Source: Planctomycetaceae bacterium (GTDB taxonomy: Bacteria; Planctomycetota; Planctomycetia; Planctomycetales; Planctomycetaceae). Taken from it: a DNA stretch of 64,000 nucleotides. Shown piece by piece: positions 1-64,000 of the stretch. The notes below the pieces were generated by a model. That model worked only from the letters and a program-made list of their open reading frames with translations, was not told the origin of the DNA and ran no database searches. The DNA is taken from assembly GCA_014762625.1 (NCBI GenBank), contig JABURQ010000199.1, positions 1-64,000 of the forward strand. Reading direction: 5' to 3'. The position numbers were made by a program, and so were the translations under genes. How positions within the stretch are numbered: position 1 is the stretch's first letter; each line of letters opens with the position of its first letter.

Positions 1-73
1 TTCATGAGGTGATAGAGTTTTGCCTACTCTATCTATTCCTCCTGGATGGCGCTAGACTTATCTTTCACGCGCT

Positions 74-397
74 CTAGGCCCGCTTTCTCTTGGCTTTGCG
101 TCGAGATTCTGCGCGGTCGACTTTCTCTGTTTCCAATATTCTGACCTCAATGACGTCTCCGACTTTGAGTGGGGCGACAGATTTCCATCTCACATGAACG
201 TCTTTATCTGGATCAGGACGCGAGGTAAGACCACCAACAGAATAATGAATCTCACCGGTTGTATCATCTGGCCTCGCTGGAACTGTCTTCTGTCCGAGTT
301 TTCCGACAGCGGTGACATCTGTGGTCAATACCCCCAAATCATCTGCACCTGCGATGCAAACCCGCTTTCCGTTAAGTTTGACTTCGAACGCGATCAT
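74..397 (-). CDS. Conserved hypothetical protein, 107 aa
   Basis: Small soluble protein with no signal peptide or membrane segment. It starts MIAFEVKLNGKR, then a short segment CIAGADDLGVLTTDV, and ends in a very basic tail (AESRRKAKRKRA). The N-terminal part resembles a group of short uncharacterised bacterial proteins beginning with a beta-hairpin LNGK..C.AG..DLGVL; I know no function for that group. An open frame extends upstream to 568, but its translation is arginine-rich and would overlap the preceding gene, so I place the start at the ATG at 397. It lies 89 bp downstream of the 255-residue membrane protein on the same strand and may be co-transcribed with it. Confidence 0.7.
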   Translation of the reverse strand: MIAFEVKLNGKRVCIAGADDLGVLTTDVTAVGKLGQKTVPARPDDTTGEIHYSVGGLTSRPDPDKDVHVRWKSVAPLKVGDVIEVRILETEKVDRAESRRKAKRKRA

Positions 398-486
398 TTG
401 TGGCCTAACGATAAAGCTGCCCCGGCGGCGGTCAGCGATGTTGGTTCGGATTTCGTGCTCAACCGCCGCTCCGGTTAAGCGTCTCG

Positions 487-1254
487 TTATGCCTCTTCTG
501 CGATAAATCCTTCGCCAAACTTGCCGGCGTTGAACTGGCGGTCTGAAATTGGCTCGGTCAGTGCACAAAAAACTAATATATTGTTCGGATGACGTACGTA
601 AACATCATTGCGAAGTTCTTGCATTCGCCGCCACCGCTTCGAATACAATACGATCGGTATGACGATCAGCCAATACATGACGTAAAAGCACAGAATGTAT
701 CCGGCGACTCTCATGTTCAGTCGATGCCAATTACCTATCACAGTTGGGATGGCAATAATCGTGAAGAGGACAGCGCAACCCATACTCGTACCAACGATAC
801 TCTCAAACCTCTCGTCGCCGGGCAGTGCACGGTCGCTGATTTCTTGCTCGGGTTCTTCCCCCCAATCGACTCCGAAGGCGGTGACTAGGTAGTTACCAGC
901 GGGTATCTCAGCGGCTTCACCCATCTTCGGGGTAAATTCTTCGCGTTTATATTTTACCCTGAGATCTTCATATCCGGTAGCGACAATACGACCTGTTGGA
1001 ACTCGCAGAAGAATGTTGTCAACAACGCCGAAACGGCGATCAAGGAATTCCTGGTCAGGTGCTTCATCCACAAGGATCAGGAAGTCTGTGTCACCGTCCG
1101 AACAAAAAGAGTAACAGATCGCCTCACCGCACGAAGTCATCTGGTCGATTTGATCGAGGGGATCGCGTGAATCGACTACGGTCTCCGGGAGAGCACCGGG
1201 GTCAAAGATAACAAAAGTGGCCACATCAGTGGCGGCAGTGAGTCTCACCTGCAT
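487..1254 (-). CDS. Hypothetical membrane protein with soluble N-terminal domain
   Basis: 255 residues. Residues 1-150 are soluble and acidic, containing two cysteine-bearing stretches (SCGEAICYSFCS, about 41-52). Two strong hydrophobic segments follow at about 154-174 and 182-204, the second ending in a positively charged KRWRR. A soluble tail of about 45 residues follows. No family is recognised. No clear Shine-Dalgarno sequence precedes the ATG at 1254. The gene sits with the 107-residue protein in a slightly AT-richer stretch at the left edge. The two-helix hairpin with a cytosolic sensor-like N-terminus is consistent with a membrane-attached regulatory or stress protein, but that is inference only. 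Confidence 0.65.
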   Translation of the reverse strand: MQVRLTAATDVATFVIFDPGALPETVVDSRDPLDQIDQMTSCGEAICYSFCSDGDTDFLILVDEAPDQEFLDRRFGVVDNILLRVPTGRIVATGYEDLRVKYKREEFTPKMGEAAEIPAGNYLVTAFGVDWGEEPEQEISDRALPGDERFESIVGTSMGCAVLFTIIAIPTVIGNWHRLNMRVAGYILCFYVMYWLIVIPIVLYSKRWRRMQELRNDVYVRHPNNILVFCALTEPISDRQFNAGKFGEGFIAEEA

Positions 1255-1527
1255 AGGAGTCTAAACACATAACGAAAAAGTCAAGGACCGTGACAGAGAT
1301 GCAAACTGACTTACGTTCCCATGTTACCAATCTCGAGTAAACATCAGAGTTGCCAATGGATCGTGTTGATTTCAGTTTATTTGAGTGAAAAATCCTGCAT
1401 GCTCACGCAAGCGAGAGCACAGCACCCAAATTATTGAACGTGGCACCCGGCATCGGTTCACTGCATGGTTCTGTCTGACTATGCTTCTTGAGCTTCACGA
1501 GTCACAGGCTTGCGTAATTGATCTGGA

Positions 1528-1878
1528 TTACTCAGCGTCGTCGGGTGCCGGCACTCCACTAGTTTCGGGCATGCGTGTATCAAGAAATCGTTCCAGCGCA
1601 TCGAAAATTCTATCTTGGCGTTCAGCCTGCTGTTCCCATTTGTCGAGCAGTTTTTCGAATCGCTCTGACTGCAGGCTTGAGCGTTCGAGCTGTCTGTCGG
1701 TCTCATCAAGTTGCTTGCTCGTACGCTGGAGCTGCTTGTCAGTCTCCGCAGTCTGCCGATCGAAATCCTCGACTTGCCGCTCGTACGTAGGATCGCTGCC
1801 GACACCGGATTGCTGCGAGCAGCCAGATGTCACACCAATCAGTGAGACTAACAACAACGCGGATGAAAGGTGCTTCAT
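1528..1878 (-). CDS. Small lipoprotein with coiled coil
   Basis: 116 residues. The N-terminus MKHLSSALLLVSLIGVTSGC is a signal peptide with a lipobox-like end (TSGC; the -3 position is atypical), so the mature protein probably begins at the lipidated cysteine. The remainder is charged and helical, with repeated TDKQLQ / TSKQLD / TDRQLE / ERSSLQ heptad-like units around residues 45-75, a clear coiled coil. It resembles small periplasmic lipoproteins that act as spacers or scaffolds, but no family is named. Another in-frame ATG lies at 1899; the internal ATG at 1878 is preferred because it opens directly on the signal peptide. Confidence 0.65.
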   Translation of the reverse strand: MKHLSSALLLVSLIGVTSGCSQQSGVGSDPTYERQVEDFDRQTAETDKQLQRTSKQLDETDRQLERSSLQSERFEKLLDKWEQQAERQDRIFDALERFLDTRMPETSGVPAPDDAE

Positions 1879-2035
1879 GGCGTGCAATTCTAAAGACATA
1901 ACTTATTTTTATACAGAATCGTTCTGCCTTTGAAAGACAGAAACTCTCTGCACATGATAAATATCTATACTATCATTCAGAAGGGGGTGGATGTCAAGTG
2001 ATTGCAGACAGAGGCTCCGATCGAAGGGCAACAGC

Positions 2036-2423
2036 ATGTCTCTTGTTAAGTCCCACGACTCACCCAAGTTACTGGATCGAATCAGAGGCAAGTTGAGACT
2101 CAAGCAATATGCCTGGTCCATCGAACAGGCCTATGCGAGTTGGGTCGAGAAATTTCTTCGTTTCCACAAAGACAGAAATCATAGCGTCTGGAAGCCCCCC
2201 CGCCGAAATAGGAAAGGCAGAAGCGGAGGAATCTCTGACGAGGTTGGCGGCGGAACGCGATATTGCTCTCAACGACAGGGCAGTTCCGTCGCTGCGAAAG
2301 ATCGCAGAGATCACAACACGAGGCGAGGTATTGCTCCTGCTATCTCTGCCTGCCTCGATTGGCAATCGCTGCTGTACGAGAGGGGTCTGGCGGCTGATCG
2401 GCTCAGCAGAGCGTGTAGCCGCC
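2036..2423 (+). pseudogene. Fossil tyrosine recombinase (integron-integrase-like)
   Basis: From the ATG at 2036 the frame reads KLLDRIRGKLRLKQYAWS then IEQAYASWVEKFLRFH, the SAM-like core-binding N-terminus of integron integrases and related tyrosine recombinases. The match then leaves this frame at a run of seven C (2195-2201) and continues in the +1 frame as EIGKAEAEESLTRLAAERD, the next conserved block of the same domain. Further on, fragments reminiscent of the catalytic-domain start (SLLYERGL, then RLIGSAERV in another frame) appear near 2360-2420. The rest of the catalytic domain, including the HxxR box, is missing. I read this as a decayed, internally deleted recombinase gene whose remains run into the 3' end of the SDR gene. 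No attC-like site is recognised. Confidence 0.6.
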
Positions 2424-3182
2424 GTCAATCACGACCGCGGCGCCCGTCATATAAGCAGAAGCATCTGAGGCAAGGTAAACTGCCAACGGCCCCAGGTCTT
2501 CGGGATCGCCGTACGCACCGACCGGAATCATTTGGGAGAACTGCTCGACTACCTGCGGATGTTCTTTCGCCCAGCGCTGGTTCGGCTCGGTCATGAAACC
2601 GCCGGGACAGATCGCGTTCACGCGAATCCTGTCTTTGGCCCACTGGACCGCCGCGGTTCGCGTGAACTGGATCGCGGCCGCCTTGGAAACCTCGTAGGAG
2701 ACACCGCCGATGTTGGCATTCGCCACCAGACCCGAGATCGAGGCGATATTGACGATCGTCCCCGGTCGCCCTTCGGCCTTCATCCGGCCCCCCACATCCC
2801 GCGTCAACAGAAACATGCTGGTCAGGTTGAGATCGAGAATCTGCTGCCATTGTTCCAGCGTCTGCTCTTCGAGCGGCACGTTGATTCGCCTTCCGCCGAC
2901 GTTGTTGATCAGAATATCGATGCGATGTTCTGAGAGTATTTTCTGACTGAGTTGTTCGCACTCTGCGGGACGAGAGACATCCCCCACGACAGGAAACGCC
3001 CGGCGGCCTCGTTCTTCGATCTCTTTGGCAGTCGATGCGAGGCTGTCGGCGGAACGACCGACGAGGACGACATCCGCCCCCGCCTCGGCACAGGCCAGCG
3101 ACATCTCCCGTCCCAGCCCTTTACTCCCTCCGGTGATCAGCAACGTCTTTTGATCCAGTCGAAAACGGTCCAGAATAGTCAT
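2403..3182 (-). CDS. SDR-family NAD(P)-dependent oxidoreductase
   Basis: Classical short-chain dehydrogenase of 259 residues. The Rossmann glycine motif TGGSKGLG is near residue 18, NNVGG near 93, the catalytic Ser lies in IASISG, and the YxxxK pair in YEVSK. The C-terminus carries the family's PGGFMTEPN and VIDGGYT segments. Length and motifs fit the gluconate 5-dehydrogenase / 2-deoxy-D-gluconate 3-dehydrogenase branch, which interconverts sugar-acid ketones and alcohols in the cytoplasm; the substrate cannot be fixed from sequence. The ATG at 3182 is preferred to the TTG two codons upstream. Its 3' end overlaps the remains of the recombinase fossil on the other strand. Confidence 0.9.
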   Translation of the reverse strand: MTILDRFRLDQKTLLITGGSKGLGREMSLACAEAGADVVLVGRSADSLASTAKEIEERGRRAFPVVGDVSRPAECEQLSQKILSEHRIDILINNVGGRRINVPLEEQTLEQWQQILDLNLTSMFLLTRDVGGRMKAEGRPGTIVNIASISGLVANANIGGVSYEVSKAAAIQFTRTAAVQWAKDRIRVNAICPGGFMTEPNQRWAKEHPQVVEQFSQMIPVGAYGDPEDLGPLAVYLASDASAYMTGAAVVIDGGYTLC

Positions 3183-3847
3183 GGTCAATGATGCTCTCTC
3201 AGCAGATTCGTCGAATGATGGTAGTCAGTCCCAATCAGCCGTGACAGGGCCTGTTGACCATAGTACCGCAAATGATGTTTCAATGTCTGACAACAAACTC
3301 CCGTTAGGTAGAGAGTTCGATCTTTGGCAATTTGAATTTTTGTTAGTCGTGATTGGTCAGTGGTCAGTTGCTAAGAAGAAACTAGAAACTGGCAATTAGC
3401 AATTAGAGAAAGACAAGGAAGTCACATTTCTCTACTGGCAACGGACCACCCACCAGATGTGGGGGCAGTGTTAAGTTTGAAGTGTTGAGTATTGAGTGGA
3501 AGGATTCGTGTGATTCGAGTCATTCGCGATAATCAATTGTCCCGACAAAATCCCCCATCTCCCGATCACCACATCCCCCATCTTCTGATGTGGTCTCACA
3601 ATCGGTTGCAATCGCAGCACAACGGCCAATTTCCAGACAGTTGCGGATATCACATTTCATCCGTAGGGGAGTCAAAACCGGGCAAAACCATCGGGTTTCG
3701 TCCAAAGATGACAACTTGACAAGATGACAACTCGCGAAATTGTCATCTTTGAAAACCCTCGGGAAAGAACCATCAAACAATGGAATTTCTTTCAAACGCG
3801 AAAAACATATTTCCGGCGTCGAAACAGGAAGTGTCTTCCTTCGTCTC
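3183..3847. other. Gene-free interval with short repeats
   Basis: No convincing coding sequence in about 660 bp. It is AT-richer than its neighbours and holds low-complexity text: two near copies of TCCCCCATCTCCCGAT (3551-3566) and TCCCCCATCTTCTGAT (3574-3589), and the nested inverted repeat at 3703-3751 listed separately. This could be a graveyard of earlier insertions near the recombinase fossil. Confidence 0.5.
3703..3751. repeat. Nested inverted/direct repeat, hairpin-forming
   Basis: CAAAGATGACAA at 3703-3714 is perfectly complementary to TTGTCATCTTTG at 3740-3751 (12 bp). A second copy of the left arm, AAGATGACAA at 3721-3730, can pair with TTGTCATCTT (3740-3749) across a 9-nt loop. 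Two mutually exclusive hairpins can therefore form with the same right arm. It lies about 100 bp beyond the 3' end of the glycosylasparaginase gene, so a transcription-end role is possible, though the stem is AT-rich and no clean U-tract follows. Confidence 0.55.
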
Positions 3848-4879
3848 TCACCGCGTGCCGTCGGTATGTTCGCCGGTCCTCTTTTTGTCCTGCCGTTCGA
3901 AGAGGTAGTCGCATTGTTCGATACGGGCTCCGTTTTCATCGGCGAAGGCGTATTTCGTCGGTCCCCACATCGAGACCGCCGCGTGTTCGCCCGATTTCGC
4001 GAGCAGGTAAAACCGGACGCCGAAATTCGGTCGTCCCTCGCCATCGAGCAAACGGGGTTCGGTGGTATGACGACAGATCCGCTGCAGCAGTTCGCGTCCC
4101 GCTTCGAGAGGCGACATGCCGTGACGCATCAGTTCGACTCCCGCGAAGGAACAGACATCGCGGATGTTGGCTTCGCCGCGACCGGTCGATCCGCAGCTTC
4201 CGATTTCATTATCGACGTAGAGTCCCGCCCCGATGAGGGGTGAATCCCCGACACGTCCCGGCACCTTGAACGCCAGGCCACTCGTGGTCGTCACGCAGGA
4301 AAGATCTGATGCACTGTTGATGCCGGCACAATGAATCGTCCCCGTCGGTCGATTCTGTTCCGAGATCGGTTCACCTGCGTAGTTCAATTTGCGTTTGCGG
4401 AAGAACTCCAGCACCTCGGGATCGACATCCTCTTCGGACTTAGGAGCCTGCCAACTGTCATTGCGAGAACGAATGCGTTTCCAGTGCAGCCAAATCTTGC
4501 GGGCCTTTTCGGTCAGCAGGTTCTCTTCGGGAAAGCCGAGAGTGCGAGCGAATTCCAGCGCCCCATCTCCCGCGAGCAACGAATGATCGGTCGTTTCCAT
4601 CACTTTCATCGCCAGGCGGGCAGCGTGTTTGATGTTCTTGAGGGCGGCCACGCCTCCCGCGCGATGGGTCGGGCCGTGCATCACGGCGGCATCGACTTCG
4701 ACATCTCCCGCTTCGTTGGGGAGACCGCCGTAACCGACGGTCAGGTCATTCGGGTCATCTTCGACGAGGGTCACGCCGCGAACGACGGCTTCGAGCGTAT
4801 CTTCTCCCTGTTGGATGAGATCGTGAGCAAGCCGAACTGCTTCGAGACCGTTATCGGAGGCAATCACTTTGACTGGCAT
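3848..4879 (-). CDS. Glycosylasparaginase (asparaginase family 2, Ntn hydrolase)
   Basis: 343 residues. Expected activity is hydrolysis of the GlcNAc-Asn bond in glycopeptides, or of isoaspartyl/asparagine amides. The family self-cleaves before a catalytic threonine; here the region is RPTGTIHCAGI (about residue 180). It is followed by the highly conserved substrate-pocket segments GRVGDSPLIGAGLYVDNE and GSTGRGE. The N-terminus has the VDAAVMHG segment typical of the alpha chain. There is no obvious export signal, so it is probably cytoplasmic, although many homologues are exported. Context with sulfatases fits glycoprotein or glycosaminoglycan breakdown. The start is the first ATG; the Shine-Dalgarno sequence is weak. 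Confidence 0.85.
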   Translation of the reverse strand: MPVKVIASDNGLEAVRLAHDLIQQGEDTLEAVVRGVTLVEDDPNDLTVGYGGLPNEAGDVEVDAAVMHGPTHRAGGVAALKNIKHAARLAMKVMETTDHSLLAGDGALEFARTLGFPEENLLTEKARKIWLHWKRIRSRNDSWQAPKSEEDVDPEVLEFFRKRKLNYAGEPISEQNRPTGTIHCAGINSASDLSCVTTTSGLAFKVPGRVGDSPLIGAGLYVDNEIGSCGSTGRGEANIRDVCSFAGVELMRHGMSPLEAGRELLQRICRHTTEPRLLDGEGRPNFGVRFYLLAKSGEHAAVSMWGPTKYAFADENGARIEQCDYLFERQDKKRTGEHTDGTR

Positions 4880-4971
4880 GGGAGACTTTCAGAGAGTCGA
4901 TTCAGAACCCTTTTGAACCTATAGATCGTATCGAGAAGATGAGGCTCCAGAAAGTACCGATCTCGAATTCG

Positions 4972-5754
4972 TCATTCGCGATCTTCGAAGAAATCACTGA
5001 CATCCTCTCCACCCGCAGGAGTTCCCAGTGCTTTCAGCACATCCAGGTCGATGTCTTCCGAGACGAATCGAACCGATTCATCCATCAAGAGAAAATAAAC
5101 GCCTCCCGTGTGAGGGCTGCCGAAAGTGTTGGGCCCATTATTGAGCCCGAGAGCAGGGTCGCGGACATTTCCCGGTGTTCCCCAGGCTTTCAAACCTTCT
5201 TTGATGTCGCCGACCATCAAGGTATTGGATGTTCCATCGGTGCAGTCTTCAAAACGAAACGAACTATTCGATTGGAAGAGATTGGAATTGCCGGCGTAAT
5301 GAGCGTATGGGAATCCATCTTCACAGCGAATATCGGGATTGCTGGGGTTTTGATAGACCGGAAACCGGGTTTTGAATTTTTCCACATTTCGCTCATGATT
5401 CCATGGAACATGGGAATCGACTTGATTGTAGAACGGCGCACAATCGAGGTAAGGCGTAATCGAATAGGTCCAACTGTGATAGAGCGTGCCGTCTTCACCG
5501 GAAATCCAGCCGGGGGGCAGCACCTGGAATGTGTCGTGATAGTTATGGAGCGCCAGGCCGATCTGCTTAAGATTATTTTTGGAGGATGAACGTCGTGCCG
5601 CTTCGCGGGCCTGTTGAACGGCCGGCAGTAAAAGCATGATGAGGACCACGGGAATCATCAACACCAGAAACCACCCCCAGAAGTTCGTCTTTTTGCGAGT
5701 GGAAGAAGTCGATGGACGGTCGTCGAACGTTCGCAGTTCCTGTTCGTCAGACAT
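4972..5754 (-). CDS. DUF1559 protein, copy 1
   Basis: 260 residues from the ATG at 5754, preceded by a strong GGAGGA site. Family hallmarks are LLPAVQQAREAARRS followed by [15 protein letters not shown] and PYAHYAGNS. The C-terminal H-x9-DG box is modified: H is present but DG is DE (LLMDESVRF). Most DUF1559 proteins begin with a type-IV-prepilin-like GFTLIELLVV motif; here the helix is WGWFLVLMIPVVLIMLLL with no prepilin cleavage site, preceded by a charged 35-residue cytosolic tail. It is likely anchored in the inner membrane with the large domain outside. It is a tandem paralogue of the next gene; both are exactly 260 residues. Function is unknown. Confidence 0.85.
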   Translation of the reverse strand: MSDEQELRTFDDRPSTSSTRKKTNFWGWFLVLMIPVVLIMLLLPAVQQAREAARRSSSKNNLKQIGLALHNYHDTFQVLPPGWISGEDGTLYHSWTYSITPYLDCAPFYNQVDSHVPWNHERNVEKFKTRFPVYQNPSNPDIRCEDGFPYAHYAGNSNLFQSNSSFRFEDCTDGTSNTLMVGDIKEGLKAWGTPGNVRDPALGLNNGPNTFGSPHTGGVYFLLMDESVRFVSEDIDLDVLKALGTPAGGEDVSDFFEDRE

Positions 5755-5789
5755 GATGTCTCCTCCGGATTGTTCCGAATCACTCTGCC

Positions 5790-6572
5790 TCAATAACGAA
5801 ATCGGCTCATATCTTCTTCGCCAGCGGGAGTCGCCAATGCCTTCAAAGCGGCGGGATCGATGTTTTCGGAGAGAAAGCGGACACTTCCGTCCATCAACAA
5901 AAACTGGGCGCCTCCCTGAAACGGACTACCGAATGTATCAGGACCTTTATTGATTCCCAGAGCAGGATCGCGCACGTTACCCGGCGCTCCCCACGGCATC
6001 AAGTTATCTTTCACTTCACCTGCCATGAGAGTATTGGACAAACCATCTGCGACCTCCGAGAAACTCCAACTTCTGTTTGGTTCGAAGATGTGGGAATTCC
6101 CTGCATAATGCGCATAACCAAATCCTGCCGTGTCGCTACGCTGTTCCAAAGCGGGGTTCAGATAGACCTCGACCTCATATTTGTAGAGCGAGATGTTTTG
6201 CGGGGAGTTCCAGGGCAGATCAGAATCAATCTGGTTAAACAACGGAGCCTGATCCACAAACGGCAGAATGGAATACTCCCAACCTTGATGAGCGGTTCCA
6301 TGCTCGCTGAGAATCGCTCCGGGAGGCAACACTCCATAAACGTCGTGATAATTATGCATCGCCAGGCCAATTTGCTTCAGATTGTTCTTGGACATCGACC
6401 GCCGAGCCGCTTCGCGGCCCTGCTCGACAGCCGGCAGCAGCAGGGCGATAAGAATTCCCCCGCACCCCAAGATCATGGCGCCGATGAGAATCAGAATGAT
6501 GACCAGAATGTTCGACTTCTGACCAGCAGCAGGTCTATTGTCGTAAATCGGTTCGTCAAAAATATCATTCAT
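5790..6572 (-). CDS. DUF1559 protein, copy 2
   Basis: 260 residues, starting at the ATG at 6572 behind a GGAG site, 35 bp upstream of copy 1 and probably co-transcribed with it. Domain order is the same: cytosolic tail, single membrane helix ([25 protein letters not shown]), [39 protein letters not shown] and [18 protein letters not shown]. Here DG is kept but the H of the H-x9-DG box is replaced by F, the reverse of copy 1. The helix again lacks the prepilin processing motif. The pair looks like a local duplication that diverged. DUF1559 proteins are hugely amplified in Planctomycetes and have no proven role. Confidence 0.85.
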
Positions 6573-6686
6573 GAATAACTCCGTCACGAAGAGGAGGGAC
6601 ACCTGGCTACTGTCTATCTGACCACAACCCGTAGTGCTGATTCCAGCATTATTTTGAAATACAACTTTCCCGCCTCAATGAGATCG

Positions 6687-8204
<1,518 letters not shown>

Positions 8205-8227
8205 GACTCGTCTCCAACAGGGTGTTT

Positions 8228-9661
8228 CTATTTGAGGATTCTTTCCGCAGCCGCTTCACCACTCGCAATTGAATCGGGAATTCCCACGCCGCGATACGCA
8301 TTCCCGGCAAGTTCCAAACCCGGTAGTTCCGCAACCTGTGACTCAATCGATGCCACCCGTTCGAGATGCCCCACGTGATACTGGGGCATCGAGTTTTCGT
8401 ATCGTACGACTTCTTCGAAGTCCGGTTCACCGGAAACTCCCAGCATGTCGCCCAACTCACGACGCACGACTTTTTTCATTTCGTCATCCGTGAGTTCCAT
8501 CTTCTCAGAATGCATCGCACCACCGACAAACGTCCTTAAAACGACTTTCCCGTCCGGTGCGCGGCCCGGGAATTTGCGACTGGAAAAACTGACGGCAATG
8601 ACGTCGCGATGTTCGATTTCGGGGATCACCAGACCAAACGCATCGAGTGGATGGTCGATGTCGGACAGCTTGTGACCGGAAACCACAATCGCCGACGAGG
8701 CATATTCAATCCCGTGCAAGTCTTCCGCAAGATCGGCGGAGACCGACTGCACGAGCTCAGCGGCTTTGTGTGTCGGCAGGGCGAGAATCACCGCGTCGAA
8801 GTTTTCAGACTCCCCGTTCGCGGTGGTCAAGACCCAATTATCGTCGCTCCGTTCGATGCTCACAATCGGGCAGTTACTCCGAATCGTTGCGGAGGCCTTC
8901 ACCTGTTCGCGAAGTGCATCGAGAATGGTCTGGATTCCATGCTTCGGCGCGGTGAACAATCCGTAACGAGCACCGCTGCCGGACATTTCCGCCGCAGATC
9001 GTTTGCTGGCCTGCGCGCGGCTGGCTTTGATGAGACTGCCGTATTCCTGTTCCTGTTCGAGAAAGCGGGGCAGTGTGGCACGAAGAGAAAGTTTTTCAGG
9101 ATCGGAGGTATAGATACCGCCGACTAGCGGTTGGACAAGCCGATCCAGTAACTCTTGTCCGAAACGCCGTCTTACAAAGGAGGCGAGCGATTCGTCATCG
9201 GTTGAAGTTTTCTTCGCGGGCAGGAATCGCTCCCACCCCATGCGGAGTTTTCCAGCCCAACTGAACAGCGGACTTTTCAGAATTGGCCAGACTTTCGCGG
9301 GAGAGAGCAGCATAAAACCTTCGGGAACTTCGACCGGTTTCCCGTTTCTCAGCACCAGCGATTTCCGCCAGGCGTCTTCAGTGGGAATTAGTTCGTCCTC
9401 GATTCCCAGACGTCGGCAAAGCTCCACTCCGGCAGGTTTATTGGTAATGAAAGAATCGGCGCCAAGTTCAACCAGATAATCACCGATCCGCTTGGTGGCG
9501 ATCATACCGCCGGTTCGAGGCGTGGCTTCAAACAACGTCAGATCGAGCGTACGTCCGTCTGCTTTCGACAATTCTATCACTCGATGAGCGGCGGATAGCC
9601 CCGACAGTCCTCCGCCGACAACAGCGACGCGGTAAGGTTCTTGAATAGCCGGCTCGCTCAT
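8228..9661 (-). CDS. hemG: Protoporphyrinogen/coproporphyrinogen oxidase (HemG/HemY type)
   Basis: 477-residue flavoprotein. The FAD-binding VAVVGGGLSGLSAAHR motif is at residues 12-27, GGMIATKRIGDYLVELGADSF follows, and the C-terminal LELAGNAYRGVGIPDSIASG closes the FAD site. It carries out oxygen-dependent six-electron oxidation of a porphyrinogen late in haem synthesis. The family includes HemY-type enzymes that act on coproporphyrinogen or protoporphyrinogen; sequence alone does not decide which. The gene lies 8 bp downstream of hemE, clearly in one operon hemD-hemE-hemG. Confidence 0.93.
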   Translation of the reverse strand: MSEPAIQEPYRVAVVGGGLSGLSAAHRVIELSKADGRTLDLTLFEATPRTGGMIATKRIGDYLVELGADSFITNKPAGVELCRRLGIEDELIPTEDAWRKSLVLRNGKPVEVPEGFMLLSPAKVWPILKSPLFSWAGKLRMGWERFLPAKKTSTDDESLASFVRRRFGQELLDRLVQPLVGGIYTSDPEKLSLRATLPRFLEQEQEYGSLIKASRAQASKRSAAEMSGSGARYGLFTAPKHGIQTILDALREQVKASATIRSNCPIVSIERSDDNWVLTTANGESENFDAVILALPTHKAAELVQSVSADLAEDLHGIEYASSAIVVSGHKLSDIDHPLDAFGLVIPEIEHRDVIAVSFSSRKFPGRAPDGKVVLRTFVGGAMHSEKMELTDDEMKKVVRRELGDMLGVSGEPDFEEVVRYENSMPQYHVGHLERVASIESQVAELPGLELAGNAYRGVGIPDSIASGEAAAERILK

Positions 9662-9669
9662 ATCCTGTG

Positions 9670-10710
9670 CTATCTCGCTCCCAACTCGTGAACCATTTCG
9701 ACAACCGCTTTCACATGGTTGGGGTCCATATCGGGCATCACGCCGTGTCCCAGATTGAAGATATGACCGGGACGATTTTCCGCCTGATCGAGAACGTCCT
9801 GAATACGTTCTTTCAGAACGGGAAGATCAGCATAGATTGAGACCGGATCGAGATTGCCCTGCACCCCACGGTCGTGACCGATCAATTCCCAGCCCTCCTT
9901 GAGATTGATACGCCAGTCGAGACCGATCACATCCCCTCCCGCCGTTTTCTGGATCGGCAACAGACACGGATTCCCGGTCAGAAAATTGATCACGGGTGTT
10001 CCCGGTGTGATGCCGTCGATCATCTGCTTGAGGTAAGGCAGGACATAACGGGTGTAATCGCCGGGTGTGAGGCAACCAGCCCAACTGTCGAAAATCTGCA
10101 CCACCTGGCAGCCTGCTTCGATCTGGGCGTTGAGGTACTTCACCAGACTACTGACAAGCCGCTCCATGAGAGACTTCCAGGCCGGCTCGTCGTTATACAT
10201 CATTTTTTTTGTGGTTACGTAATTTTTGGAACTGCCGCCTTCGATCGCATAAGAGGCAAGCGTAAAGGGCGCACCGGCAAAACCGATGAGGGGAATATCA
10301 GTCGGTAACTGAGCGCGAATCAATTTAACCGCTTCGAACACGTACCCGAGATCGTCAATATTCTCGACCGCTTTGACGCGATCGACCTCGCTCGCGGTAT
10401 TGAGCGGATTATGAATCACGGGGCCTTCCCCTTTGACATATTCGAGATCGAACCCCATCGGCTGCAAAATGGGTAACAAATCGGCAAACAGAATCGCCGC
10501 GTCCACGCCGAGAACCGATTGAGCCGTCAACGTCACTTCGGCGGCCAATTCGGGAGTCTGGCAAAGTTCCAGAAACGTCACTTTATTGCGAACGGCCATA
10601 TACTCGGGCAGATAGCGACCTGCCTGGCGCATTATCCAGAGCGGCGTGGTATCGACCTGTTCGCGGCGAACCGCTTTCATAAAGCGGCTATTATGTAATT
10701 CGGGTGTCAT
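9670..10710 (-). CDS. hemE: Uroporphyrinogen decarboxylase
   Basis: 346 residues, normal length. The signature RRQVD-like N-terminus ([12 protein letters not shown]), [11 protein letters not shown] and the active-site aspartate in [13 protein letters not shown] are present, as are [12 protein letters not shown] and the C-terminal [11 protein letters not shown]. It decarboxylates the four acetate groups of uroporphyrinogen III to give coproporphyrinogen III in the cytoplasm. It lies between hemD (59 bp upstream) and hemG (8 bp downstream) on the same strand. Confidence 0.96.
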
Positions 10711-10769
10711 GCATGAAGTCCTTATCTGTCAAAGGATTCTAGCATGACGGTCGAACCTGCGAAATGGTG

Positions 10770-11588
10770 TCATTCCGCTGAAACCAACTCCATCGCCCCT
10801 CTCACCAGAGGCCCCATTTTTGGAGGAGAAGCCTCAAAGTCGACTTTCAGTCCACATTCGACCAAGGTTTCCGAACAGGTCGGTCCCACCGAACATATTC
10901 GGCTCCCCGAGAGCGATTGCTGGAACTCTTCCAGTCTGCCCAGCTCGTCCGCGACCTGCGTCACGTGGCGTATCTGTTGAGCGGACGTAAACATCAGCAC
11001 GCCAAAAGGGTTATCGATTTGTTCTTGGATGGCCGACTCCAGTGGCCCTCGATCCTCGGGTAAATCCCAGCGATAGACAATCACCGATTCAACGTCGGCA
11101 CCCGCATCACGCAAACTCTGTAGAAACTCTTCGTTGGAAATGCCGTATTCCTGGACGGCTATCTTCTTTCCTGACAGATCGAGTTCCTGTTTCATCGCAG
11201 TCAACATTTCCCGCCACGTATTCGGTTCTGGAGTTCGCACGGCAATTGGAACGTTCCACTCATTCAGAACTGCAGTCGGCTTGGGGCCGCGAACCACGAT
11301 CGTCATGTCGTGCAGTGCGGCCAGGAATTTCTCATGCGGGAATTGCGTTGCGATCGCCTCTGCCAGAAGCCGCGTCCCGACGCCTGTCATCAAAACAAGA
11401 ACATCGATCTCACCGGCAAAAAGTTTCTTCGCAAACTTGATGATGGCGGGTTGCCGATCGAGCGGAATTTCTCGCATGGACGGAGCGTTCGTCGCTCGAC
11501 CACCGAATTTTTCAATCAGCTTGCGCATTTCCTCCGCGCGACGGCTTTCAAAAGTGCAGATGCGCGGACAGGGATCGATTTGTGACAT
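10770..11588 (-). CDS. hemD: Uroporphyrinogen-III synthase
   Basis: 272 residues with the two-lobed HemD layout. The N-lobe begins RICTFESRRAEEMRKLI, then LVLMTGVGTRLLAEA, with the linker LNEWNVPIAVRTPEPNTW. The C-lobe contains FLQSLRDAGADVESVIVYRW, VLMFTSAQQIRHV and ICSVGPTCSETLVECGL. It closes and inverts ring D of hydroxymethylbilane. It is the first gene of the haem operon. A good -10 (TATAAT on the minus strand, 11617-11612) and a GGAGGA site at 11604-11599 lie directly upstream of the ATG. The candidate structured RNA ends about 95 bp further upstream. Confidence 0.88.
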   Translation of the reverse strand: MSQIDPCPRICTFESRRAEEMRKLIEKFGGRATNAPSMREIPLDRQPAIIKFAKKLFAGEIDVLVLMTGVGTRLLAEAIATQFPHEKFLAALHDMTIVVRGPKPTAVLNEWNVPIAVRTPEPNTWREMLTAMKQELDLSGKKIAVQEYGISNEEFLQSLRDAGADVESVIVYRWDLPEDRGPLESAIQEQIDNPFGVLMFTSAQQIRHVTQVADELGRLEEFQQSLSGSRICSVGPTCSETLVECGLKVDFEASPPKMGPLVRGAMELVSAE

Positions 11589-11598
11589 GTGAATCTAT

Positions 11599-11640
11599 TC
11601 CTCCAAGAAGAATTATAGAGAGGAATTTCCAGAGAATCAG
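11599..11640 (-). promoter_or_regulatory. Promoter and RBS of the hemD operon
   Basis: On the minus strand a consensus -10 TATAAT occupies 11617-11612. A poor -35 (CTGATT) lies 17 bp upstream. A GGAGGA Shine-Dalgarno at 11604-11599 precedes the hemD ATG (11588) by 10 nt. The short leader implied, about 15-20 nt, means the operon need not start from the RNA gene upstream. Confidence 0.5.
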
Positions 11641-11683
11641 CCCGGAGAAAAGTAAGGGCTTGCATTTGGGCCATAATCAGCGC

Positions 11684-11878
11684 AAAAAAGAAACCTCGTC
11701 CAGGGTAGTCGACCGGAAGCGAAGGCGCTCGCCCGGAAAGGTATCCACACAGATACACTCCGGCTTCACCCCCGGCCGAACTACACCCAGAAGACGAGGT
11801 AACTTTCAGTCATCATCCGTGGGCCTTCCAATGATGACTGTCTTCCACACACGTAACGAGGTATTGGCATTTGCCGTA
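11684..11878 (-). ncRNA. Candidate structured small RNA upstream of hemD
   Basis: The minus strand folds into three units. H1 (11880-11860): GGUA/UACC plus GGCA/UGCC. H2 (11840-11807): a perfect 10-bp stem CAGTCATCAT/ATGATGACTG with a 14-nt loop. H3 (11800-11693) is a multibranched domain: an 8-bp closing helix ACCTCGTC/GACGAGGT (perfect), a helix GGGT/ACCC plus AGT/ACT, a 7-bp helix (11710-11716 with 11772-11778), then a junction bearing a 5-bp hairpin (11732-11728 with 11723-11719) and an arm CCGGA/TCCGG (11733-11737 / 11759-11763) topped by GTATC/GATAC with a 6-nt loop. Positions 12/76 and 23/28 of the 117xx block are A.C mismatches on the plus strand but G.U pairs on the minus strand, which favours a minus-strand transcript. 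The closing helix is followed on that strand by TTTCTTTTTT (11692-11684), as in an intrinsic terminator. It does not match 5S, SRP, 6S, tmRNA, RNase P or riboswitch consensus known to me. Confidence 0.55.
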
Positions 11879-11883
11879 CCAGC

Positions 11884-11912
11884 TTTAAACCTTTTCCCCA
11901 CTTTTGCGTAAA
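11884..11912 (-). promoter_or_regulatory. Promoter-like sites for the structured RNA
   Basis: Minus strand: -35 TTTACG (11912-11907), 17-bp spacer, -10 TTTAAA (11889-11884). Transcription would begin near 11880-11875, at or just inside the first hairpin of the candidate RNA. The match to consensus is moderate. Confidence 0.4.
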
Positions 11913-12170
11913 CCCCTTAATAACAGAGGGTTAATGAAAATCAGTTTTTTCTCTCGCAGTTCGTGATCGGAGAGATTGACGCCCAGACGCGCAGCAATTG
12001 CTCACACAGTGCGCGCTCTGGAGGCCTTCCAGTGCCTGTATTCGCCACCCGCTTGGAGCGATCCCAGACTCTGATGCTGGAATTCCCAGTACACACTTGC
12101 CGACGCTGATCAAAAACCGCATGATCCGTGTGATGTCAGAGCCAGGAATTGATGAGACGGGTGGGATGTC
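11913..12170. other. Remainder of the divergent interval
   Basis: About 250 bp between the RNA promoter and the MBL-fold gene. It contains a weak AACCC/GGGTT inverted repeat (11911-11935) and a GCAATTGC palindrome near 11995. No coding sequence is convincing. A promoter for the plus-strand MBL gene must lie here, but no strong -35/-10 pair stands out. Confidence 0.3.
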
Positions 12171-12965
12171 ATGACGACGGAAAAGCTTTCCTCAGGGATG
12201 ACCCTCATGGGAACCGCAACCAGCGTCGGCGTTCCCGTGGTCGGCTGTGATTGCGAGGTCTGTACCTCGGACGACCCCCGAAATCAGCGGTTGAGAACCT
12301 CGGTGCTCGTGAGAGCTCCCGAAGGAAATTTCGTCATCGACACACCTCCCGAGCTTCGGCTTCAGTTGATTCGTGAAAACGTGAAACTGGTACATGCCGC
12401 GCTATTTACTCATGGCCACGCGGATCATATTTACGGCCTGGACGATCTCCGCATCTTCGGCTATCGACTGAAGCAGGATATCCCGCTCTACTGCGAGCCG
12501 AGCGTGGAGGGACACCTCAGAAAAGCATTTTACTACTGTTTTGAACCTCCCAAATTCAATTCTCACCATTTCGCAGTGCCGAAATTGAACTTTGAGAATA
12601 TTGGCCTGGAACCCTTCGACCTGCTCGGGTTTCGGATCGTTCCGATTCGTCTGATGCACGGCAAAATGCCCGTTCTCGGTTACCGCGTGAATGACGTCGC
12701 ATTTTGCACGGACGTGAGCGAGATCCCCGACGAAAGCTGGGGAAAACTGGAAGGGCTCGACACGCTCGTCATCGATGCACTCCGGGATGAGCCGCACCCG
12801 ACTCACTTCTCAGTGGAACAAAGCCTCGCCGCTATCGAAAGAATCCAGCCCAGGCGTGCCTATCTAACTCATATCTCCCATTCGCTCGAATATACGGAAC
12901 TGAATCAACGACTACCTGAGCATATCGAACCTGCCTATGACGGGTTACAGATTGCTATCAACTGA
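12171..12965 (+). CDS. MBL-fold metallohydrolase, PhnP-like
   Basis: 264 residues. The metal motif THGHADHIYGLDDLR (HxHxDH) lies near residue 80, with further ligands in LMHGKMPVLGYR, FCTDVSEIP and YLTHISHSLEY. The N-terminal CDCEVCTSDDPRNQRLRTS carries the CxCxxC structural zinc site typical of the PhnP/phosphoribosyl cyclic phosphodiesterase branch. It probably hydrolyses a cyclic phosphodiester in the cytoplasm. No phn genes are nearby, so a role in phosphonate breakdown is not supported by context. A GGGTGGGA-like site precedes the ATG. Confidence 0.85.
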   Translation: MTTEKLSSGMTLMGTATSVGVPVVGCDCEVCTSDDPRNQRLRTSVLVRAPEGNFVIDTPPELRLQLIRENVKLVHAALFTHGHADHIYGLDDLRIFGYRLKQDIPLYCEPSVEGHLRKAFYYCFEPPKFNSHHFAVPKLNFENIGLEPFDLLGFRIVPIRLMHGKMPVLGYRVNDVAFCTDVSEIPDESWGKLEGLDTLVIDALRDEPHPTHFSVEQSLAAIERIQPRRAYLTHISHSLEYTELNQRLPEHIEPAYDGLQIAIN

Positions 12966-12984
12966 ATTCGACTCGGAGCCTCCC

Positions 12985-13365
12985 GTGGAAACAGACGAAC
13001 GACACATGCTGGCCTTTGCGATTCTGAGTGTCGAATCTCGGGAACGACAGCAAATACAGGGAGAGCTACGGTTTCTACTTATGACGGGAACTGCCTCCTG
13101 CCGCGCAGGCTACGCCCAAATTTCGAGATTCTGCTACAAGCGTATTCTGAAACTCAATCCGCATCACATGCTCTCAAAATCCCCCTCCCTGGAGGAAGCA
13201 CTCAAATCAGAGGATTTTCGGACGCTGATCAGTCGTCTGGACCGTTTCTGCACTTACGAACACGCGGAGATGTTGCTCGAAAAGCACCGTCCCGGCTGGG
13301 AAAGCGAGCCGTATGAAGAGTTCGAAAAACACTGCCTCGAGATTCTGAAACAGAATCTTAACTAG
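12985..13365 (+). CDS. Conserved hypothetical protein, 126 aa
   Basis: Small soluble protein with a run of conserved-looking aromatic, cysteine and charged residues (SCRAGYAQISRFCYKRILKL; FRTLISRLDRFCTYEHAEMLL). I choose the GTG at 12985 because a GGAG site sits 8 nt upstream. An upstream ATG at 12937 would overlap the MBL gene by 29 bp. It follows the MBL-fold gene by 19 bp and is probably co-transcribed with it. The 3' end overlaps the convergent proline-rich protein gene by 4 bp. No function is recognised. Confidence 0.65.
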   Translation: METDERHMLAFAILSVESRERQQIQGELRFLLMTGTASCRAGYAQISRFCYKRILKLNPHHMLSKSPSLEEALKSEDFRTLISRLDRFCTYEHAEMLLEKHRPGWESEPYEEFEKHCLEILKQNLN

Positions 13366-14372
13366 CCCTGCGGGTCGAGCGGCTCCAGCCCATCCAGACT
13401 GGGAAGTTCCTCCGGAATACGTGCCGGCGAGATCGGTTCGGGTTGGTTGGTCGAACGTTTGGGCGCAACCCTGTCAGCTTTGGGAGTTGCCGGATTCGTG
13501 ATCAGAGAATCGCTGGTGTGACGAGCCACCGGTTCGTTCAGCCGCACCCGTTTAGGGACGATGACACGCGGATCGCGGACCGGTTCATTATCGGGAGCGG
13601 GACGAGAGAGCGAGCGATCTTCGTTCTGTGATTGCGGTTCGGGACGCGAAACCAACTCCGACGCTTGATCGGAAGAGGCCTTGAGAGGAGTCGGATCGAT
13701 GGTAATAGGATCCAGCTTCACGGGGATTTCGTTCTCGTCAGTTTCATCCCTCACTGCCAAATCTTCCGAGAACATCTCCACCTCAGCGGGGAGCTCACTG
13801 GGAGGCTTGGTTGATTGTACGACCGGCTGTGTCTCCAAACCGTGAGCGGGAGAATCTTTGGTCGAATTCGATTTTTTTGTTGCTGATGCGGTCGATTCGG
13901 AAGTCCTCTCAGGTCTTGCCTGGGTCACTATGGGATCGTCTTTCGGCAGCGTAGCAAACGCTTCTGAGGGTTCATTCAGAAAGTCGAAATCGGGATCGAA
14001 CCCTGGAATTGGTTTCGGCTCCTTCAATATCACAATCGGAGTTTCCTCCCGACCCTGATCGTCTACCTCTATGGAATTCTTTGCGACGGCGGAGGAAGGT
14101 TGCGGGGCGGAATCGATCTGTGGTAGTTCCTTCTCTAACTCCACATCGTCCAACTGCAAGTCCTCACGGTAGTTCTGCTCGAATTCATCGAGCGAAGAGG
14201 GATGATGTCGTCGTTCGGCGACTGATTGAGACAGCCGTTCTTCAAGTTCGACGGTTGATTCGAGCTCTGGTAGGGGAGAACGATCGAGCGGTTGATCGCG
14301 AAAATAAAATGCGCAGGTGATCCCCACGAGTAAGATGCCGAGCCCCAGCCCGACTTTGGTGTCATGCTTCAT
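13362..14372 (-). CDS. Membrane-anchored proline/serine-rich protein
   Basis: 336 residues. The N-terminus MKHDTKVGLGLGILLVGITCAFYF is a single signal-anchor helix, followed by about 300 residues of low-complexity, Pro/Ser/Glu-rich, presumably disordered sequence outside the membrane. Planctomycete proteins with this N-terminus often end in a LysM peptidoglycan-binding domain. None is visible here; the C-terminus is IPEELPSLDGLEPLDPQG. It may be a shortened member or an adapter. It is convergent with the 126-residue protein gene and lies downstream of glgB. Confidence 0.7.
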   Translation of the reverse strand: MKHDTKVGLGLGILLVGITCAFYFRDQPLDRSPLPELESTVELEERLSQSVAERRHHPSSLDEFEQNYREDLQLDDVELEKELPQIDSAPQPSSAVAKNSIEVDDQGREETPIVILKEPKPIPGFDPDFDFLNEPSEAFATLPKDDPIVTQARPERTSESTASATKKSNSTKDSPAHGLETQPVVQSTKPPSELPAEVEMFSEDLAVRDETDENEIPVKLDPITIDPTPLKASSDQASELVSRPEPQSQNEDRSLSRPAPDNEPVRDPRVIVPKRVRLNEPVARHTSDSLITNPATPKADRVAPKRSTNQPEPISPARIPEELPSLDGLEPLDPQG

Positions 14373-14594
14373 GAGAATGTCGCCCGTTGACCCGATCAGG
14401 GAGTGCGTCTTGACATCTCCCTATTTGGAATTGGGCCGACCATCCTGTCGACACAGCACTAGCTATCAGTTTCTTCGGATTCCAACGCCGAAATGGACAG
14501 CAAATCACTCATTCAATAGAAATTGCAAAAAAACAGTCAAGTCCCACGTCGGCTCGAAAGAATCGCACCGGTTATACCGGGGGGATTACGCTGC

Positions 14595-16604
14595 TTATCC
14601 GATGGATTTCTTAGAGACGTCGGACGGTTTCTTCGGGGGGTCGGTTGCAACCTGACTCTCCGTTTTTCGACCCGATGCTTCAAATTCTCCAGTATCCTCC
14701 TGATCGATTTCTTCGAGGGCGATGGAGGGCGGTTGGTCAGTATGCTTGAGCACCAGAATTCCAAGAGGCGGTAAAAACAGCGACACCGATTGCGGCAGGC
14801 CGTGCATGGCAATGCTTTCGGACATCACCCCGCCGATGTTTCCGACGTTGGAGCCGCCGTAATGTTCGGAGTCAGAATTCATCACTTCCTGATAATACCC
14901 TTTTTCAGGGACCCCAATGCGATAGTTTCCGCGTGGAACGGGAGTGAAGTTACAAATCACGATCAGCGATTCGGAATTTTCCCGATTCGTCCGAATCCAG
15001 GCGAAAACGCTGTTCTGCCAGTCATCGGCCTGAATCCACTGGAAGCATCCCGGCTCACATTCACCGTCGTAAAGAGCGGGCTCGTTGCGATAGAGCTGAT
15101 TCAAATCACCAACAAACCTGCGCAATCCATCGTGGAACATATGGCCTTCGAGCGCCCAGTCCAGTTCTTCGTCATGATTCCATTCCGTCCACTGACCTAA
15201 CTCTCCCCCCATAAACAGAAGTTTTTTACCGGGGGAGGTGTATTGATAACCGTAGAGGATTCGCAAATTCGCGAACTGCTGCCAGTAATCGCCCGGCATT
15301 TGCGAAAGCAGCGAACGCTTACCGTGAACAACTTCATCGTGCGAGAGCGGCAAGACAAAATTTTCGGTGAAGGCATACATCATCCGAAACGAGAGTTCGT
15401 TCTGGTGGTAAGAACGATGAACGGGATCGTTACGCAGGTAGCTGAGAGTGTCGTTCATCCACCCCATATCCCACTTCATCGAAAAGCCGAGCCCTCCGGT
15501 ATAAACCGGACGCGAGACTCCGCCCCACGAAGTGGACTCTTCGGCGATCGTCAGAATGCCGGGAAAGTCACCATGTAATTGAGTGTTCAATTCCTGGAGG
15601 AATTCAATGGCCCCCAGATTCTCCCGTCCGCCGTATTTGTTCGGTATCCACTCTCCCTCTTCGCGGGAATAGTCGAGATACAGCATCGACGCGACGGCGT
15701 CGAAACGCAAACCATCGACGTGATACACATCTGCCCAAAAACGGGCACTCGACCACAAAAATTCCTTCACCTCAAACCGGTCGTAATTAAAGACCAAGGT
15801 CCCCCAGTCGGGATGAGCGCCCTGTCTGGGGTCGGCATGCTCGTAACAAGCCGTGCCGTCAAATTGCGCCAGGGAATGTCCGTCGCGCGGGAAGTGCGCG
15901 GGAACCCAGTCAATCAAGACCCCGATTCCAGCTTGATGACAGAGATCGACGAACTCCATAAAGTCCTGCGGTGTTCCATACCTCGACGTCGGTGCGTAGA
16001 AACCGGTGACCTGATATCCCCACGAACCATCGAACGGGTATTCAGTAATCGGCATCAACTGCAGATGGGTGTATCCCATCTGCCGGCAATACTCGATGAG
16101 TTGCGGTGCGAGCTCTTTGTAACTGAAGTAACGGCGCCCGTCCGTCGGTTTTCTCCACGATCCCAGGTGAACTTCGTAGATCGAAACCGGTTCGTTGTAC
16201 CAATCGGTTTCTTGCCGTTTGCGGATCCAATCCTCATCTTTCCAGGAATATCCAGACATATCCCAGATGATCGAACCCGATTTCGGAGGGCTCTCGCAGT
16301 GAAACGCCACGGGATCTGATTTTTCAATCACTTCACCCGATTGAGTTTTGATGGCGAATTTGTAGATATCACCATGTTTCGCTCCAGGAACAAAACCACT
16401 CCAGACACCTCGATCGGAGGGAGCCAGTGGATTTGCACCAGGGTTCCAGCGATTCTGGTTCAGAAGAACCGAAACCTCGGTCGCGTTGGGAGCCCACACG
16501 GAAAAGTGTGTCCCGCTCTTGCCGTCTATCGTGAGAGGGTGAGCCCCTAGATCGCGATAACGGCTTGTGGCAGAAACCGGACCTTCGGAAAATTCGACGG
16601 TCAT
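14595..16604 (-). CDS. glgB: 1,4-alpha-glucan branching enzyme
   Basis: 669 residues. An N-terminal CBM48 domain (about 25-115, [17 protein letters not shown]) is followed by a GH13 catalytic barrel. The nucleophile is Asp302 ([12 protein letters not shown]), the acid/base Glu355 (TIAEEST) and the transition-state stabiliser Asp423 ([12 protein letters not shown]). The C-terminal all-beta domain is complete. It then has an unusual hydrophilic extension of about 45 residues ending [12 protein letters not shown]. The enzyme makes alpha-1,6 branches in glycogen in the cytoplasm. No other glycogen gene is adjacent, so glgB stands alone here. Confidence 0.95.
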
Positions 16605-16779
16605 AAATAATCCTGATTCGATGGGACGGAAATGATGATTCCTGGGTTCAGAGTATCAACGAACCTTCTACGGAAGTAACGTTGACTCCTATTAACTTGA
16701 GGGAGCGCCCTCTATACCTAAAGCATTTTTGGGAGAGACGTCAACACTGGGCCCGAATGAGTGGGGCTCGAAGAACGGA

Positions 16780-18435
16780 TTATCCGCGACGACGGCGCAG
16801 ATCCCGAAACAGATTGCGATAGCGGGGCTGAGGCTCACGATGAGGAAGATCCAGTTCGAAACTCGGGCGGGTTTTGGAAAGATCCGGAATTGCTTCCGGT
16901 TCGATCACATCATACTGCTGAGCTTGTTCAAACCCTTGATCTTCAACTTGTTGACTGTCGTCCTGTTCAACGACTTTCTGAACTTCATCCGCGATCAACT
17001 TTTGAGCATCCACTTGAGTGGCTGTAGCTACACCAGCCGCTTCGGAGTAGCTTTCTTCCAAAATCGGCTGTTCTTCAGGAAGATCCACGGCAAAGATATC
17101 GACGGGATTCAATCGAGACTGCAAGTAGTCTTTTCTCGCCGCATCGGTTCGAGTCTGTTTTGCCCCGGATTCGACCGGCTGAGCATCAGCGGCCACTTCG
17201 GAGTTTGAGTTGTCTACCATCTCAACCAACTCCCTCATTGGATGTAGAGGGGCTCTTTCCTGCTCAGAGGTCAAATTCGACGAATCGTCAACGCCATTCT
17301 CTCCATTCTGGTCGGCGAGTTCCGGAACTTCAACGCACGATTCTTCAGAATCTTCAGTCTCGGACTTTTCCATATCCGGAGCAGGTGTATCTTCTGAATC
17401 ATCCTCATCCCCCCCAAACTCCGCGACCACATACTCGACACCAGCTTCCTCAGCTTCTGACTTCAAATCAGGGACACTTTGAGCGAGGTCCCGGTCCACC
17501 GGCGCGCCGTTGGTAATGCTTCCGGCAATCGATGCGTCTTCCGTTTCCTCCTCTGCAGCACTCATTTCATCCGCAGAACTGACTTCGGGATTCGCTTCAT
17601 CTTCCGGCCAGGCATTCCAATGTAAGGGCAGGTGCCGGACGTCCTCAAAGGCTTCTCGAACACATTCCCCGTCAATCGCCTGGGCATGATGGTTGACGGC
17701 GACTCTCAAAGACGTTTCTGCGATACGATTGAGGCAGCGTGGAACGCCGTCACTCAGGTGAGTCATTAATTCCACCGCTTCCTCGGTCATCACGGCTTCG
17801 ATGTCACTTCCCGCCCATTCGATTCGCCCCGCCAGATAATCGGCAGATTCCATTCGCGTCAACGGTTCAAGAATCTGATGCGATCGCATCCGTTGATTCA
17901 AGCCGGATAAGCTCCGGCGAGTCAACAATTCCTCGAGTTCCAACTGACCTGACAGAAGGATCATCAGCCCTCCCGCGATCTTTTCGCCCTCGGCGACCAG
18001 CGTTTGTATCTGCTGCAGCAGCGATTCACTCATCTCATGAGCACCGTCAATCACGAGGAGCAGTCCTCCTTGTTGCTCGGCGGAATTCTGTAATACTCTC
18101 CCCAGTTCCAGACGTAACTCATCTTCATCCAATCCCGCATAATTGCAGTTCAACTGAAACAACAAGGCCTTTAAGAACGACTGCACATGAGGGAAATTAC
18201 CATGAGGAAGCAAAACAGCGTGTTTCTCAGCGGAAATATCTGCCAATAGCCGCTGACAGATTAACGTCTTCCCCAAACCAGCAGATCCTGTCAGCATCGC
18301 CACGCCTTCTCCCGACCCCACCCATTCCGCCAGATGCTGAAGCGCTTCCTCGTACTGCGCAAGAGCTATGAAACAATCGGCATCAGGCACCGAGGAAAAC
18401 GGCTTGGCGATAAAATCAAATGAAGACTCGGACAT
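16780..18435 (-). CDS. ExeA/GspA-like AAA ATPase with long acidic tail
   Basis: 551 residues from the ATG at 18435, preceded by AGGGAAGTGAG. Residues 1-275 form an ExeA-type AAA+ module (KPFSSVPDADCFIALAQYEEAL, Walker A GSAGLGKT at 50-57, sensor-like LLSGQLELEELL). The Walker B region reads LLLVIDGAH: the Asp is kept but the usual catalytic Glu is Gly. Residues 290-551 are highly acidic and low complexity, ending in a basic PRYRNLFRDLRRRRG. ExeA-type ATPases help assemble type II secretion or act as transposition regulators; no secretion gene is adjacent here. An upstream in-frame extension to 18636 looks non-coding. Confidence 0.75.
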   Translation of the reverse strand: MSESSFDFIAKPFSSVPDADCFIALAQYEEALQHLAEWVGSGEGVAMLTGSAGLGKTLICQRLLADISAEKHAVLLPHGNFPHVQSFLKALLFQLNCNYAGLDEDELRLELGRVLQNSAEQQGGLLLVIDGAHEMSESLLQQIQTLVAEGEKIAGGLMILLSGQLELEELLTRRSLSGLNQRMRSHQILEPLTRMESADYLAGRIEWAGSDIEAVMTEEAVELMTHLSDGVPRCLNRIAETSLRVAVNHHAQAIDGECVREAFEDVRHLPLHWNAWPEDEANPEVSSADEMSAAEEETEDASIAGSITNGAPVDRDLAQSVPDLKSEAEEAGVEYVVAEFGGDEDDSEDTPAPDMEKSETEDSEESCVEVPELADQNGENGVDDSSNLTSEQERAPLHPMRELVEMVDNSNSEVAADAQPVESGAKQTRTDAARKDYLQSRLNPVDIFAVDLPEEQPILEESYSEAAGVATATQVDAQKLIADEVQKVVEQDDSQQVEDQGFEQAQQYDVIEPEAIPDLSKTRPSFELDLPHREPQPRYRNLFRDLRRRRG

Positions 18436-19050
18436 CTTGTGCTCACTTCCCTGTGCGCGCGAATTCGACGTCAATTCAGCATGGTCGTCTCTGTAAGGAT
18501 CGATCATTAAGATCGGATTCTTGAAACAGATCGGAACGATACGCTCAAACAGCGCAACCGCTACATTTTGACAACCAGGGAAATTCCCGGCAGTCTGCGA
18601 CCTCATTCCGATTGAAAAATCGGTCACATAGCTCAACTTGTACCTGGCTGAACTGGTTTCAGTGTGAAGCGATCAATCCTGCTCTCTTTCTCAGCTTATG
18701 GGAGTTCGCTTCCAAAATCCTGAGTGACGCCGTAAGTTCAAAACAGTCATGGGAAAATCATAGACTCGCTCAAAATCGCACTTTTCCCCTCAAGCCAACC
18801 TTGTTTTCGATCAAGATAATGACAAACAAATTCCATATCCTGTTGTAGGACAGCCACTTGGAACACAGGCTCTCACGAACCTCACAGTCAATTTCAATGT
18901 CAGAAAAAAACCGGTTTCCAGGGATCTCACGGATTGGCCGCTTTCATGGCTGGAAATTCGGAGATAAAATGCGATATGGACGTTCTGTCACTCCTTGAGA
19001 GTGAAGGCAAGAAGTCTTTTCGGAACATACAAAGCAATTCGGATCACGAT
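18436..19050. other. Divergent intergenic interval
   Basis: About 600 bp between the ExeA-like gene and phoH. A hairpin CCGATT-GAAA-AATCGG lies at 18608-18623, and there is a GGGAAATTCCC palindrome just before it. In-frame extensions of both flanking genes reach into the interval (to 18636 and 18946) but lack family similarity. No RNA gene is recognised. Confidence 0.35.
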
Positions 19051-19989
19051 ATGACAGAGGCGATTGTCCCGTTCGACAACCAGGATCAGCTGAGAACGCT
19101 CTTCGGATCGCGAGACCGATACCTGAAACAGGTCAAAGAGAACGTCGGCATCGATGTGGTTATTCGCAACGGTCAACTCAAATTAACGGGGAACAAAAAC
19201 GAAGTTGCCCGCGGACTTGAGATTTTTCAGGAGCTCCAAGCCATCATCAAAAAGCACGGGCGACTCGAAGAGGCTGAAGTCCGGGAAGTCCTGGAAGGAC
19301 CGCGCTATGAAGCCAGCCCGAAATCCAAAATCAAACTGTCTGATAATTCTCGTTCGATTGAAGCGCGAACTCCCGGGCAAGCGGTTTACCTGAACGCCAT
19401 TCGTCAAAACGATATTGTCGTTTGCACCGGACCGGCCGGAAGCGGCAAGACTTATCTCGCTGTTGCTAAAGCGATCGAAGCGATCCGACGCGAGGAAGTT
19501 CGTCGGATTGTTCTGGTACGACCGGCTGTTGAAGCCGGTGAGAAGCTCGGCTTTCTCCCCGGCGACATGCTGGCAAAAGTGAACCCGTATGTCAGACCGC
19601 TGCTGGATGCTCTGAACGACATGCTCGATTTCGAGACTGTCCGAAAATATATGGAAAACGATGTCGTCGAAATTGCTCCTTTGGCTTTCATGCGAGGACG
19701 CACTCTGAATCATACTTTTATGATTCTGGACGAAGCCCAAAACACGACGGTGACCCAAATGAAAATGTTCCTCACTCGGATGGGGATGGGATCAAAGATC
19801 ATTATCACCGGCGATACAACCCAAAACGACTTACCGCCTCACGTCACTTGCGGCCTCACGGATGCCGCCACTCGACTTCAGGGAATCCCCGGTGTCGGAC
19901 ACGTAAAATTAACCGGCCAGGATATTATCCGGAATCGCTTGGTTCGCGACATCGTCAAAGCGTATGATGATGATGGTATGGCAACGTAA
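19051..19989 (+). CDS. phoH: PhoH-family ATPase (YbeZ-like)
   Basis: 312 residues from MTEAIVPFDNQ. An N-terminal KH-like region (VVIRNGQLKLTGNKNEV) precedes the PhoH ATPase. Walker A GPAGSGKT is at 127-134, the conserved LVRPAVEAGEKLGFLPGD block follows, and Walker B lies in TFMILDEAQN. PhoH/YbeZ proteins are RNA-associated ATPases that act with the YbeY endonuclease, whose gene lies two genes downstream in the same run. The start is uncertain: ATGs at 18946, 18976 (GGAG 12 nt upstream) and 19051 are all open. I chose 19051 by the usual family N-terminus, though its RBS is weak. Confidence 0.9.
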   Translation: MTEAIVPFDNQDQLRTLFGSRDRYLKQVKENVGIDVVIRNGQLKLTGNKNEVARGLEIFQELQAIIKKHGRLEEAEVREVLEGPRYEASPKSKIKLSDNSRSIEARTPGQAVYLNAIRQNDIVVCTGPAGSGKTYLAVAKAIEAIRREEVRRIVLVRPAVEAGEKLGFLPGDMLAKVNPYVRPLLDALNDMLDFETVRKYMENDVVEIAPLAFMRGRTLNHTFMILDEAQNTTVTQMKMFLTRMGMGSKIIITGDTTQNDLPPHVTCGLTDAATRLQGIPGVGHVKLTGQDIIRNRLVRDIVKAYDDDGMAT

Positions 19990-20062
19990 TCAGACCTTTT
20001 CAAATATTCCTTCCATCACCATTGTTTGAGACCACTGATTCCAGACGCTCTCACAATTCTCC

Positions 20063-22441
20063 ATGACTCGCTCGCGGCGGATAACGTCCGGCGATAACAT
20101 CATGCCTCTCTTCGGTCACAAACGTTCCCGGTCCTCCAAAGCCGCTTCTATGCGAGAAGCTTCCAAGCTCTCGACAAGGTTAGAAGCTGCGCTCAAAGAC
20201 CGAGGAATCCTCGGCAAATTGATGCTGGCTGTGATTACTTTGCTGGGTCTATTGTTGGTAGTGGAGGGCTGGACCACGCCGTTTCCCTATCGCATCGGCG
20301 ATCACGTCCCTCACGGAATCATTGCCCGCACTCAATTCATGGAAGTGGACGAGATCAAAACCGAGCAGCAACGACGTCAGGAAGCGGATGCCGTGCCGTA
20401 TATTCTGAGATCCGGAACATTCCCGCTCGGTGCACTCTCGACTCGCTTGCGAAGTTACCTGACAGATATCGCTTCCGAAAATTCTTACAACGACCTCGAA
20501 CCCGAAACTCAGGAAGCCTTCGAACTGACGCTCACTGCCAATGGAACGGAGAGCGTGGAACAACGCGACCTCTCCTTGGAGGAGGAGTTTCAGGCGATCA
20601 AAAATATGCTCGATTCAACCGGTTTCAGCATCAGCAGTCGTATCGACGAGACCGTTTCCGATTTTGAATCGGTCCTCGCTCCACTCGAAGCGACCGGTAT
20701 CCTCGATCAGGCAGAACTCGACCGACACGACATTCCGATTGACGCCTCCCTGGCGATTATTTCGGAGAAGGCCGAACAGCTTCCCTCATTAGAAGAGTTA
20801 CAGAAAAATCTTAAATCTCCCGTCGATGTCTTATTGAGCGAACAGCTCTCCGAAAGCGGGCGAATTGGACGTTCCTGGAGTTCCTATCCGAATCTGGAAC
20901 CTTTGCGTGAGCCTTTGACTCGCTGGCTGATGGCCCAGGCTCCCGTCTCGTTGAGTTACGACTCAAGCACCACTCAGAAATACCGATTCGCCGCTCGAAA
21001 GTCGGTGCTGGATCAGGGAACGATTTACGATGAGGGTTCGGAACTGGTCCTTCCGGGCTCAGTTCTCGACGAAGAGGACTTATCGCTGCTGAAGTCGGAG
21101 TTTGAGGCTTTCGAACGGGAAAATGCCACTCAACGCCATCTGGTGAGAGCGATCACCGTACTAGCGATGTTTTGCGTGCTTGCGGTTCTGTTCGCCTATT
21201 ATTTACGACATACCGAAGCCCAACTGATGCAGAGTTTTTCCCGGCTCTCGATTTATTTAGGGAGCGTTCTGGCTTGTTTGTTTATCGCCCGACAGCTTTC
21301 CTACGATCCCTGGCGTGCCGAAATCATCCCAGTTCTCGTGCTGACGATGGTTGTTGCGATTGCCTTTAATCAAGTGCTAGCCAGTCTCACGGCTTTTCTG
21401 GTCTGCATGATTCTGACTTTATCGACCGTGCAGGATATTGGGCATTTCGTCATCATTACCACCGTTTCGGTCTCCGCGGCGATCTCTCTGGAAACAGTCT
21501 CATCCCGATCCACCCTGATCAAGGTCGGCTTCATGAGCAGTGTGACTTATTTCTGCGTCACCTGGGGCATCAACGTGTTACAGAGCCAGGCCGTCACGGA
21601 TGTCTTTACCGATTGGGAACTACTCAAATCCTCATTACGCGGCGCGGCCTGGTGCCTCGTAGCGGGCTATCTCGTCGCCGGTAGTTTGCCTTTTATCGAA
21701 TCCGCGTTCGGCACCGTCACCGACATCTCCCTCCTCGAAATGAGCGACATTTCACACCCACTCCTTCAGGAACTCGTTCGCAGCGCTCCGGGAACTTACA
21801 ACCATTCGATTGCAGTCGCGACTATTGGTGAAGCCGCCGCGGACGCCATCGGCGCCAACGGCCTGCTCGTGCGCGTGGGCGCCTATTTCCACGATGTCGG
21901 CAAGATGATCAAACCTGAATATTTCATCGAGAATATGGCGGGGGAAGAAAGCTCCCGTCACAAAAGCCTCAACCCGGCGATGTCTACCCTGATCATTATC
22001 GGTCACGTTAAGGATGGCGTCGATCTCGCCCACCAACATCACCTCCCACAGGCCATTATCGACTTCATCGAACAACACCACGGCACGACGTTGGTGGAAT
22101 ACTTTTTTCGGGAAGCGGAGCGACTGGCGGAAGAAGAGGACTCGGGAACCGTCGAAGAAGCCGCCTTCCGATATCCAGGCCCCAAACCGCAATCCAAAGA
22201 AGCCGCTGTCATGATGCTGGCTGATGCGGTCGAAAGCGCCAGCCGAACCCTGGTCGAACCGACCGCAAAGCGGATTGAATCGCTGGTCGACGCCCTCACC
22301 ATGAAACGCTTACTGGACGGGCAGTTTGAGGACAGTACATTGACGCTGACTGAACTCAACATCGTTAAAGACAAATTGACCAAATCGCTGATCGCTATTT
22401 ATCACGGTCGCGTGAAATACCCCGACCAGAAGTCGGCGTGA
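20063..22441 (+). CDS. 7TM-HD (PgpH-like) phosphodiesterase
   Basis: 792 residues. A membrane helix near residue 55 is followed by an extracytoplasmic 7TMR-HDED domain (about 80-340), then about seven membrane helices (340-540) and a C-terminal HD domain. The HD motifs are APGTYNHSIAV, GAYFHDVGKMIKPEYF and IIDFIEQHHGTTLVEYFF. Members such as PgpH hydrolyse cyclic-di-AMP; whether this one does is inferred from family. Gene order phoH-(7TM-HD)-ybeY-corC is widespread in bacteria and supports the call. A second start candidate is at 20102 (MPLFGHKRS). The gene overlaps ybeY by 4 bp. Confidence 0.9.
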   Translation: MTRSRRITSGDNIMPLFGHKRSRSSKAASMREASKLSTRLEAALKDRGILGKLMLAVITLLGLLLVVEGWTTPFPYRIGDHVPHGIIARTQFMEVDEIKTEQQRRQEADAVPYILRSGTFPLGALSTRLRSYLTDIASENSYNDLEPETQEAFELTLTANGTESVEQRDLSLEEEFQAIKNMLDSTGFSISSRIDETVSDFESVLAPLEATGILDQAELDRHDIPIDASLAIISEKAEQLPSLEELQKNLKSPVDVLLSEQLSESGRIGRSWSSYPNLEPLREPLTRWLMAQAPVSLSYDSSTTQKYRFAARKSVLDQGTIYDEGSELVLPGSVLDEEDLSLLKSEFEAFERENATQRHLVRAITVLAMFCVLAVLFAYYLRHTEAQLMQSFSRLSIYLGSVLACLFIARQLSYDPWRAEIIPVLVLTMVVAIAFNQVLASLTAFLVCMILTLSTVQDIGHFVIITTVSVSAAISLETVSSRSTLIKVGFMSSVTYFCVTWGINVLQSQAVTDVFTDWELLKSSLRGAAWCLVAGYLVAGSLPFIESAFGTVTDISLLEMSDISHPLLQELVRSAPGTYNHSIAVATIGEAAADAIGANGLLVRVGAYFHDVGKMIKPEYFIENMAGEESSRHKSLNPAMSTLIIIGHVKDGVDLAHQHHLPQAIIDFIEQHHGTTLVEYFFREAERLAEEEDSGTVEEAAFRYPGPKPQSKEAAVMMLADAVESASRTLVEPTAKRIESLVDALTMKRLLDGQFEDSTLTLTELNIVKDKLTKSLIAIYHGRVKYPDQKSA

Positions 22442-23007
22442 GGATGATCCACCCGATGTACGAGATCGAAATCGCCGATCGACAATCCCAATTCGCGCTC
22501 GATACTGACGAACTCCAACGAGTGGCCAAACAGCTACTCTCCGCTGAGCAGGTAAAATCTGCAACGATCAGCCTGGCATTCGTAGACGATCCCGAAATCC
22601 ACCAGATCAATCGAGACTATCTCAACCACGATTATCCGACCGACGTGATCAGTTTTCTGCTGAACGAGCGACTGGACCTGGAATCCTCTGCGTTGGACGA
22701 AGAGCCGCGTGGACAAGGGCAGGTGATTGAAGGACAAGTCGTCGTCAGCACCGAGACGGCCGTTCGGGAAGCGGAAAATTACAATTGGAGTGCTGATGCA
22801 GAAACGGTATTATATGTGATACATGGCCTCCTGCATCTTGCGGGCTATGATGACCTTTCCGACGCAGAGCGTATGATCATGCGTCGACGAGAACGTGAAA
22901 TCCTGACACAATGCGGCCTGAAGCCGCCCGGATCCGACATGGATGAACCTCCCGGAGAAGCTAAAAGTTGCGACCGACCTCTGACACAGGAGGATAATCG
23001 TTCGTGA
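22438..23007 (+). CDS. ybeY: Endoribonuclease/rRNA maturation factor YbeY
   Basis: 189 residues, starting with GTG at 22438 and overlapping the preceding stop; ATGs at 22444 and 22456 are alternatives. The family core LNHDYPTDVISFLL and the metal-binding box HGLLHLAGYDDLSDAERM are present. The canonical third metal ligand His (GYDH) is Asp here. YbeY takes part in 16S rRNA 3'-end maturation and ribosome quality control. There is a C-terminal hydrophilic extension of about 35 residues beyond the usual end. It overlaps the CorC-like gene by 4 bp, consistent with translational coupling. Confidence 0.9.
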   Translation: MRMIHPMYEIEIADRQSQFALDTDELQRVAKQLLSAEQVKSATISLAFVDDPEIHQINRDYLNHDYPTDVISFLLNERLDLESSALDEEPRGQGQVIEGQVVVSTETAVREAENYNWSADAETVLYVIHGLLHLAGYDDLSDAERMIMRRREREILTQCGLKPPGSDMDEPPGEAKSCDRPLTQEDNRS

Positions 23008-24311
23008 CCGGAAATCAATTGCAAATAGGCATCGGCGTATCGCTAATCATCGCATTTTTGCTCTCCTGGATTTCACTGGCCGCTCGTGACTTTTCACGCA
23101 AGAAGCTCGACGATCTCTGTCGATTGAGAAATCATCCCGACCGCTTCGGAGAAATTCTGAAGCTCTACGAACAAGTGGTGAACGTCGTGGATCTTCTCTC
23201 GGCAACGAATATCGTGCTCCTGCTGGGACTCACATTCACCGCCCTCAATCAATGGCAACCGGAGGCGGGGACCTTCGCCGGCTGGACCGCTTATCTGATC
23301 GAAATCGCATTCATCGGCTTCATTTTCCTCCTGTTTACGCTCATTCTTCCCTGGACGCTCTCGCGTGTGGCGGGCGAATCGATCATCGAACGCTGCTGGC
23401 CGTTACTTAAAGCGAGCCTCTCCATCGGTCGGCCCTATCTCGCGTTACTGGCGAAGGTGGATCAAATCTTCCATCGCCTGACGGGTGTGGAGGAACCGGT
23501 AGAAGGAGACACCACGATGATTTCCGATGAGATTCTCACCGTCGTCGATGAGGGACAGCGGGAAGGATTGATCGAACGCGAAGCGCGCACAATGATTCAT
23601 CGCGTGATTGAAATGCGGGAAGTCGATGCTTCCAACATCATGACACCGCGGACCGAAATCGTGTCGATCCCCATCGACTCCACCTTGGAGGAAGCCCGCA
23701 AACTACTGATCGAGGAAGGGCATTCGAGAGTCCCCGTCATCGGAGAAAATACCGACGATATCCGCGGAATTCTGTATGCCAAAGACCTCCTGAAAACGAT
23801 CAACGGCGAATCGACTTCCGAAATCGCGTTGAAAGATGTTATTCGCGACCCGCTGTACGTCCCGGAAACCACAGGCGTCGATGCACTTCTACAAACCATG
23901 AAAACTGAGCGGGTGCAGATGGCGATTGTGCTCGACGAATACGGTGGGGTCTCGGGACTCGTCACGATGGAAGACGTTCTCGAAGAGATCGTCGGGGAAA
24001 TCGACGACGAATACGATGAAATCGAAGAAGCCGGTATCCAGATCATCAACGAACATTCCATTCAGGTCGAAGGTCGCATGCACCTCGACGAGTTAAACGA
24101 ACTGGTCAGCTACGACCTACCCGAAGATGGGGATTATGACACCATCGCCGGTTTCGTTGTCTCTCAACTCGGTCACATTCCCGATCCGGGGGAAGTCATT
24201 TCCTGGAAGCAGTATCGCATTTCGGTCCTCGAAGCTGACAAACGCAAGATTCTCAAAGTCCAAGTCGACCGCGACCCGTCTCTCGAAGAAGTCGGCAGCG
24301 AGAATCTGTGA
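23004..24311 (+). CDS. CorC/HlyC-family CBS-domain membrane protein
   Basis: 435 residues. N-terminal hydrophobic segments at about 7-27, 60-80 and 90-122 form a DUF21-like membrane region. A paired CBS domain follows (MTPRTEIVSIPIDSTLEEA; LYVPETTGVDALLQTM), then VLDEYGGVSGLVTMEDVLEEIVGEI and a C-terminal CorC_HlyC domain (IQVEGRMHLDELNEL). Relatives include CNNM/CorC magnesium and cobalt transporters and so-called hemolysins. It probably helps cation homeostasis at the inner membrane. Last gene of the phoH run; its stop is only 6 bp from the convergent dus gene. Confidence 0.9.
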   Translation: MTGNQLQIGIGVSLIIAFLLSWISLAARDFSRKKLDDLCRLRNHPDRFGEILKLYEQVVNVVDLLSATNIVLLLGLTFTALNQWQPEAGTFAGWTAYLIEIAFIGFIFLLFTLILPWTLSRVAGESIIERCWPLLKASLSIGRPYLALLAKVDQIFHRLTGVEEPVEGDTTMISDEILTVVDEGQREGLIEREARTMIHRVIEMREVDASNIMTPRTEIVSIPIDSTLEEARKLLIEEGHSRVPVIGENTDDIRGILYAKDLLKTINGESTSEIALKDVIRDPLYVPETTGVDALLQTMKTERVQMAIVLDEYGGVSGLVTMEDVLEEIVGEIDDEYDEIEEAGIQIINEHSIQVEGRMHLDELNELVSYDLPEDGDYDTIAGFVVSQLGHIPDPGEVISWKQYRISVLEADKRKILKVQVDRDPSLEEVGSENL

Positions 24312-24317
24312 GAGGCA

Positions 24318-25415
24318 TCACCAACGCTCAACCGGACCCGACGGAACCGGAATATGGGGATCGGGAAGAATGCCGTCTTTGGTGCCGTGAACCGGTCCTT
24401 CCTGCTCGATGAGAGCCAGGGCGGCCTCGAATTCTTCGCGTGTCCTGGCTTGCTGAAAATCACCCCGCATGCGTTTGCGCACGCGCATTCCCTTGAGATA
24501 CCAGTGACCCATTTTACGAAAGCGGACAATCGCCTTCTCGGTCGGGAATCGACGTTCCAGATACTCAAACTGCTTCCGCAGGAGGTTCAGGCGATCCAGA
24601 AATGTCCCCGCCGGTCCATACTCTCCGGTCGCTTCCCATTCGACCAACTGCCGGAAGATCCACGGATTCGCCAAGGCACCGCGACCGATGGAGATCCCGT
24701 GACAACCGGTTTCCCGAAACATTCGGTCCGCATCGGGAATGGAACGGACATCCCCATTTCCGATGACCGGGATCTTCTTCACCGCTTCAACGGTTTTACG
24801 AATCCCGTCCAGATTCACGTTTCCGGAAAACCCCTGTTCGCGAGTCCGTCCGTGAATCATGACCGCCGCGACTCCGACCGACTCGAACGCTGCGGCGAAA
24901 TCGGGCGAAGTGATTTGCTTGTCGTCCCAGCCGAGACGCATTTTAACTGTCACCGGAACCGAGACCGATTCCACGATCTGTCGCACTAACTGGACGGTCT
25001 CTTCCTGCTGACACATCATCGCCGAGCCCGCCCCTCCTTTAGTAATCCTGTGAACCGGGCACCCCATGTTGATGTCGATGGCGTCCACCCCATAGGTCTC
25101 TAGAAACTGAGCAGCCTGACACATGATTTCCGGTTCGCTGCCGAAGATTTGCACGGAGAATGGACTGTCTTCCGGGCAGGTTTCGATCATCGATCGCGTC
25201 CCTTCGTTGCCGTGCATCAATCCCCGAGCGTTTACGAGATCAGTCGTCCCGAGGCTCATCCCTCCCAGTTCGCGAACAATCAATCGAAATTCCAGATTGG
25301 TAAATCCGGCCAGAGGAGAAAGCAGGTAGCGAGACGGGAGCGTGAGCGAACCATATTGCAGGGGAGGTCTTTCCGGAGGTTTCGGATGTTGATAACGAAC
25401 CGTTTCGACCGACAC
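24318..25415 (-). CDS. dusB: tRNA-dihydrouridine synthase (DusB-like)
   Basis: 365 residues from the GTG at 25415, preceded by GGAGAGGGGGGAA; a TTG seven codons upstream is also open. It is an FMN-dependent TIM barrel: LLSPLAGFTNLEFRLI at the N-terminus, the catalytic cysteine in INMGCPVHRITKGGAGSAMM, VKMRLGWDD, IHGRTREQGFSG and NGDVRSI, GRGALANPWIF. It reduces specific uridines in the tRNA D-loop using NADPH. Position in the tRNA is inferred from the DusB-like pattern. Adjacent to pheT, which lies 26 bp upstream on the same strand. Confidence 0.93.
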   Translation of the reverse strand: MSVETVRYQHPKPPERPPLQYGSLTLPSRYLLSPLAGFTNLEFRLIVRELGGMSLGTTDLVNARGLMHGNEGTRSMIETCPEDSPFSVQIFGSEPEIMCQAAQFLETYGVDAIDINMGCPVHRITKGGAGSAMMCQQEETVQLVRQIVESVSVPVTVKMRLGWDDKQITSPDFAAAFESVGVAAVMIHGRTREQGFSGNVNLDGIRKTVEAVKKIPVIGNGDVRSIPDADRMFRETGCHGISIGRGALANPWIFRQLVEWEATGEYGPAGTFLDRLNLLRKQFEYLERRFPTEKAIVRFRKMGHWYLKGMRVRKRMRGDFQQARTREEFEAALALIEQEGPVHGTKDGILPDPHIPVPSGPVERW

Positions 25416-25441
25416 GCGATATTCCCCCCTCTCCAAAAGAC

Positions 25442-27463
25442 TTACCGTAACGCCGCCGACAATTCCTGTTCGCAGGCAGCGATAATCTGTTGTTGAGCGG
25501 AGTCCACCTCTTCCCCGGTCAGCGTTCTTTCTTCAGAGCGAAAAGAAACACTCAGCACATACGACTTGGAATCAGCGGCGATTTGCTTGCCTCGATATTG
25601 ATCGACGAACTCCACATCACTCAACAGCGGACCTGCCGACTGACGGACCGTCTCTTCCAGCTTCTGCCAGGGGACTTCTTCCGGCAAAACGAAGTTCAAG
25701 TCGCGTTCTACCGAAGGATACTGAGGCAGTGATTCATAAGCCGGCGTGAGTTCGCAAATCTCTTCGAGGATCGACAGCGAGACTTCCGCGGCGGAAACGG
25801 CGTCCCGCAAATCGAGCTGACCCTGCAATCCGCGGGTCAGTTCGCCGCACACACCCCAGAATTCTCCGTTCACCAGAAGTTCGGCCGCTCGACCTTCCTC
25901 AAACTGCGGACGCTGACAGGGGCGGACTTCCAATCTGGCGTGACGGTTCACGCGGGATACAATAGTTTCCAAAACGCCCCGCAATTCCCGAAAACTCCAG
26001 CCCCCCACCAAACCCAAAGTCCGTGGTTGCGCCTCTTCCTTCTCCACCGATTGCTCCGCGGTGTGATACACCCGGGCAATTTCAAACAAACAGGCGTTAA
26101 ACTGCGAATGTTTTTCGTTTTCGCGTCGCCACTGTAATAGCGAAGGAATGAGCGAACGACGCAGAATATTTTCCTGCTTGCGGGAGGAATGTTCGACCGC
26201 GAGAGGTTCGTTGTCGTCCCCCGGATGCCACAAGTCGAACTGCTCGCGCGTCACGAAGCTAAGCGTGATCGCTTCGTACAATCCCAGCGACGTTAACGTA
26301 TGACGAACTTTGGCCGACACGCGATCCGCCAGCGTTCGCGACGACGAAACCACGTCGATCGCCGCGTCGGTCGGAATTTTTTCATAACCGTGAATGCGAG
26401 CGACTTCCTCGATCAAATCGACTTCGCGACTGAGATCCCGCCGCCAGGAGGGAACGAGGAATTGTCCAGAGTCGGTATCGCCACCGGTCTTCTCCAGACC
26501 GAGAGAAGCCAGAATCTGATCCGACTCATCGGCAGAGACCGGAATCCCCAGCAAACGCTCGACCTGTGGGTATCGCAACGTGACGGGCGTACGGGAATGA
26601 TCCAGTTCAGCCCCCGCCTTAATCGCACCTTCCGCTAATTCACCGCCCGCCAGTTCCAGAATCAATTCACAACAGCGGCGGGAAGCCCAGTCAAGTTGTT
26701 CGAGATCGACGCCTCTCTCGAATCGATACGACGAAGGACTATGAAGGTTCAGAGCCCGAGCGGTGTTGCGAACGCTTATCGGCTGAAACGCGGCCGTCTC
26801 AATCAGAATGTCGATTGTCGCCTCACCAATTTCCGTCTCCAGACCGCCCATCACTCCGGCAATCGCAACGGGACGACTTTCATCGGCGATGACGCAGGTT
26901 CCCGCATCGAGTTTGTATTCTTTCTGATCGATGGCGGTGATTGTTTCGTCTTTGGTTGCTTCGCGGACGACGATTTGACGCCCGCCGAGTTTGTCCAGAT
27001 CGAACGCGTGCAGTGGTTGACCACACTCCATCAATACATAATTGGTGATATCGACGATGTTATTGACGCTCGGCTGACCGATGGTAGCGAGACGTTCGAC
27101 CAGCCAGTCGGGAGATGGTCCGACTTTCACACCGGTAATCACTCGCGCGATGTATTGGGGACACAACTCGGGAGACCGATTCTCGACCGCGGCCAGTTCG
27201 GTCACCTTCTGGGAACCTGTCGCGGGTTGAGGATCGGGCACGCTCAGAGCTTTTTCAAACAGAGCGGCAATTTCCCGCGCGACACCAATATGGCCCAGAC
27301 AATCGGGACGATTGCTGGTCACTTCCAGATCCACGCAAATGTCACCACTCACCTCTTCGACACCTTCGAGATTCAGGCCACTCATGGTGAGTTCGTGCGT
27401 CACTTCCTCAACACTGAGATCGTGATCGACGTATTGTTTGAGCCAATTCCAACTGACAAGCAT
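25442..27463 (-). CDS. pheT: Phenylalanyl-tRNA synthetase beta subunit, short form
   Basis: 673 residues from MLVSWNWLKQY. After the first 40 residues the sequence goes straight into the B3/4 lead-in (DLEVTSNRPDCLGHIGVAREIAAL). The EMAP/OB-fold tRNA-binding domain present in the roughly 800-residue bacterial PheT is absent. B3/4 (VDITNYVLMECGQPLHAFDLDKL), B5 (RRDLSREVDLIEEVARIHGYEKIP), the catalytic-like core and the C-terminal FDX-ACB anticodon domain (YPSVERDLNFVLP) follow. It works with PheS to charge tRNA-Phe; pheS is not adjacent in this window. A GTG at 27487 is an alternative start. Confidence 0.95.
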   Translation of the reverse strand: MLVSWNWLKQYVDHDLSVEEVTHELTMSGLNLEGVEEVSGDICVDLEVTSNRPDCLGHIGVAREIAALFEKALSVPDPQPATGSQKVTELAAVENRSPELCPQYIARVITGVKVGPSPDWLVERLATIGQPSVNNIVDITNYVLMECGQPLHAFDLDKLGGRQIVVREATKDETITAIDQKEYKLDAGTCVIADESRPVAIAGVMGGLETEIGEATIDILIETAAFQPISVRNTARALNLHSPSSYRFERGVDLEQLDWASRRCCELILELAGGELAEGAIKAGAELDHSRTPVTLRYPQVERLLGIPVSADESDQILASLGLEKTGGDTDSGQFLVPSWRRDLSREVDLIEEVARIHGYEKIPTDAAIDVVSSSRTLADRVSAKVRHTLTSLGLYEAITLSFVTREQFDLWHPGDDNEPLAVEHSSRKQENILRRSLIPSLLQWRRENEKHSQFNACLFEIARVYHTAEQSVEKEEAQPRTLGLVGGWSFRELRGVLETIVSRVNRHARLEVRPCQRPQFEEGRAAELLVNGEFWGVCGELTRGLQGQLDLRDAVSAAEVSLSILEEICELTPAYESLPQYPSVERDLNFVLPEEVPWQKLEETVRQSAGPLLSDVEFVDQYRGKQIAADSKSYVLSVSFRSEERTLTGEEVDSAQQQIIAACEQELSAALR

Positions 27464-27608
27464 GATCCGGCTTTCGCATTCGGACACTGATAATATTTGA
27501 CGAGACGTCTCTTTTTAAAAGACACGAATCATCCCGAAAGAGTTACTGTAACTTTCCCCGGAAAAATGGGCAACCAGACCGCACCGGAAGAGAATTTCAA
27601 GGAGCGTG

Positions 27609-29033
27609 TTAAGCCGCCTTGCGCAATGCACCCAGAGAAGGCATTTCGGGCAAATCAACCAGACTGAGAATCGAGCCGGTGATCCGGCTGGCGGAGAACT
27701 GTCCGTCGGGAGCATGGACCTGAACGGGAACAGGTGTCGTGGGAGCAAGCATCGTCGAGATCACGTTCGCATTAATCTCCGCATCCGGAACGACAGTGAG
27801 TCGAAAGGTTCGCAGGATTTTCGGCAAAATGCTCCCCATCGACCGCATCGCCATCGGTGCCCCGATGCACATGCGGGGCCCCGCACCAAACGGAAAATAT
27901 TGATACGGGGTAGGACTGATGTGATCCCAGCGTTCGGGCCGATATTCGTAGGGCGCTTCATAGATTTCGGGACGGTGATGTGTCATATACTGGCTGAACA
28001 GGACACCCGTCCCCGCTGGTAAATGGTAAGCTCCCAAATCGACCGGTTCCGAGCAGAACCGTTGCAGATACGCTGAGGCGGGCAGCGTCCGCATACTTTC
28101 CCTCAACACACGATAACCCCAGGAAGTTTTGTCATCCCACGTCCGTTCTTCCGGAGTCGTACTCTCGAGTTCCGCATCCAATTGTCGCATGATGGAAGGG
28201 GACTGAGCTAATTGAAACAGCGTCCAGATAAGAGTATGTGCGGTCGTCAGATGAGCTGCGCCGAACAACAGCGTAATATGACCGATCAACTGCGAATCGT
28301 CGATCGATCCGTCCCGTCCATGTGCCTGCATTAAAATACTGAGCACATCCTGCCCCAGCTCTTTCGACTGCCGACGTTTCTGTAACAGATCGCGAATGCG
28401 TTCTTCGAGATCGGCGGCGAGTTGCAGCAGTTCTTCGTATTGGTCGCTAAAGCTTCCGCTGACGTATGCCGCCATTCCCGTGTCGTGATTGAGTCGTACC
28501 CAGCGATCGGTCGCGTGACCGATCGCTTCCGACAACTCGGGATAGTCCATCCCGAACAGGACGGCACTCGTCAAACGGCGCATCAAGGTCGTCAATTCCG
28601 CGTCGAGATCACGAACGTCACCGACCTGCCACTCTTCCAGCATTTCGGAGGTCAGTCGCTCGGCGATACTGTCGTAGGCGGGGATCGAGGGGAGAGCAAA
28701 TGGCTTCATCACCATCCGCCGGTGCTGCCGATGCTCGTCGCCATTCATGGTCAACAGCCCATTCGTCAATCGGCGTTGAGAGGATTTTTTCGCACCTCGC
28801 AACGCAAAAAAGTGGGAATGAAAGCGTTGACTGTCGGTCAGCACCTGTTGAATCAGCTTGGGGTCGAAGACACAGACAATTTTGCTGCCGTCTTCCTGAA
28901 TCTGAGCGATCTCTCCACATTCCTCATGCACCTGCTGCAAACAGGCAATCGGATTGTTCGGAAAGTCGCTCAACCGGGCCGATGAAAGAGGAATTTCGCG
29001 GGGAGAGTAGATCGATTTGGTTTCGGCGGACAT
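27609..29033 (-). CDS. Cytochrome P450
   Basis: 474 residues from MSAETKSIYSPRE, with GAGGAAGG just upstream. P450 landmarks: haem loop FGAGPRMCIG with the axial Cys at 389, the ExxR motif ESMR at 312-315, and the PERF-like YRPERWDH. The I-helix reads GAAHLTTAHT at 258-267: the alcohol (Thr) is kept but the conserved acid (AGxE/D-T) is Leu. A C-terminal tail of about 30 residues follows the normal end. There is no N-terminal membrane anchor, so it should be soluble. The substrate is unknown and no ferredoxin or reductase gene is adjacent. It starts 25 bp after xerC, so the two may be co-transcribed. Confidence 0.92.
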   Translation of the reverse strand: MSAETKSIYSPREIPLSSARLSDFPNNPIACLQQVHEECGEIAQIQEDGSKIVCVFDPKLIQQVLTDSQRFHSHFFALRGAKKSSQRRLTNGLLTMNGDEHRQHRRMVMKPFALPSIPAYDSIAERLTSEMLEEWQVGDVRDLDAELTTLMRRLTSAVLFGMDYPELSEAIGHATDRWVRLNHDTGMAAYVSGSFSDQYEELLQLAADLEERIRDLLQKRRQSKELGQDVLSILMQAHGRDGSIDDSQLIGHITLLFGAAHLTTAHTLIWTLFQLAQSPSIMRQLDAELESTTPEERTWDDKTSWGYRVLRESMRTLPASAYLQRFCSEPVDLGAYHLPAGTGVLFSQYMTHHRPEIYEAPYEYRPERWDHISPTPYQYFPFGAGPRMCIGAPMAMRSMGSILPKILRTFRLTVVPDAEINANVISTMLAPTTPVPVQVHAPDGQFSASRITGSILSLVDLPEMPSLGALRKAA

Positions 29034-29058
29034 CCTTGCCTTCCTCGGTTCAATGGTC

Positions 29059-29982
29059 TCAATCATCCCGTCCGTGGGATGCGGTAGCCGCATGCGGATG
29101 TGATTGTTCGTAGGTTTCCTTGAGTCGCTTCGTGCTGACGTGCGTGTAGATCTGAGTAGTCGTGAGGCTTTTGTGTCCCAGAAGTTCCTGAACGCTGCGC
29201 AGATCGGCACCGCCGTCCAACAGATGTGTTGCAAAGCTATGTCGCAATGTATGGGGACTGGTGAGCGAATCGAGCCCCGCCTGTTTGATGTATTTCTCAA
29301 GCATCCGGCCCACACTGCGCGTCGTCAGTCGCTTGCCAAATCGATTCAGGAAGATTGCTTTCTGATCGGAAGCCGAGCCTTGAGGTGACGGTTGGCGAAA
29401 CGACAACCAGCGATCGAGGGCCGCGGCCGCGAACGATCCGACGGGCGAGACCCGCTCTTTTTTACCTTTGCCGAAAACCCGTAACACATCGGCATCGCGA
29501 TCCCAGTCCTCAATGTTCAGTGCAACCAGTTCCGCAACTCGCAGTCCGCCCGAATACATCACTTCCAGCATCGCCCGATCCCGCAACCCCATCGGCTCAT
29601 CAGCGGGCGGTGCTTCCAGCAGTGCGTTGATTTGTTCCGTGGTCAAAAAGTGCGGCAATTTGCGCCCCGCTCGCGGGGTTCGCAGAGCTTTGGCGGGATT
29701 CGTTTCTACCAACCCCTCCCGGGAGCAATATTTGAAGAAACTGCGGAGACAGGCAAGACGACGAGCAATCGTGCTGCGGGCGTATTCGCATTCGTGAAGG
29801 TAGCTCACATACGCGCGAAGCAGACTCACGGTCACTTCTTCCGGTTCGGGGATGCGACCGAGTCCCTCCGCGAAAAACTCCAGCAGACTTTCGAGATCCT
29901 CGGCGTAAGATTTCAGCGTCAATTCCGAGGAATTGCGCTCAATCTTCAGATAGCGGATGAATCCATCGATTGCTGAGTGCAT
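29059..29982 (-). CDS. xerC: Tyrosine recombinase XerC/XerD
   Basis: 307 residues, normal Xer length. The N-terminal SAM-like domain (about 1-90) precedes the catalytic domain with all residues present: Arg148 (SGGLRVAEL), Lys172 (GKGKKER), His244 and Arg247 (HTLRHSF), His270 (LLGHKSL) and nucleophile Tyr279 (TTQIYTH). It would resolve chromosome dimers at dif together with a partner recombinase. Integration modules share these motifs, but the length, the intact C-terminus and housekeeping neighbours favour the chromosomal Xer role. It could equally be the XerD partner. Confidence 0.9.
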
Positions 29983-30057
29983 CGTCTGAGTTTCTCAGGA
30001 TTGCGGGCTCGGTGTCTCCAGCACGGCGAACGATCGGATTTGTAGACAATATCAGCG

Positions 30058-30288
30058 TTAGCGGGAATACCCAGTCACGTCATCCGGGACAATTTCGGAC
30101 TCTTCCCGTATTTTTCTCACACGTTGACTCAACACCGCAGCATCGTACCAGGTGAAAGTCAGATCGGGATCGGCCGCGTGCTGACCAAGTTGATCCAGCA
30201 AAGTATCGACGCTCGTTGAATCGTAGAGGAAAACAAACCGTTCTCCGCCCTTCACAAGTGCAAGTACATTGACCTCTTTCGGCATCAT
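30058..30288 (-). CDS. Small hypothetical protein, 76 aa
   Basis: Starts MMPKEVNVLALVKGGERFVFLYD behind a good AGGGAG site. It is a compact alpha/beta sequence (FVFLYDSTSVDTLLDQLGQHA) with a charged C-terminus. No signal peptide or membrane segment. I know it only as a type of short conserved protein in Planctomycetes, with no function. It lies 75 bp upstream of xerC on the same strand. Confidence 0.7.
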   Translation of the reverse strand: MMPKEVNVLALVKGGERFVFLYDSTSVDTLLDQLGQHAADPDLTFTWYDAAVLSQRVRKIREESEIVPDDVTGYSR

Positions 30289-30611
30289 CTTGTCTCCCTA
30301 CGGATGCGTCTCTTCTGGATTCCGAAGCCCTCCTGGCTTCCGGAAGTGGTCCAGTTTTAAGATATCGGCATTTGAAGGCATTCACCTTGCCTTATAATTT
30401 CAACTGACACCACGAAACGTATCTCTCTCCACAACAACAACTTGCGACTCCCATCAATCACCCCGATCGGAGACAATCCGCTCATCGAGCCTTGAAAGTG
30501 AATTTTCCGGCTCAGTTTCCGAATGCGGCCTAAATCGCTATGATTTCGGTACTTGATGCGTTTCAAGGCCTCAAACACCATCCTCCGACCGATCCCTGCG
30601 CGACGGACCTC

Positions 30612-31643
30612 ATGGAAGAAATGCTGTACAACTGGCTTGAGACGGCTCCCTGGCCGCTGCTGCTGCTCGTCATTGGAGTCGCGATCGCCGTTCTCGGAAA
30701 ATCCGCCGATTGGCTGGTCGAAGAAGCAGTCACATTGTCTGAGAAATCGGGGGTGCCCAAAGTCATCATCGGAGCAACCGTCGTCAGTCTGGGAACGACG
30801 GTCCCGGAAACGGCTGTTTCCGTGTTGGCGGCGCTGAACGGCGATCCAGACCTCGCTCTCGGGAACGCGGTCGGCTCGATTATTTGTGATACCGGACTGA
30901 TCCTCGGTATCGCGTGCCTGATTGCCCCACTTCAACTTCCCCCTGGTGTCGTCAATCGACAAGGCTGGATCCAACTCGGAGCTGGAGCTCTGCTGGTGCT
31001 GCTTTGCATTAACTGGGCTGCGCCCGCCACCGTCTTTGAATCGGGAGGAACCCTGCCGCAGTGGGGCGGGTGGGTGTTTCTGGGACTTCTGGCAGCCTAT
31101 CTCGTGTTGAGCATCCGCTGGTCGCGCGGGGAAAAAGCGATTCATCTCGAAGAAGTCGAAGCGTCCCCTAATGAGCCGATCCTGTGGAGTGTGGTCAAGC
31201 TCATTCTCTCCATCGGTTTGGTCATCCTTTCTTCTCACATTCTGATTCCGGCGGTCCAAGTGGCCGCCGAAAGACTCCAGATCCCCCAATCGATCATCGC
31301 CGCGACCCTGGTCGCGTTCGGGACCTCTCTTCCGGAACTGGTCACCGCCGTCACCGCTGCCCGACACGGACACGGCGATCTCGCCGTCGGAAATGTGGTA
31401 GGGGCCGATATTCTGAATGTGTTGTTCGTCGCGGGGGCAGCGGCTTCCGTGACATCAGCAGGACTTCCCGCCGATCCACATTTCTTTGTGATTCTGTTCC
31501 CGACGATGTTGGCAGTCCTGATTGTGTTCCGGATCGGAATTTTTTTCTCGCACGATACACTGAAATTCCGCTTTGGACTGGTCCTTCTGGCCTGTTACCT
31601 GACGTTCCTGGCGATCAACATCACACATCTTCAGAATCATTGA
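30612..31643 (+). CDS. Sodium/calcium exchanger family membrane protein
   Basis: 343 residues from MEEMLYNWLE; ATGs at 30540 and 30621 are also open. About ten membrane helices carry the two inverted alpha repeats of the CaCA family: GTTVPETAVSVLAAL...GNAVGS in the N-half and GTSLPELVTAVTAAR...GNVVGAD in the C-half. The acidic residue of each repeat (PE) is kept. YrbG-type members exchange Na+ or H+ for Ca2+ across the inner membrane. A 7-bp inverted repeat GAAACTC/GAGTTTC (31644-31670) directly follows the stop and may mark the transcript end. Confidence 0.92.
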   Translation: MEEMLYNWLETAPWPLLLLVIGVAIAVLGKSADWLVEEAVTLSEKSGVPKVIIGATVVSLGTTVPETAVSVLAALNGDPDLALGNAVGSIICDTGLILGIACLIAPLQLPPGVVNRQGWIQLGAGALLVLLCINWAAPATVFESGGTLPQWGGWVFLGLLAAYLVLSIRWSRGEKAIHLEEVEASPNEPILWSVVKLILSIGLVILSSHILIPAVQVAAERLQIPQSIIAATLVAFGTSLPELVTAVTAARHGHGDLAVGNVVGADILNVLFVAGAAASVTSAGLPADPHFFVILFPTMLAVLIVFRIGIFFSHDTLKFRFGLVLLACYLTFLAINITHLQNH

Positions 31644-31832
31644 GAAACTCCCGGTCGTACCTTGAGTTTCCGCCATTTCCGGCCTTAGGATGGATATTTC
31701 CTGTCGAGAGGCTCCGGCACTCTCACAACAATTCCCCTCACTGAGTCAAAATCATCCGTTGAGAAAATCCAGGTTCGTTCCGGTCATTCGACCAATTCCA
31801 TTCGCCAGATCCGAAGGGCTGGAAGTTTCGTC

Positions 31833-32831
31833 ATGATCAAGGCCGGCATCATAGGACTTGGCCCTGTTTGGGAGACGCGCTATTGCCCGGCGCTGGATGC
31901 CTTGTCCAGTAAAGTAAAAGTTGCCGCGATTTACGATGCGGTCGAGGAACGCGCCCACAACGCGGCCAAAAGGTTCGACGCCATCGCCGTTAAAGGGGTC
32001 TCAGCCCTGAGTCGTCGTGCGGATCTCGACGCCTGCCTGATACTGGGGAAAGATTGGACGAATCTCCCCGCACTGAAATTCCTCTGTGAAGCGCGCAAAC
32101 CCGCCTACATCGCCGGCTCCCTGGGACACGAAATCCCCACCGTGGGAGAAATTCATCTGCTCGCGCTCTCCGAAGGGCTGACGTTCATGCCGGAGTTCGC
32201 CCGTCGCTACACGCCCGCGACGGTCCGACTCCGCGAATTGATCGCCACCCGACTGGGAAAAGCGGAGCGAATTTTATGCGATGCCCGCCTCCCGCTCCCC
32301 AGCCGCCGCGATTACGTTCCCGGACAGGCCGACTACGAAGACTTTCTCATAGGCTTGTTCGACTGGTGTCTCCATATTCTTCCCGGTTCGGCGAGAGATG
32401 TTCTCTGCCTGCCGCTCGAATCGGAAGAATGGCCGGGAGACTCCACACGCATCCGGTTCCTACATCGAGACGCCGAAGCGTCCGCCACGCTCCGCATCTA
32501 TCAGGTCGAAGCTCGCGATGATCGGGAGACAACACTAGAACCAGGAGACGTACGCTTTGAGATCCATTGCGAAAAAGGAATCGTCCGGATCGAAAGTGCC
32601 GACACAATCTCCTGGGAAATCGAGGGGGAAGAAAAATCGGAAACGCTCACCTCCGATCGGACTGACGCCTTTGTAATGCTCGACCATTTTTTTCGACGAG
32701 TGGTGGGAGGGTTGATTCCCGTCGCCGACCTCTCGGATATTTGCCGAGCGATCAATATCTTCCGCGCGTATGAAGGAAGTAAGGTGGTGAGAAAAGCCGT
32801 TCCCGTTCCCGGGCAGACAAAATCGAACTGA
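31833..32831 (+). CDS. Gfo/Idh/MocA-like protein, atypical
   Basis: 332 residues. The N-terminal Rossmann fold (IKAGIIGLGPVWETRYCPAL) and the layout match Gfo/Idh/MocA oxidoreductases. The third glycine of GxGxxG is missing (GLGPVW), and the usual catalytic EKP lysine is replaced (YIAGSLGHEIPT). The C-terminal half contains the beta-sheet domain (VRFEIHCEKGIVRIES). It may bind a dinucleotide without standard dehydrogenase chemistry, or use another residue. A GGAAG site lies 7 nt before the ATG. It precedes the MscS gene by 68 bp. Confidence 0.75.
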   Translation: MIKAGIIGLGPVWETRYCPALDALSSKVKVAAIYDAVEERAHNAAKRFDAIAVKGVSALSRRADLDACLILGKDWTNLPALKFLCEARKPAYIAGSLGHEIPTVGEIHLLALSEGLTFMPEFARRYTPATVRLRELIATRLGKAERILCDARLPLPSRRDYVPGQADYEDFLIGLFDWCLHILPGSARDVLCLPLESEEWPGDSTRIRFLHRDAEASATLRIYQVEARDDRETTLEPGDVRFEIHCEKGIVRIESADTISWEIEGEEKSETLTSDRTDAFVMLDHFFRRVVGGLIPVADLSDICRAINIFRAYEGSKVVRKAVPVPGQTKSN

Positions 32832-32899
32832 CGTGTACACTATAAAACAGACAACGAATCCGCGCTTGGAGACTCTGTATTCAGGAAGGACAAAGAATC

Positions 32900-33778
32900 A
32901 TGAACTGGTTATTGCTGGCTCAAGAATCTGAAGGCGAGAAACCGTCCGCCATCCCCACCAGAGAAGAAGTTCTGCAACTGATCCAGGACAGGGGACTCGA
33001 GTTCGCTCAGAACCTGATTCTCGCTCTCCTCATCTTTTTCGTCGGTCGTATCGTGGCCAAAATCCTGAAACGGGTCGTCGAAGGGGTCATGCGTCGCGCC
33101 AAGTTCGACGAAACGCTGCTCCAGTTTCTCGGCAACATCGCCATGGCACTGATGATGACGTTCGTCTGCCTGGCGTCGCTCGACATGCTCGGCGTCGATA
33201 CGACCTCTCTCGCCGCGGTTCTCGCCGCCGCAGGACTCGCCATCGGCCTCGCGCTTCAAGGCTCGCTTTCAAACTTTGCCGCCGGCGTAATGTTGATCCT
33301 GTTCCGCCCTTTCAAAAGCGGAGATTTCATCGAAGCCGGGGGAACCGCCGGGATCGTCGAGGAAATTCACATTTTCCACACCCTCATGAAAACTCCCGAC
33401 AATCGGAAAATTGTCGTGCCCAACAGCACCATCACCAATGGCACGATCACCAACAACTCCGCAAATCCGACGAGACGCATCGACATCACCGTCCAATGCG
33501 GCTACGAAGACGACCTGACCGCCGTTAAAGAATTTCTTTGGGAATTGATTCGCGCGGACGAACGAATCCTCGACGATCCCGAACCCTTCGTCGCCGTCAC
33601 CGAACTCGCCTCCAGCGGCGTCAATATCCTGATTCGTCCGTGGACGAATTCGGAGGATTTCTGGCTGACGAAATGCGATCTCACCGAACGCATCAAACTC
33701 GGGTTCGACGAACGCGGATTCACCATTCCGTATCCGACCCAGGAAATCCACATCCACAAAACCGAATCCCCCTCATAA
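32900..33778 (+). CDS. Small-conductance mechanosensitive channel (MscS family)
   Basis: 292 residues. Three N-terminal membrane helices (about 33-53, 75-97 and 100-125) lead into the pore helix AAGLAIGLALQGSLSNFAAGVML with its glycine/alanine packing pattern. The beta domain then has RPFKSGDFIEAGG, VPNSTITNGTITNNSA and a C-terminal alpha/beta domain. It opens on hypo-osmotic shock to release solutes. A strong AGGAAGG site precedes the ATG. The following SGNH-like gene starts 12 bp after the stop. Confidence 0.93.
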   Translation: MNWLLLAQESEGEKPSAIPTREEVLQLIQDRGLEFAQNLILALLIFFVGRIVAKILKRVVEGVMRRAKFDETLLQFLGNIAMALMMTFVCLASLDMLGVDTTSLAAVLAAAGLAIGLALQGSLSNFAAGVMLILFRPFKSGDFIEAGGTAGIVEEIHIFHTLMKTPDNRKIVVPNSTITNGTITNNSANPTRRIDITVQCGYEDDLTAVKEFLWELIRADERILDDPEPFVAVTELASSGVNILIRPWTNSEDFWLTKCDLTERIKLGFDERGFTIPYPTQEIHIHKTESPS

Positions 33779-33790
33779 GCGAGACAGCCG

Positions 33791-35191
33791 ATGAGATTGA
33801 CTTCGCATAATCAAACCTGTGTCACCACGATTCTCGCGTTCTTCCTGGTCACCTCATCAATTTTCGCACAGCCGAAACCGTATGAGAAACCCGCTCCGCC
33901 GGAAGGGGCAAAAGAATTCGCGCCCGACATCCCGGCTGACGCAGGCCAACATCTGGCACTCTCAATCCGAAAACTGGAAAACGGATTCTCTCCCGAGCGT
34001 CCATTTCTGATCTGGGCGTTGGGATCGAGCTACACCGCTCGGCTCGGAAACGGGGAGATCCTGATCCCGATGCTCAAAGACAAATTCGGAGACGACCGCA
34101 AATTCGAATACAAACGAATGGTCGGAAACTCCTGTCCCTGGCAGTATCTGCGTGGCTGGGCGCGACAAATGGTCATCGCCGACCAACCAGACCTAGTGAT
34201 TGTGAACACTATCGGCAAGCTCGACGACCTCGAGAAACTGATCGTTCTGCTACAATCGCACACTACCGCCGACATCATCATTCCCAGCATTCATTGGCGC
34301 GAAAGAGGAAAACCTAATTGGGACCAAGGTCTCGAAACCGCCCCCGATCAGGACGTTCCCGGATTGCGAAAACTGTGTGCGAAATACGGAGTCGAGTTCG
34401 TCGAATTGCGGCGCGAGTGGAAGAAATACCTGGAAGCAAATAATCTGCCGATCGAATCACTGCTCGGCGATCCGGTGCATCAATCGCCTTACGGAGCTTG
34501 GATGGTCAATTACATGCTGGCCCAGCACTTCCAGCAGCGCGACAGCTACGCCTACGATCCGCAATCTCGCGAACAGCTTTTCCTGCCGCCCGATCCGCGC
34601 CGGGGAAAGATCACCTTCGATTTCACCGGCAATCGTGTGGATATGCTCGCACGAGGAGGGAAGGGGAGCGTCCGAATCTCGATCGACGGACAGTCCGCCG
34701 AGTTCTATCCGTCGTTCCGGATGACCTACATCCAGCCCGCAAAAACCAATTTTCAGGAACGGCGCAGTCCCGCCCGGGATCAGTCGCCGCATGGCGTGAA
34801 GCTCGGTGAAAATATCGAGCCGCAGCACTGGACCATTACCGTGCTCGACGACCAGGGGAATTACGAACTGGAAGGCTCCGTCACCGGCAAAGACGGACGG
34901 GGCAACGCCTACCAACCTTTCACCAGCAACTCCGGACAGATCATCATTCCCCCCGAGGAATGGCGACGCGCCGAACGCAACAAGCCGGGCGACAAGTTCA
35001 GTTGGGACGTCGAACGGGCGACCGTCGGCGAAGTCGTAGACTTTGCAAAGTACGACGCGAACGAGCCGTTCCGTCTGACGCTGGCGTCCAATCTGGAGAA
35101 CACCAGACACACACTGACGATTCAATACCTGACCGACTTCGTCGTCGATATCGAGCATCTGCAAGTCTTCACACCGCCGATCAGCGACTAA
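33791..35191 (+). CDS. Exported SGNH-hydrolase-like protein
   Basis: 466 residues with a signal peptide ending near SSIFAQPKPYEK. The central region (70-250) has SGNH-like blocks: LIWALGSSYTARLGNG in the place of the GDS block, and LGDPVHQSPYGAWMV, which fits the DxxH block. The C-terminal region (270-460) is beta-rich and may be a carbohydrate-binding or jelly-roll domain. In this family the GDS serine is catalytic; GSS would keep the serine. It could be a carbohydrate esterase acting on exported polysaccharide, which is inference. It lies 12 bp after the mscS gene. Confidence 0.65.
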   Translation: MRLTSHNQTCVTTILAFFLVTSSIFAQPKPYEKPAPPEGAKEFAPDIPADAGQHLALSIRKLENGFSPERPFLIWALGSSYTARLGNGEILIPMLKDKFGDDRKFEYKRMVGNSCPWQYLRGWARQMVIADQPDLVIVNTIGKLDDLEKLIVLLQSHTTADIIIPSIHWRERGKPNWDQGLETAPDQDVPGLRKLCAKYGVEFVELRREWKKYLEANNLPIESLLGDPVHQSPYGAWMVNYMLAQHFQQRDSYAYDPQSREQLFLPPDPRRGKITFDFTGNRVDMLARGGKGSVRISIDGQSAEFYPSFRMTYIQPAKTNFQERRSPARDQSPHGVKLGENIEPQHWTITVLDDQGNYELEGSVTGKDGRGNAYQPFTSNSGQIIIPPEEWRRAERNKPGDKFSWDVERATVGEVVDFAKYDANEPFRLTLASNLENTRHTLTIQYLTDFVVDIEHLQVFTPPISD

Positions 35192-35229
35192 TGTAAAAGC
35201 AGGCGAGCAGAATTGCCCCAATTGTCAAC

Positions 35230-35619
35230 TCAGGGCAGCGAGTCTTCATCCACGACGATTTTCGTCCCCACCGCGGTGAACTTGACGGCGAGAATTGTTG
35301 GAACCCCCTCCTCAGTCGCGGAAACCACGGGGAGAAATGAGACCATCTGCCGCCAAAGAACGGAAGGATTCGGACTGGACAGATAGTGAGAGTCGTCGAA
35401 CTCGAACCTGGCCAACTCGTCCCAATATCCGTCCGGCAACTTCTCCAATTCGGAAGGTACGAGCATCTGCTGTGCTTCATCAAAACGATGTGCGTGGACG
35501 TGCTGAACGAATAGATCTGCCGTTTCCAAGGGAGTTGCCACGTAGCGATAAAGAGCGGTAAGACACAGGACCAAAAGTGGGATGGCGATCAGTATTGTTT
35601 TCAGAATCCGGCGTCGCAT
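35230..35619 (-). CDS. Hypothetical membrane-anchored protein, 129 aa
   Basis: Begins MRRRILKTILIAIPLLVLCLTALYRY, a signal anchor, followed by about 100 residues outside the membrane with an alpha/beta composition (ADLFVQHVHAHRFDEAQQMLV). It resembles small NTF2-like or lumazine-binding-like domains that carry the pattern FDEAQQML, but this is weak. Convergent with the SGNH-like gene 38 bp away. Confidence 0.6.
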   Translation of the reverse strand: MRRRILKTILIAIPLLVLCLTALYRYVATPLETADLFVQHVHAHRFDEAQQMLVPSELEKLPDGYWDELARFEFDDSHYLSSPNPSVLWRQMVSFLPVVSATEEGVPTILAVKFTAVGTKIVVDEDSLP

Positions 35620-35744
35620 TTTGCAGCTTCCTCTTTTGTTCGAGGCTCATCCTGAAATTCGGAAATCAAAAAAGCGGACGAGGGGAATTCAGTTCGATCG
35701 AAATTTAGAGCGAAGCTGTTCCTCTATTCGAAATTCTTGCGAGG

Positions 35745-36020
35745 CTAATTAGTAAGACTTTGTAAGTCTTGATCAGCACTTCTGGGATTTAGTGCAATTA
35801 CGGTTGGGATCAAAGCACTCTGATCCGTGAGTTCTGCATTCTCGTCGGGCCTGTAAAAAACTCCAACAACTTTCATTTCAGGAGAATCTGTTTTGGGCTG
35901 AACGAACTCCCCCACTCGGGGAACGCACTGCGCTTCGAGGGTGTAGCTCCTGATCAGTTTGCGTTCATTTCGGCTGACATGAGCCAGATGGAAAGAGATA
36001 GTGGGAGCGTTGGTTGGCAT
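35745..36020 (-). CDS. Hypothetical protein, 91 aa
   Basis: Reads MPTNAPTISFHLAHVSRNERK then a beta-rich sequence (CVPRVGEFVQPK; MKVVGVFYRP). An open frame continues upstream to 36212, but that extension runs through the tRNA-Gly fossil and is not coding-like, so the ATG at 36020 is preferred. Shine-Dalgarno is weak. No family recognised. It is the first gene downstream of the fossil tRNA promoter on the same strand and could be driven by it. Confidence 0.5.
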   Translation of the reverse strand: MPTNAPTISFHLAHVSRNERKLIRSYTLEAQCVPRVGEFVQPKTDSPEMKVVGVFYRPDENAELTDQSALIPTVIALNPRSADQDLQSLTN

Positions 36021-36130
36021 GGCATAAACTTTCTGCAAAACAAGCAGAGGAAACAGTGAGTAGCAACATCCAGCATTTGGTAATGAAACCTCACTCCGGA
36101 TTGAGACTCTCGGGGAGAGAGCCATGAAAC

Positions 36131-36200
36131 GCGTGTGAGAGGAATCGAACACCCGTAACTTATTGGGAAGGTGTAATCTTAGCCTTTGGATCACGCCTGC
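36131..36200 (-). pseudogene. Decayed tRNA-Gly(CCC) copy
   Basis: Exactly 70 nt, the same length as the intact tRNA-Gly body 1 kb away, and clearly homologous to it. The anticodon loop TTCCCAA, the ACGGGTGTTCGATTCC T-arm region and the start GCAGGCG are shared or nearly so. The stems no longer pair: the acceptor keeps only four of seven pairs, the anticodon stem is lost (ACACC against TAAGT), and the T-stem has mismatches. I read it as a degenerate duplicate of the tRNA-Gly gene rather than a working tRNA. Confidence 0.65.
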
Positions 36201-36210
36201 GGTGCAATCC

Positions 36211-36238
36211 ATTATAGTACCGGAACGAGACGATCAAA
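36211..36238 (-). promoter_or_regulatory. Promoter-like sites upstream of the tRNA fossil
   Basis: Minus strand: consensus -10 TATAAT (36216-36211) placed 10 nt before the 5' end of the fossil, and a -35 candidate TTTGAT (36238-36233) with a 16-bp spacer. The geometry is that of a tRNA promoter. If active it would transcribe the fossil and possibly the 91-residue gene downstream. Confidence 0.45.
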
Positions 36239-36480
36239 GTCCCGTAAACCTGTAAATGGAGGGTCGGGCGTTCTCTGGCAGGCTCTTATCAGCGAGATTT
36301 CATCGACTAGACAGCATACGCGGGATAGGCTGCTCCTCGAAAACCGGTCCACCGTGAAACACATGTTATTTTGATTCTGCTAGAAATTATCAAGCTTCCA
36401 GCGTGCTCAACTTAATACAAAATGCAAACAGTGCAACAAGGAAATTATGGCGTCCAGCTAAGAACGATCTGCGATAGCTC

Positions 36481-37137
36481 TTAGTGATTCTTAGGCGGCT
36501 TTGGAGCCATTTTTTTACTTGCGGGCGGAGCCGGGGGGGAGTCCGTTGCCTTTGGAAATCCATTAGTATTAGGTTTTGGAGCGTTCAACGGAGGAAAGTT
36601 CTTCCCGATCACAAACACAGGGTAACCATTTTCGGTCAACGGGAAATTACCTTGAACCGGCCACGCTGTCCATATCGCGGGATAGTTTGTCTTATCGAAA
36701 TTTGCTTGTTCTGCTAATTTCTGTAATTCATCAATATTGTTGGTGACAGAAGCAACTTCAGCCTCTAACCGTTGATTTTGATCTAGAAGCTTAGCTTCGA
36801 ACTTTTTTTGGTTTTCAACTCTCTCTGCAACCAGAACCTCCAGTCTGTCAAATTTCTCTTCATAATTCGACGTGATTTCTAGGTCCGATGATTTCAGGCT
36901 CGGCAGTGACCAGAACGCAAGCAAACCCCAGGCACTAGCAGTAACCATTATTGTAGAACCCACAGTTTTCGTAGAGACCTTGTAGGGACCAAGTTCAACT
37001 TTCGCCTCATCGGTGTGGATACCAACGCCAGAGATGAATAGACGAAGTCCTCCGTACAAGGCGTAAAGCCCAGAAAGGGACAAAACAAAAGCGATCACTC
37101 CTCTCACGAGAATTATGTAGCCTCCCAGATACTCCAT
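36481..37137 (-). CDS. Membrane/coiled-coil protein, 218 aa
   Basis: Two N-terminal membrane helices (about 5-37 and 58-77), a coiled coil at about 88-145 (EEKFDRLEVLVAERVENQKK; LDQNQRLEAEVASVTNNIDELQ), and a proline/lysine-rich tail (SPPAPPASKKMAPKPPKNH). No enzymatic motif. The gene is AT-richer than its neighbours and lies between the intact tRNA-Gly and its fossil. The acquired-looking context and the architecture leave function open: it could be a membrane scaffold or a small defence-type effector, but nothing in the sequence decides. Confidence 0.65.
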   Translation of the reverse strand: MEYLGGYIILVRGVIAFVLSLSGLYALYGGLRLFISGVGIHTDEAKVELGPYKVSTKTVGSTIMVTASAWGLLAFWSLPSLKSSDLEITSNYEEKFDRLEVLVAERVENQKKFEAKLLDQNQRLEAEVASVTNNIDELQKLAEQANFDKTNYPAIWTAWPVQGNFPLTENGYPVFVIGKNFPPLNAPKPNTNGFPKATDSPPAPPASKKMAPKPPKNH

Positions 37138-37185
37138 GAGTAACCACTCCCACTATTTATTTGAAGAGTTTGAGATTGAGCGAAA

Positions 37186-37256
37186 AGCGGGCGAGGGGAA
37201 TCGAACCCCCGTATCTAGCTTGGGAAGCTAGCGCTCTACCATTGAGCTACGCCCGC
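37186..37256 (-). tRNA. tRNA-Gly (anticodon CCC)
   Basis: Complete cloverleaf on the minus strand. Acceptor GCGGGCG/CGCCCGC is a perfect 7-bp stem. The D-arm is normal (TAGCTCAATGGTAGAGC). The anticodon stem CTAGC/GCTAG encloses loop TTCCCAA, giving anticodon CCC (reads GGG). The T-arm GGGGGTTCGATTCCCCT is intact and the discriminator is T. CCA is not encoded. It lies only 17 bp after the stop codon of the 1526-residue PQQ protein gene, so its promoter must lie inside that gene or it is processed from the same transcript. Confidence 0.95.
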
Positions 37257-37273
37257 GAAATAACGCATGATCG

Positions 37274-40200
37274 TCAACTCGGTCCCGGTTCGGGAAGGAA
37301 TTGGTTCCACCGGTCGTTAAACTCGATTTGCACCCGGTACATGGGGCCGTTCAACTCCAACAGACCCCGTTGACGATCGTACCGCGACTGGAAGAGTTGC
37401 ATGAACTGATCGAGCGGCACGAAGTCATCACTGTAACCCAAAGTTCCGCCGTTTTCGAGAGACAATACTTCCACATGCAGCCGTCGCGTGTTGGGAACCC
37501 GTTGCTGAACTCGCCAACTGAGCGTCGTCAGGAAGGGGAACGCCTCGTGCGGGGATTCCACCACCGAACAGGAGGACATGATGCGATCCCAGCGGCGACG
37601 TCCTGTCTGCTTGTTGACGGCAATCAACAAACCGACCACATCGGTCGAGGGGAGAAAGGGGTTGGAGGCGAAATTCGAGAAAATGCGATCGCCCCCTTCT
37701 TCACGAACGCGTTGGTGATCGTCGACGCGACGGATATTGATGTAATGATTGGCGGCGTCCGACAAGTAACTCAATCGGGTGACACTCGCCGATTCTCCGA
37801 ACTCGGTCGGAATGGAAACGATCTCTTCCCGCGTCTTTAAATCAATCACGCGGAGTTGTTTTTCGTGATCGATCAGCACCAGACGATCGCCGTCCAAGTG
37901 ACTACAATGCGGACTCCAGTAACGGGACGCGAACACCTCCGCTCCCGTCTCCATATCCACCACCGTGACACTCGGCTGACGACCGGCGTCCGCAGGACTA
38001 TTGTCGCTCCCCCCATACCGCAGCATCACCAGCAGTCGCCCGACGGAACCGAGTAGCCCCGTGCGCGGAACATCGGGAGACTCCAGGAGACGACCGGTAA
38101 AGGTTTCGTAGACTTCATAACGGCCTTCGTTCTCAGGGAGACGGACGATAACCCGTTCGTCACCGAACAAGTTCAGCCGGGGATTGCCGTTGGACGATTT
38201 CTGAGGCTCCAGTTCGTCCCGCCTCCAGAGAACTTTCCCGTTGGTCGAATTAGCGACGAGCATTGCATCCTGATGTCGAAAAGTGACGAATTCCGAGGAG
38301 AACGGGCCGACGAACAACATCTCTCCCATCTCGGGATCGAGAAATGATCGCGTCCAAACCGGCTCGTCCCCCGAAGTATCCATCAGAGAGAGACCGCGAA
38401 TTTGTCCCATGCTGCCAAACGGGAAAAAGTGACCGACGACGGAATCGCGCGACGACGAGCCTGCCGACCCGCGCAGAGGCAACTCCACTTTTGCAGCAAC
38501 CGTCCCTTTGGAACGCGAGACGATGTGCAACATGTGTTTGTTGTTATTGTTGTCGGGATGACTTTTCGCCAGTAGATCGAAATCACATTCAGGAGGCGTC
38601 GGATAAATCCGCCGATATCCCTCATACGCTTCCGAAATCATCCGCTGAGGGGCCCCTGGAAGCAACGAACTGACGGTCACCTGCGAGAATTCGCGCGTCG
38701 GTATTTGCAGGTTCGCTAGCGCCTGCTGCATGCCGTTGGAATCCTGAATCGTCTCGCGTCGCGATTTCAAACCGGGAGGCCAAGAACCTGAGATCCTCGA
38801 ATCGGCCTGTTTCAACAGGTCGGCAGCCCGATCGTAGAGACCAAATCGACTCCACAGTCCCGCCAGTTCGACCATCGCGGCAAGGGAGCGACCGCTCTCT
38901 CGATGCTCGGCAACCGTCATCAACAACATTTCCGCTTCGTGATATCGCTGTTCCTGTTGCGATTTGCGGGCCAGGATCAAACGAACCTCGTCCAGTTCGG
39001 GGAGCCCCGGAAAATGTTCGAGCACGTTCCTCATCTCGGAGGATTCGTCGCCTACCAAAGCGGATTGAATCCTTCCCGTGAGGTACGAGTCGAAGGCGTC
39101 TCGATTCGGCTGGTAGCGCGACCAATCCCAAATCGTTCGCATCCACGCCCCCAACGAGAGCGACAATTTCGGATCGCCGGGCATCTCATACAAGCTGTCG
39201 GACTGGAGACGTCCTATCTGCCTGAGCGTTTCCAACACTCCGTTGGGATCGCCGAGCGCCATTTGCTGATGGGACAAATTGATCGCCAGTCGAATCTCAT
39301 CGTCAGGAGTCTGTTGAAAAGGAGCCAGCTTCTCAGACACCATCGCCACATCTTCCGGATGTTGACGCATCCAGCGAAACAGTTCCTGTTCGTACTCGTT
39401 TTCGACTCGTTCCCGAAGCGGTTTCGGTAACGTCTTCGCGATCAATTCCTCGTAGCCCGCGATCCGTTCCTGGATCGAGAGTTCTGAATTCAGGGTGATA
39501 TATTCAAACATCTGTTCGCTGTTGAGTTCTCCCGCCGCAGCCAGAACTTCCAACGCTTCGAGGTGAGACTCCGGCTCGGGGAGCGCGATGAGAGAATCGA
39601 TTCCGAGGGAGATCAAATGCCGTCCGGAGACGAGCAGATGTCCGAATTGAGGCAGGGGAGCGGGATGTTCTTGAATTGATTGATCGCCGGAAATTCCCGA
39701 CAGATTCCGAGTCTCGACACGTGCTTCGGGATTGAGATTGAGAACCAGCTTTTCGCCGTCCGAGATCCGGATGCGGAGAATTCGACTGTTTTCAAGAGGC
39801 AGGAGATAGCCGTCCTGTTGCTGAACACCGCGCCCCGAAATACGGGCATGATTGATCCGCCACAGTTCCCGACCATCAGCGGCGGAAAGACCTCGTGTTT
39901 CCCGCGCTCCGACGACGAGTAAAACTTCACCTGAGATTCCTCCCAGATATTCGTCCCCCTGACTTTCATCGGACGATGATGTCGGTTTATTGCGAGGCTG
40001 CTTCCAGAGCAGATGCCCCGTTTCGTGATCGACACAATGAATTTCCGACGATTGACGCGGCAACAAAAAGAGCTGATGCCCGGAGATAACCGGCTCGTCG
40101 ACAAACCCCAACGAGCCGTACGACATATCCAACTCCTGACCGCGAAACGCAAACTGTCTCCGGTTTCGCGTATCTCCCAGATAATACACCCATTCCAGCA

Positions 40201-41854
40201 CCCGGCCCACAGGGTCGATTCCCACGACCAATCCGACCTGGGTCGTGATAATCAGTTTGTCCCCGGCAGGACGGACGACGCAGCCACGCCAGCGACGACT
40301 CGCATCCTCATACAGCGAGTTCATCGGAAAACCAAGCCCCTGTGACCAGAGAAGTTTTCCGTTGGAGGGATCGAGACAGAACAGTTTGATCGTATCCTCC
40401 TGTTCGACCACGGCGTAAAGGAGACCGTCCACATTGACCGGCAGCGACAAAAAATAGACGCCCTGGAATTCCGGATGTTTTTCCTCCCACGCCTCGATCT
40501 TCCAGGCAGGTTCCCAGTCGGTCTCTTTGTTCGAGGGATAATCCCTCAGAGGTAACGCCACCAGACGATTCGTGGGAATTGGTTCACCGGAAGGATCTCC
40601 GAAGCCCCGATTGCCCAGTATCTGGTTCCGTCGCTCCATGGTACTCTGCGGGACACCGTTCGGATGATTTCTTTGCATCCACCGGTCGTCTTTCTCCACC
40701 ACGTAAACATGCCGTTGGTCGTGGGAGAGTTGTGAGTGCAAGGTATTCCAGACGAACTCTTCCAGAAACTCAGCTTTACTTTCAAAAGGTTCCCATCGAT
40801 TGGCGATGAACTGTTTTTCTTCGTATTCCGCCACAGCTTCCTGCAGGCTCGGCGTAACCGAGTAGCTGGCGCGAGTCTGTCCGGAGAGACGATCCAACAA
40901 CAGGATGCGATCGTATCCGCGGATCGCCAACAGCTTACCCTCCGCAACTGCCGACCGCGCCACCGAGAGAGTTTTCCGATCGACCCAGGCGGCTCGTCGC
41001 CACTCATCAAGCAATTCCCGCTCCTGCTCGTTGAGAGACTCGGTCAGCGAGAGCTTCCACGTCCCGACCAAAGTGGAGTCGGGGGCTGTCTTTTCGCCCG
41101 GCTTTCGGGCGGCTTGTGACTTCAAATAATTTTCCAGTTTGAGACTCAGTTCCCGGCCTTGTTTCGTACTAACAAGTCGCGTCATGAGTTCCGCCGCGCG
41201 TTCTCCGTCCCCGGCGAGACGGTTCGCGACCGCCGCTTTCATCAGCAATTGCGGTCCCACGCGATGGGCGTGTACGGAAGAGTCGATCACATCGTTCCAC
41301 AGTCGTGATGCAGTATGAAACTGTCCCAAATCGAGCGATCGCATCGCCAGCCAGTCAACCGCTTCAAAACCGCTGTCCGTGAAATAATAACGATCGAGAA
41401 TTTTCGTATAATCGGCGACCTTCCCCGATACGCGGGCTTCCGCCAACAGCACATCGGCATCAAGATCCCATTGACGTTGATATTGCCTCAACGAATTCTT
41501 CGGGAGCGACTCCAGATAATCGAGAGCGAGCCGCTTGAGACTGACCACACGTCCCGATTCCGTCGAGACGAAGTGATCTTCAGAGTCATCCAGAATCGAT
41601 TGCACCAGCGCCATGGCCCGAGCTTCATCCTCAGACTCAATCGCATATCGCAAATTGCGGTAAACCGAACCTTTGCGAGAATACAGAAGCTCGAACGGAA
41701 TCTCTGGAGCGTCGAGAGAGGTGGACGTCTTCGGGGAATCGTCCGCCAGAAGATTCCACGAGTATTCAACACGACTGCCGAATGCGATCAGGGCAATCGC
41801 CAGTCCCGTAAAGATATATGCTAACAGTCGCGAACGACTCGACAGAAAATTCAT
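37274..41854 (-). CDS. Giant PQQ-propeller/TPR-like membrane-anchored protein
   Basis: 1526 residues from MNFLSSRSRLLAYIFTGLAI, an N-terminal signal anchor. Residues 60-270 are helical repeat-like (TPR-type tallying sequence, e.g. ARAMALVQSILDDSEDH). From about 300 there are repeated PQQ/beta-propeller blades with the W-K/W-R and A.DG pattern: GYDRILLLDRLSGQT, LFCLDPSNGKLLWSQG, IHCVDHETGHLLWKQ, VLLVVGARETRGLSAADGRELW, MLVANSTNGKVLWRR. A helical middle (about 820-1080) separates two propeller regions. Such proteins are common in Planctomycetes and may be outer-surface or periplasmic scaffolds; no catalytic site is visible. The first-frame ATG at 41887 is less likely because the anchor begins at 41854. 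Confidence 0.85.
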   Translation of the reverse strand: MNFLSSRSRLLAYIFTGLAIALIAFGSRVEYSWNLLADDSPKTSTSLDAPEIPFELLYSRKGSVYRNLRYAIESEDEARAMALVQSILDDSEDHFVSTESGRVVSLKRLALDYLESLPKNSLRQYQRQWDLDADVLLAEARVSGKVADYTKILDRYYFTDSGFEAVDWLAMRSLDLGQFHTASRLWNDVIDSSVHAHRVGPQLLMKAAVANRLAGDGERAAELMTRLVSTKQGRELSLKLENYLKSQAARKPGEKTAPDSTLVGTWKLSLTESLNEQERELLDEWRRAAWVDRKTLSVARSAVAEGKLLAIRGYDRILLLDRLSGQTRASYSVTPSLQEAVAEYEEKQFIANRWEPFESKAEFLEEFVWNTLHSQLSHDQRHVYVVEKDDRWMQRNHPNGVPQSTMERRNQILGNRGFGDPSGEPIPTNRLVALPLRDYPSNKETDWEPAWKIEAWEEKHPEFQGVYFLSLPVNVDGLLYAVVEQEDTIKLFCLDPSNGKLLWSQGLGFPMNSLYEDASRRWRGCVVRPAGDKLIITTQVGLVVGIDPVGRVLEWVYYLGDTRNRRQFAFRGQELDMSYGSLGFVDEPVISGHQLFLLPRQSSEIHCVDHETGHLLWKQPRNKPTSSSDESQGDEYLGGISGEVLLVVGARETRGLSAADGRELWRINHARISGRGVQQQDGYLLPLENSRILRIRISDGEKLVLNLNPEARVETRNLSGISGDQSIQEHPAPLPQFGHLLVSGRHLISLGIDSLIALPEPESHLEALEVLAAAGELNSEQMFEYITLNSELSIQERIAGYEELIAKTLPKPLRERVENEYEQELFRWMRQHPEDVAMVSEKLAPFQQTPDDEIRLAINLSHQQMALGDPNGVLETLRQIGRLQSDSLYEMPGDPKLSLSLGAWMRTIWDWSRYQPNRDAFDSYLTGRIQSALVGDESSEMRNVLEHFPGLPELDEVRLILARKSQQEQRYHEAEMLLMTVAEHRESGRSLAAMVELAGLWSRFGLYDRAADLLKQADSRISGSWPPGLKSRRETIQDSNGMQQALANLQIPTREFSQVTVSSLLPGAPQRMISEAYEGYRRIYPTPPECDFDLLAKSHPDNNNNKHMLHIVSRSKGTVAAKVELPLRGSAGSSSRDSVVGHFFPFGSMGQIRGLSLMDTSGDEPVWTRSFLDPEMGEMLFVGPFSSEFVTFRHQDAMLVANSTNGKVLWRRDELEPQKSSNGNPRLNLFGDERVIVRLPENEGRYEVYETFTGRLLESPDVPRTGLLGSVGRLLVMLRYGGSDNSPADAGRQPSVTVVDMETGAEVFASRYWSPHCSHLDGDRLVLIDHEKQLRVIDLKTREEIVSIPTEFGESASVTRLSYLSDAANHYINIRRVDDHQRVREEGGDRIFSNFASNPFLPSTDVVGLLIAVNKQTGRRRWDRIMSSCSVVESPHEAFPFLTTLSWRVQQRVPNTRRLHVEVLSLENGGTLGYSDDFVPLDQFMQLFQSRYDRQRGLLELNGPMYRVQIEFNDRWNQFLPEPGPS

Positions 41855-42009
41855 AAATCCTGATCCCGACGACTCTCCAAGAGGCAAGCACTCCTGTTAT
41901 CATAGCAACCGAAGAACGCTCGGCACAGACGGAAATCATGCTGGCATTAGGACTTGGGTGCATGTTTTAATGCAGAACACCACATTTTTGCACATTCCCG
42001 GAATTTCTC

Positions 42010-43455
42010 ATGAAAAACGTCCATTGGCAACGACTTCCACACCTGATTCTGGCTCTGGCAGCCCTCTTTTCGGGACCGCAAATTCAAGCCACTGAGAAAC
42101 CTTATAACGTTCTGTTTATCATCTCCGACGACCTGACGGCGACTGCTCTCTCCTGTTACGGCAATCAAGTCTGCCAGACGCCGAACATTGATCGCATCGC
42201 GGCTCGAGGCACTCTTTACACGCGGGCCTTCTGTCAGGGGACGTACTGCGGTCCCTCTCGGGCGTCGTTGATGTCGGGTTACTATCCACACGCCACCGGC
42301 GTTCTCGGCTACAAAAGTCCCCGTCCGCAAATCGGCGACCGGGCCACCTGGGCCCAGCATTTCAAAAACAACGGCTACTACACCGCCCGCGTGAGCAAAA
42401 TTTATCACATGGGCGTTCCGGGAGGGATCGAAGCCGGCACCGACGGCGCGGACGATCCCGCCTCCTGGACCGAAAGGTTCAATAGTCCCGGCCCCGAATG
42501 GAAAGCTCCCGGAGACGGCGAAACGCTGGAAGGGAATCCGGACGGGAAGAAACCGGTCGTCGGGGGAAACACATTCGTCGTTGTGGAAGCGGACGGCGAC
42601 GATCTGGTTCACTCCGATGGAAAGACCGCCAACAAAGCGGTCGAGTTGATCCACCAACACAAAGACGAACCGTTCTGGCTGGGTGTCGGTTTCGTTCGAC
42701 CGCACGTCCCATTCGTCGCCCCGCGTCCCTATTACAGGCCCTTTCTCCCTTACAGCAAAAACAAGCTCCCCCCCAAACTTCCAGGGGACTGGGACGATAT
42801 CCCGAAGCCCGGCATCAATTACAAAACCAGTCTGAACATGCAAATGGATATCCGACGCCAGAAAAAAGCAGTCGGAGGATATTACGCCTCCGTCTCGTTT
42901 ATGGACGCGCAAGTCGGCAAGGTTCTGGACGCCGTGGAGGAGGCCGGCATTCTCGACCACACCATCATCATCTTCACCAGCGACCACGGATACCATCTGG
43001 GAGAACACGACTTCTGGGCCAAGGTGAGCCTGCGGGATGAATCGGCGGGCGTACCCCTGATCATCAGCGTTCCGGGAAAACCGGCCCAGGTATGTCACTC
43101 GCTGGTGGAATTGATCGACTTGTATCCGACCACCGCCAAACTGTGCGGTCTCGATGTCCCCGAACGTCTGCAAGGCTTGGAAATCTCCGCCACGCTCGAC
43201 GACAAATCGCATCAGGTGCGCGATGCGGCGTTTTCCGTCGCCCCCATGAGAAAGGGATTCCTGCTACGCGAGGATGATTGGTCCTATATCCAGTACGGCG
43301 AGCAGGCGGAAAATGGTATCGAGTTGTTCGACATGAACGCGGACCCGCAGCAATTCTATAACCTCGCTGAGAATCCGAAATACGCAGACACCGTGGCTCG
43401 TTTCCAACGCCGGATGGCCGAGAAACTCTCAACAATCCGGGATAACGATTTGTGA
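42010..43455 (+). CDS. Exported sulfatase, iduronate-2-sulfatase-like
   Basis: 481 residues, signal peptide ending near QIQATEKPYN. Metal-site segment YNVLFIISDDLTATALSCYG; formylglycine motif GTYCGPSRASLMSG (C-x-P-S-R); FTSDHGYHLGEHDFWAKVSL for the second metal/substrate block. The length and the segment order resemble the iduronate-2-sulfatase-type group, as in the 505-residue sulfatase at 6.7-8.2 kb. It would be exported and cleave sulfate esters of polysaccharides. It is divergent from the giant PQQ protein, and convergent with the CPBP-like gene 12 bp away. Confidence 0.92.
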   Translation: MKNVHWQRLPHLILALAALFSGPQIQATEKPYNVLFIISDDLTATALSCYGNQVCQTPNIDRIAARGTLYTRAFCQGTYCGPSRASLMSGYYPHATGVLGYKSPRPQIGDRATWAQHFKNNGYYTARVSKIYHMGVPGGIEAGTDGADDPASWTERFNSPGPEWKAPGDGETLEGNPDGKKPVVGGNTFVVVEADGDDLVHSDGKTANKAVELIHQHKDEPFWLGVGFVRPHVPFVAPRPYYRPFLPYSKNKLPPKLPGDWDDIPKPGINYKTSLNMQMDIRRQKKAVGGYYASVSFMDAQVGKVLDAVEEAGILDHTIIIFTSDHGYHLGEHDFWAKVSLRDESAGVPLIISVPGKPAQVCHSLVELIDLYPTTAKLCGLDVPERLQGLEISATLDDKSHQVRDAAFSVAPMRKGFLLREDDWSYIQYGEQAENGIELFDMNADPQQFYNLAENPKYADTVARFQRRMAEKLSTIRDNDL

Positions 43456-43467
43456 ACCGACAGTGAA

Positions 43468-44607
43468 TCAGAGCGGCTGTTGTGTCGACGACTGAGATTT
43501 CGCCAGACGATCCTGTTTTTTTTGCTGTTCGAGTCTGGCGGCGTGAAAGGGATTACGACTCTGATCCCGAAACACTTCTTCGGCAGCGAGAACTTCGCCG
43601 TATCCGATGCCGTCGCGGTATGCGAAGAGGCGGACGCTCTGTTGAAAAAGGTCCAAAGGCAAACTCAATTCAAAGCCGGAATCGGCAATCTTCGGACCGT
43701 AAGAATTTCGCACGTCGTCGTTCGGGATGCCATCGAATTCGATCCGCCTCGGACGTCCCTCGATATCGGCCACTACCACCAACTGATCCACCAATTCGCG
43801 ACGACGGACGTCCGCCACCCAACCGGTGCAGACCACCTGGTCTTCGTCGATTCTGAGAACGTTCCACTCTCCTTTGAATTGCATCGGGTCGTTAACGAAC
43901 GACTCTCCCGACGAAGTGGTAATTTCGACGGGAAACAAATCGAGAGTCGAGTGACCGACCCGCATATTGTAGAGTGCATCGTTGCAGTATTCGCGCGCCA
44001 GGACCGCCAGCAACAGATGCGAGCAAATGAGCGGAACCAGACGTCGGGAATCGAGCCAGACCCAGCACCAGAAAGCGGCCCCGAAGACTGTCAGCAACAT
44101 CAAATAGGGATTCGGAGAATGTATCAGACTGAAGAGTGTCGCGGCTAGCGCAATCCCGCCCCAACGACGATTGGTCAATTGCACGCAAGCAGGCAACAGA
44201 CAAAGTTGTAAGGCGATCTGCTGTGCGACGACCGTCCCCATCTTACGTTGAAACCAGGAATCGTCACCGATGATCTTCGCCCAGAAGTCCGAATAGGCCG
44301 CCGTATTGATGACTCCCACTCCCCACGCCGCCAGCAACATTACTCCCGCCATGATCAGCGACCCGACGACCGTTTTCACCCAGACGGAAAACCAGCCCGC
44401 TTTTTGCGGTCGAAAATCTCGTAATCTCCAGATGCTGAATCCGACCAGAGCCACAATCGCGACCACGACCAGATTTTTCGTCATCTTGTCGGAGGTTCCT
44501 TTCAGGAACCAGAGGTAAGCTTCGATCAGCCCCACGATCAGAACGATTTCAACCAGCGACCAGAGTCGGAGCCAAACGGATGGATGAGGAGTTTCACGAG
44601 ATTCCAC
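43468..44607 (-). CDS. CPBP-like membrane protein lacking catalytic glutamates
   Basis: 379 residues. Six or seven membrane helices in the first 210 residues carry the arrangement of CPBP (CAAX-protease/bacteriocin-processing) proteins. Motif 2 FSLIH (159-163) and motif 3 with SH (196-197) are in place. Motif 1, normally EExxxR, reads AQQIALQ (128-134), so the metal/catalytic glutamates are missing. Residues 220-379 form a soluble domain (FKGEWNVLRIDEDQVVCTGWVADV). It may therefore be a non-proteolytic relative. Last gene on the minus strand before the convergent sulfatase. Confidence 0.65.
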   Translation of the reverse strand: MESRETPHPSVWLRLWSLVEIVLIVGLIEAYLWFLKGTSDKMTKNLVVVAIVALVGFSIWRLRDFRPQKAGWFSVWVKTVVGSLIMAGVMLLAAWGVGVINTAAYSDFWAKIIGDDSWFQRKMGTVVAQQIALQLCLLPACVQLTNRRWGGIALAATLFSLIHSPNPYLMLLTVFGAAFWCWVWLDSRRLVPLICSHLLLAVLAREYCNDALYNMRVGHSTLDLFPVEITTSSGESFVNDPMQFKGEWNVLRIDEDQVVCTGWVADVRRRELVDQLVVVADIEGRPRRIEFDGIPNDDVRNSYGPKIADSGFELSLPLDLFQQSVRLFAYRDGIGYGEVLAAEEVFRDQSRNPFHAARLEQQKKQDRLAKSQSSTQQPL

Positions 44608-44722
44608 GACAAGACGTTTCCTGGGCAGGAGAAGGGCTATTCAAGTCGGAAAGATAGATCTTCCCGAAAATCGGGTCAAGACGATGCCCGCTCAAAGGTA
44701 AAGCAGAAAGCCTTGAGAGCGT

Positions 44723-45454
44723 TTATTTTCCGCGTCGAGGGCTCCAACCGGCCCGAAACGCGACCCAATACCACTTCAGATACAACGGCAACCACTTGAA
44801 CAGGCGAAAATTCGACTCTCCATCCGTCCGATCAGTCCAGTGAGTCGGGATCTCGATAATCGACTCACCGCGTGCGAACGCCTTGGCCGTCAGTTCCAGC
44901 GCGATTTCAAACCCCTGCTCGCTTTCGATTCCCAAGTCAGACACCAGCTCGGCATCGTACAGACGGAAATTATTCGTTGCGTCGCGTGTTGGAAACCGGG
45001 CAAACCAATACAACGACAATCCCGCTAATCGACTGAGCGTCCGCTTTAACCACGGGCCACCTTGCTGTTCCCCGCCGGGCATGTATCGCGACGCACAAAC
45101 GACGGTCGCTCCTTCGCGGTATTTCGCCAGCATCGGTTCTACATCCGACAGATCGTCCGAGCAATCCGCCATCACGACGATCGCGGGCCCCGATTCAACC
45201 GCGTCAAAACCGGCCCGGATCGCATTCGCGGGCCCGCGACCAAATTCGTTTTTCACCAATTCAATCTCAGGTCGCGTTTGAGCCAATTCACGAGCCACCG
45301 GTAACGTCGAATCCTCATCGAAATCATACGTCACCACCAGCCGATACGGTTGCGGAATGCAGCGTTCCACATTCTCGACGAGCCGCGGAAAGTTCTCCGC
45401 TTCGTTGAACACCGGGACGATCAATGTGACAGGTTGTTCCAAATTCTCCGACAT
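44723..45454 (-). CDS. Glycosyltransferase family 2 (DPM1-like)
   Basis: 243 residues from MSENLEQPVTLIVPVFNEAENF. GT2 fold with VVTYDFDEDSTLPVA, NEFGRGPANAIRAGFDAV, the metal-site MADCSDD and GEQQGGPWLKRTLSRLAG. C-terminal segment ends in basic residues (AGWSPRRGK) without membrane helices. Relatives transfer a sugar from a nucleotide sugar to polyprenyl phosphate or directly to a glycan. It follows the ArnT-like gene by 88 bp in a run with an epimerase and a nucleotide-sugar dehydrogenase, so a surface glycan role is likely. Confidence 0.85.
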   Translation of the reverse strand: MSENLEQPVTLIVPVFNEAENFPRLVENVERCIPQPYRLVVTYDFDEDSTLPVARELAQTRPEIELVKNEFGRGPANAIRAGFDAVESGPAIVVMADCSDDLSDVEPMLAKYREGATVVCASRYMPGGEQQGGPWLKRTLSRLAGLSLYWFARFPTRDATNNFRLYDAELVSDLGIESEQGFEIALELTAKAFARGESIIEIPTHWTDRTDGESNFRLFKWLPLYLKWYWVAFRAGWSPRRGK

Positions 45455-45541
45455 CGACTCTTCATTCAGGAGGGTAAGGTCTCTCAAGCTCCGGAACAGT
45501 CTCGCAAACCGACGCCCCAGTTACCAGATTCTCTCGTCAAA

Positions 45542-47113
45542 TTAACGATCGGGGACATAAACGCGCGCACAACAGGCGCCAGGCTGGCCACAATCTCCCC
45601 AGATCTCCTGCAATCGAGCGTCAAGCGTGAGGGGAAGTTGTTCCTGGGAAAGTGACGGTCCGCCGATCAGATAATCGAACGGTTCGTCGGTCGCGTCGAA
45701 GTAAAACGGCTCCCAACTTGCCAACAAAGGTTCCCGCCCGGCGCGATAGAAAGCAAACACATACGATCGATCCACCAGATATCGCTTCCCCTTGGGGTAC
45801 TTCGCAATCAGTTCTTCCGTAAACTGTCCCGCATCATAGACCGGGTTATTCCATTCCCGCAGATGAACAGCGAGAGACCTCAATCCAGAGCCGGGTAGAA
45901 AACAGACAAAAACCAGCGTGACCACGATTCGTGCGTCCCAAGGCCGGCGAGTCCCATTTGCCTCTCTGTCCTGCCAAATACGAGACAACAGCCCCCCCAA
46001 CATCAGAAACACCGGCGCTGCGGTAAAACACCAATATCCTTTCGTTGGATGTGTCCCCTGAAAAACGAGATGCCAGTAAATGCCTCCCCAAATCACGAAT
46101 ATCCAGGGGCGAAAATGACGTGTCGATCTCCGGAAAGAACAGAACGTCACCAGCACAAGCGCCGCAGCGACGAGAAACAACTGAAAACTCTCCAGCATTT
46201 CCAGCAACAATTTCCCCTGATACTGAATCGCCGGTAGCGGCATCAGCATACGAGACACGAGTCCCGAACCTCCCCGATTCAGAACGTTATTCCCAAACTG
46301 CGACCAGAACAACTCGGGAGCCCGGACAATCAAGATCAACCACAAAGAGCTCACCAGAACCGTCACCAGAGTCAGTATCGAGGCCCGAGTGATTCGCTGC
46401 CTGAGTGCTCCGCCGGCCAACAGACACCAGCAACCCGCCTGAAAGGCGTAAATGATTGCCGCCGGATGTGTCAGAAATCCACCACCGATACATAGCCCAG
46501 CATAAACCAAATCCCTGGTCCGTCTTTCCTGATGCCAACGAGTCATGCACCAAAGCGTTGCCAGTCCCCAGAAACCAAACAGCATATCGGGACGCGCCGA
46601 CAGACAAGGAAAATACAACGCACGAGAACAGGCATAGAATCCCGCGCCGAGTAACGCTCCGCGCTCCTCACCGAACCATCTGCGTCCGATCAGGTACAAC
46701 AGCACAATCGCTCCCAGACCGGCCAAAGTGCTGGTCAAGCGGGCAAACCCGGTGCTCGGTTCGAAAACGCAGTAGACGATCGCTTCCAGATAAAAGTGGA
46801 GCGGGGGGAGGGCGAACAGCATTTCGTCCGCTCGGTAAAATGCGGACTCTTCATCGCGGGACGGCAAATAAGGAATCCGGGGAACTCCAGATTCGAGAAT
46901 CGTCATCCCCGGAACAGCAAAGAAATCTTCATCCTGACCGGGGAGTTCTCGAAACATCACCGGCCCGCGCAGCAGCAAAAACGAGAGCAGCATTGCGGCA
47001 AGAATTATTTTGGAAGAGCGCGGAATCGGAGGCTGAGCTGTTACGCCCGATTTCGCGCGTGGGACTCGTCGCGTATGACGGTGATCTGTCTCTGTGTCGA
47101 TCCCATCCGTCAA
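45542..47113 (-). CDS. ArnT/PMT-like membrane glycosyltransferase
   Basis: 523 residues with about ten membrane helices, a charged N-terminal tail of 35 residues and a soluble C-terminal domain. The first external loop RELPGQDEDFFAVPGM contains acidic residues as in the GT-C family (ArnT, PMT). It would transfer a sugar from a lipid-linked donor to a periplasmic acceptor. The donor may come from the adjacent GT2. The gene overlaps the epimerase gene by 4 bp, so the two are translationally coupled. Confidence 0.8.
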   Translation of the reverse strand: MTDGIDTETDHRHTRRVPRAKSGVTAQPPIPRSSKIILAAMLLSFLLLRGPVMFRELPGQDEDFFAVPGMTILESGVPRIPYLPSRDEESAFYRADEMLFALPPLHFYLEAIVYCVFEPSTGFARLTSTLAGLGAIVLLYLIGRRWFGEERGALLGAGFYACSRALYFPCLSARPDMLFGFWGLATLWCMTRWHQERRTRDLVYAGLCIGGGFLTHPAAIIYAFQAGCWCLLAGGALRQRITRASILTLVTVLVSSLWLILIVRAPELFWSQFGNNVLNRGGSGLVSRMLMPLPAIQYQGKLLLEMLESFQLFLVAAALVLVTFCSFRRSTRHFRPWIFVIWGGIYWHLVFQGTHPTKGYWCFTAAPVFLMLGGLLSRIWQDREANGTRRPWDARIVVTLVFVCFLPGSGLRSLAVHLREWNNPVYDAGQFTEELIAKYPKGKRYLVDRSYVFAFYRAGREPLLASWEPFYFDATDEPFDYLIGGPSLSQEQLPLTLDARLQEIWGDCGQPGACCARVYVPDR

Positions 47114-48132
47114 ATCGTTCCCTTTTCGATTTCAGCTCGAATCCAGTCGATCACTTCGTCCAGCACCTCTTCCAACGGAGTCTCCGCCCGAAAGCCGAGA
47201 ACTCGTTCCGCTTTGGAGACGTCGGGCGACCGGAACTGCACGTCATGAGGAAACGGCTCATCGGACACATATTCGAACGGTACCTGATTGCCGTGAATTT
47301 TCTTCCAGATCAACTCCGCCAGTTCCAAGACACTCGTCTGGCGAGCGGTCGAGAGGTTGAAATCCTCATTACGAGCCTCCGGATGTTCGACGGCACAACG
47401 AATCCCGCGAGCCAGATCCTTGCCGTAGGTATAATGGCGAACCTGCCGGCCATCCCCCAGAAGATGCAACGGTTTTTGTCCTTTGAGAACTTTCTGCACG
47501 ATATCGGGAACGACGTGGCTCAACGCAAGACGAATATTTCCGGAGAGCACTTCCTCATCAACAGTCGCCCGCCGTTCGCCGATCCCGACACAATTGAAAG
47601 GACGTACGATCGTGTACGGTAATTCGTACTGCTGCCAGGCACCCAACGCGAAGTATTCCGTCGCCAGCTTCTGGAAGCCGTAGGTGGAGGAGGGCGGAGG
47701 TGATTCGAGTTGAGCCCCCTCGGGAGTCGGAAATGTCTCGGCGTTTTCGTAAACCATCGACGACGAGATGACCGTAATTTTTTGCAATTTCCCGGAGGCG
47801 TGAGCGTCGATCGCCGCGCGGAAGGACGCTGCCGTAATCAGTTCGTTTTCGGCCAGTAGATCAAAAGCCAGTCGATGAAAGTAAGAGATCCCTCCGATCA
47901 TCGCCGCCCCGGCGATGAAATGATCGCAATCGGATAATAGTTCCTTAAGTAAGGCTTCCTCTTTGGCATCTCCCTTCACGAACTGAAAGCGAGAACTCTC
48001 GGAGTGCGTCTGCGAGATGGGACCATACTTGGAAAAGTTGTCCAGCCCCACGACGTCATAGCCCGCCGACAAAAACTCATCGACCAGATAGCCGCCGATA
48101 AAACCGCTGGAACCTGTGATCAGAATCTTCAT
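47110..48132 (-). CDS. NAD-dependent epimerase/dehydratase
   Basis: 340 residues from MKILITGSSGFIGGYLVDEF. Extended-SDR motifs: TGSSGFIGGYL (NAD binding), DHFIAGAAMIG, SSSMVYEN (Ser) and STYGFQKLATEYF (Tyr/Lys pair, YGFQK). The C-terminal half has VRPFNCVGIGERR and GDGRQVRHYTYGKDLARG typical of UDP-sugar epimerases/dehydratases. An AGGG site lies 6 nt before the ATG. Order nucleotide-sugar dehydrogenase - epimerase - ArnT-like - GT2 suggests uronic-acid/amino-sugar precursor synthesis. Confidence 0.88.
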   Translation of the reverse strand: MKILITGSSGFIGGYLVDEFLSAGYDVVGLDNFSKYGPISQTHSESSRFQFVKGDAKEEALLKELLSDCDHFIAGAAMIGGISYFHRLAFDLLAENELITAASFRAAIDAHASGKLQKITVISSSMVYENAETFPTPEGAQLESPPPSSTYGFQKLATEYFALGAWQQYELPYTIVRPFNCVGIGERRATVDEEVLSGNIRLALSHVVPDIVQKVLKGQKPLHLLGDGRQVRHYTYGKDLARGIRCAVEHPEARNEDFNLSTARQTSVLELAELIWKKIHGNQVPFEYVSDEPFPHDVQFRSPDVSKAERVLGFRAETPLEEVLDEVIDWIRAEIEKGTI

Positions 48133-48133
48133 A

Positions 48134-49321
48134 TCAATCCCTGGACATAAACCCGAACACATCGACCACCGATTGGCGCGGCTTCAAATCACGATACTCC
48201 TGATGACAGGCCCCCAGTATCAGAATATCGGCTTCCTCGAGAACAGACTGCAAAGTGGTGTTGTCATCGTCGTCTATATACGGATCAGTACATAACACGC
48301 GCCGGCATTCGAGCGACAGGATCTTCTTCAATTTGTAAGAGAGGGAACTTCGTCCGTCGTCGCAATTCCCTTTGAACGCCATCCCCAGCACACCGACCGT
48401 CTTCGTTTTCAGGTCGTGTTCTTTTTTGAGTTGCTCGATGATAAAGCAGGGCAGCCCCTCATTCACCATCATCGCGTGTTGACCGAGCGTCAACAAATTG
48501 TGATTGAACGATGCCAGTTGCATCGTGTCTTTTAGTAGACAGGGCCCCCCGGTCAATCCGGAATTGCTGAAACCGTTCAGGCGGGGATAGTCGGCGGTGA
48601 TCGCTTCATAGATGCGCTGGAAATCGACGCCGTAATGCTCCGCCAGCATGTAAAACTGATTCGAGATCGCAAAATTGATGTAGCGGTAACAATTGGTAAA
48701 CAGCTTCCCCAACTCCGCTTCGAGCGGCGATAACTCGATCACCTGGGCTCCGAGATCGCGAAAGAAATCCGCCGCCCGTTCCTGAGCTCGATCGGAACAT
48801 CCGGAAACAAGCTGCGGCAAGCGGGTCAATTCCTGCAATGCCCGCCCTTGAGCGATGCGCTCGGGACAGTAACAGACATCGAGATCGTGTCCTTCTTCGG
48901 CGACCTGACGACCGAGTCGATCGGTCACCCCCGGAAAGACGGTGCTACGGATCATCAACAATTGACCGACGGAAGTATGTTCGAGTACGTCTTGCACCGC
49001 TTCGTCAAAAGCTCTGACCTGCGGATCGAGATATTCATCAACCGGAGTCCCGATCGTCATGATGATCAATTCCGCATCGGAGATCGCATCCTGATCGGAG
49101 CGTAACACAAACCGACCGGATGCCAGACACTTCGGCAACAGTTCCTCCGCGCCCTCTTCGAGAAACGGCATCTCTCCGCGACCAATCTGATCGAGACGTT
49201 CCTGATCGGTATCCACGATGGTGACCGAGTGTCCGTGATCGCACAGAAACAAACCGAGCGGCAGGCCGACATGCCCGCCGCCGCCGATGATCGATATTTT
49301 GAGTGGAGAGAAATCGCTCAC
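48134..49321 (-). CDS. Nucleotide-sugar dehydrogenase (UDP-glucose/ManNAc type)
   Basis: 395 residues from the GTG at 49321 (GAGAT upstream). SIIGGGGHVGLPLGLFL is the NAD motif, then MTIGTPVDEYLD, RSTVFPGVTD, and NCYRYINFAISNQF. The catalytic Cys261 sits in TGGPCLLKDT. The C-terminal domain closes with GVLGMAFKGNCDDGRSSLS. It oxidises the C6 hydroxyl of a UDP-sugar to the uronate; UDP-glucose or UDP-ManNAc cannot be told from the motifs. A longer open frame upstream to 49414 lacks family similarity. The epimerase start follows immediately (48132). Confidence 0.9.
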   Translation of the reverse strand: MSDFSPLKISIIGGGGHVGLPLGLFLCDHGHSVTIVDTDQERLDQIGRGEMPFLEEGAEELLPKCLASGRFVLRSDQDAISDAELIIMTIGTPVDEYLDPQVRAFDEAVQDVLEHTSVGQLLMIRSTVFPGVTDRLGRQVAEEGHDLDVCYCPERIAQGRALQELTRLPQLVSGCSDRAQERAADFFRDLGAQVIELSPLEAELGKLFTNCYRYINFAISNQFYMLAEHYGVDFQRIYEAITADYPRLNGFSNSGLTGGPCLLKDTMQLASFNHNLLTLGQHAMMVNEGLPCFIIEQLKKEHDLKTKTVGVLGMAFKGNCDDGRSSLSYKLKKILSLECRRVLCTDPYIDDDDNTTLQSVLEEADILILGACHQEYRDLKPRQSVVDVFGFMSRD

Positions 49322-49457
49322 AGTGATCTCATGAATTGCGCGCTGTCGTCTGTCATCCAACCGCTGAAACTGACCCGGAATTTCAAGTTTCCGAGAGATA
49401 CCACTATGCAGCACGCTTGTTTCCGGTGGAAGCCAGTTCTGAAAAAGAAGCGGGAAA

Positions 49458-50843
49458 TCACGGAGTTCCGAGGGGATTGGGCCGGTATTCTCGAATCAAC
49501 GCATCGCGTCGAGCCCGCAACGTCTGAAAACGTCCCGATTTCTGATCGGCCAAATTCTGTTTCTCGTACGGATCCGCATCGAGATCGAACAGATACTCCT
49601 CGCCGGCTGCATCTTGCAGATATTTCCAGTTTCCCTTTCGCACTGCCGTCCAGGGCGTCCTGTCCAACCGTTTGTGAGCTCCCAGTTCCCAGAACAGTTC
49701 CCGTTCTCCGAGAGCCTCTCCCTCGAGCAACACGCCGGCGACATCGCGACCATCGAAAGACTTCACACTCGGACTCACTCCCGCAAGCTCGCAGAACGTG
49801 GGAAACAGGTCCAACGACCACATCACCTCGTCGGTCGTCTTTCCCGCAGGAATCTTCCCCGGCCAACGAAAAATCGCCGGCACGCGCAAGCCACCCTCAA
49901 ACAAAGTCGCCTTGTCGCCGCGATAGGGAACGTTACTCCCGCCGTAAACCGGATCGCCTCCGTGATCCGTGAGGAACACGACCAGGGTTTCTTCTTCGAG
50001 CCTGTTCTGTTTGAGTGCCTGCAATACTCGTCCAATACCATCATCCAGGGAAATCGTCATCGCCGCGAACTCGCGACGGATTTTATCTTCAATAAACGAG
50101 ACTCGTTTCAATTCGCTCGCCTGCGGCTGCATGATGTTGACCGTTTTTTCCTCGGCGGGACTCCACCCCTTGCCGAAATGCGGAGCGTTATACGAAAGAT
50201 AGAGGAAGAACGGGTTCTCTTGTGTCTTCTGCTGCCGAAGAAAATCGACCGCGTCCTGAGTGATCACATCGGTCGCATAACCATTCACGGACACATGTTT
50301 CTCGCCATGATACCAGTCCGGCATGATACCGTAGGTCATCGTGAAGTAGTCGACGCAACCCGCAGTGTGCCCCTGAAACAGATCGAAACCATGTTGCGTC
50401 GGCAGGAATGAGGTCGCGCCATGCCCGAGATGCCATTTCCCCAGAAGCGCCGTCGTGTAACCGGCCTCTGCGAGGACTTCCGCAATCGTCGTTTCCTCCG
50501 CGTGAATTCCACGACTCGCATCCTCTTCGCCCAGAAACATCAGAGCACCGAGCAACTGATCCTGCGAACGACTCGGATTACGCCCCGTCAGTAAACCGTA
50601 TCGGGACGGCGTACAAATTGAAGAAGCCGAATACCAGTTCGTACACTTCAGTCCGTCTTGCGCCAACGAATCGATGTGTGGTGTCGGAATTTCGCTTCCA
50701 TAACAACCGACATCGTGAATGCCCTGATCATCGGTAAAAATCAACACAATGTTGGGGCGATCATCCGCCCCCACGGAGCGATATAAAATCCCGCACACCG
50801 CGACAGCAAGCAGGCAGACTTTCCAGTTCATCGAGCGCAGCAT
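49458..50843 (-). CDS. Exported sulfatase, arylsulfatase-like
   Basis: 461 residues with a signal peptide ending near SVGADDRPN. RPNIVLIFTDDQGIHDVGCYG; formylglycine motif ASSICTPSRYGLLTG (C-x-P-S-R); WHLGH after KGKWH-like LLGKWHLGHG; and FLTDHGGDP, all diagnostic of arylsulfatase-A-type enzymes. It would cleave sulfate esters outside the cytoplasm. It precedes the nucleotide-sugar operon by 136 bp on the same strand. Confidence 0.93.
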   Translation of the reverse strand: MLRSMNWKVCLLAVAVCGILYRSVGADDRPNIVLIFTDDQGIHDVGCYGSEIPTPHIDSLAQDGLKCTNWYSASSICTPSRYGLLTGRNPSRSQDQLLGALMFLGEEDASRGIHAEETTIAEVLAEAGYTTALLGKWHLGHGATSFLPTQHGFDLFQGHTAGCVDYFTMTYGIMPDWYHGEKHVSVNGYATDVITQDAVDFLRQQKTQENPFFLYLSYNAPHFGKGWSPAEEKTVNIMQPQASELKRVSFIEDKIRREFAAMTISLDDGIGRVLQALKQNRLEEETLVVFLTDHGGDPVYGGSNVPYRGDKATLFEGGLRVPAIFRWPGKIPAGKTTDEVMWSLDLFPTFCELAGVSPSVKSFDGRDVAGVLLEGEALGERELFWELGAHKRLDRTPWTAVRKGNWKYLQDAAGEEYLFDLDADPYEKQNLADQKSGRFQTLRARRDALIREYRPNPLGTP

Positions 50844-50884
50844 CTCCGTACGTTCCTTTCTTCCTCAGACCACTCCGTTCCCAA

Positions 50885-53197
50885 TCAGGACCACGACAAG
50901 TCATGTTTCGAGATCGGAAGCTCCCGAATCCGCGTACCGGTCGCGGCATAAATGGCGTTACATAACGCCGGGGCCAACGACGGAACTCCCGTTTCCCCCA
51001 CTCCCGACGGCGCGGCATCACTCTCGACAACATCCATATGAATATTTCTCGGAGCATCCGCCAATGTCGTCATCTGATAGCCATCGTAGTTGGACTGATC
51101 CGCGACGCCATCCGTAAATGTGATTTCTCCGTAGAGGGCTTGAGTCGCTCCCATGTTGGCGGCCCCTTCGAGCTGCGCCCGAACGCGATTGGGACTGACG
51201 ATCGTCCCGGAATCGAGCGACACCCAGACATTCGGAATCGTGACCGTGCCGTCTTTCGACACTTCCACTTCCACGACATGTCCCGTGTAACCCAGGAACG
51301 ATCTCGCACAAGCGATCCCAACGCCCCGGCCTTTCGGCAGATTCTGTTTTTTCGCCCAACCCGCCATCTCAGCCGCGCGTCGGGTCACATTTTTCAGACG
51401 ACCGATATCGAACGGATAATCGTCGGCGGAAGCTCCACGATTCCCGAGCCCCGCCTTTTTCAAATCGAGGTGACGATCTTCGCCCAGCAGTTCGAGCAGA
51501 TATTCCAGCGGATCGCGTCCGGCGGCGTGAGCTAGTTCATCGGCAAAACAGCTGACACCGAAATTCTGTGGAATATGGCAAACCGACCGTAACCATCCGA
51601 TCCGGGTGTGGGCGATGGCTTCCCCTGATTCCACCCGTAGGTTCTTGAGTTGGAAAGGGAGATCCTTAAAGCCCATCTCCATCTCGAAGCCGACCGGTTC
51701 CTTCGTGTCGGCGTTAAAGGTCGAACCGATCGACGGATAGGCGGCACGCTGTAACCACGCGTCCGGCTTTCCGTCTTTGTCGAGCGACGCTTCAAAGTGC
51801 ATCGCGGTCGTCGTGTGGTAATAATCGTGCTGTACGTCATCTTCGCGCGTCCACGTCACATGCACCGGCCGTTTCATCTTCCGCGAGAGAATCGCTGCTT
51901 CGACACAATAATCCGGTTTACTCTTTCGTCCGAACGCGGAGCCCAGCAGCGTCACATCCGCCAGCACCTCGGCGGGATCGATTCCCATCGCGGGTCCGAC
52001 CGCTTGCTGCACTGCCTGCGGATTCTGAGTCGCCGACACCACATGACACGAGGTCACCTTCCCAGACGCATCGGTCTTCACATCCGCCACCGCACAGGTC
52101 GGCTCCATCGACGCGTGGGCGAGATGCGGCGAGTAATAATCCGCTTTAATCAATTTTGTCGCGTGTTCCAGAGGCCCCGAGACATCGCCTTCCTCCCGAA
52201 CAACCGTTCCGGGCTTGTTAACAGTTTTCTTGAGTTGTTCGGCGTAAGCTTCAGAATTGTATGAGGTGTTCTCTCCGAGATCCCATTCGATTTCGAGCGC
52301 ATCGCGTCCTTGAATGGCGTTCCAGGTACTGTCGGCTAGAACCGCGATCCCTCCCAGTGGCTGAAAGACCGGAGCTCCTTCGAACTTCGGTATTTCGACG
52401 ACATCGACAACACCCGGTTTCTGTTTGGTTTTGGTCGCGTCGAACGATTTCACAACGCCACCGACGACTGAAGGCCGAGCCACGACAGCGTACAGTTGAT
52501 TCTCCATTCGGGCATCGATCCCGTAGACCGCTTTTCCGGTCAGGATCTCGTCGAGGTCCGTCAACGGCACACTTTTGCCGATGTACTTCCACTCGTCGCG
52601 CGGCTTGAAGGTGAGCTCCTCTTTCGCAGGAATCTCTAGTTTGGCTGCTTCTTCAACCAATTGTCCGAAGCCGAGCGATCGATTGCTTCCCTGATGCTTG
52701 ACGCGATGATTTTCAGCGTAGCATTCGGACGCATCGACATCCCACTTCTTCGCCGCAGCCCGTTCGAGCATCGTGCGGGCGGTCGCTCCCGCGATCCGCA
52801 TACGGTCAAAGAAAAAACGGATACTGTTCGAGCCGTCGGTATTCTGGTCCCCCAGTCGTTTGTCGCCGGGCGCTTGTTCGATTTTGACGCGTGCCCAGTC
52901 CGCTTCCAGTTCGTCGGCGACCACACGGGGTAGGGCAGTCCGGATACCGGTTCCCATTTCGGACCGGTGAACAAGGACCGTAACCGTCCCATCGGGAGCA
53001 ATCCCGACGAAAAAATCCGGTTGAAACTCGCCGAGTTTTTCGACCACTTCCGCTTTTTGTATTCCTTCGGAGGCACTGGCCATCAGCACCAGCGAACCGG
53101 CTGCTGCCGAAGTCGCCAGGAAATCGCGTCTCGTCACAGCTTGCGACCAGGTCCAGTTCGCTTCCGTCCAATCCGAGAGTTGGGTGATTTCGTTCAT
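50885..53197 (-). CDS. Molybdenum hydroxylase large subunit (IorB type), Tat-exported
   Basis: 770 residues from MNEITQLSDWTEANWTW. A twin-arginine motif TRRDFLATSAAAGSL at 22-36 shows folded export. Mo-cofactor region features of the IorB/isoquinoline-1-oxidoreductase branch of the xanthine-dehydrogenase superfamily are seen: LVHRSEMGTGIRTALPRVVADEL, TLLGSAFGRKSKPD, WLRSVCHIPQNFGVSCF, and the catalytic glutamate in SGVGETGVPSLAPALCNA near the end. It would oxidise an aldehyde or N-heterocycle in the periplasm. The ATG overlaps the TGA of the [2Fe-2S] gene by one base. No FAD subunit or cytochrome partner is present. Confidence 0.9.
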   Translation of the reverse strand: MNEITQLSDWTEANWTWSQAVTRRDFLATSAAAGSLVLMASASEGIQKAEVVEKLGEFQPDFFVGIAPDGTVTVLVHRSEMGTGIRTALPRVVADELEADWARVKIEQAPGDKRLGDQNTDGSNSIRFFFDRMRIAGATARTMLERAAAKKWDVDASECYAENHRVKHQGSNRSLGFGQLVEEAAKLEIPAKEELTFKPRDEWKYIGKSVPLTDLDEILTGKAVYGIDARMENQLYAVVARPSVVGGVVKSFDATKTKQKPGVVDVVEIPKFEGAPVFQPLGGIAVLADSTWNAIQGRDALEIEWDLGENTSYNSEAYAEQLKKTVNKPGTVVREEGDVSGPLEHATKLIKADYYSPHLAHASMEPTCAVADVKTDASGKVTSCHVVSATQNPQAVQQAVGPAMGIDPAEVLADVTLLGSAFGRKSKPDYCVEAAILSRKMKRPVHVTWTREDDVQHDYYHTTTAMHFEASLDKDGKPDAWLQRAAYPSIGSTFNADTKEPVGFEMEMGFKDLPFQLKNLRVESGEAIAHTRIGWLRSVCHIPQNFGVSCFADELAHAAGRDPLEYLLELLGEDRHLDLKKAGLGNRGASADDYPFDIGRLKNVTRRAAEMAGWAKKQNLPKGRGVGIACARSFLGYTGHVVEVEVSKDGTVTIPNVWVSLDSGTIVSPNRVRAQLEGAANMGATQALYGEITFTDGVADQSNYDGYQMTTLADAPRNIHMDVVESDAAPSGVGETGVPSLAPALCNAIYAATGTRIRELPISKHDLSWS

Positions 53198-53655
53198 CAG
53201 TTCTGCATCTCCTTCGCAGCGGTTTTGATCGCGGCACGAATCCGGGGATAAGTTCCACAGCGGCAGATGTTCCACATCTCGCTTTCGATATCCTCATCGC
53301 TGGGGTCATTATTGGACTTGAGCATCGCCGAGGCCATCATCATCTGACCGACCTGGCAGTAACCGCACTGCGGCACGTCGTGCTCTTTCCAGGCTTTCTG
53401 AACCGGATGCGAACCATCTTCGGAGAGCCCCTCGATGGTCGTCACTTCGGAATCGCCCACATCGCTTAAAGCGGTAATACAAGACTGGGCCGATTCCCCA
53501 TCGATATGAACCGTGCAGGCTCCGCACATCGATATCCCGCAACCATACTTAGTTCCGGTCAATCCCAGAGTGTCACGCAACACCCACAATAATGGAGTCT
53601 CGGGGGCGACGCCGGAGACATCGTGCTCCTGCCCGTTGACGCGAATGGTGGTCAT
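53197..53655 (-). CDS. [2Fe-2S] subunit of the molybdenum hydroxylase (IorA type)
   Basis: 152 residues from MTTIRVNGQEHDV, preceded by AAGGAG at good spacing. A plant-type [2Fe-2S] domain has KYGCGISMCGACTVHIDG and the later C of SCIT. The four-helix domain holds the second cluster: PQCGYCQVGQMMM and NICRCGTYPRIRAAI. It passes electrons from the Mo site of the large subunit. An upstream open frame to 53790 is not family-like. Directly upstream is the MITE-like element, so expression may be affected by it. Confidence 0.93.
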   Translation of the reverse strand: MTTIRVNGQEHDVSGVAPETPLLWVLRDTLGLTGTKYGCGISMCGACTVHIDGESAQSCITALSDVGDSEVTTIEGLSEDGSHPVQKAWKEHDVPQCGYCQVGQMMMASAMLKSNNDPSDEDIESEMWNICRCGTYPRIRAAIKTAAKEMQN

Positions 53656-53736
53656 CAAATACTCCTTCAATCTTCTGGTGAGTTCCCCAACGGCGGGTAC
53701 CCTTATAGCATAACGGGAGACCGCGAATGTGTCTAA

Positions 53737-53988
53737 GAGCTTGTCTTCTAATTCGCTTTTCGAGGCGAGAATGAGCGAACGGTTACCCAATTAAGGCGGT
53801 CGAAGCAGTCGAATCCCCCAGCATAGCTGGATTGTTGAGATCGCTTGTGAGCGAATTCTACGCGTCCGATTTTTGATAGATCAATGCCAATTGAAACCGT
53901 TCCTGGAACGGATTCGACGATGCAGACCAACGAAAAGTGGGTAACTGGCTCACCATTCGTAGCCAAAATGGACTTTGAAGACAGGCTC
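53737..53988. mobile_element. MITE-like element with TAA target duplication
   Basis: 252 bp bounded by imperfect inverted termini: GAGCTTGTCTTC on the left and, reverse-complemented, GAGCCTGTCTTC on the right. Similarity between the arms continues inward for tens of bases (TTTT, then GTTACCCA and GTCGAATCC on both sides). Direct TAA flanks both ends (53734-53736 and 53989-53991). The interior holds CCGTTCC-T-GGAACGG and CAGC-ATA-GCTG hairpins and no transposase; a 72-codon frame inside is not convincing. Terminal GAG and a TNA target site recall IS5-family (IS1031/IS427-like) elements, a family-level inference. It sits between the divergent Mo-hydroxylase and arsR genes. Confidence 0.6.
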
Positions 53989-54081
53989 TAAACCTGATTC
54001 CAACAATGCCGCGAATCAGTTTTGTCGTCACTATCAACGCCTCCAGGAACCCCTCCTCGTCTCTTTTTTTCGTTTGGACGA

Positions 54082-54111
54082 TTGACTTGAACAGATTTTG
54101 AATTCAATATC
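54082..54111 (+). promoter_or_regulatory. arsR promoter with palindromic operator
   Basis: -35 TTGACT (54082-54087), 17-bp spacer, -10 CAATAT (54105-54110). Overlapping the spacer and -10 is GATTTTGAATTCAATATC (54094-54111): an 18-bp palindrome with only one mismatched base pair position per half, with a perfect TTGAATTCAA core. This is the size and position expected for an ArsR/SmtB operator. The arsR ATG (54134) follows an AAAGGATGAC RBS. Confidence 0.6.
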
Positions 54112-54133
54112 TATTCACATCAGAAAGGATGAC

Positions 54134-54433
54134 ATGAAACACACGCTCCCCATTGCCGATTGCGCGGACCGCCTGAAAGTGCTGGCGGACGAAACGCGTC
54201 TCGCCGTCATGCGACAATTATTGGACGGCCCCAAACATGTCAGTTCCATTAACGAGTCGATCGGCCTCGAACCGAGCTTGTTGTCCCACCATCTGAAAAT
54301 CCTGCGGCAAGCGGGGCTGGTCGAATCGGAACGAGACGGCAAAGCCGTTTTGTATCGATTGTCGCCGGAAGTGAAATCCCAACCGGGAGGCCAGGCGATC
54401 AACCTCGGCTGCTGCCTTCTTTCCTTCGAATAA
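54134..54433 (+). CDS. ArsR/SmtB-family transcriptional regulator
   Basis: 99 residues from MKHTLPIADCADRLKVLADETRL. Winged-helix domain: LADETRLAVMRQLLDGPKHV, recognition helix SLLSHHLKILRQAGLV, wing ERDGKAVLYRLS. The canonical ELCVCDL metal site is absent. Instead, there is a vicinal cysteine pair near the C-terminus (NLGCCLLSF, Cys93-Cys94) and Cys10, which could sense arsenite or another soft metal. It sits just upstream of pstS on the same strand with a predicted operator over its promoter, so it likely represses itself and the pst genes. Confidence 0.88.
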   Translation: MKHTLPIADCADRLKVLADETRLAVMRQLLDGPKHVSSINESIGLEPSLLSHHLKILRQAGLVESERDGKAVLYRLSPEVKSQPGGQAINLGCCLLSFE

Positions 54434-54451
54434 TAGATCGATCACCACACC

Positions 54452-55285
54452 ATGAAGAGACTCATCGTCGTCTGCCTCCTCGTCGCCGTCTCCGGGTGCG
54501 TCTCCGATTCCACCGGCGAGGACCCCAAAACAGCGCCGAAAACTCAGAAACTCGTCATTACCGGTTCGAGCACGGTCGCCCCGCTCGCAGCGGAAATCGC
54601 TCAGCGATATGAGCAGGATCATCCGAACGTGCGGATCGATGTCCAAACCGGCGGTTCCTCGCGAGGCATGGCCGATGCGCGGAAAGGTCTCGCCGACATC
54701 GGCATGGTCTCGCGTGCTCACAAAGAATCCGAACGGGATTTGACACCGCACCTCATCGCGCACGACGGGCTATGCTTGATCGTGCATGCAACTAATCCCG
54801 TGTCGGAACTGACCCGCGAACAAATCATCCACATCTACCAGGGACAGATTGAAAACTGGAAAGAGGTGGGAGGAGACGACGCCGAGATTGTCGTCGTCCA
54901 TAAAGCGGAAGGTCGCTCCACACTCGAACTGTTCCTCAAACACTTCCAACTGGATAATTCTGAGATTCAACCCGATATCGTGATCGGCGATAATCAGCAA
55001 GGCATCAAGTCGGTGCTCGGGAATCCCCACGCCATCGGCTACGTCTCGATCGGTGCCGCGGAATACGAAGTCGAACAGGGACGCGATCTAAAACTCCTCC
55101 CTCTCGGAGGTATCGAGGCCAGTACCGCGCATATCGAAGACGGTTCATTCCCGCTCTCCCGTGAACTCAATCTCGTCACCCTCGGAGAGCCGCAAGGACT
55201 CGCTGCCGAGTTCATCCGCTTCGCCCAGTCGGAAGCAGTGCACGATCTGATTGAAGGTCTCTATTTTGTTCCCATCCAAAAGTGA
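54452..55285 (+). CDS. pstS: Phosphate ABC transporter substrate-binding lipoprotein
   Basis: 277 residues. Lipoprotein signal MKRLIVVCLLVAVSGC with lipobox VSGC. Phosphate-binding motifs of the PstS group: ITGSSTVAPLAAEIAQRYEQ, then QTGGSSRGMADARKGLADIG and SRAHKESE; VVHKAEGRSTLELFL closes the site. It would bind inorganic phosphate (or arsenate) in the periplasm and deliver it to PstCA. Starts 18 bp after arsR and overlaps pstC by 35 bp. Confidence 0.9.
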   Translation: MKRLIVVCLLVAVSGCVSDSTGEDPKTAPKTQKLVITGSSTVAPLAAEIAQRYEQDHPNVRIDVQTGGSSRGMADARKGLADIGMVSRAHKESERDLTPHLIAHDGLCLIVHATNPVSELTREQIIHIYQGQIENWKEVGGDDAEIVVVHKAEGRSTLELFLKHFQLDNSEIQPDIVIGDNQQGIKSVLGNPHAIGYVSIGAAEYEVEQGRDLKLLPLGGIEASTAHIEDGSFPLSRELNLVTLGEPQGLAAEFIRFAQSEAVHDLIEGLYFVPIQK

Positions 55286-56132
55286 CTTCCTTCTCCGCCT
55301 GACAACCTGCCTGCTGTCATGGGTCTCCGCCCTGATTCTCGTGCTGATTGTCTGGTTTTTATTTGTTGAATCAGAGTTGGTCTGGCGAGAAGTCGGCGTG
55401 CTCCGCTTTCTGACCGATGATCGCTGGTCCCCCTCGGGTGACTTCTCATCCGCGCAATTTGGTCTCTTTCCGATGATCGTGGCGTCCTTACTGCTCGCGG
55501 TCGGCTCCATTCTTCTCGCCGCGCCGATCGGTGTGGGAGCAGCGCTGTTCGCCGCGTATTACGCTCCACGCGGCGTGCGTCAAATCTTTCCCCGAATCGT
55601 TGAACTGCTGGGGGGAATCCCTTCGGTCGTTTACGGCCTGTGGGGACTGGTGGTCCTCGTTCCGCTGATCTCTGCTTACCACCCCCCCGGAACCTCCCTC
55701 CTTGCGGGAATCGTCGTTGTGGCGATCATGATCCTGCCCACTGTGGCGTTACTGACACTCTCCACTTTTCAACAACTCCCCACATCTCTCATCCATTCGG
55801 CAGCCGCACTCGGAATCGCTCCGACCGGCATTGTTCGGAGTGTCATCCTGCCCGCTTCCCGATCGGGAATCATGACTGCGGTCCTGCTCGCCGTCACCCG
55901 CGCCGTTGGAGAGACCATGGCGGTCCTGATGGTTTGCGGGAATGTCATCCAGGCTCCCTCTTCTCCGTTCAGCCCGGTCCGCACGCTGACCGCCAATATC
56001 GCCCTCGAAATGGCCTATGCAATGCAGTCGCATCGCTCGGCTCTGTTCGCGACGGGACTCGCGTTAATGCTGGTCGTCACATTGCTGGTTCTAATCGCCG
56101 AGCAACAGCGTGGAAAGGCCGGCCATGTTTGA
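55251..56132 (+). CDS. pstC: Phosphate ABC transporter permease
   Basis: 293 residues with six membrane helices. ABC-permease EAA-like segment SAAALGIAPTGIVRSVILPASRSGI and the PstC features GGIPSVVYGLWGL and TRAVGETMAVLMV. The start is a TTG at 55251 overlapping the end of pstS; TTG at 55266 is another option. The 35-bp overlap suggests translational coupling. Partner of pstA, forming the inner-membrane channel. Confidence 0.88.
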   Translation: MKVSILFPSKSDFLLRLTTCLLSWVSALILVLIVWFLFVESELVWREVGVLRFLTDDRWSPSGDFSSAQFGLFPMIVASLLLAVGSILLAAPIGVGAALFAAYYAPRGVRQIFPRIVELLGGIPSVVYGLWGLVVLVPLISAYHPPGTSLLAGIVVVAIMILPTVALLTLSTFQQLPTSLIHSAAALGIAPTGIVRSVILPASRSGIMTAVLLAVTRAVGETMAVLMVCGNVIQAPSSPFSPVRTLTANIALEMAYAMQSHRSALFATGLALMLVVTLLVLIAEQQRGKAGHV

Positions 56133-57012
56133 TTTTTCCTCTAATCACGCCGGCACGAACCACCGTCTCTGGACGTTTTTCGTCTGGACGAGCGGAATAC
56201 TGGTCTTCGCAATTTTTGGCTTGATTGCGGGGGATGTCGTATGGCGCGGAATCGGTCAGATCAATCTGACATTCCTGACTGACTCGCCAACACGCTCCGG
56301 ACGCGCAGGAGGCATCTTTCCAATACTGATATCGACTCTCGGCATCCTCGGCCTCTGCCTTGGGACAGCCATCCCATTGAGTTTGGCGACGGCGATTTAC
56401 CTCCATGAATTCTCCCGCAAGAATGGTGCGTCCGCGCGCCTCATCGACCGTTCGCTCGATGTCCTGGCGGGCGTCCCTTCTATCGTCTTCGGACTGTTTG
56501 GGAATGCCTTCTTCGCGGTGACTCTCGAACTGGGATTCTCGCTCCTCTCGGGAGGCCTCACTCTGGCCTGCATGGCCTTGCCGCTCATGATCCGTTCCAC
56601 CCAACAAGGATTACGAGCCGTTCCAGACTCTTTTCGATTAACCGCCGCTTCACTCGGACTCAGCCGGACGTCGACAATCTTTCGAATACTCCTACCGGCA
56701 GCCCTGCCGGGAATTCTCACCGGCATCATACTCGGTATCGGCCGCGCGCTGGCGGAAACAGCAGCACTCCTCTTCACGAGCGGCTACGTGACACGGATGC
56801 CGGAAAGTCTCTTCGATTCGGGACGCACACTCTCCATTCACATTTATGATCTGGCGATGAACGTTCCGGGTGGAGAGTCGAACGCTTATGGAACGGCACT
56901 CGTACTGATGATTTTGATCGTGGCGATCAACGTGACCGCCGGACTGCTGGCGAGAATGCTCCTGGGAAGACACATTCGCCTCTCCTTCCACCAGACGCGG
57001 AGCTTGTCATGA
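56125..57012 (+). CDS. pstA: Phosphate ABC transporter permease
   Basis: 295 residues from MFDFSSNHAGTN, with GGAAAGG 6 nt upstream; a GTG at 56110 is less favoured. Six membrane helices. Permease features: YLHEFSRKNGASARLI, LAGVPSIVFGLFGNAFF, TAASLGLSRTSTIFRILLPAALPGI, and LAETAALLFTSGYV. Overlaps pstC by 8 bp and pstB by 4 bp. It pairs with PstC. Confidence 0.9.
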   Translation: MFDFSSNHAGTNHRLWTFFVWTSGILVFAIFGLIAGDVVWRGIGQINLTFLTDSPTRSGRAGGIFPILISTLGILGLCLGTAIPLSLATAIYLHEFSRKNGASARLIDRSLDVLAGVPSIVFGLFGNAFFAVTLELGFSLLSGGLTLACMALPLMIRSTQQGLRAVPDSFRLTAASLGLSRTSTIFRILLPAALPGILTGIILGIGRALAETAALLFTSGYVTRMPESLFDSGRTLSIHIYDLAMNVPGGESNAYGTALVLMILIVAINVTAGLLARMLLGRHIRLSFHQTRSLS

Positions 57013-57800
57013 GCATCGACCGACGAGAGTCCGTTCACCCGATCTTCCAGATCGAGAATCTGTCGATCGCTTATCGCGGTGTCGTGGCTTTAGCGCCCGT
57101 CAGTCTGAATCTCCGAAAAAATGCGGTCACAGCCCTGATCGGACCCTCCGGCTGCGGTAAGACCAGTTTCCTGACAGCCTTGAATCGACTGACCGACATG
57201 ATTCCCGAATGTCGCGTCAGCGGACGAATTCGGTTTGACGGTTCTGATTTGTACGATCCAATCACGAACGTTCTGGATGTCCGGCGTCGCATCGGTATGA
57301 TTTTCCAAAACCCGACCGTCTTCCCCATGTCGATCCAACGTAATCTGGAACTCCCTCTGGAAGAACATGGCCTCAAAGATCGTGGAGAAAAACAAAAGCG
57401 GGTTCAAAAAGCCCTCGAAGATGCCGCCCTCTGGGAGGAAGTGAAAGACCGCTTGAAAGAGAATGCACAATCACTCTCCGGCGGACAGCAACAACGGCTC
57501 TGCGTCGCTCGCTCGCTGATCCTGGAACCGGAAGTCATCTTGATGGACGAACCGTGCAGCGCTCTGGATCCGCTCTCCACCCGAAAAATTGAAGAGTTAA
57601 TTCACAGGCTCCGCGGCGACTATACGGTGATCGTTGTGACGCACAACCTAGCGCAGGCCAGACGGGTCGCCGACGATGTCGCTTTCTTCTGGATGCGCGA
57701 GCAGACCGGATTTCTCGTAGAGGCCGGATCACGTGAGCAGCTCTTCGCTCAACCGCGACATCCCGAAACACAGTCGTACGTGAACGGTCTCGAAGGCTGA
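57009..57800 (+). CDS. pstB: Phosphate ABC transporter ATP-binding protein
   Basis: 263 residues. Walker A GPSGCGKTS (about 45-53), the PstB-type TALNRLTDMIPECRVSGRIRFDG, Q-loop FQNPTVFPMS, ABC signature LSGGQQQR, Walker B VILMDEPCSALDP and the switch His in VVTHNLAQA. It energises PstCA. Last gene of the cassette; phoU, which usually follows pstB, is not present in the next 6 kb. Confidence 0.95.
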   Translation: MSIDRRESVHPIFQIENLSIAYRGVVALAPVSLNLRKNAVTALIGPSGCGKTSFLTALNRLTDMIPECRVSGRIRFDGSDLYDPITNVLDVRRRIGMIFQNPTVFPMSIQRNLELPLEEHGLKDRGEKQKRVQKALEDAALWEEVKDRLKENAQSLSGGQQQRLCVARSLILEPEVILMDEPCSALDPLSTRKIEELIHRLRGDYTVIVVTHNLAQARRVADDVAFFWMREQTGFLVEAGSREQLFAQPRHPETQSYVNGLEG

Positions 57801-58044
57801 TCCTGACAAGACTCGGAAACGATTCAATGCTTCCCGACGAGTGAGATCTTTTCAGGCTTCCCGTGCCTGATAAATAAGCATTCTTCCGCTCCCGTCGAAT
57901 CAACTCAGAACCCTCTCTCCGCGTATACTGTTGCCAGAAAACCACTTAGAAACAGCCCCCCCACTCAACCTTCGCGTCCGCTGATTGGCATGAAATATGT
58001 GATTTCAGGAACTGTTTGGAGTTCTCTTCCTGGAAAAACAGACC

Positions 58045-58950
58045 ATGCCCCTCACAGACTCAACGGCGACAAGCCCACCTCGACGACGTTGCTTTCCTCT
58101 GATGGCAACACTGATGGTCTTTCTGTGGACTCCTGCCGTCGGTCTCGGTGGCGAGCCAGAGGTCAGAATCACGCACTCAGGCTCGTGGACCATCGCCGAA
58201 AGTGAGAACTTTCGCCTGGTCGCTCAAAACTCTCGCATTCCCCTCCGGGAGGTTGCCGAACAATGCGAGACTCTCAAAACAACGCTGCAGAAAAAATGGT
58301 TGGGTCAATCCTCAAATCGCCCCTGGCTTCCCGTGTGTGAAATCACATTTTGTTCGACTCTCCGGGATTATCACCGCGCCCTCGGCTCCGGCGTGGGGAC
58401 TTCGGTGGGCTGCGCGACCATTAACTACGATCAGGGAAGGGTGACTCAACGACAGATCCATATCCGACTCGATCACGAAGACTGGTTGACCGACGCCTTA
58501 CCCCATGAATTGACACACGTCATCGTGGCAGACCGTTTCACCGAGAATCGCATTCCTCCCTGGCTGGATGAGGGGATCGGCGTCCTTTCCGAATCGGATG
58601 AAAAGCAGCAGGAACGGTTCAAGGCGCTGCAAGCTTCGCTTCGTCGCGGCCACAAGTACTCATGGGAGGATCTTTTCCGCGTCCGAAGCTTTCCGCCTGC
58701 CAACTACCGGAACGCATTCTACGGACAAAGTGCCCGACTGGTAGACTACTTGAGCCGACAGGGTAAAAGCCCGTCTCACCTGCTCGAATTCGCCCAACAC
58801 GCCGAAGAGCACGGCTATCAGGCCGCTTATCAGAAATATTACGCCTCGGAAGAGTCGGCGAATCTTTCCGCCCCACTGGAAAACCATTTGCCGCACAACG
58901 TGATTCTGGGAATGTCACAAGAGCGTGACCAATCGAGTCTTGTGGATTGA
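58045..58950 (+). CDS. Exported zinc peptidase, MA-like (HExxH)
   Basis: 301 residues. A hydrophobic signal segment FPLMATLMVFLWTPAVGL near 17-34 indicates export. LPHELTHVIVADRF holds the zinc motif HELTH at 154-158, and PPWLDEGIGV gives the probable third ligand Glu176, so it is a gluzincin of the peptidase MA superfamily. Planctomycete homologues are often annotated DUF1570 or similar. The substrate is unknown. A 10-bp stem-loop terminator lies 18 bp after the stop, shared with the convergent small secreted protein gene. Confidence 0.75.
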   Translation: MPLTDSTATSPPRRRCFPLMATLMVFLWTPAVGLGGEPEVRITHSGSWTIAESENFRLVAQNSRIPLREVAEQCETLKTTLQKKWLGQSSNRPWLPVCEITFCSTLRDYHRALGSGVGTSVGCATINYDQGRVTQRQIHIRLDHEDWLTDALPHELTHVIVADRFTENRIPPWLDEGIGVLSESDEKQQERFKALQASLRRGHKYSWEDLFRVRSFPPANYRNAFYGQSARLVDYLSRQGKSPSHLLEFAQHAEEHGYQAAYQKYYASEESANLSAPLENHLPHNVILGMSQERDQSSLVD

Positions 58951-58967
58951 AACTGCTGAAGTAAAAA

Positions 58968-58999
58968 AGACACGGCAAATCAATCGATCTGCCGTGTCT
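58968..58999 (-). terminator. Intrinsic terminator
   Basis: Perfect 10-bp stem AGACACGGCA (58968-58977) / TGCCGTGTCT (58990-58999) with a 12-nt loop. On the minus strand the stem is followed by a T6 tract (58968-58963 as AAAAAA on plus), a classic rho-independent terminator for the small secreted protein gene. It may also stop the convergent peptidase transcript, though no T-tract is on that side. Confidence 0.85.
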
Positions 59000-59032
59000 C
59001 ACAATTGTCGATCCGGAGCCGAGAGACGTCTC

Positions 59033-59377
59033 TCAGTGAGTTCCCGGATGCAATCTCTTCGAGGGGACCAATCCCAGGTGTGAGTGACGCGAAACGCGTG
59101 AACGAGTTGTCGGAGCGGGCGCGACCAAAGCATCTTGAGTGTCAGCAGGCTCGAAGGAAAAGCTACGTGATTGAGTCGGCTGAGACGCGGCCTGACTCTG
59201 CATCACCGGACGCTCGAACAGACGGAACGTACGATTGCTGCGGACTGGTTGGTGTGAATAGGTTCCGGGATGCTGTCGCCTTTGAGCGATCGATTGACCT
59301 TGGGCCGTATCGGCATCAACCATGAAAAATGTCACAGCCACAAACATCATGGACAGAGGTACTAAAAACTTTTTCAT
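59033..59377 (-). CDS. Small exported Ser/Arg/His-rich protein
   Basis: 114 residues. MKKFLVPLSMMFVAVTFFMVDADTA is a signal peptide; a GAGGAG site precedes a cluster of three ATGs (59386, 59383, 59377), of which 59377 has the best spacing. The mature protein is short, basic and rich in Ser, Arg, His and Gln, with a repeated motif HPGTYSHQP... / ...KRLHPGTH at both ends. No domain recognised. The gene has its own strong terminator and a long leader with stable hairpins, suggesting a highly controlled abundant product. Confidence 0.7.
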   Translation of the reverse strand: MKKFLVPLSMMFVAVTFFMVDADTAQGQSIAQRRQHPGTYSHQPVRSNRTFRLFERPVMQSQAASQPTQSRSFSFEPADTQDALVAPAPTTRSRVSRHSHLGLVPSKRLHPGTH

Positions 59378-59540
59378 TGTCATCATCTCCTCTTCGAATG
59401 AACGCTTAAAAATCCCGCATTCTCGAACGCGGGCACGAATTGAGGAAGCCCTGAACACAACCAGAAACCATTCAACAACAGGATCCTGATCCGAGTTGAG
59501 TCGACTCCTCTCCTGATTGAAGTTGCTGAAACTTGTCCAT

Positions 59541-59560
59541 CCAAAAGGAAGTCCTTTTGG
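59541..59560 (-). repeat. Perfect hairpin in the leader of the small secreted protein
   Basis: CCAAAAGG and CCTTTTGG enclose a 4-nt loop, about 160 nt upstream of the ATG at 59377. Its compactness suggests an RNA element or mRNA stabiliser. Confidence 0.6.
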
Positions 59561-59634
59561 CTTCCTGATTCAATTCTAAGAGACTTATCGGACCGCTGGA
59601 GTGGCCTTTTGCTTACATTCACGTAAGGAAACAC

Positions 59635-59646
59635 GTTCTTAAGAAC
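59635..59646. promoter_or_regulatory. Perfect 12-bp palindrome GTTCTTAAGAAC
   Basis: Symmetric site 258 bp upstream of the small secreted protein start, near AT-rich promoter-like text on the minus strand. Typical dimeric-regulator operator geometry; the regulator is unknown. Confidence 0.4.
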
Positions 59647-59963
59647 ATAAGCCTCCAAAAAACAACTCAATGAGAATGAGAAAAGCGTCCCCAAACATCG
59701 AGCACAAAAACAAACTTGTCCACAGTACCCGAAACTGGTTCTTGAATCAGAGGTGCCGAATCGTTTCCCTAACATCCTGAGAGAGTTGAAGATAGCCGGG
59801 ACAGGACTGCTGAGTGCCCACACCCTGGAAAACATCTCGTCGCTCCACCCATCAACGACCACATCATCCAGCGTTGAATGTCAGGCAAGTTCCTCATGAC
59901 TTCCCCGTATCAAAAGGAATTCGAGGGGGGGAGAGTCTCTAAGATTTTGTGAGAGACGGAAAA

Positions 59964-61745
59964 CTACTTTGTAGTGGACTCTTGGGACTCCGCTTCCAGC
60001 GAAGAGACCGGCACAACCGTCAAACCACATTCTTCCTTGCCAATCGAATACACGACGAATAAATTGCCGTCGTATTCGTAAGCATACGGATAAGACCACT
60101 GTTTGCTCTTGGCGAAGCCTTCAAACCGGGGAGCCTCCGATTTTCCATGTCGCAATCGCCACATCTGGCTCAAGGTCATTTCCCCCGGCTGACTCGTCGA
60201 GATCACCAACGTATCCCGATTCCTGAAATTCGAGACGAGATACAATTGCCCCGTCGAAAGTTTCCCCAGATAAGCCTTAGCGCGCGGCATCGGATAATTA
60301 CTCGGCTGCGCCGGCGACCAGGTTTTGCCGAAGTCCTGACTCTCGGACACCCAGGCCACACCGCCGCCTCCCCGAATCACCGCCAGCACCTTCGAGCCCT
60401 CCGCCCAGACAGTCGTCTCGGCGAAACTCGGTTTCAAGTCAGGATGATAGGGTAGCAAGATGCTATCCCATTGGGTCAGATCATCGCCGTGACTGATCGC
60501 GACGACGGGAAGACCATCTTTATCCTGTCCGCCGGTGATGAAGTTGCCGTTCTCCATGTTGACGATTTGATCGTACGGCCAACAGTTCTCCATCACGATG
60601 CCGCGCGACTCCCACTTGTCCGTCTCGGGATTCAGGACAAACGCTTCTGCTTTCAAACCGGGAAAACGCTTCGCTTTTTCCCCCACACCAAACCGCGCAC
60701 AAATCGTCCAGACGCGCCCCTGATGCACGAACAATACCCCATGACTGTGGCGATCGGCCCCTTCAAACCCCGGACCAATCACTTCCAACTCCGACCACGT
60801 TCTGCCGCCGTCCGTGGACCGCTTCCCGCGTAAGGTTTCGTGCGGTCCGTTTTCGTTCGTCGGGCTGTTGGCCCAATTCGCGTAGAAAACTCCGTTATGC
60901 TCGACGATCGCCGCTCCGTGCAGAAATTTGTAATCTTGCTCATCGGGGCGATGAATGACGCGATGCTGGATCCCTTTCGCAAATGGGATCTCTGTCGGAT
61001 CGGTCGGCAACTTCGGTCCGGTCCAGAGCCTGTAGGTGTCGGGCAGGGGATCGACTTCTCCCGGTTCGGGAACCTCACTCCCCGCGCGAACCACGAGATC
61101 ATCGACTAGATACCACGCCCCGTCGGCGATCCGCGTTCCCGAGACCAGGCTGATCCCGCCGAAGGGAAGATCGGTGCGATACGCGGCCATAGTGGCGGTG
61201 GGTTTGTCGGGAAGTTTCTGACTCCCCGGCTTCGAGATCCAGAGATCAATCCCACGGGTATCGTGTTTCATCACCGCGCGAATGCGATGCCAGACCGGTT
61301 CATCAACATTCGCAGAAGGTTTAATTTCGACCGGAATTGTTCGCCAGGTCCGAGTTCGACCGTCGAACTGCTGCAGCTTGCCCCGTTGCACACACAGATT
61401 GAACTGACTTGCGTCCTTGCCGTTCGGTTCCTGAGTCCAGAGGTGAAACGCGCGTCCCTGACTTGCAGAGACCGCCAGGGAAAACTCGATGGAAAGATTT
61501 TTCGTCGGCGTCTCGAACCACCGCGATAACGCCACCAGTCCACCGTCTGAAGATCGCCTGCCGAGAAGAGCCCCATCCTTACCGATAACATTTGGCTTTG
61601 TACCGGTGGTAAAACGGCTCCAGCCATCTGGTGCTTTATCGTTAGTGATAGATTGGAGACTCGAATCAAAGACGACCTCAGCGCTGAGCATGTCTTGAGA
61701 GACCAGACAAGCCAACAGAACAAGTAGACCAAAGCACCTCATCAC
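59964..61745 (-). CDS. Exported sialidase (BNR/Asp-box)
   Basis: 593 residues. The signal peptide ends near LVSQDMLSAEV. An N-terminal concanavalin-like domain (about 40-215) is followed by a sialidase propeller with Asp boxes STDGGRTW and SQDFGKTW, and a conserved ICARFGVG segment. Exo-alpha-sialidases remove terminal sialic acid from glycans; an arginine triad cannot be placed with certainty here. It lies 12 bp after the PL14-like gene and is co-transcribed with it. Exported position fits extracellular glycan use. Confidence 0.8.
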   Translation of the reverse strand: MMRCFGLLVLLACLVSQDMLSAEVVFDSSLQSITNDKAPDGWSRFTTGTKPNVIGKDGALLGRRSSDGGLVALSRWFETPTKNLSIEFSLAVSASQGRAFHLWTQEPNGKDASQFNLCVQRGKLQQFDGRTRTWRTIPVEIKPSANVDEPVWHRIRAVMKHDTRGIDLWISKPGSQKLPDKPTATMAAYRTDLPFGGISLVSGTRIADGAWYLVDDLVVRAGSEVPEPGEVDPLPDTYRLWTGPKLPTDPTEIPFAKGIQHRVIHRPDEQDYKFLHGAAIVEHNGVFYANWANSPTNENGPHETLRGKRSTDGGRTWSELEVIGPGFEGADRHSHGVLFVHQGRVWTICARFGVGEKAKRFPGLKAEAFVLNPETDKWESRGIVMENCWPYDQIVNMENGNFITGGQDKDGLPVVAISHGDDLTQWDSILLPYHPDLKPSFAETTVWAEGSKVLAVIRGGGGVAWVSESQDFGKTWSPAQPSNYPMPRAKAYLGKLSTGQLYLVSNFRNRDTLVISTSQPGEMTLSQMWRLRHGKSEAPRFEGFAKSKQWSYPYAYEYDGNLFVVYSIGKEECGLTVVPVSSLEAESQESTTK

Positions 61746-61757
61746 ACCACGCTCTTT

Positions 61758-62939
61758 TCAGTTGTTATCATTCGTCGTCCGAAACGGCTGATGCCAGGGA
61801 CTCCAGTCCGACCATTCTCCCTCGTCGCTTTGTTGCCGCACGCGCGAAAAATAGTCCTGGTCGGATTTGAGATCGGTTCGCCCTTGATGGCTGCCGACAA
61901 AATCACCTCGATCAGCTTCGATTGTCACACGTTGTTCAGCGGTGAGATCCCCAGATTTCCAGACCACATCACGACCTTCCGCATCCGCTGAAACCTCAAT
62001 TTGCCACGCGCGCAAGTTCCCCGCACCTCGATACGGCGTCTTGATCAGCTCCGGAGTCGTCGAACAAACCACCGGTCCGATCGGCTCGGTCGAAATCACG
62101 AACTCATCGATCCACCGCGACTGATCGACGGGAGAACCGTCGTTCCAGTATGCTTCGAGAAAGACGGCGTTGATCCCTCGTTCGGTAAAGTCTCCCCGCC
62201 AGTCGAGATTCCGTCGTTCGGCTTCCAGACGTCCGTCGATCCAGAGTTGCTGCAAACCGTCCTTCTTGCCAGGCGTATTGAGTTTTGCCCGCGCCTCGAC
62301 GCAAACCCACCAGCCGCGACCGTCATCGCCGTGCAATTTGAATTGGGACGCCGGCCGGTTCCCTAACCACTTCAGATTCGAGAAATCGTTGTAACGGGTG
62401 GTGACCACCTTTCCGTTTCGAACTCCAGTCGCGGGATCGAGCGTCAACGCCTCGCCGCTGCTCCAGACATGGGCAATCATTGCCTGACGCCAACCGGGAG
62501 GAACGAGACTCGTCGCGCGAGACAGTTTCGCGGGTCCGTCTCCTTGCCAGTTGTGGGGATGTTTGACGTATATCCGCCAGTAAATGTCGTCGAAGGACTC
62601 GCCCCGTCGAACTGTCTGACGGGGATATGTGGGAGAATCGCCGAAGAACACTTTCCTGCCTCCGACGCCCCGTTTCCCTTTGCCGTAAAACATTTCGAGC
62701 GACTGACCGCTCGCGCCAAACTGTTCTGAGTGGGTTAATTCGCCACTCTGTTCGGCATACCGCTGCTGCTTCGACTCCTCATCGAAGTTGTCGTACCAGA
62801 TGACGTCGGGATGCTTTTCGTCTGGCTGCGAAACATCGAGAACGATGCTTTCAACCCGTGGGGCAGGGGGGCGCTGTGCAGAAAGCTGTGATACAACACA
62901 ACTCAAAATCCACAGTAAGAAGAGGATGCGATTTCTCAT
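61758..62939 (-). CDS. Exported polysaccharide-lyase-like jelly-roll protein (PL14-like)
   Basis: 393 residues, signal peptide ending near SQLSAQRPP. The central region (100-290) reads as a concanavalin/beta-jelly-roll domain: FDDIYWRIYVKHPHNWQG, WVCVEARAKLNTPGKKDG, LQQLWIDGRLEAERRNL, and AVFLEAYWNDGSP. This pattern resembles alginate lyase-type PL14 proteins, which cleave uronic-acid polymers. Catalytic residues cannot be assigned confidently. A C-terminal fibronectin-like region (about 300-390) follows. It overlaps the 138-residue gene upstream by 4 bp and precedes the sialidase. Confidence 0.7.
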   Translation of the reverse strand: MRNRILFLLWILSCVVSQLSAQRPPAPRVESIVLDVSQPDEKHPDVIWYDNFDEESKQQRYAEQSGELTHSEQFGASGQSLEMFYGKGKRGVGGRKVFFGDSPTYPRQTVRRGESFDDIYWRIYVKHPHNWQGDGPAKLSRATSLVPPGWRQAMIAHVWSSGEALTLDPATGVRNGKVVTTRYNDFSNLKWLGNRPASQFKLHGDDGRGWWVCVEARAKLNTPGKKDGLQQLWIDGRLEAERRNLDWRGDFTERGINAVFLEAYWNDGSPVDQSRWIDEFVISTEPIGPVVCSTTPELIKTPYRGAGNLRAWQIEVSADAEGRDVVWKSGDLTAEQRVTIEADRGDFVGSHQGRTDLKSDQDYFSRVRQQSDEGEWSDWSPWHQPFRTTNDNN

Positions 62940-63352
62940 TGGGCATCCGGGCTGGTAAAGACATGGTAAAAGTACGGGAGGTTGTCTTCTTCGCCGTTTT
63001 CCAACCGTTTGATCACTTTGCCGATGGGATTGACGAGATTCTCCTCCCCCATTTCCAGAATCATGGGGACGCCGAACATGTTCTCAAATTCGTCCTCGGT
63101 ACACATCCGCCAACTTGCGTTCACATTTTTGACAAAGACTTCACCCACATAACATCCGAAACCGAAGATCGTCGCCTCGACCCGCTCCAACTCGACGCCT
63201 TGCTCGTGAAAGCCGCCGATGATCTCATCGACGATTTCCAGGCTCTCGACCGAATAATCGAGCGGCACGCCCGTGTTTTGTTCGGCAACCTCGGCAATAT
63301 CAGCGGCAAACCGCGGCGCGTTCTCGGGACTGATTTCGTACTTCAAGCCCAT
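62936..63352 (-). CDS. Hypothetical protein, 138 aa
   Basis: Soluble, acidic and without signal. Contains IFGFGCYVGEVFVKNVNASW near the centre and a C-terminal PYFYHVFTSPDAQ. Similar motifs (FGCYVGEV) occur in uncharacterised bacterial proteins whose domain name I cannot fix. The stop codon overlaps the start of the PL14-like gene (ATGA), implying coupling with an exported polysaccharide-degrading protein despite being cytoplasmic. Confidence 0.65.
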   Translation of the reverse strand: MGLKYEISPENAPRFAADIAEVAEQNTGVPLDYSVESLEIVDEIIGGFHEQGVELERVEATIFGFGCYVGEVFVKNVNASWRMCTEDEFENMFGVPMILEMGEENLVNPIGKVIKRLENGEEDNLPYFYHVFTSPDAQ

Positions 63353-63646
63353 GGGAATCTCCTCTGTGGTTGAGACGCGAACCCGTTCGAGTGTACGGCG
63401 AGATCACTGGCGATTCCATAAGGTTTTCGAAGGTGGCGAGGAGTGAAGATCGCCACGAAAAACACAAAAAGGCACAAAAAGAAGGAACGCTGATCTGCCC
63501 AGATCACAAACAGGTCAGTTTGTGACCACGAATCTCTCGAATCAAATGAATGGATTGTAGAATACAGAGGAGCAAGCGAGGGCGACACTAAAAACACAAA
63601 ATGGAACAAAGAGAAATGCATGGTGAGGTGCAATGAGTGTGAACAA
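63353..63646. repeat. Dispersed-repeat-like interval
   Basis: No gene in about 290 bp. It contains low-complexity text of the CGCCACGAAAAACACAAAAAGG type, near 63450-63480, which recalls short dispersed repeats seen in planctomycete intergenic DNA, plus an echo near 63590 (CACTAAAAACACAAAATGG). A perfect 8-bp hairpin TCACAAAC/GTTTGTGA lies at 63504-63525 and could end transcription of the edge gene. Confidence 0.45.
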
Positions 63647-63997
63647 TCAAAGTTCATACCCACCAATTTGCAATGGCTCCCAATCAAGAATCTTCGGATC
63701 AGCAAGATATGCTAAGAACCATAGCATCGGCAGTTGTATCATCGAATCAGGCGTTTCACCTGTAACGAGAGACAAATACCTCGAAGGACGTTTCTGTTTT
63801 TCACCTTCTGTGAAATATCCATGATGCCCATTGCGTAATGCACGCATCACATTTGCAACAAACACATCTTGTGATTCTTCGACTTCATCAATCAAATTCT
63901 TTTTCTTTACCAACACTCCAGTATTTGTCACTTTCTGCTTGTACCAGACAGATTCAATCACAACCTTTCTCAATTCGTCATAACAGTCATTAGACAT
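63647..63997 (-). CDS. AT-rich hypothetical protein at the window edge
   Basis: 116 residues from an ATG three bases from the window end; it may begin further upstream, beyond the edge, so it is possibly partial. Charged, soluble sequence: RKVVIESVWYKQKV, VLVKKKNLIDEVEESQDVFV, ending LADPKILDWEPLQIGGYEL. Visibly AT-richer than the sialidase operon next to it. No family recognised; the style resembles short accessory or immunity-type proteins, but that is a guess. Confidence 0.5.
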   Translation of the reverse strand: MSNDCYDELRKVVIESVWYKQKVTNTGVLVKKKNLIDEVEESQDVFVANVMRALRNGHHGYFTEGEKQKRPSRYLSLVTGETPDSMIQLPMLWFLAYLADPKILDWEPLQIGGYEL

Positions 63998-64000
63998 CTT

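Follow-up and report, generated by a model that had tools for sequence, protein, structure and literature searches.

A candidate sigma-54-switched small RNA with an almost invariant side bulge in Planctomycetaceae

In Enterobacteriaceae, the small RNA GlmY is described as being transcribed from a sigma-54 promoter driven by QseF and as acting as a decoy that sequesters the protein RapZ (PMC7073468, PMC6075780). Planctomycete small RNAs seem to be poorly characterized, and a full-text search for Planctopirus limnophila together with small RNA gave no papers. The Rhodopirellula-1 motif is listed as a structured RNA candidate for planctomycetes and proteobacteria (PMC2864571), and a sigma-54 regulon study links sigma-54 in Planctomycetia to chaperone and stress genes (PMC12316311). 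Here we analysed a 64,000-nucleotide stretch of a Planctomycetaceae genome (the window), in which a minus-strand structure looks, from its sequence, like a stand-alone small-RNA gene. Its downstream neighbour is hemD (10770-11588, minus strand; Pfam HEM4, 108.5 bits) and its divergent upstream neighbour an MBL-fold gene (12171-12965, plus strand; Pfam Lactamase_B_2, 116.5 bits). The end of the latter is overlapped by a 142-aa ORF (12937-13365, plus strand) with no Pfam match and with relatives of about 59% identity in two genus members.

A preliminary description of the locus had placed a multibranched RNA at 11684-11880, with a chain of helices, an 8-bp closing stem and a U-rich tract, all of which are present in the sequence and in the fold. 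The structure within that interval is real, but the RNA itself would be shorter, with a promoter-like element sitting at the interval edge. We predict a small RNA of about 172 nt (11684-11855, minus strand), the 5' end of which was placed at 11855 from the -12 element and is uncertain by a few bases. From 5' to 3' it would contain a hairpin (CAGUCAUCAU ... AUGAUGACUG, 11807-11840), the 5' side of the closing stem (11793-11800), the conserved core (11706-11779), the 3' side of the closing stem (11693-11700) and a U-rich tail as the predicted 3' end (11684-11692), the U-rich tract reading UUUCUUUUUU at 11693-11684. The core, which scores 83.1 and 76.5 bits with the covariance models R1 and R2, is built of a long hairpin P1, an upper hairpin P2 (11733-11763) and an 8-nt side bulge (11725-11732), which is GCGAGCGC here and RYGAGCGC in the family. 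The 5' hairpin, found in the fold, is genus-specific, being present in the genus copies L101-L103 and, by inspection, not seen in other genera. The trimmed transcript (11855-11684) folds at -85.2 kcal/mol (z -6.44). Over the whole interval, the minus strand reaches -93.1 kcal/mol (z -6.95), a value equalled by none of 200 shuffles, and the plus strand a weaker -70.8 kcal/mol (z -5.00). Two positions with G.U on the minus and A.C on the plus strand had originally been cited for a minus-strand RNA; the evidence turned out larger than claimed, the fold of the predicted transcript containing nine G.U pairs. The remark that the structure matches no nameable RNA family also held: Rfam gave no match in the window at its thresholds, only one unrelated weak match up to E 10 within 11400-12200, and no match at 14 relative loci.

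Conservation and covariation in relatives, both proposed as checks in the preliminary description, were found. In a BLAST search of 40 genomes, the window's own included, only the two further members of the genus had near-full-length copies (93% and 90%); matches in other genomes were short and weaker, and several fell on the core hairpin. In an alignment of the three genus copies with their flanks, three-way identity per 25 bases is 0.72-0.96 between 11849 and 11675; beyond this island it falls to 0.08-0.60, the promoter region apart (0.44-0.56). The island extends from about 11852 to the U-run, and with the promoter included conservation spans promoter to U-run. Matches in other genera share the long stem P1, the upper hairpin P2 and, between them on the 3' side, CGGGCGAGCGCC; the CGGGCGAGCGCCY motif alone is unspecific, with many matches in sequence lacking the hairpin. 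Sixteen seed sequences, four of which (one L009 copy, L055, L057 and L062) came from the motif and the rest from BLAST, were aligned with MAFFT and gave a consensus of 23 pairs, 14 of them with compensatory changes. The covariance model built from these seeds led to a set of 92 copies at 90 loci in 89 genomes, comprising 81 distinct sequences. Left out of the 90 loci were the positive genomes G088 and G110 (best 38.7 bits) and the second matches of G126, G112, G060, G024 and G088; three weak matches were also removed ahead of counting, of which two lay opposite known copies on the reverse strand and one was cut by a contig end. Among the 81 distinct sequences, 95.4% of pair cells held a standard pair and two-sided changes occurred at 18 of the 23 pairs, in 299 cells as against 68.7 in shuffles. 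Shifting the partner by 1-3 columns lowered pairing to 31-44%. The 92-copy alignment was structure-fitted, and the MAFFT-aligned seeds give the same picture. Since G.U cells outnumber A.C cells 186 to 23, the minus strand is taken as the RNA strand; model-based selection biases this count towards G.U, and the seeds, largely free of that bias, give 31 to 2. The GAGCGC of the bulge is identical in all 81 distinct copies. The first bulge base is A in 16 of the 81, so that a two-pair stem drawn within the bulge is not proven and we treat the segment as a conserved 8-nt bulge. This comparative evidence supports a minus-strand structured RNA with family-wide conservation and covariation.

With the covariance model, 91 of 120 Planctomycetaceae genomes show the core, 83 of them with one match and eight with two. 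The preliminary description had named a dispersed REP-type repeat as the outcome that would speak against an RNA; the element is not dispersed, with a single copy in its own genome. Because 29 of the 120 family genomes gave no match, the RNA is not one that every member of the family needs. Scanning genome contigs with a stricter motif returned 24 stretches, all 24 from planctomycetes, Schlesneria and Planctomicrobium among them. Of 392 phylum genomes, searched less sensitively with only 12 candidates scored per genome, 26 had matches, 25 of them in the family and one in G217 (E 0.0099), and a search of 39 chosen genomes (29 of the same class outside the family and ten RNA-negative family members) returned only G451 (E 0.045). 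By eye, the G217 match is a different long hairpin without the core arrangement and the G451 match has no GAGCGC nearby, and neither looks like a member. Confirmed members outside Planctomycetaceae thus number none among the 392 phylum genomes and the 39 chosen ones. Tandem core copies were seen at two loci: L157 (G101) carries copies at 3001-3068 and 2717-2784, and L108 (G017) at 1384-1457 and 1501-1574, with a third cut by the contig end from 1682. The 260 nt before the L108 copies hold no good sigma-54-like site, and G017, an incomplete genome, yielded no rpoN domain.

Promoter-like sites at the 5' end had been suggested, and this stood in part: no sigma-70-like promoter was found at the locus by scan, but a sigma-54-like -24/-12 element, TGGTACGGCAAATGCC, lies at 11866-11881 on the minus strand (-24 GG at 11880/11879, -12 GC at 11868/11867). 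It scores 13.0 of 16, departs from the consensus at two positions and would serve as the promoter. The three genus copies share its first 15 bases, TGGTACGGCAAATGC, without a difference, and the bases that follow, forming the spacer from promoter to start, have diverged. Taking the best weighted consensus match within 260 nt upstream and a threshold of 13 of 16, such an element precedes 80 of the 92 copies, compared with 3 of 92 in reverse-complement and 6 of 92 in shuffled controls; 12 copies have no site at this threshold. Among the 80 scoring copies, the -24 GG and -12 TGC hardly vary, partly through the selection itself. A single score of at least 13 is no proof of a promoter, as 5 of 28 hemD upstream regions from match-free genomes reach it within 800 nt. 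The rpoN domain (PF04552) is present in 113 of the 120 genomes, the window's own included. Counts of k-mers and dyads upstream of the promoter gave no clear enhancer site. One further locus, L251 (G010), has four tandem 15-nt sigma-54-like repeats about 225 to 165 nt before a hemD match, possibly a mere repeat. The distance from promoter to core ranges from 15 to more than 200 nt. Ten copies with the tightest spacing have only 15-18 nt between promoter and core; there the start would fall a few bases before P1, so that the hairpin would make up nearly the whole predicted RNA.

At the 3' end, a T-rich tail (at least five T in eight bases, within 30 nt of the core) follows 74 of the 92 copies; for the stretch lying 60-90 nt farther downstream the count is 26 of 92. 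Of the shuffled tails, 56 of 92 reach the same T content, so both base composition and runs make the tail rich in T. A terminator scan found none at the locus; its definition, a simple stem whose loop measures 3-8, does not cover a branched hairpin like this one. These tails, together with the fact that terminator stems covary too, would suit an element that does no more than terminate or insulate an upstream transcript, as an intrinsic terminator of unusual length. We regard this as improbable: a terminator does not need an invariant bulge, the window's upstream gene is divergent, and a sigma-54-like element stands just before the hairpin, at a distance of only 15-18 nt in ten copies.

The position of the RNA next to hemD had led to speculation about a haem- or porphyrin-responsive role. 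As a cis-acting, riboswitch-like hem leader or attenuator, the RNA would sense haem or a precursor, its hairpin terminating transcription unless the ligand prevents it. Such a leader would fit the window, where hemD starts on the same strand about 95 nt after the U-run, and the 29 of 90 loci with hemD 3' of the RNA. In 61 of 90 loci, however, no hemD lies 3' within the fetched flank, and 20 of the 90 have on that side a neighbour from a shared cluster (6, 13, 17 or 20) that points towards the RNA. The MBL gene lies 5' of the RNA in 21 of 90 loci. All these neighbour counts are lower bounds from mechanically called ORFs, since the flanks reached at most 1.5 kb at 30 loci and at most 3 kb at the other 60, and less at contig ends. 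Family genomes without the RNA keep hemD in the absence of any core: hemD was found in 28 of 30 genomes that lack a confirmed copy (25 from the family and five others), none of the 28 upstream regions contained CGAGCGC within 800 nt, and none of the 24 family hemD loci in RNA-negative genomes gave a model match better than E 0.25. In a hemD tree, 15 RNA-negative rows form one clade (100/98); only this clade is used here, the rows L005 and L006 being duplicate positives that put the count of changes off. At five loci (L183-L187) the next gene is related (65-68% identity) to the window gene at 14595-16604, which encodes an alpha-amylase-family protein with a CBM_48 domain, and these loci are therefore taken as the same old neighbourhood. 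A hem leader is thus distinctly unlikely and the haem role did not hold; judged from these gene orders, hemD is an old neighbour of the RNA and not its theme.

We therefore favour, with a probability of about 0.72, a stand-alone, usually single-copy, sigma-54-switched and trans-acting small RNA of Planctomycetaceae that presents its bulge to a partner. What speaks for it in the sequence data is the fold and its strand, conservation throughout the family, a promoter-like element, T-rich tails on most copies and the independence from hemD; transcription, sigma-54 control, termination and action in trans are what we infer from them. Sigma-54 polymerase, fired by an enhancer-binding protein, would first transcribe a 5' segment that varies in length and after it the core hairpin; the base of this hairpin, together with the U-run, would end transcription. 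The mature RNA would be a long hairpin displaying the almost invariant side bulge RYGAGCGC for recognition by a partner. The likeliest partner would be a protein titrated or steered by the RNA, as RapZ is by GlmY in E. coli, and the alternative an mRNA pairing with the bulge. Hfq was found in none of 38 Planctomycetaceae genomes, which makes an Hfq-assisted base-pairing small RNA unlikely. A more specific version can be offered tentatively, as something we would sooner doubt than assert: an Hfq-free, family-wide planctomycete decoy switched by sigma-54, whose branched hairpin would be terminator and business end in one and whose GAGCGC bulge would be captured by an RNA-binding protein, following the GlmY principle with its own partner and in another phylum. 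The reported link of sigma-54 to chaperone and stress genes would fit a possible role of the RNA in stress.

CsrA would be another candidate for a titrated protein, the RNA then being a sponge of the CsrB/RsmY kind. CsrA matches occur in 38 of 38 genomes (5-17 per genome) and the window RNA contains six GGA, one of them in CACGGAUG; across 67 predicted transcripts, however, GGA is not enriched (206 observed, 204.9 expected) and 29 GGA are largely unpaired, so that a sponge appears hardly probable. For this count, 67 of the 80 copies with a site were used, identical cores and 5' parts longer than 170 nt being left out. CsrA itself is multi-copy, with nine matches in the window's own genome. An mRNA for a small protein with a structured 3' end is suggested by 5' parts of at least 100 nt in some copies, and is very improbable given that the ten closest-spaced copies have hardly any 5' part and that the core is conserved as structure. 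Least credible of all is a DNA element not used as RNA (a palindrome, REP or recombination site), which would account for the long inverted repeat but not for the excess of G.U over A.C, the usual single copy per genome or a promoter-like element on one side.

The favoured small RNA was found in 91 of 120 genomes; with its predicted switch and its bulge that hardly varies, it would offer a bait for pull-down, a target for deletion and a reporter of sigma-54 signalling. The RNA was not described in the literature searched, including PMC11109978, PMC8632094, PMC2864571, PMC12316311 and PMC9029176, a coverage outside which lie most subscription papers and bioRxiv. The table row of the Rhodopirellula-1 motif gives no Rfam accession, and scans against Rfam may therefore miss this motif. 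Terminator stem candidates from screens of intergenic regions (PMC11109978) are likewise covarying hairpins followed by U; as set out there, that category is a plain single hairpin, whereas the RNA described here adds an invariant bulge and a sigma-54-like promoter, and planctomycete terms are absent from that paper's main text. With 6S RNA (RF00013) it shares a single copy, a structured fold and a similar length; the predicted RNA has no RF00013 match, and separate 6S-like matches lie at other loci, over the Rfam cut-off in 12 of 25 genomes searched. A possible divergent 6S RNA in the window's own genome (G000:C17:5610-5795) scores 34.5 bits, below the cut-off of 46.4. CsrB and RsmY resemble it as possibly protein-titrating small RNAs where CsrA is present and differ in that GGA is not enriched here. 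The kind, a sigma-54 small RNA, is known; the family, the single-hairpin build with an almost invariant bulge and the occurrence in a group in which Hfq was not found look new. To GlmY, no sequence relation was seen (no GlmY/GlmZ Rfam match), the phylum is another one and what is conserved here is one branched hairpin. The predicted RNA resembles GlmY as a small RNA with a putative -24/-12 promoter and a structured element proposed to capture a protein, and GlmY, as far as the accounts cited describe it, may serve as the nearest working model, in likeness of principle and not by membership.
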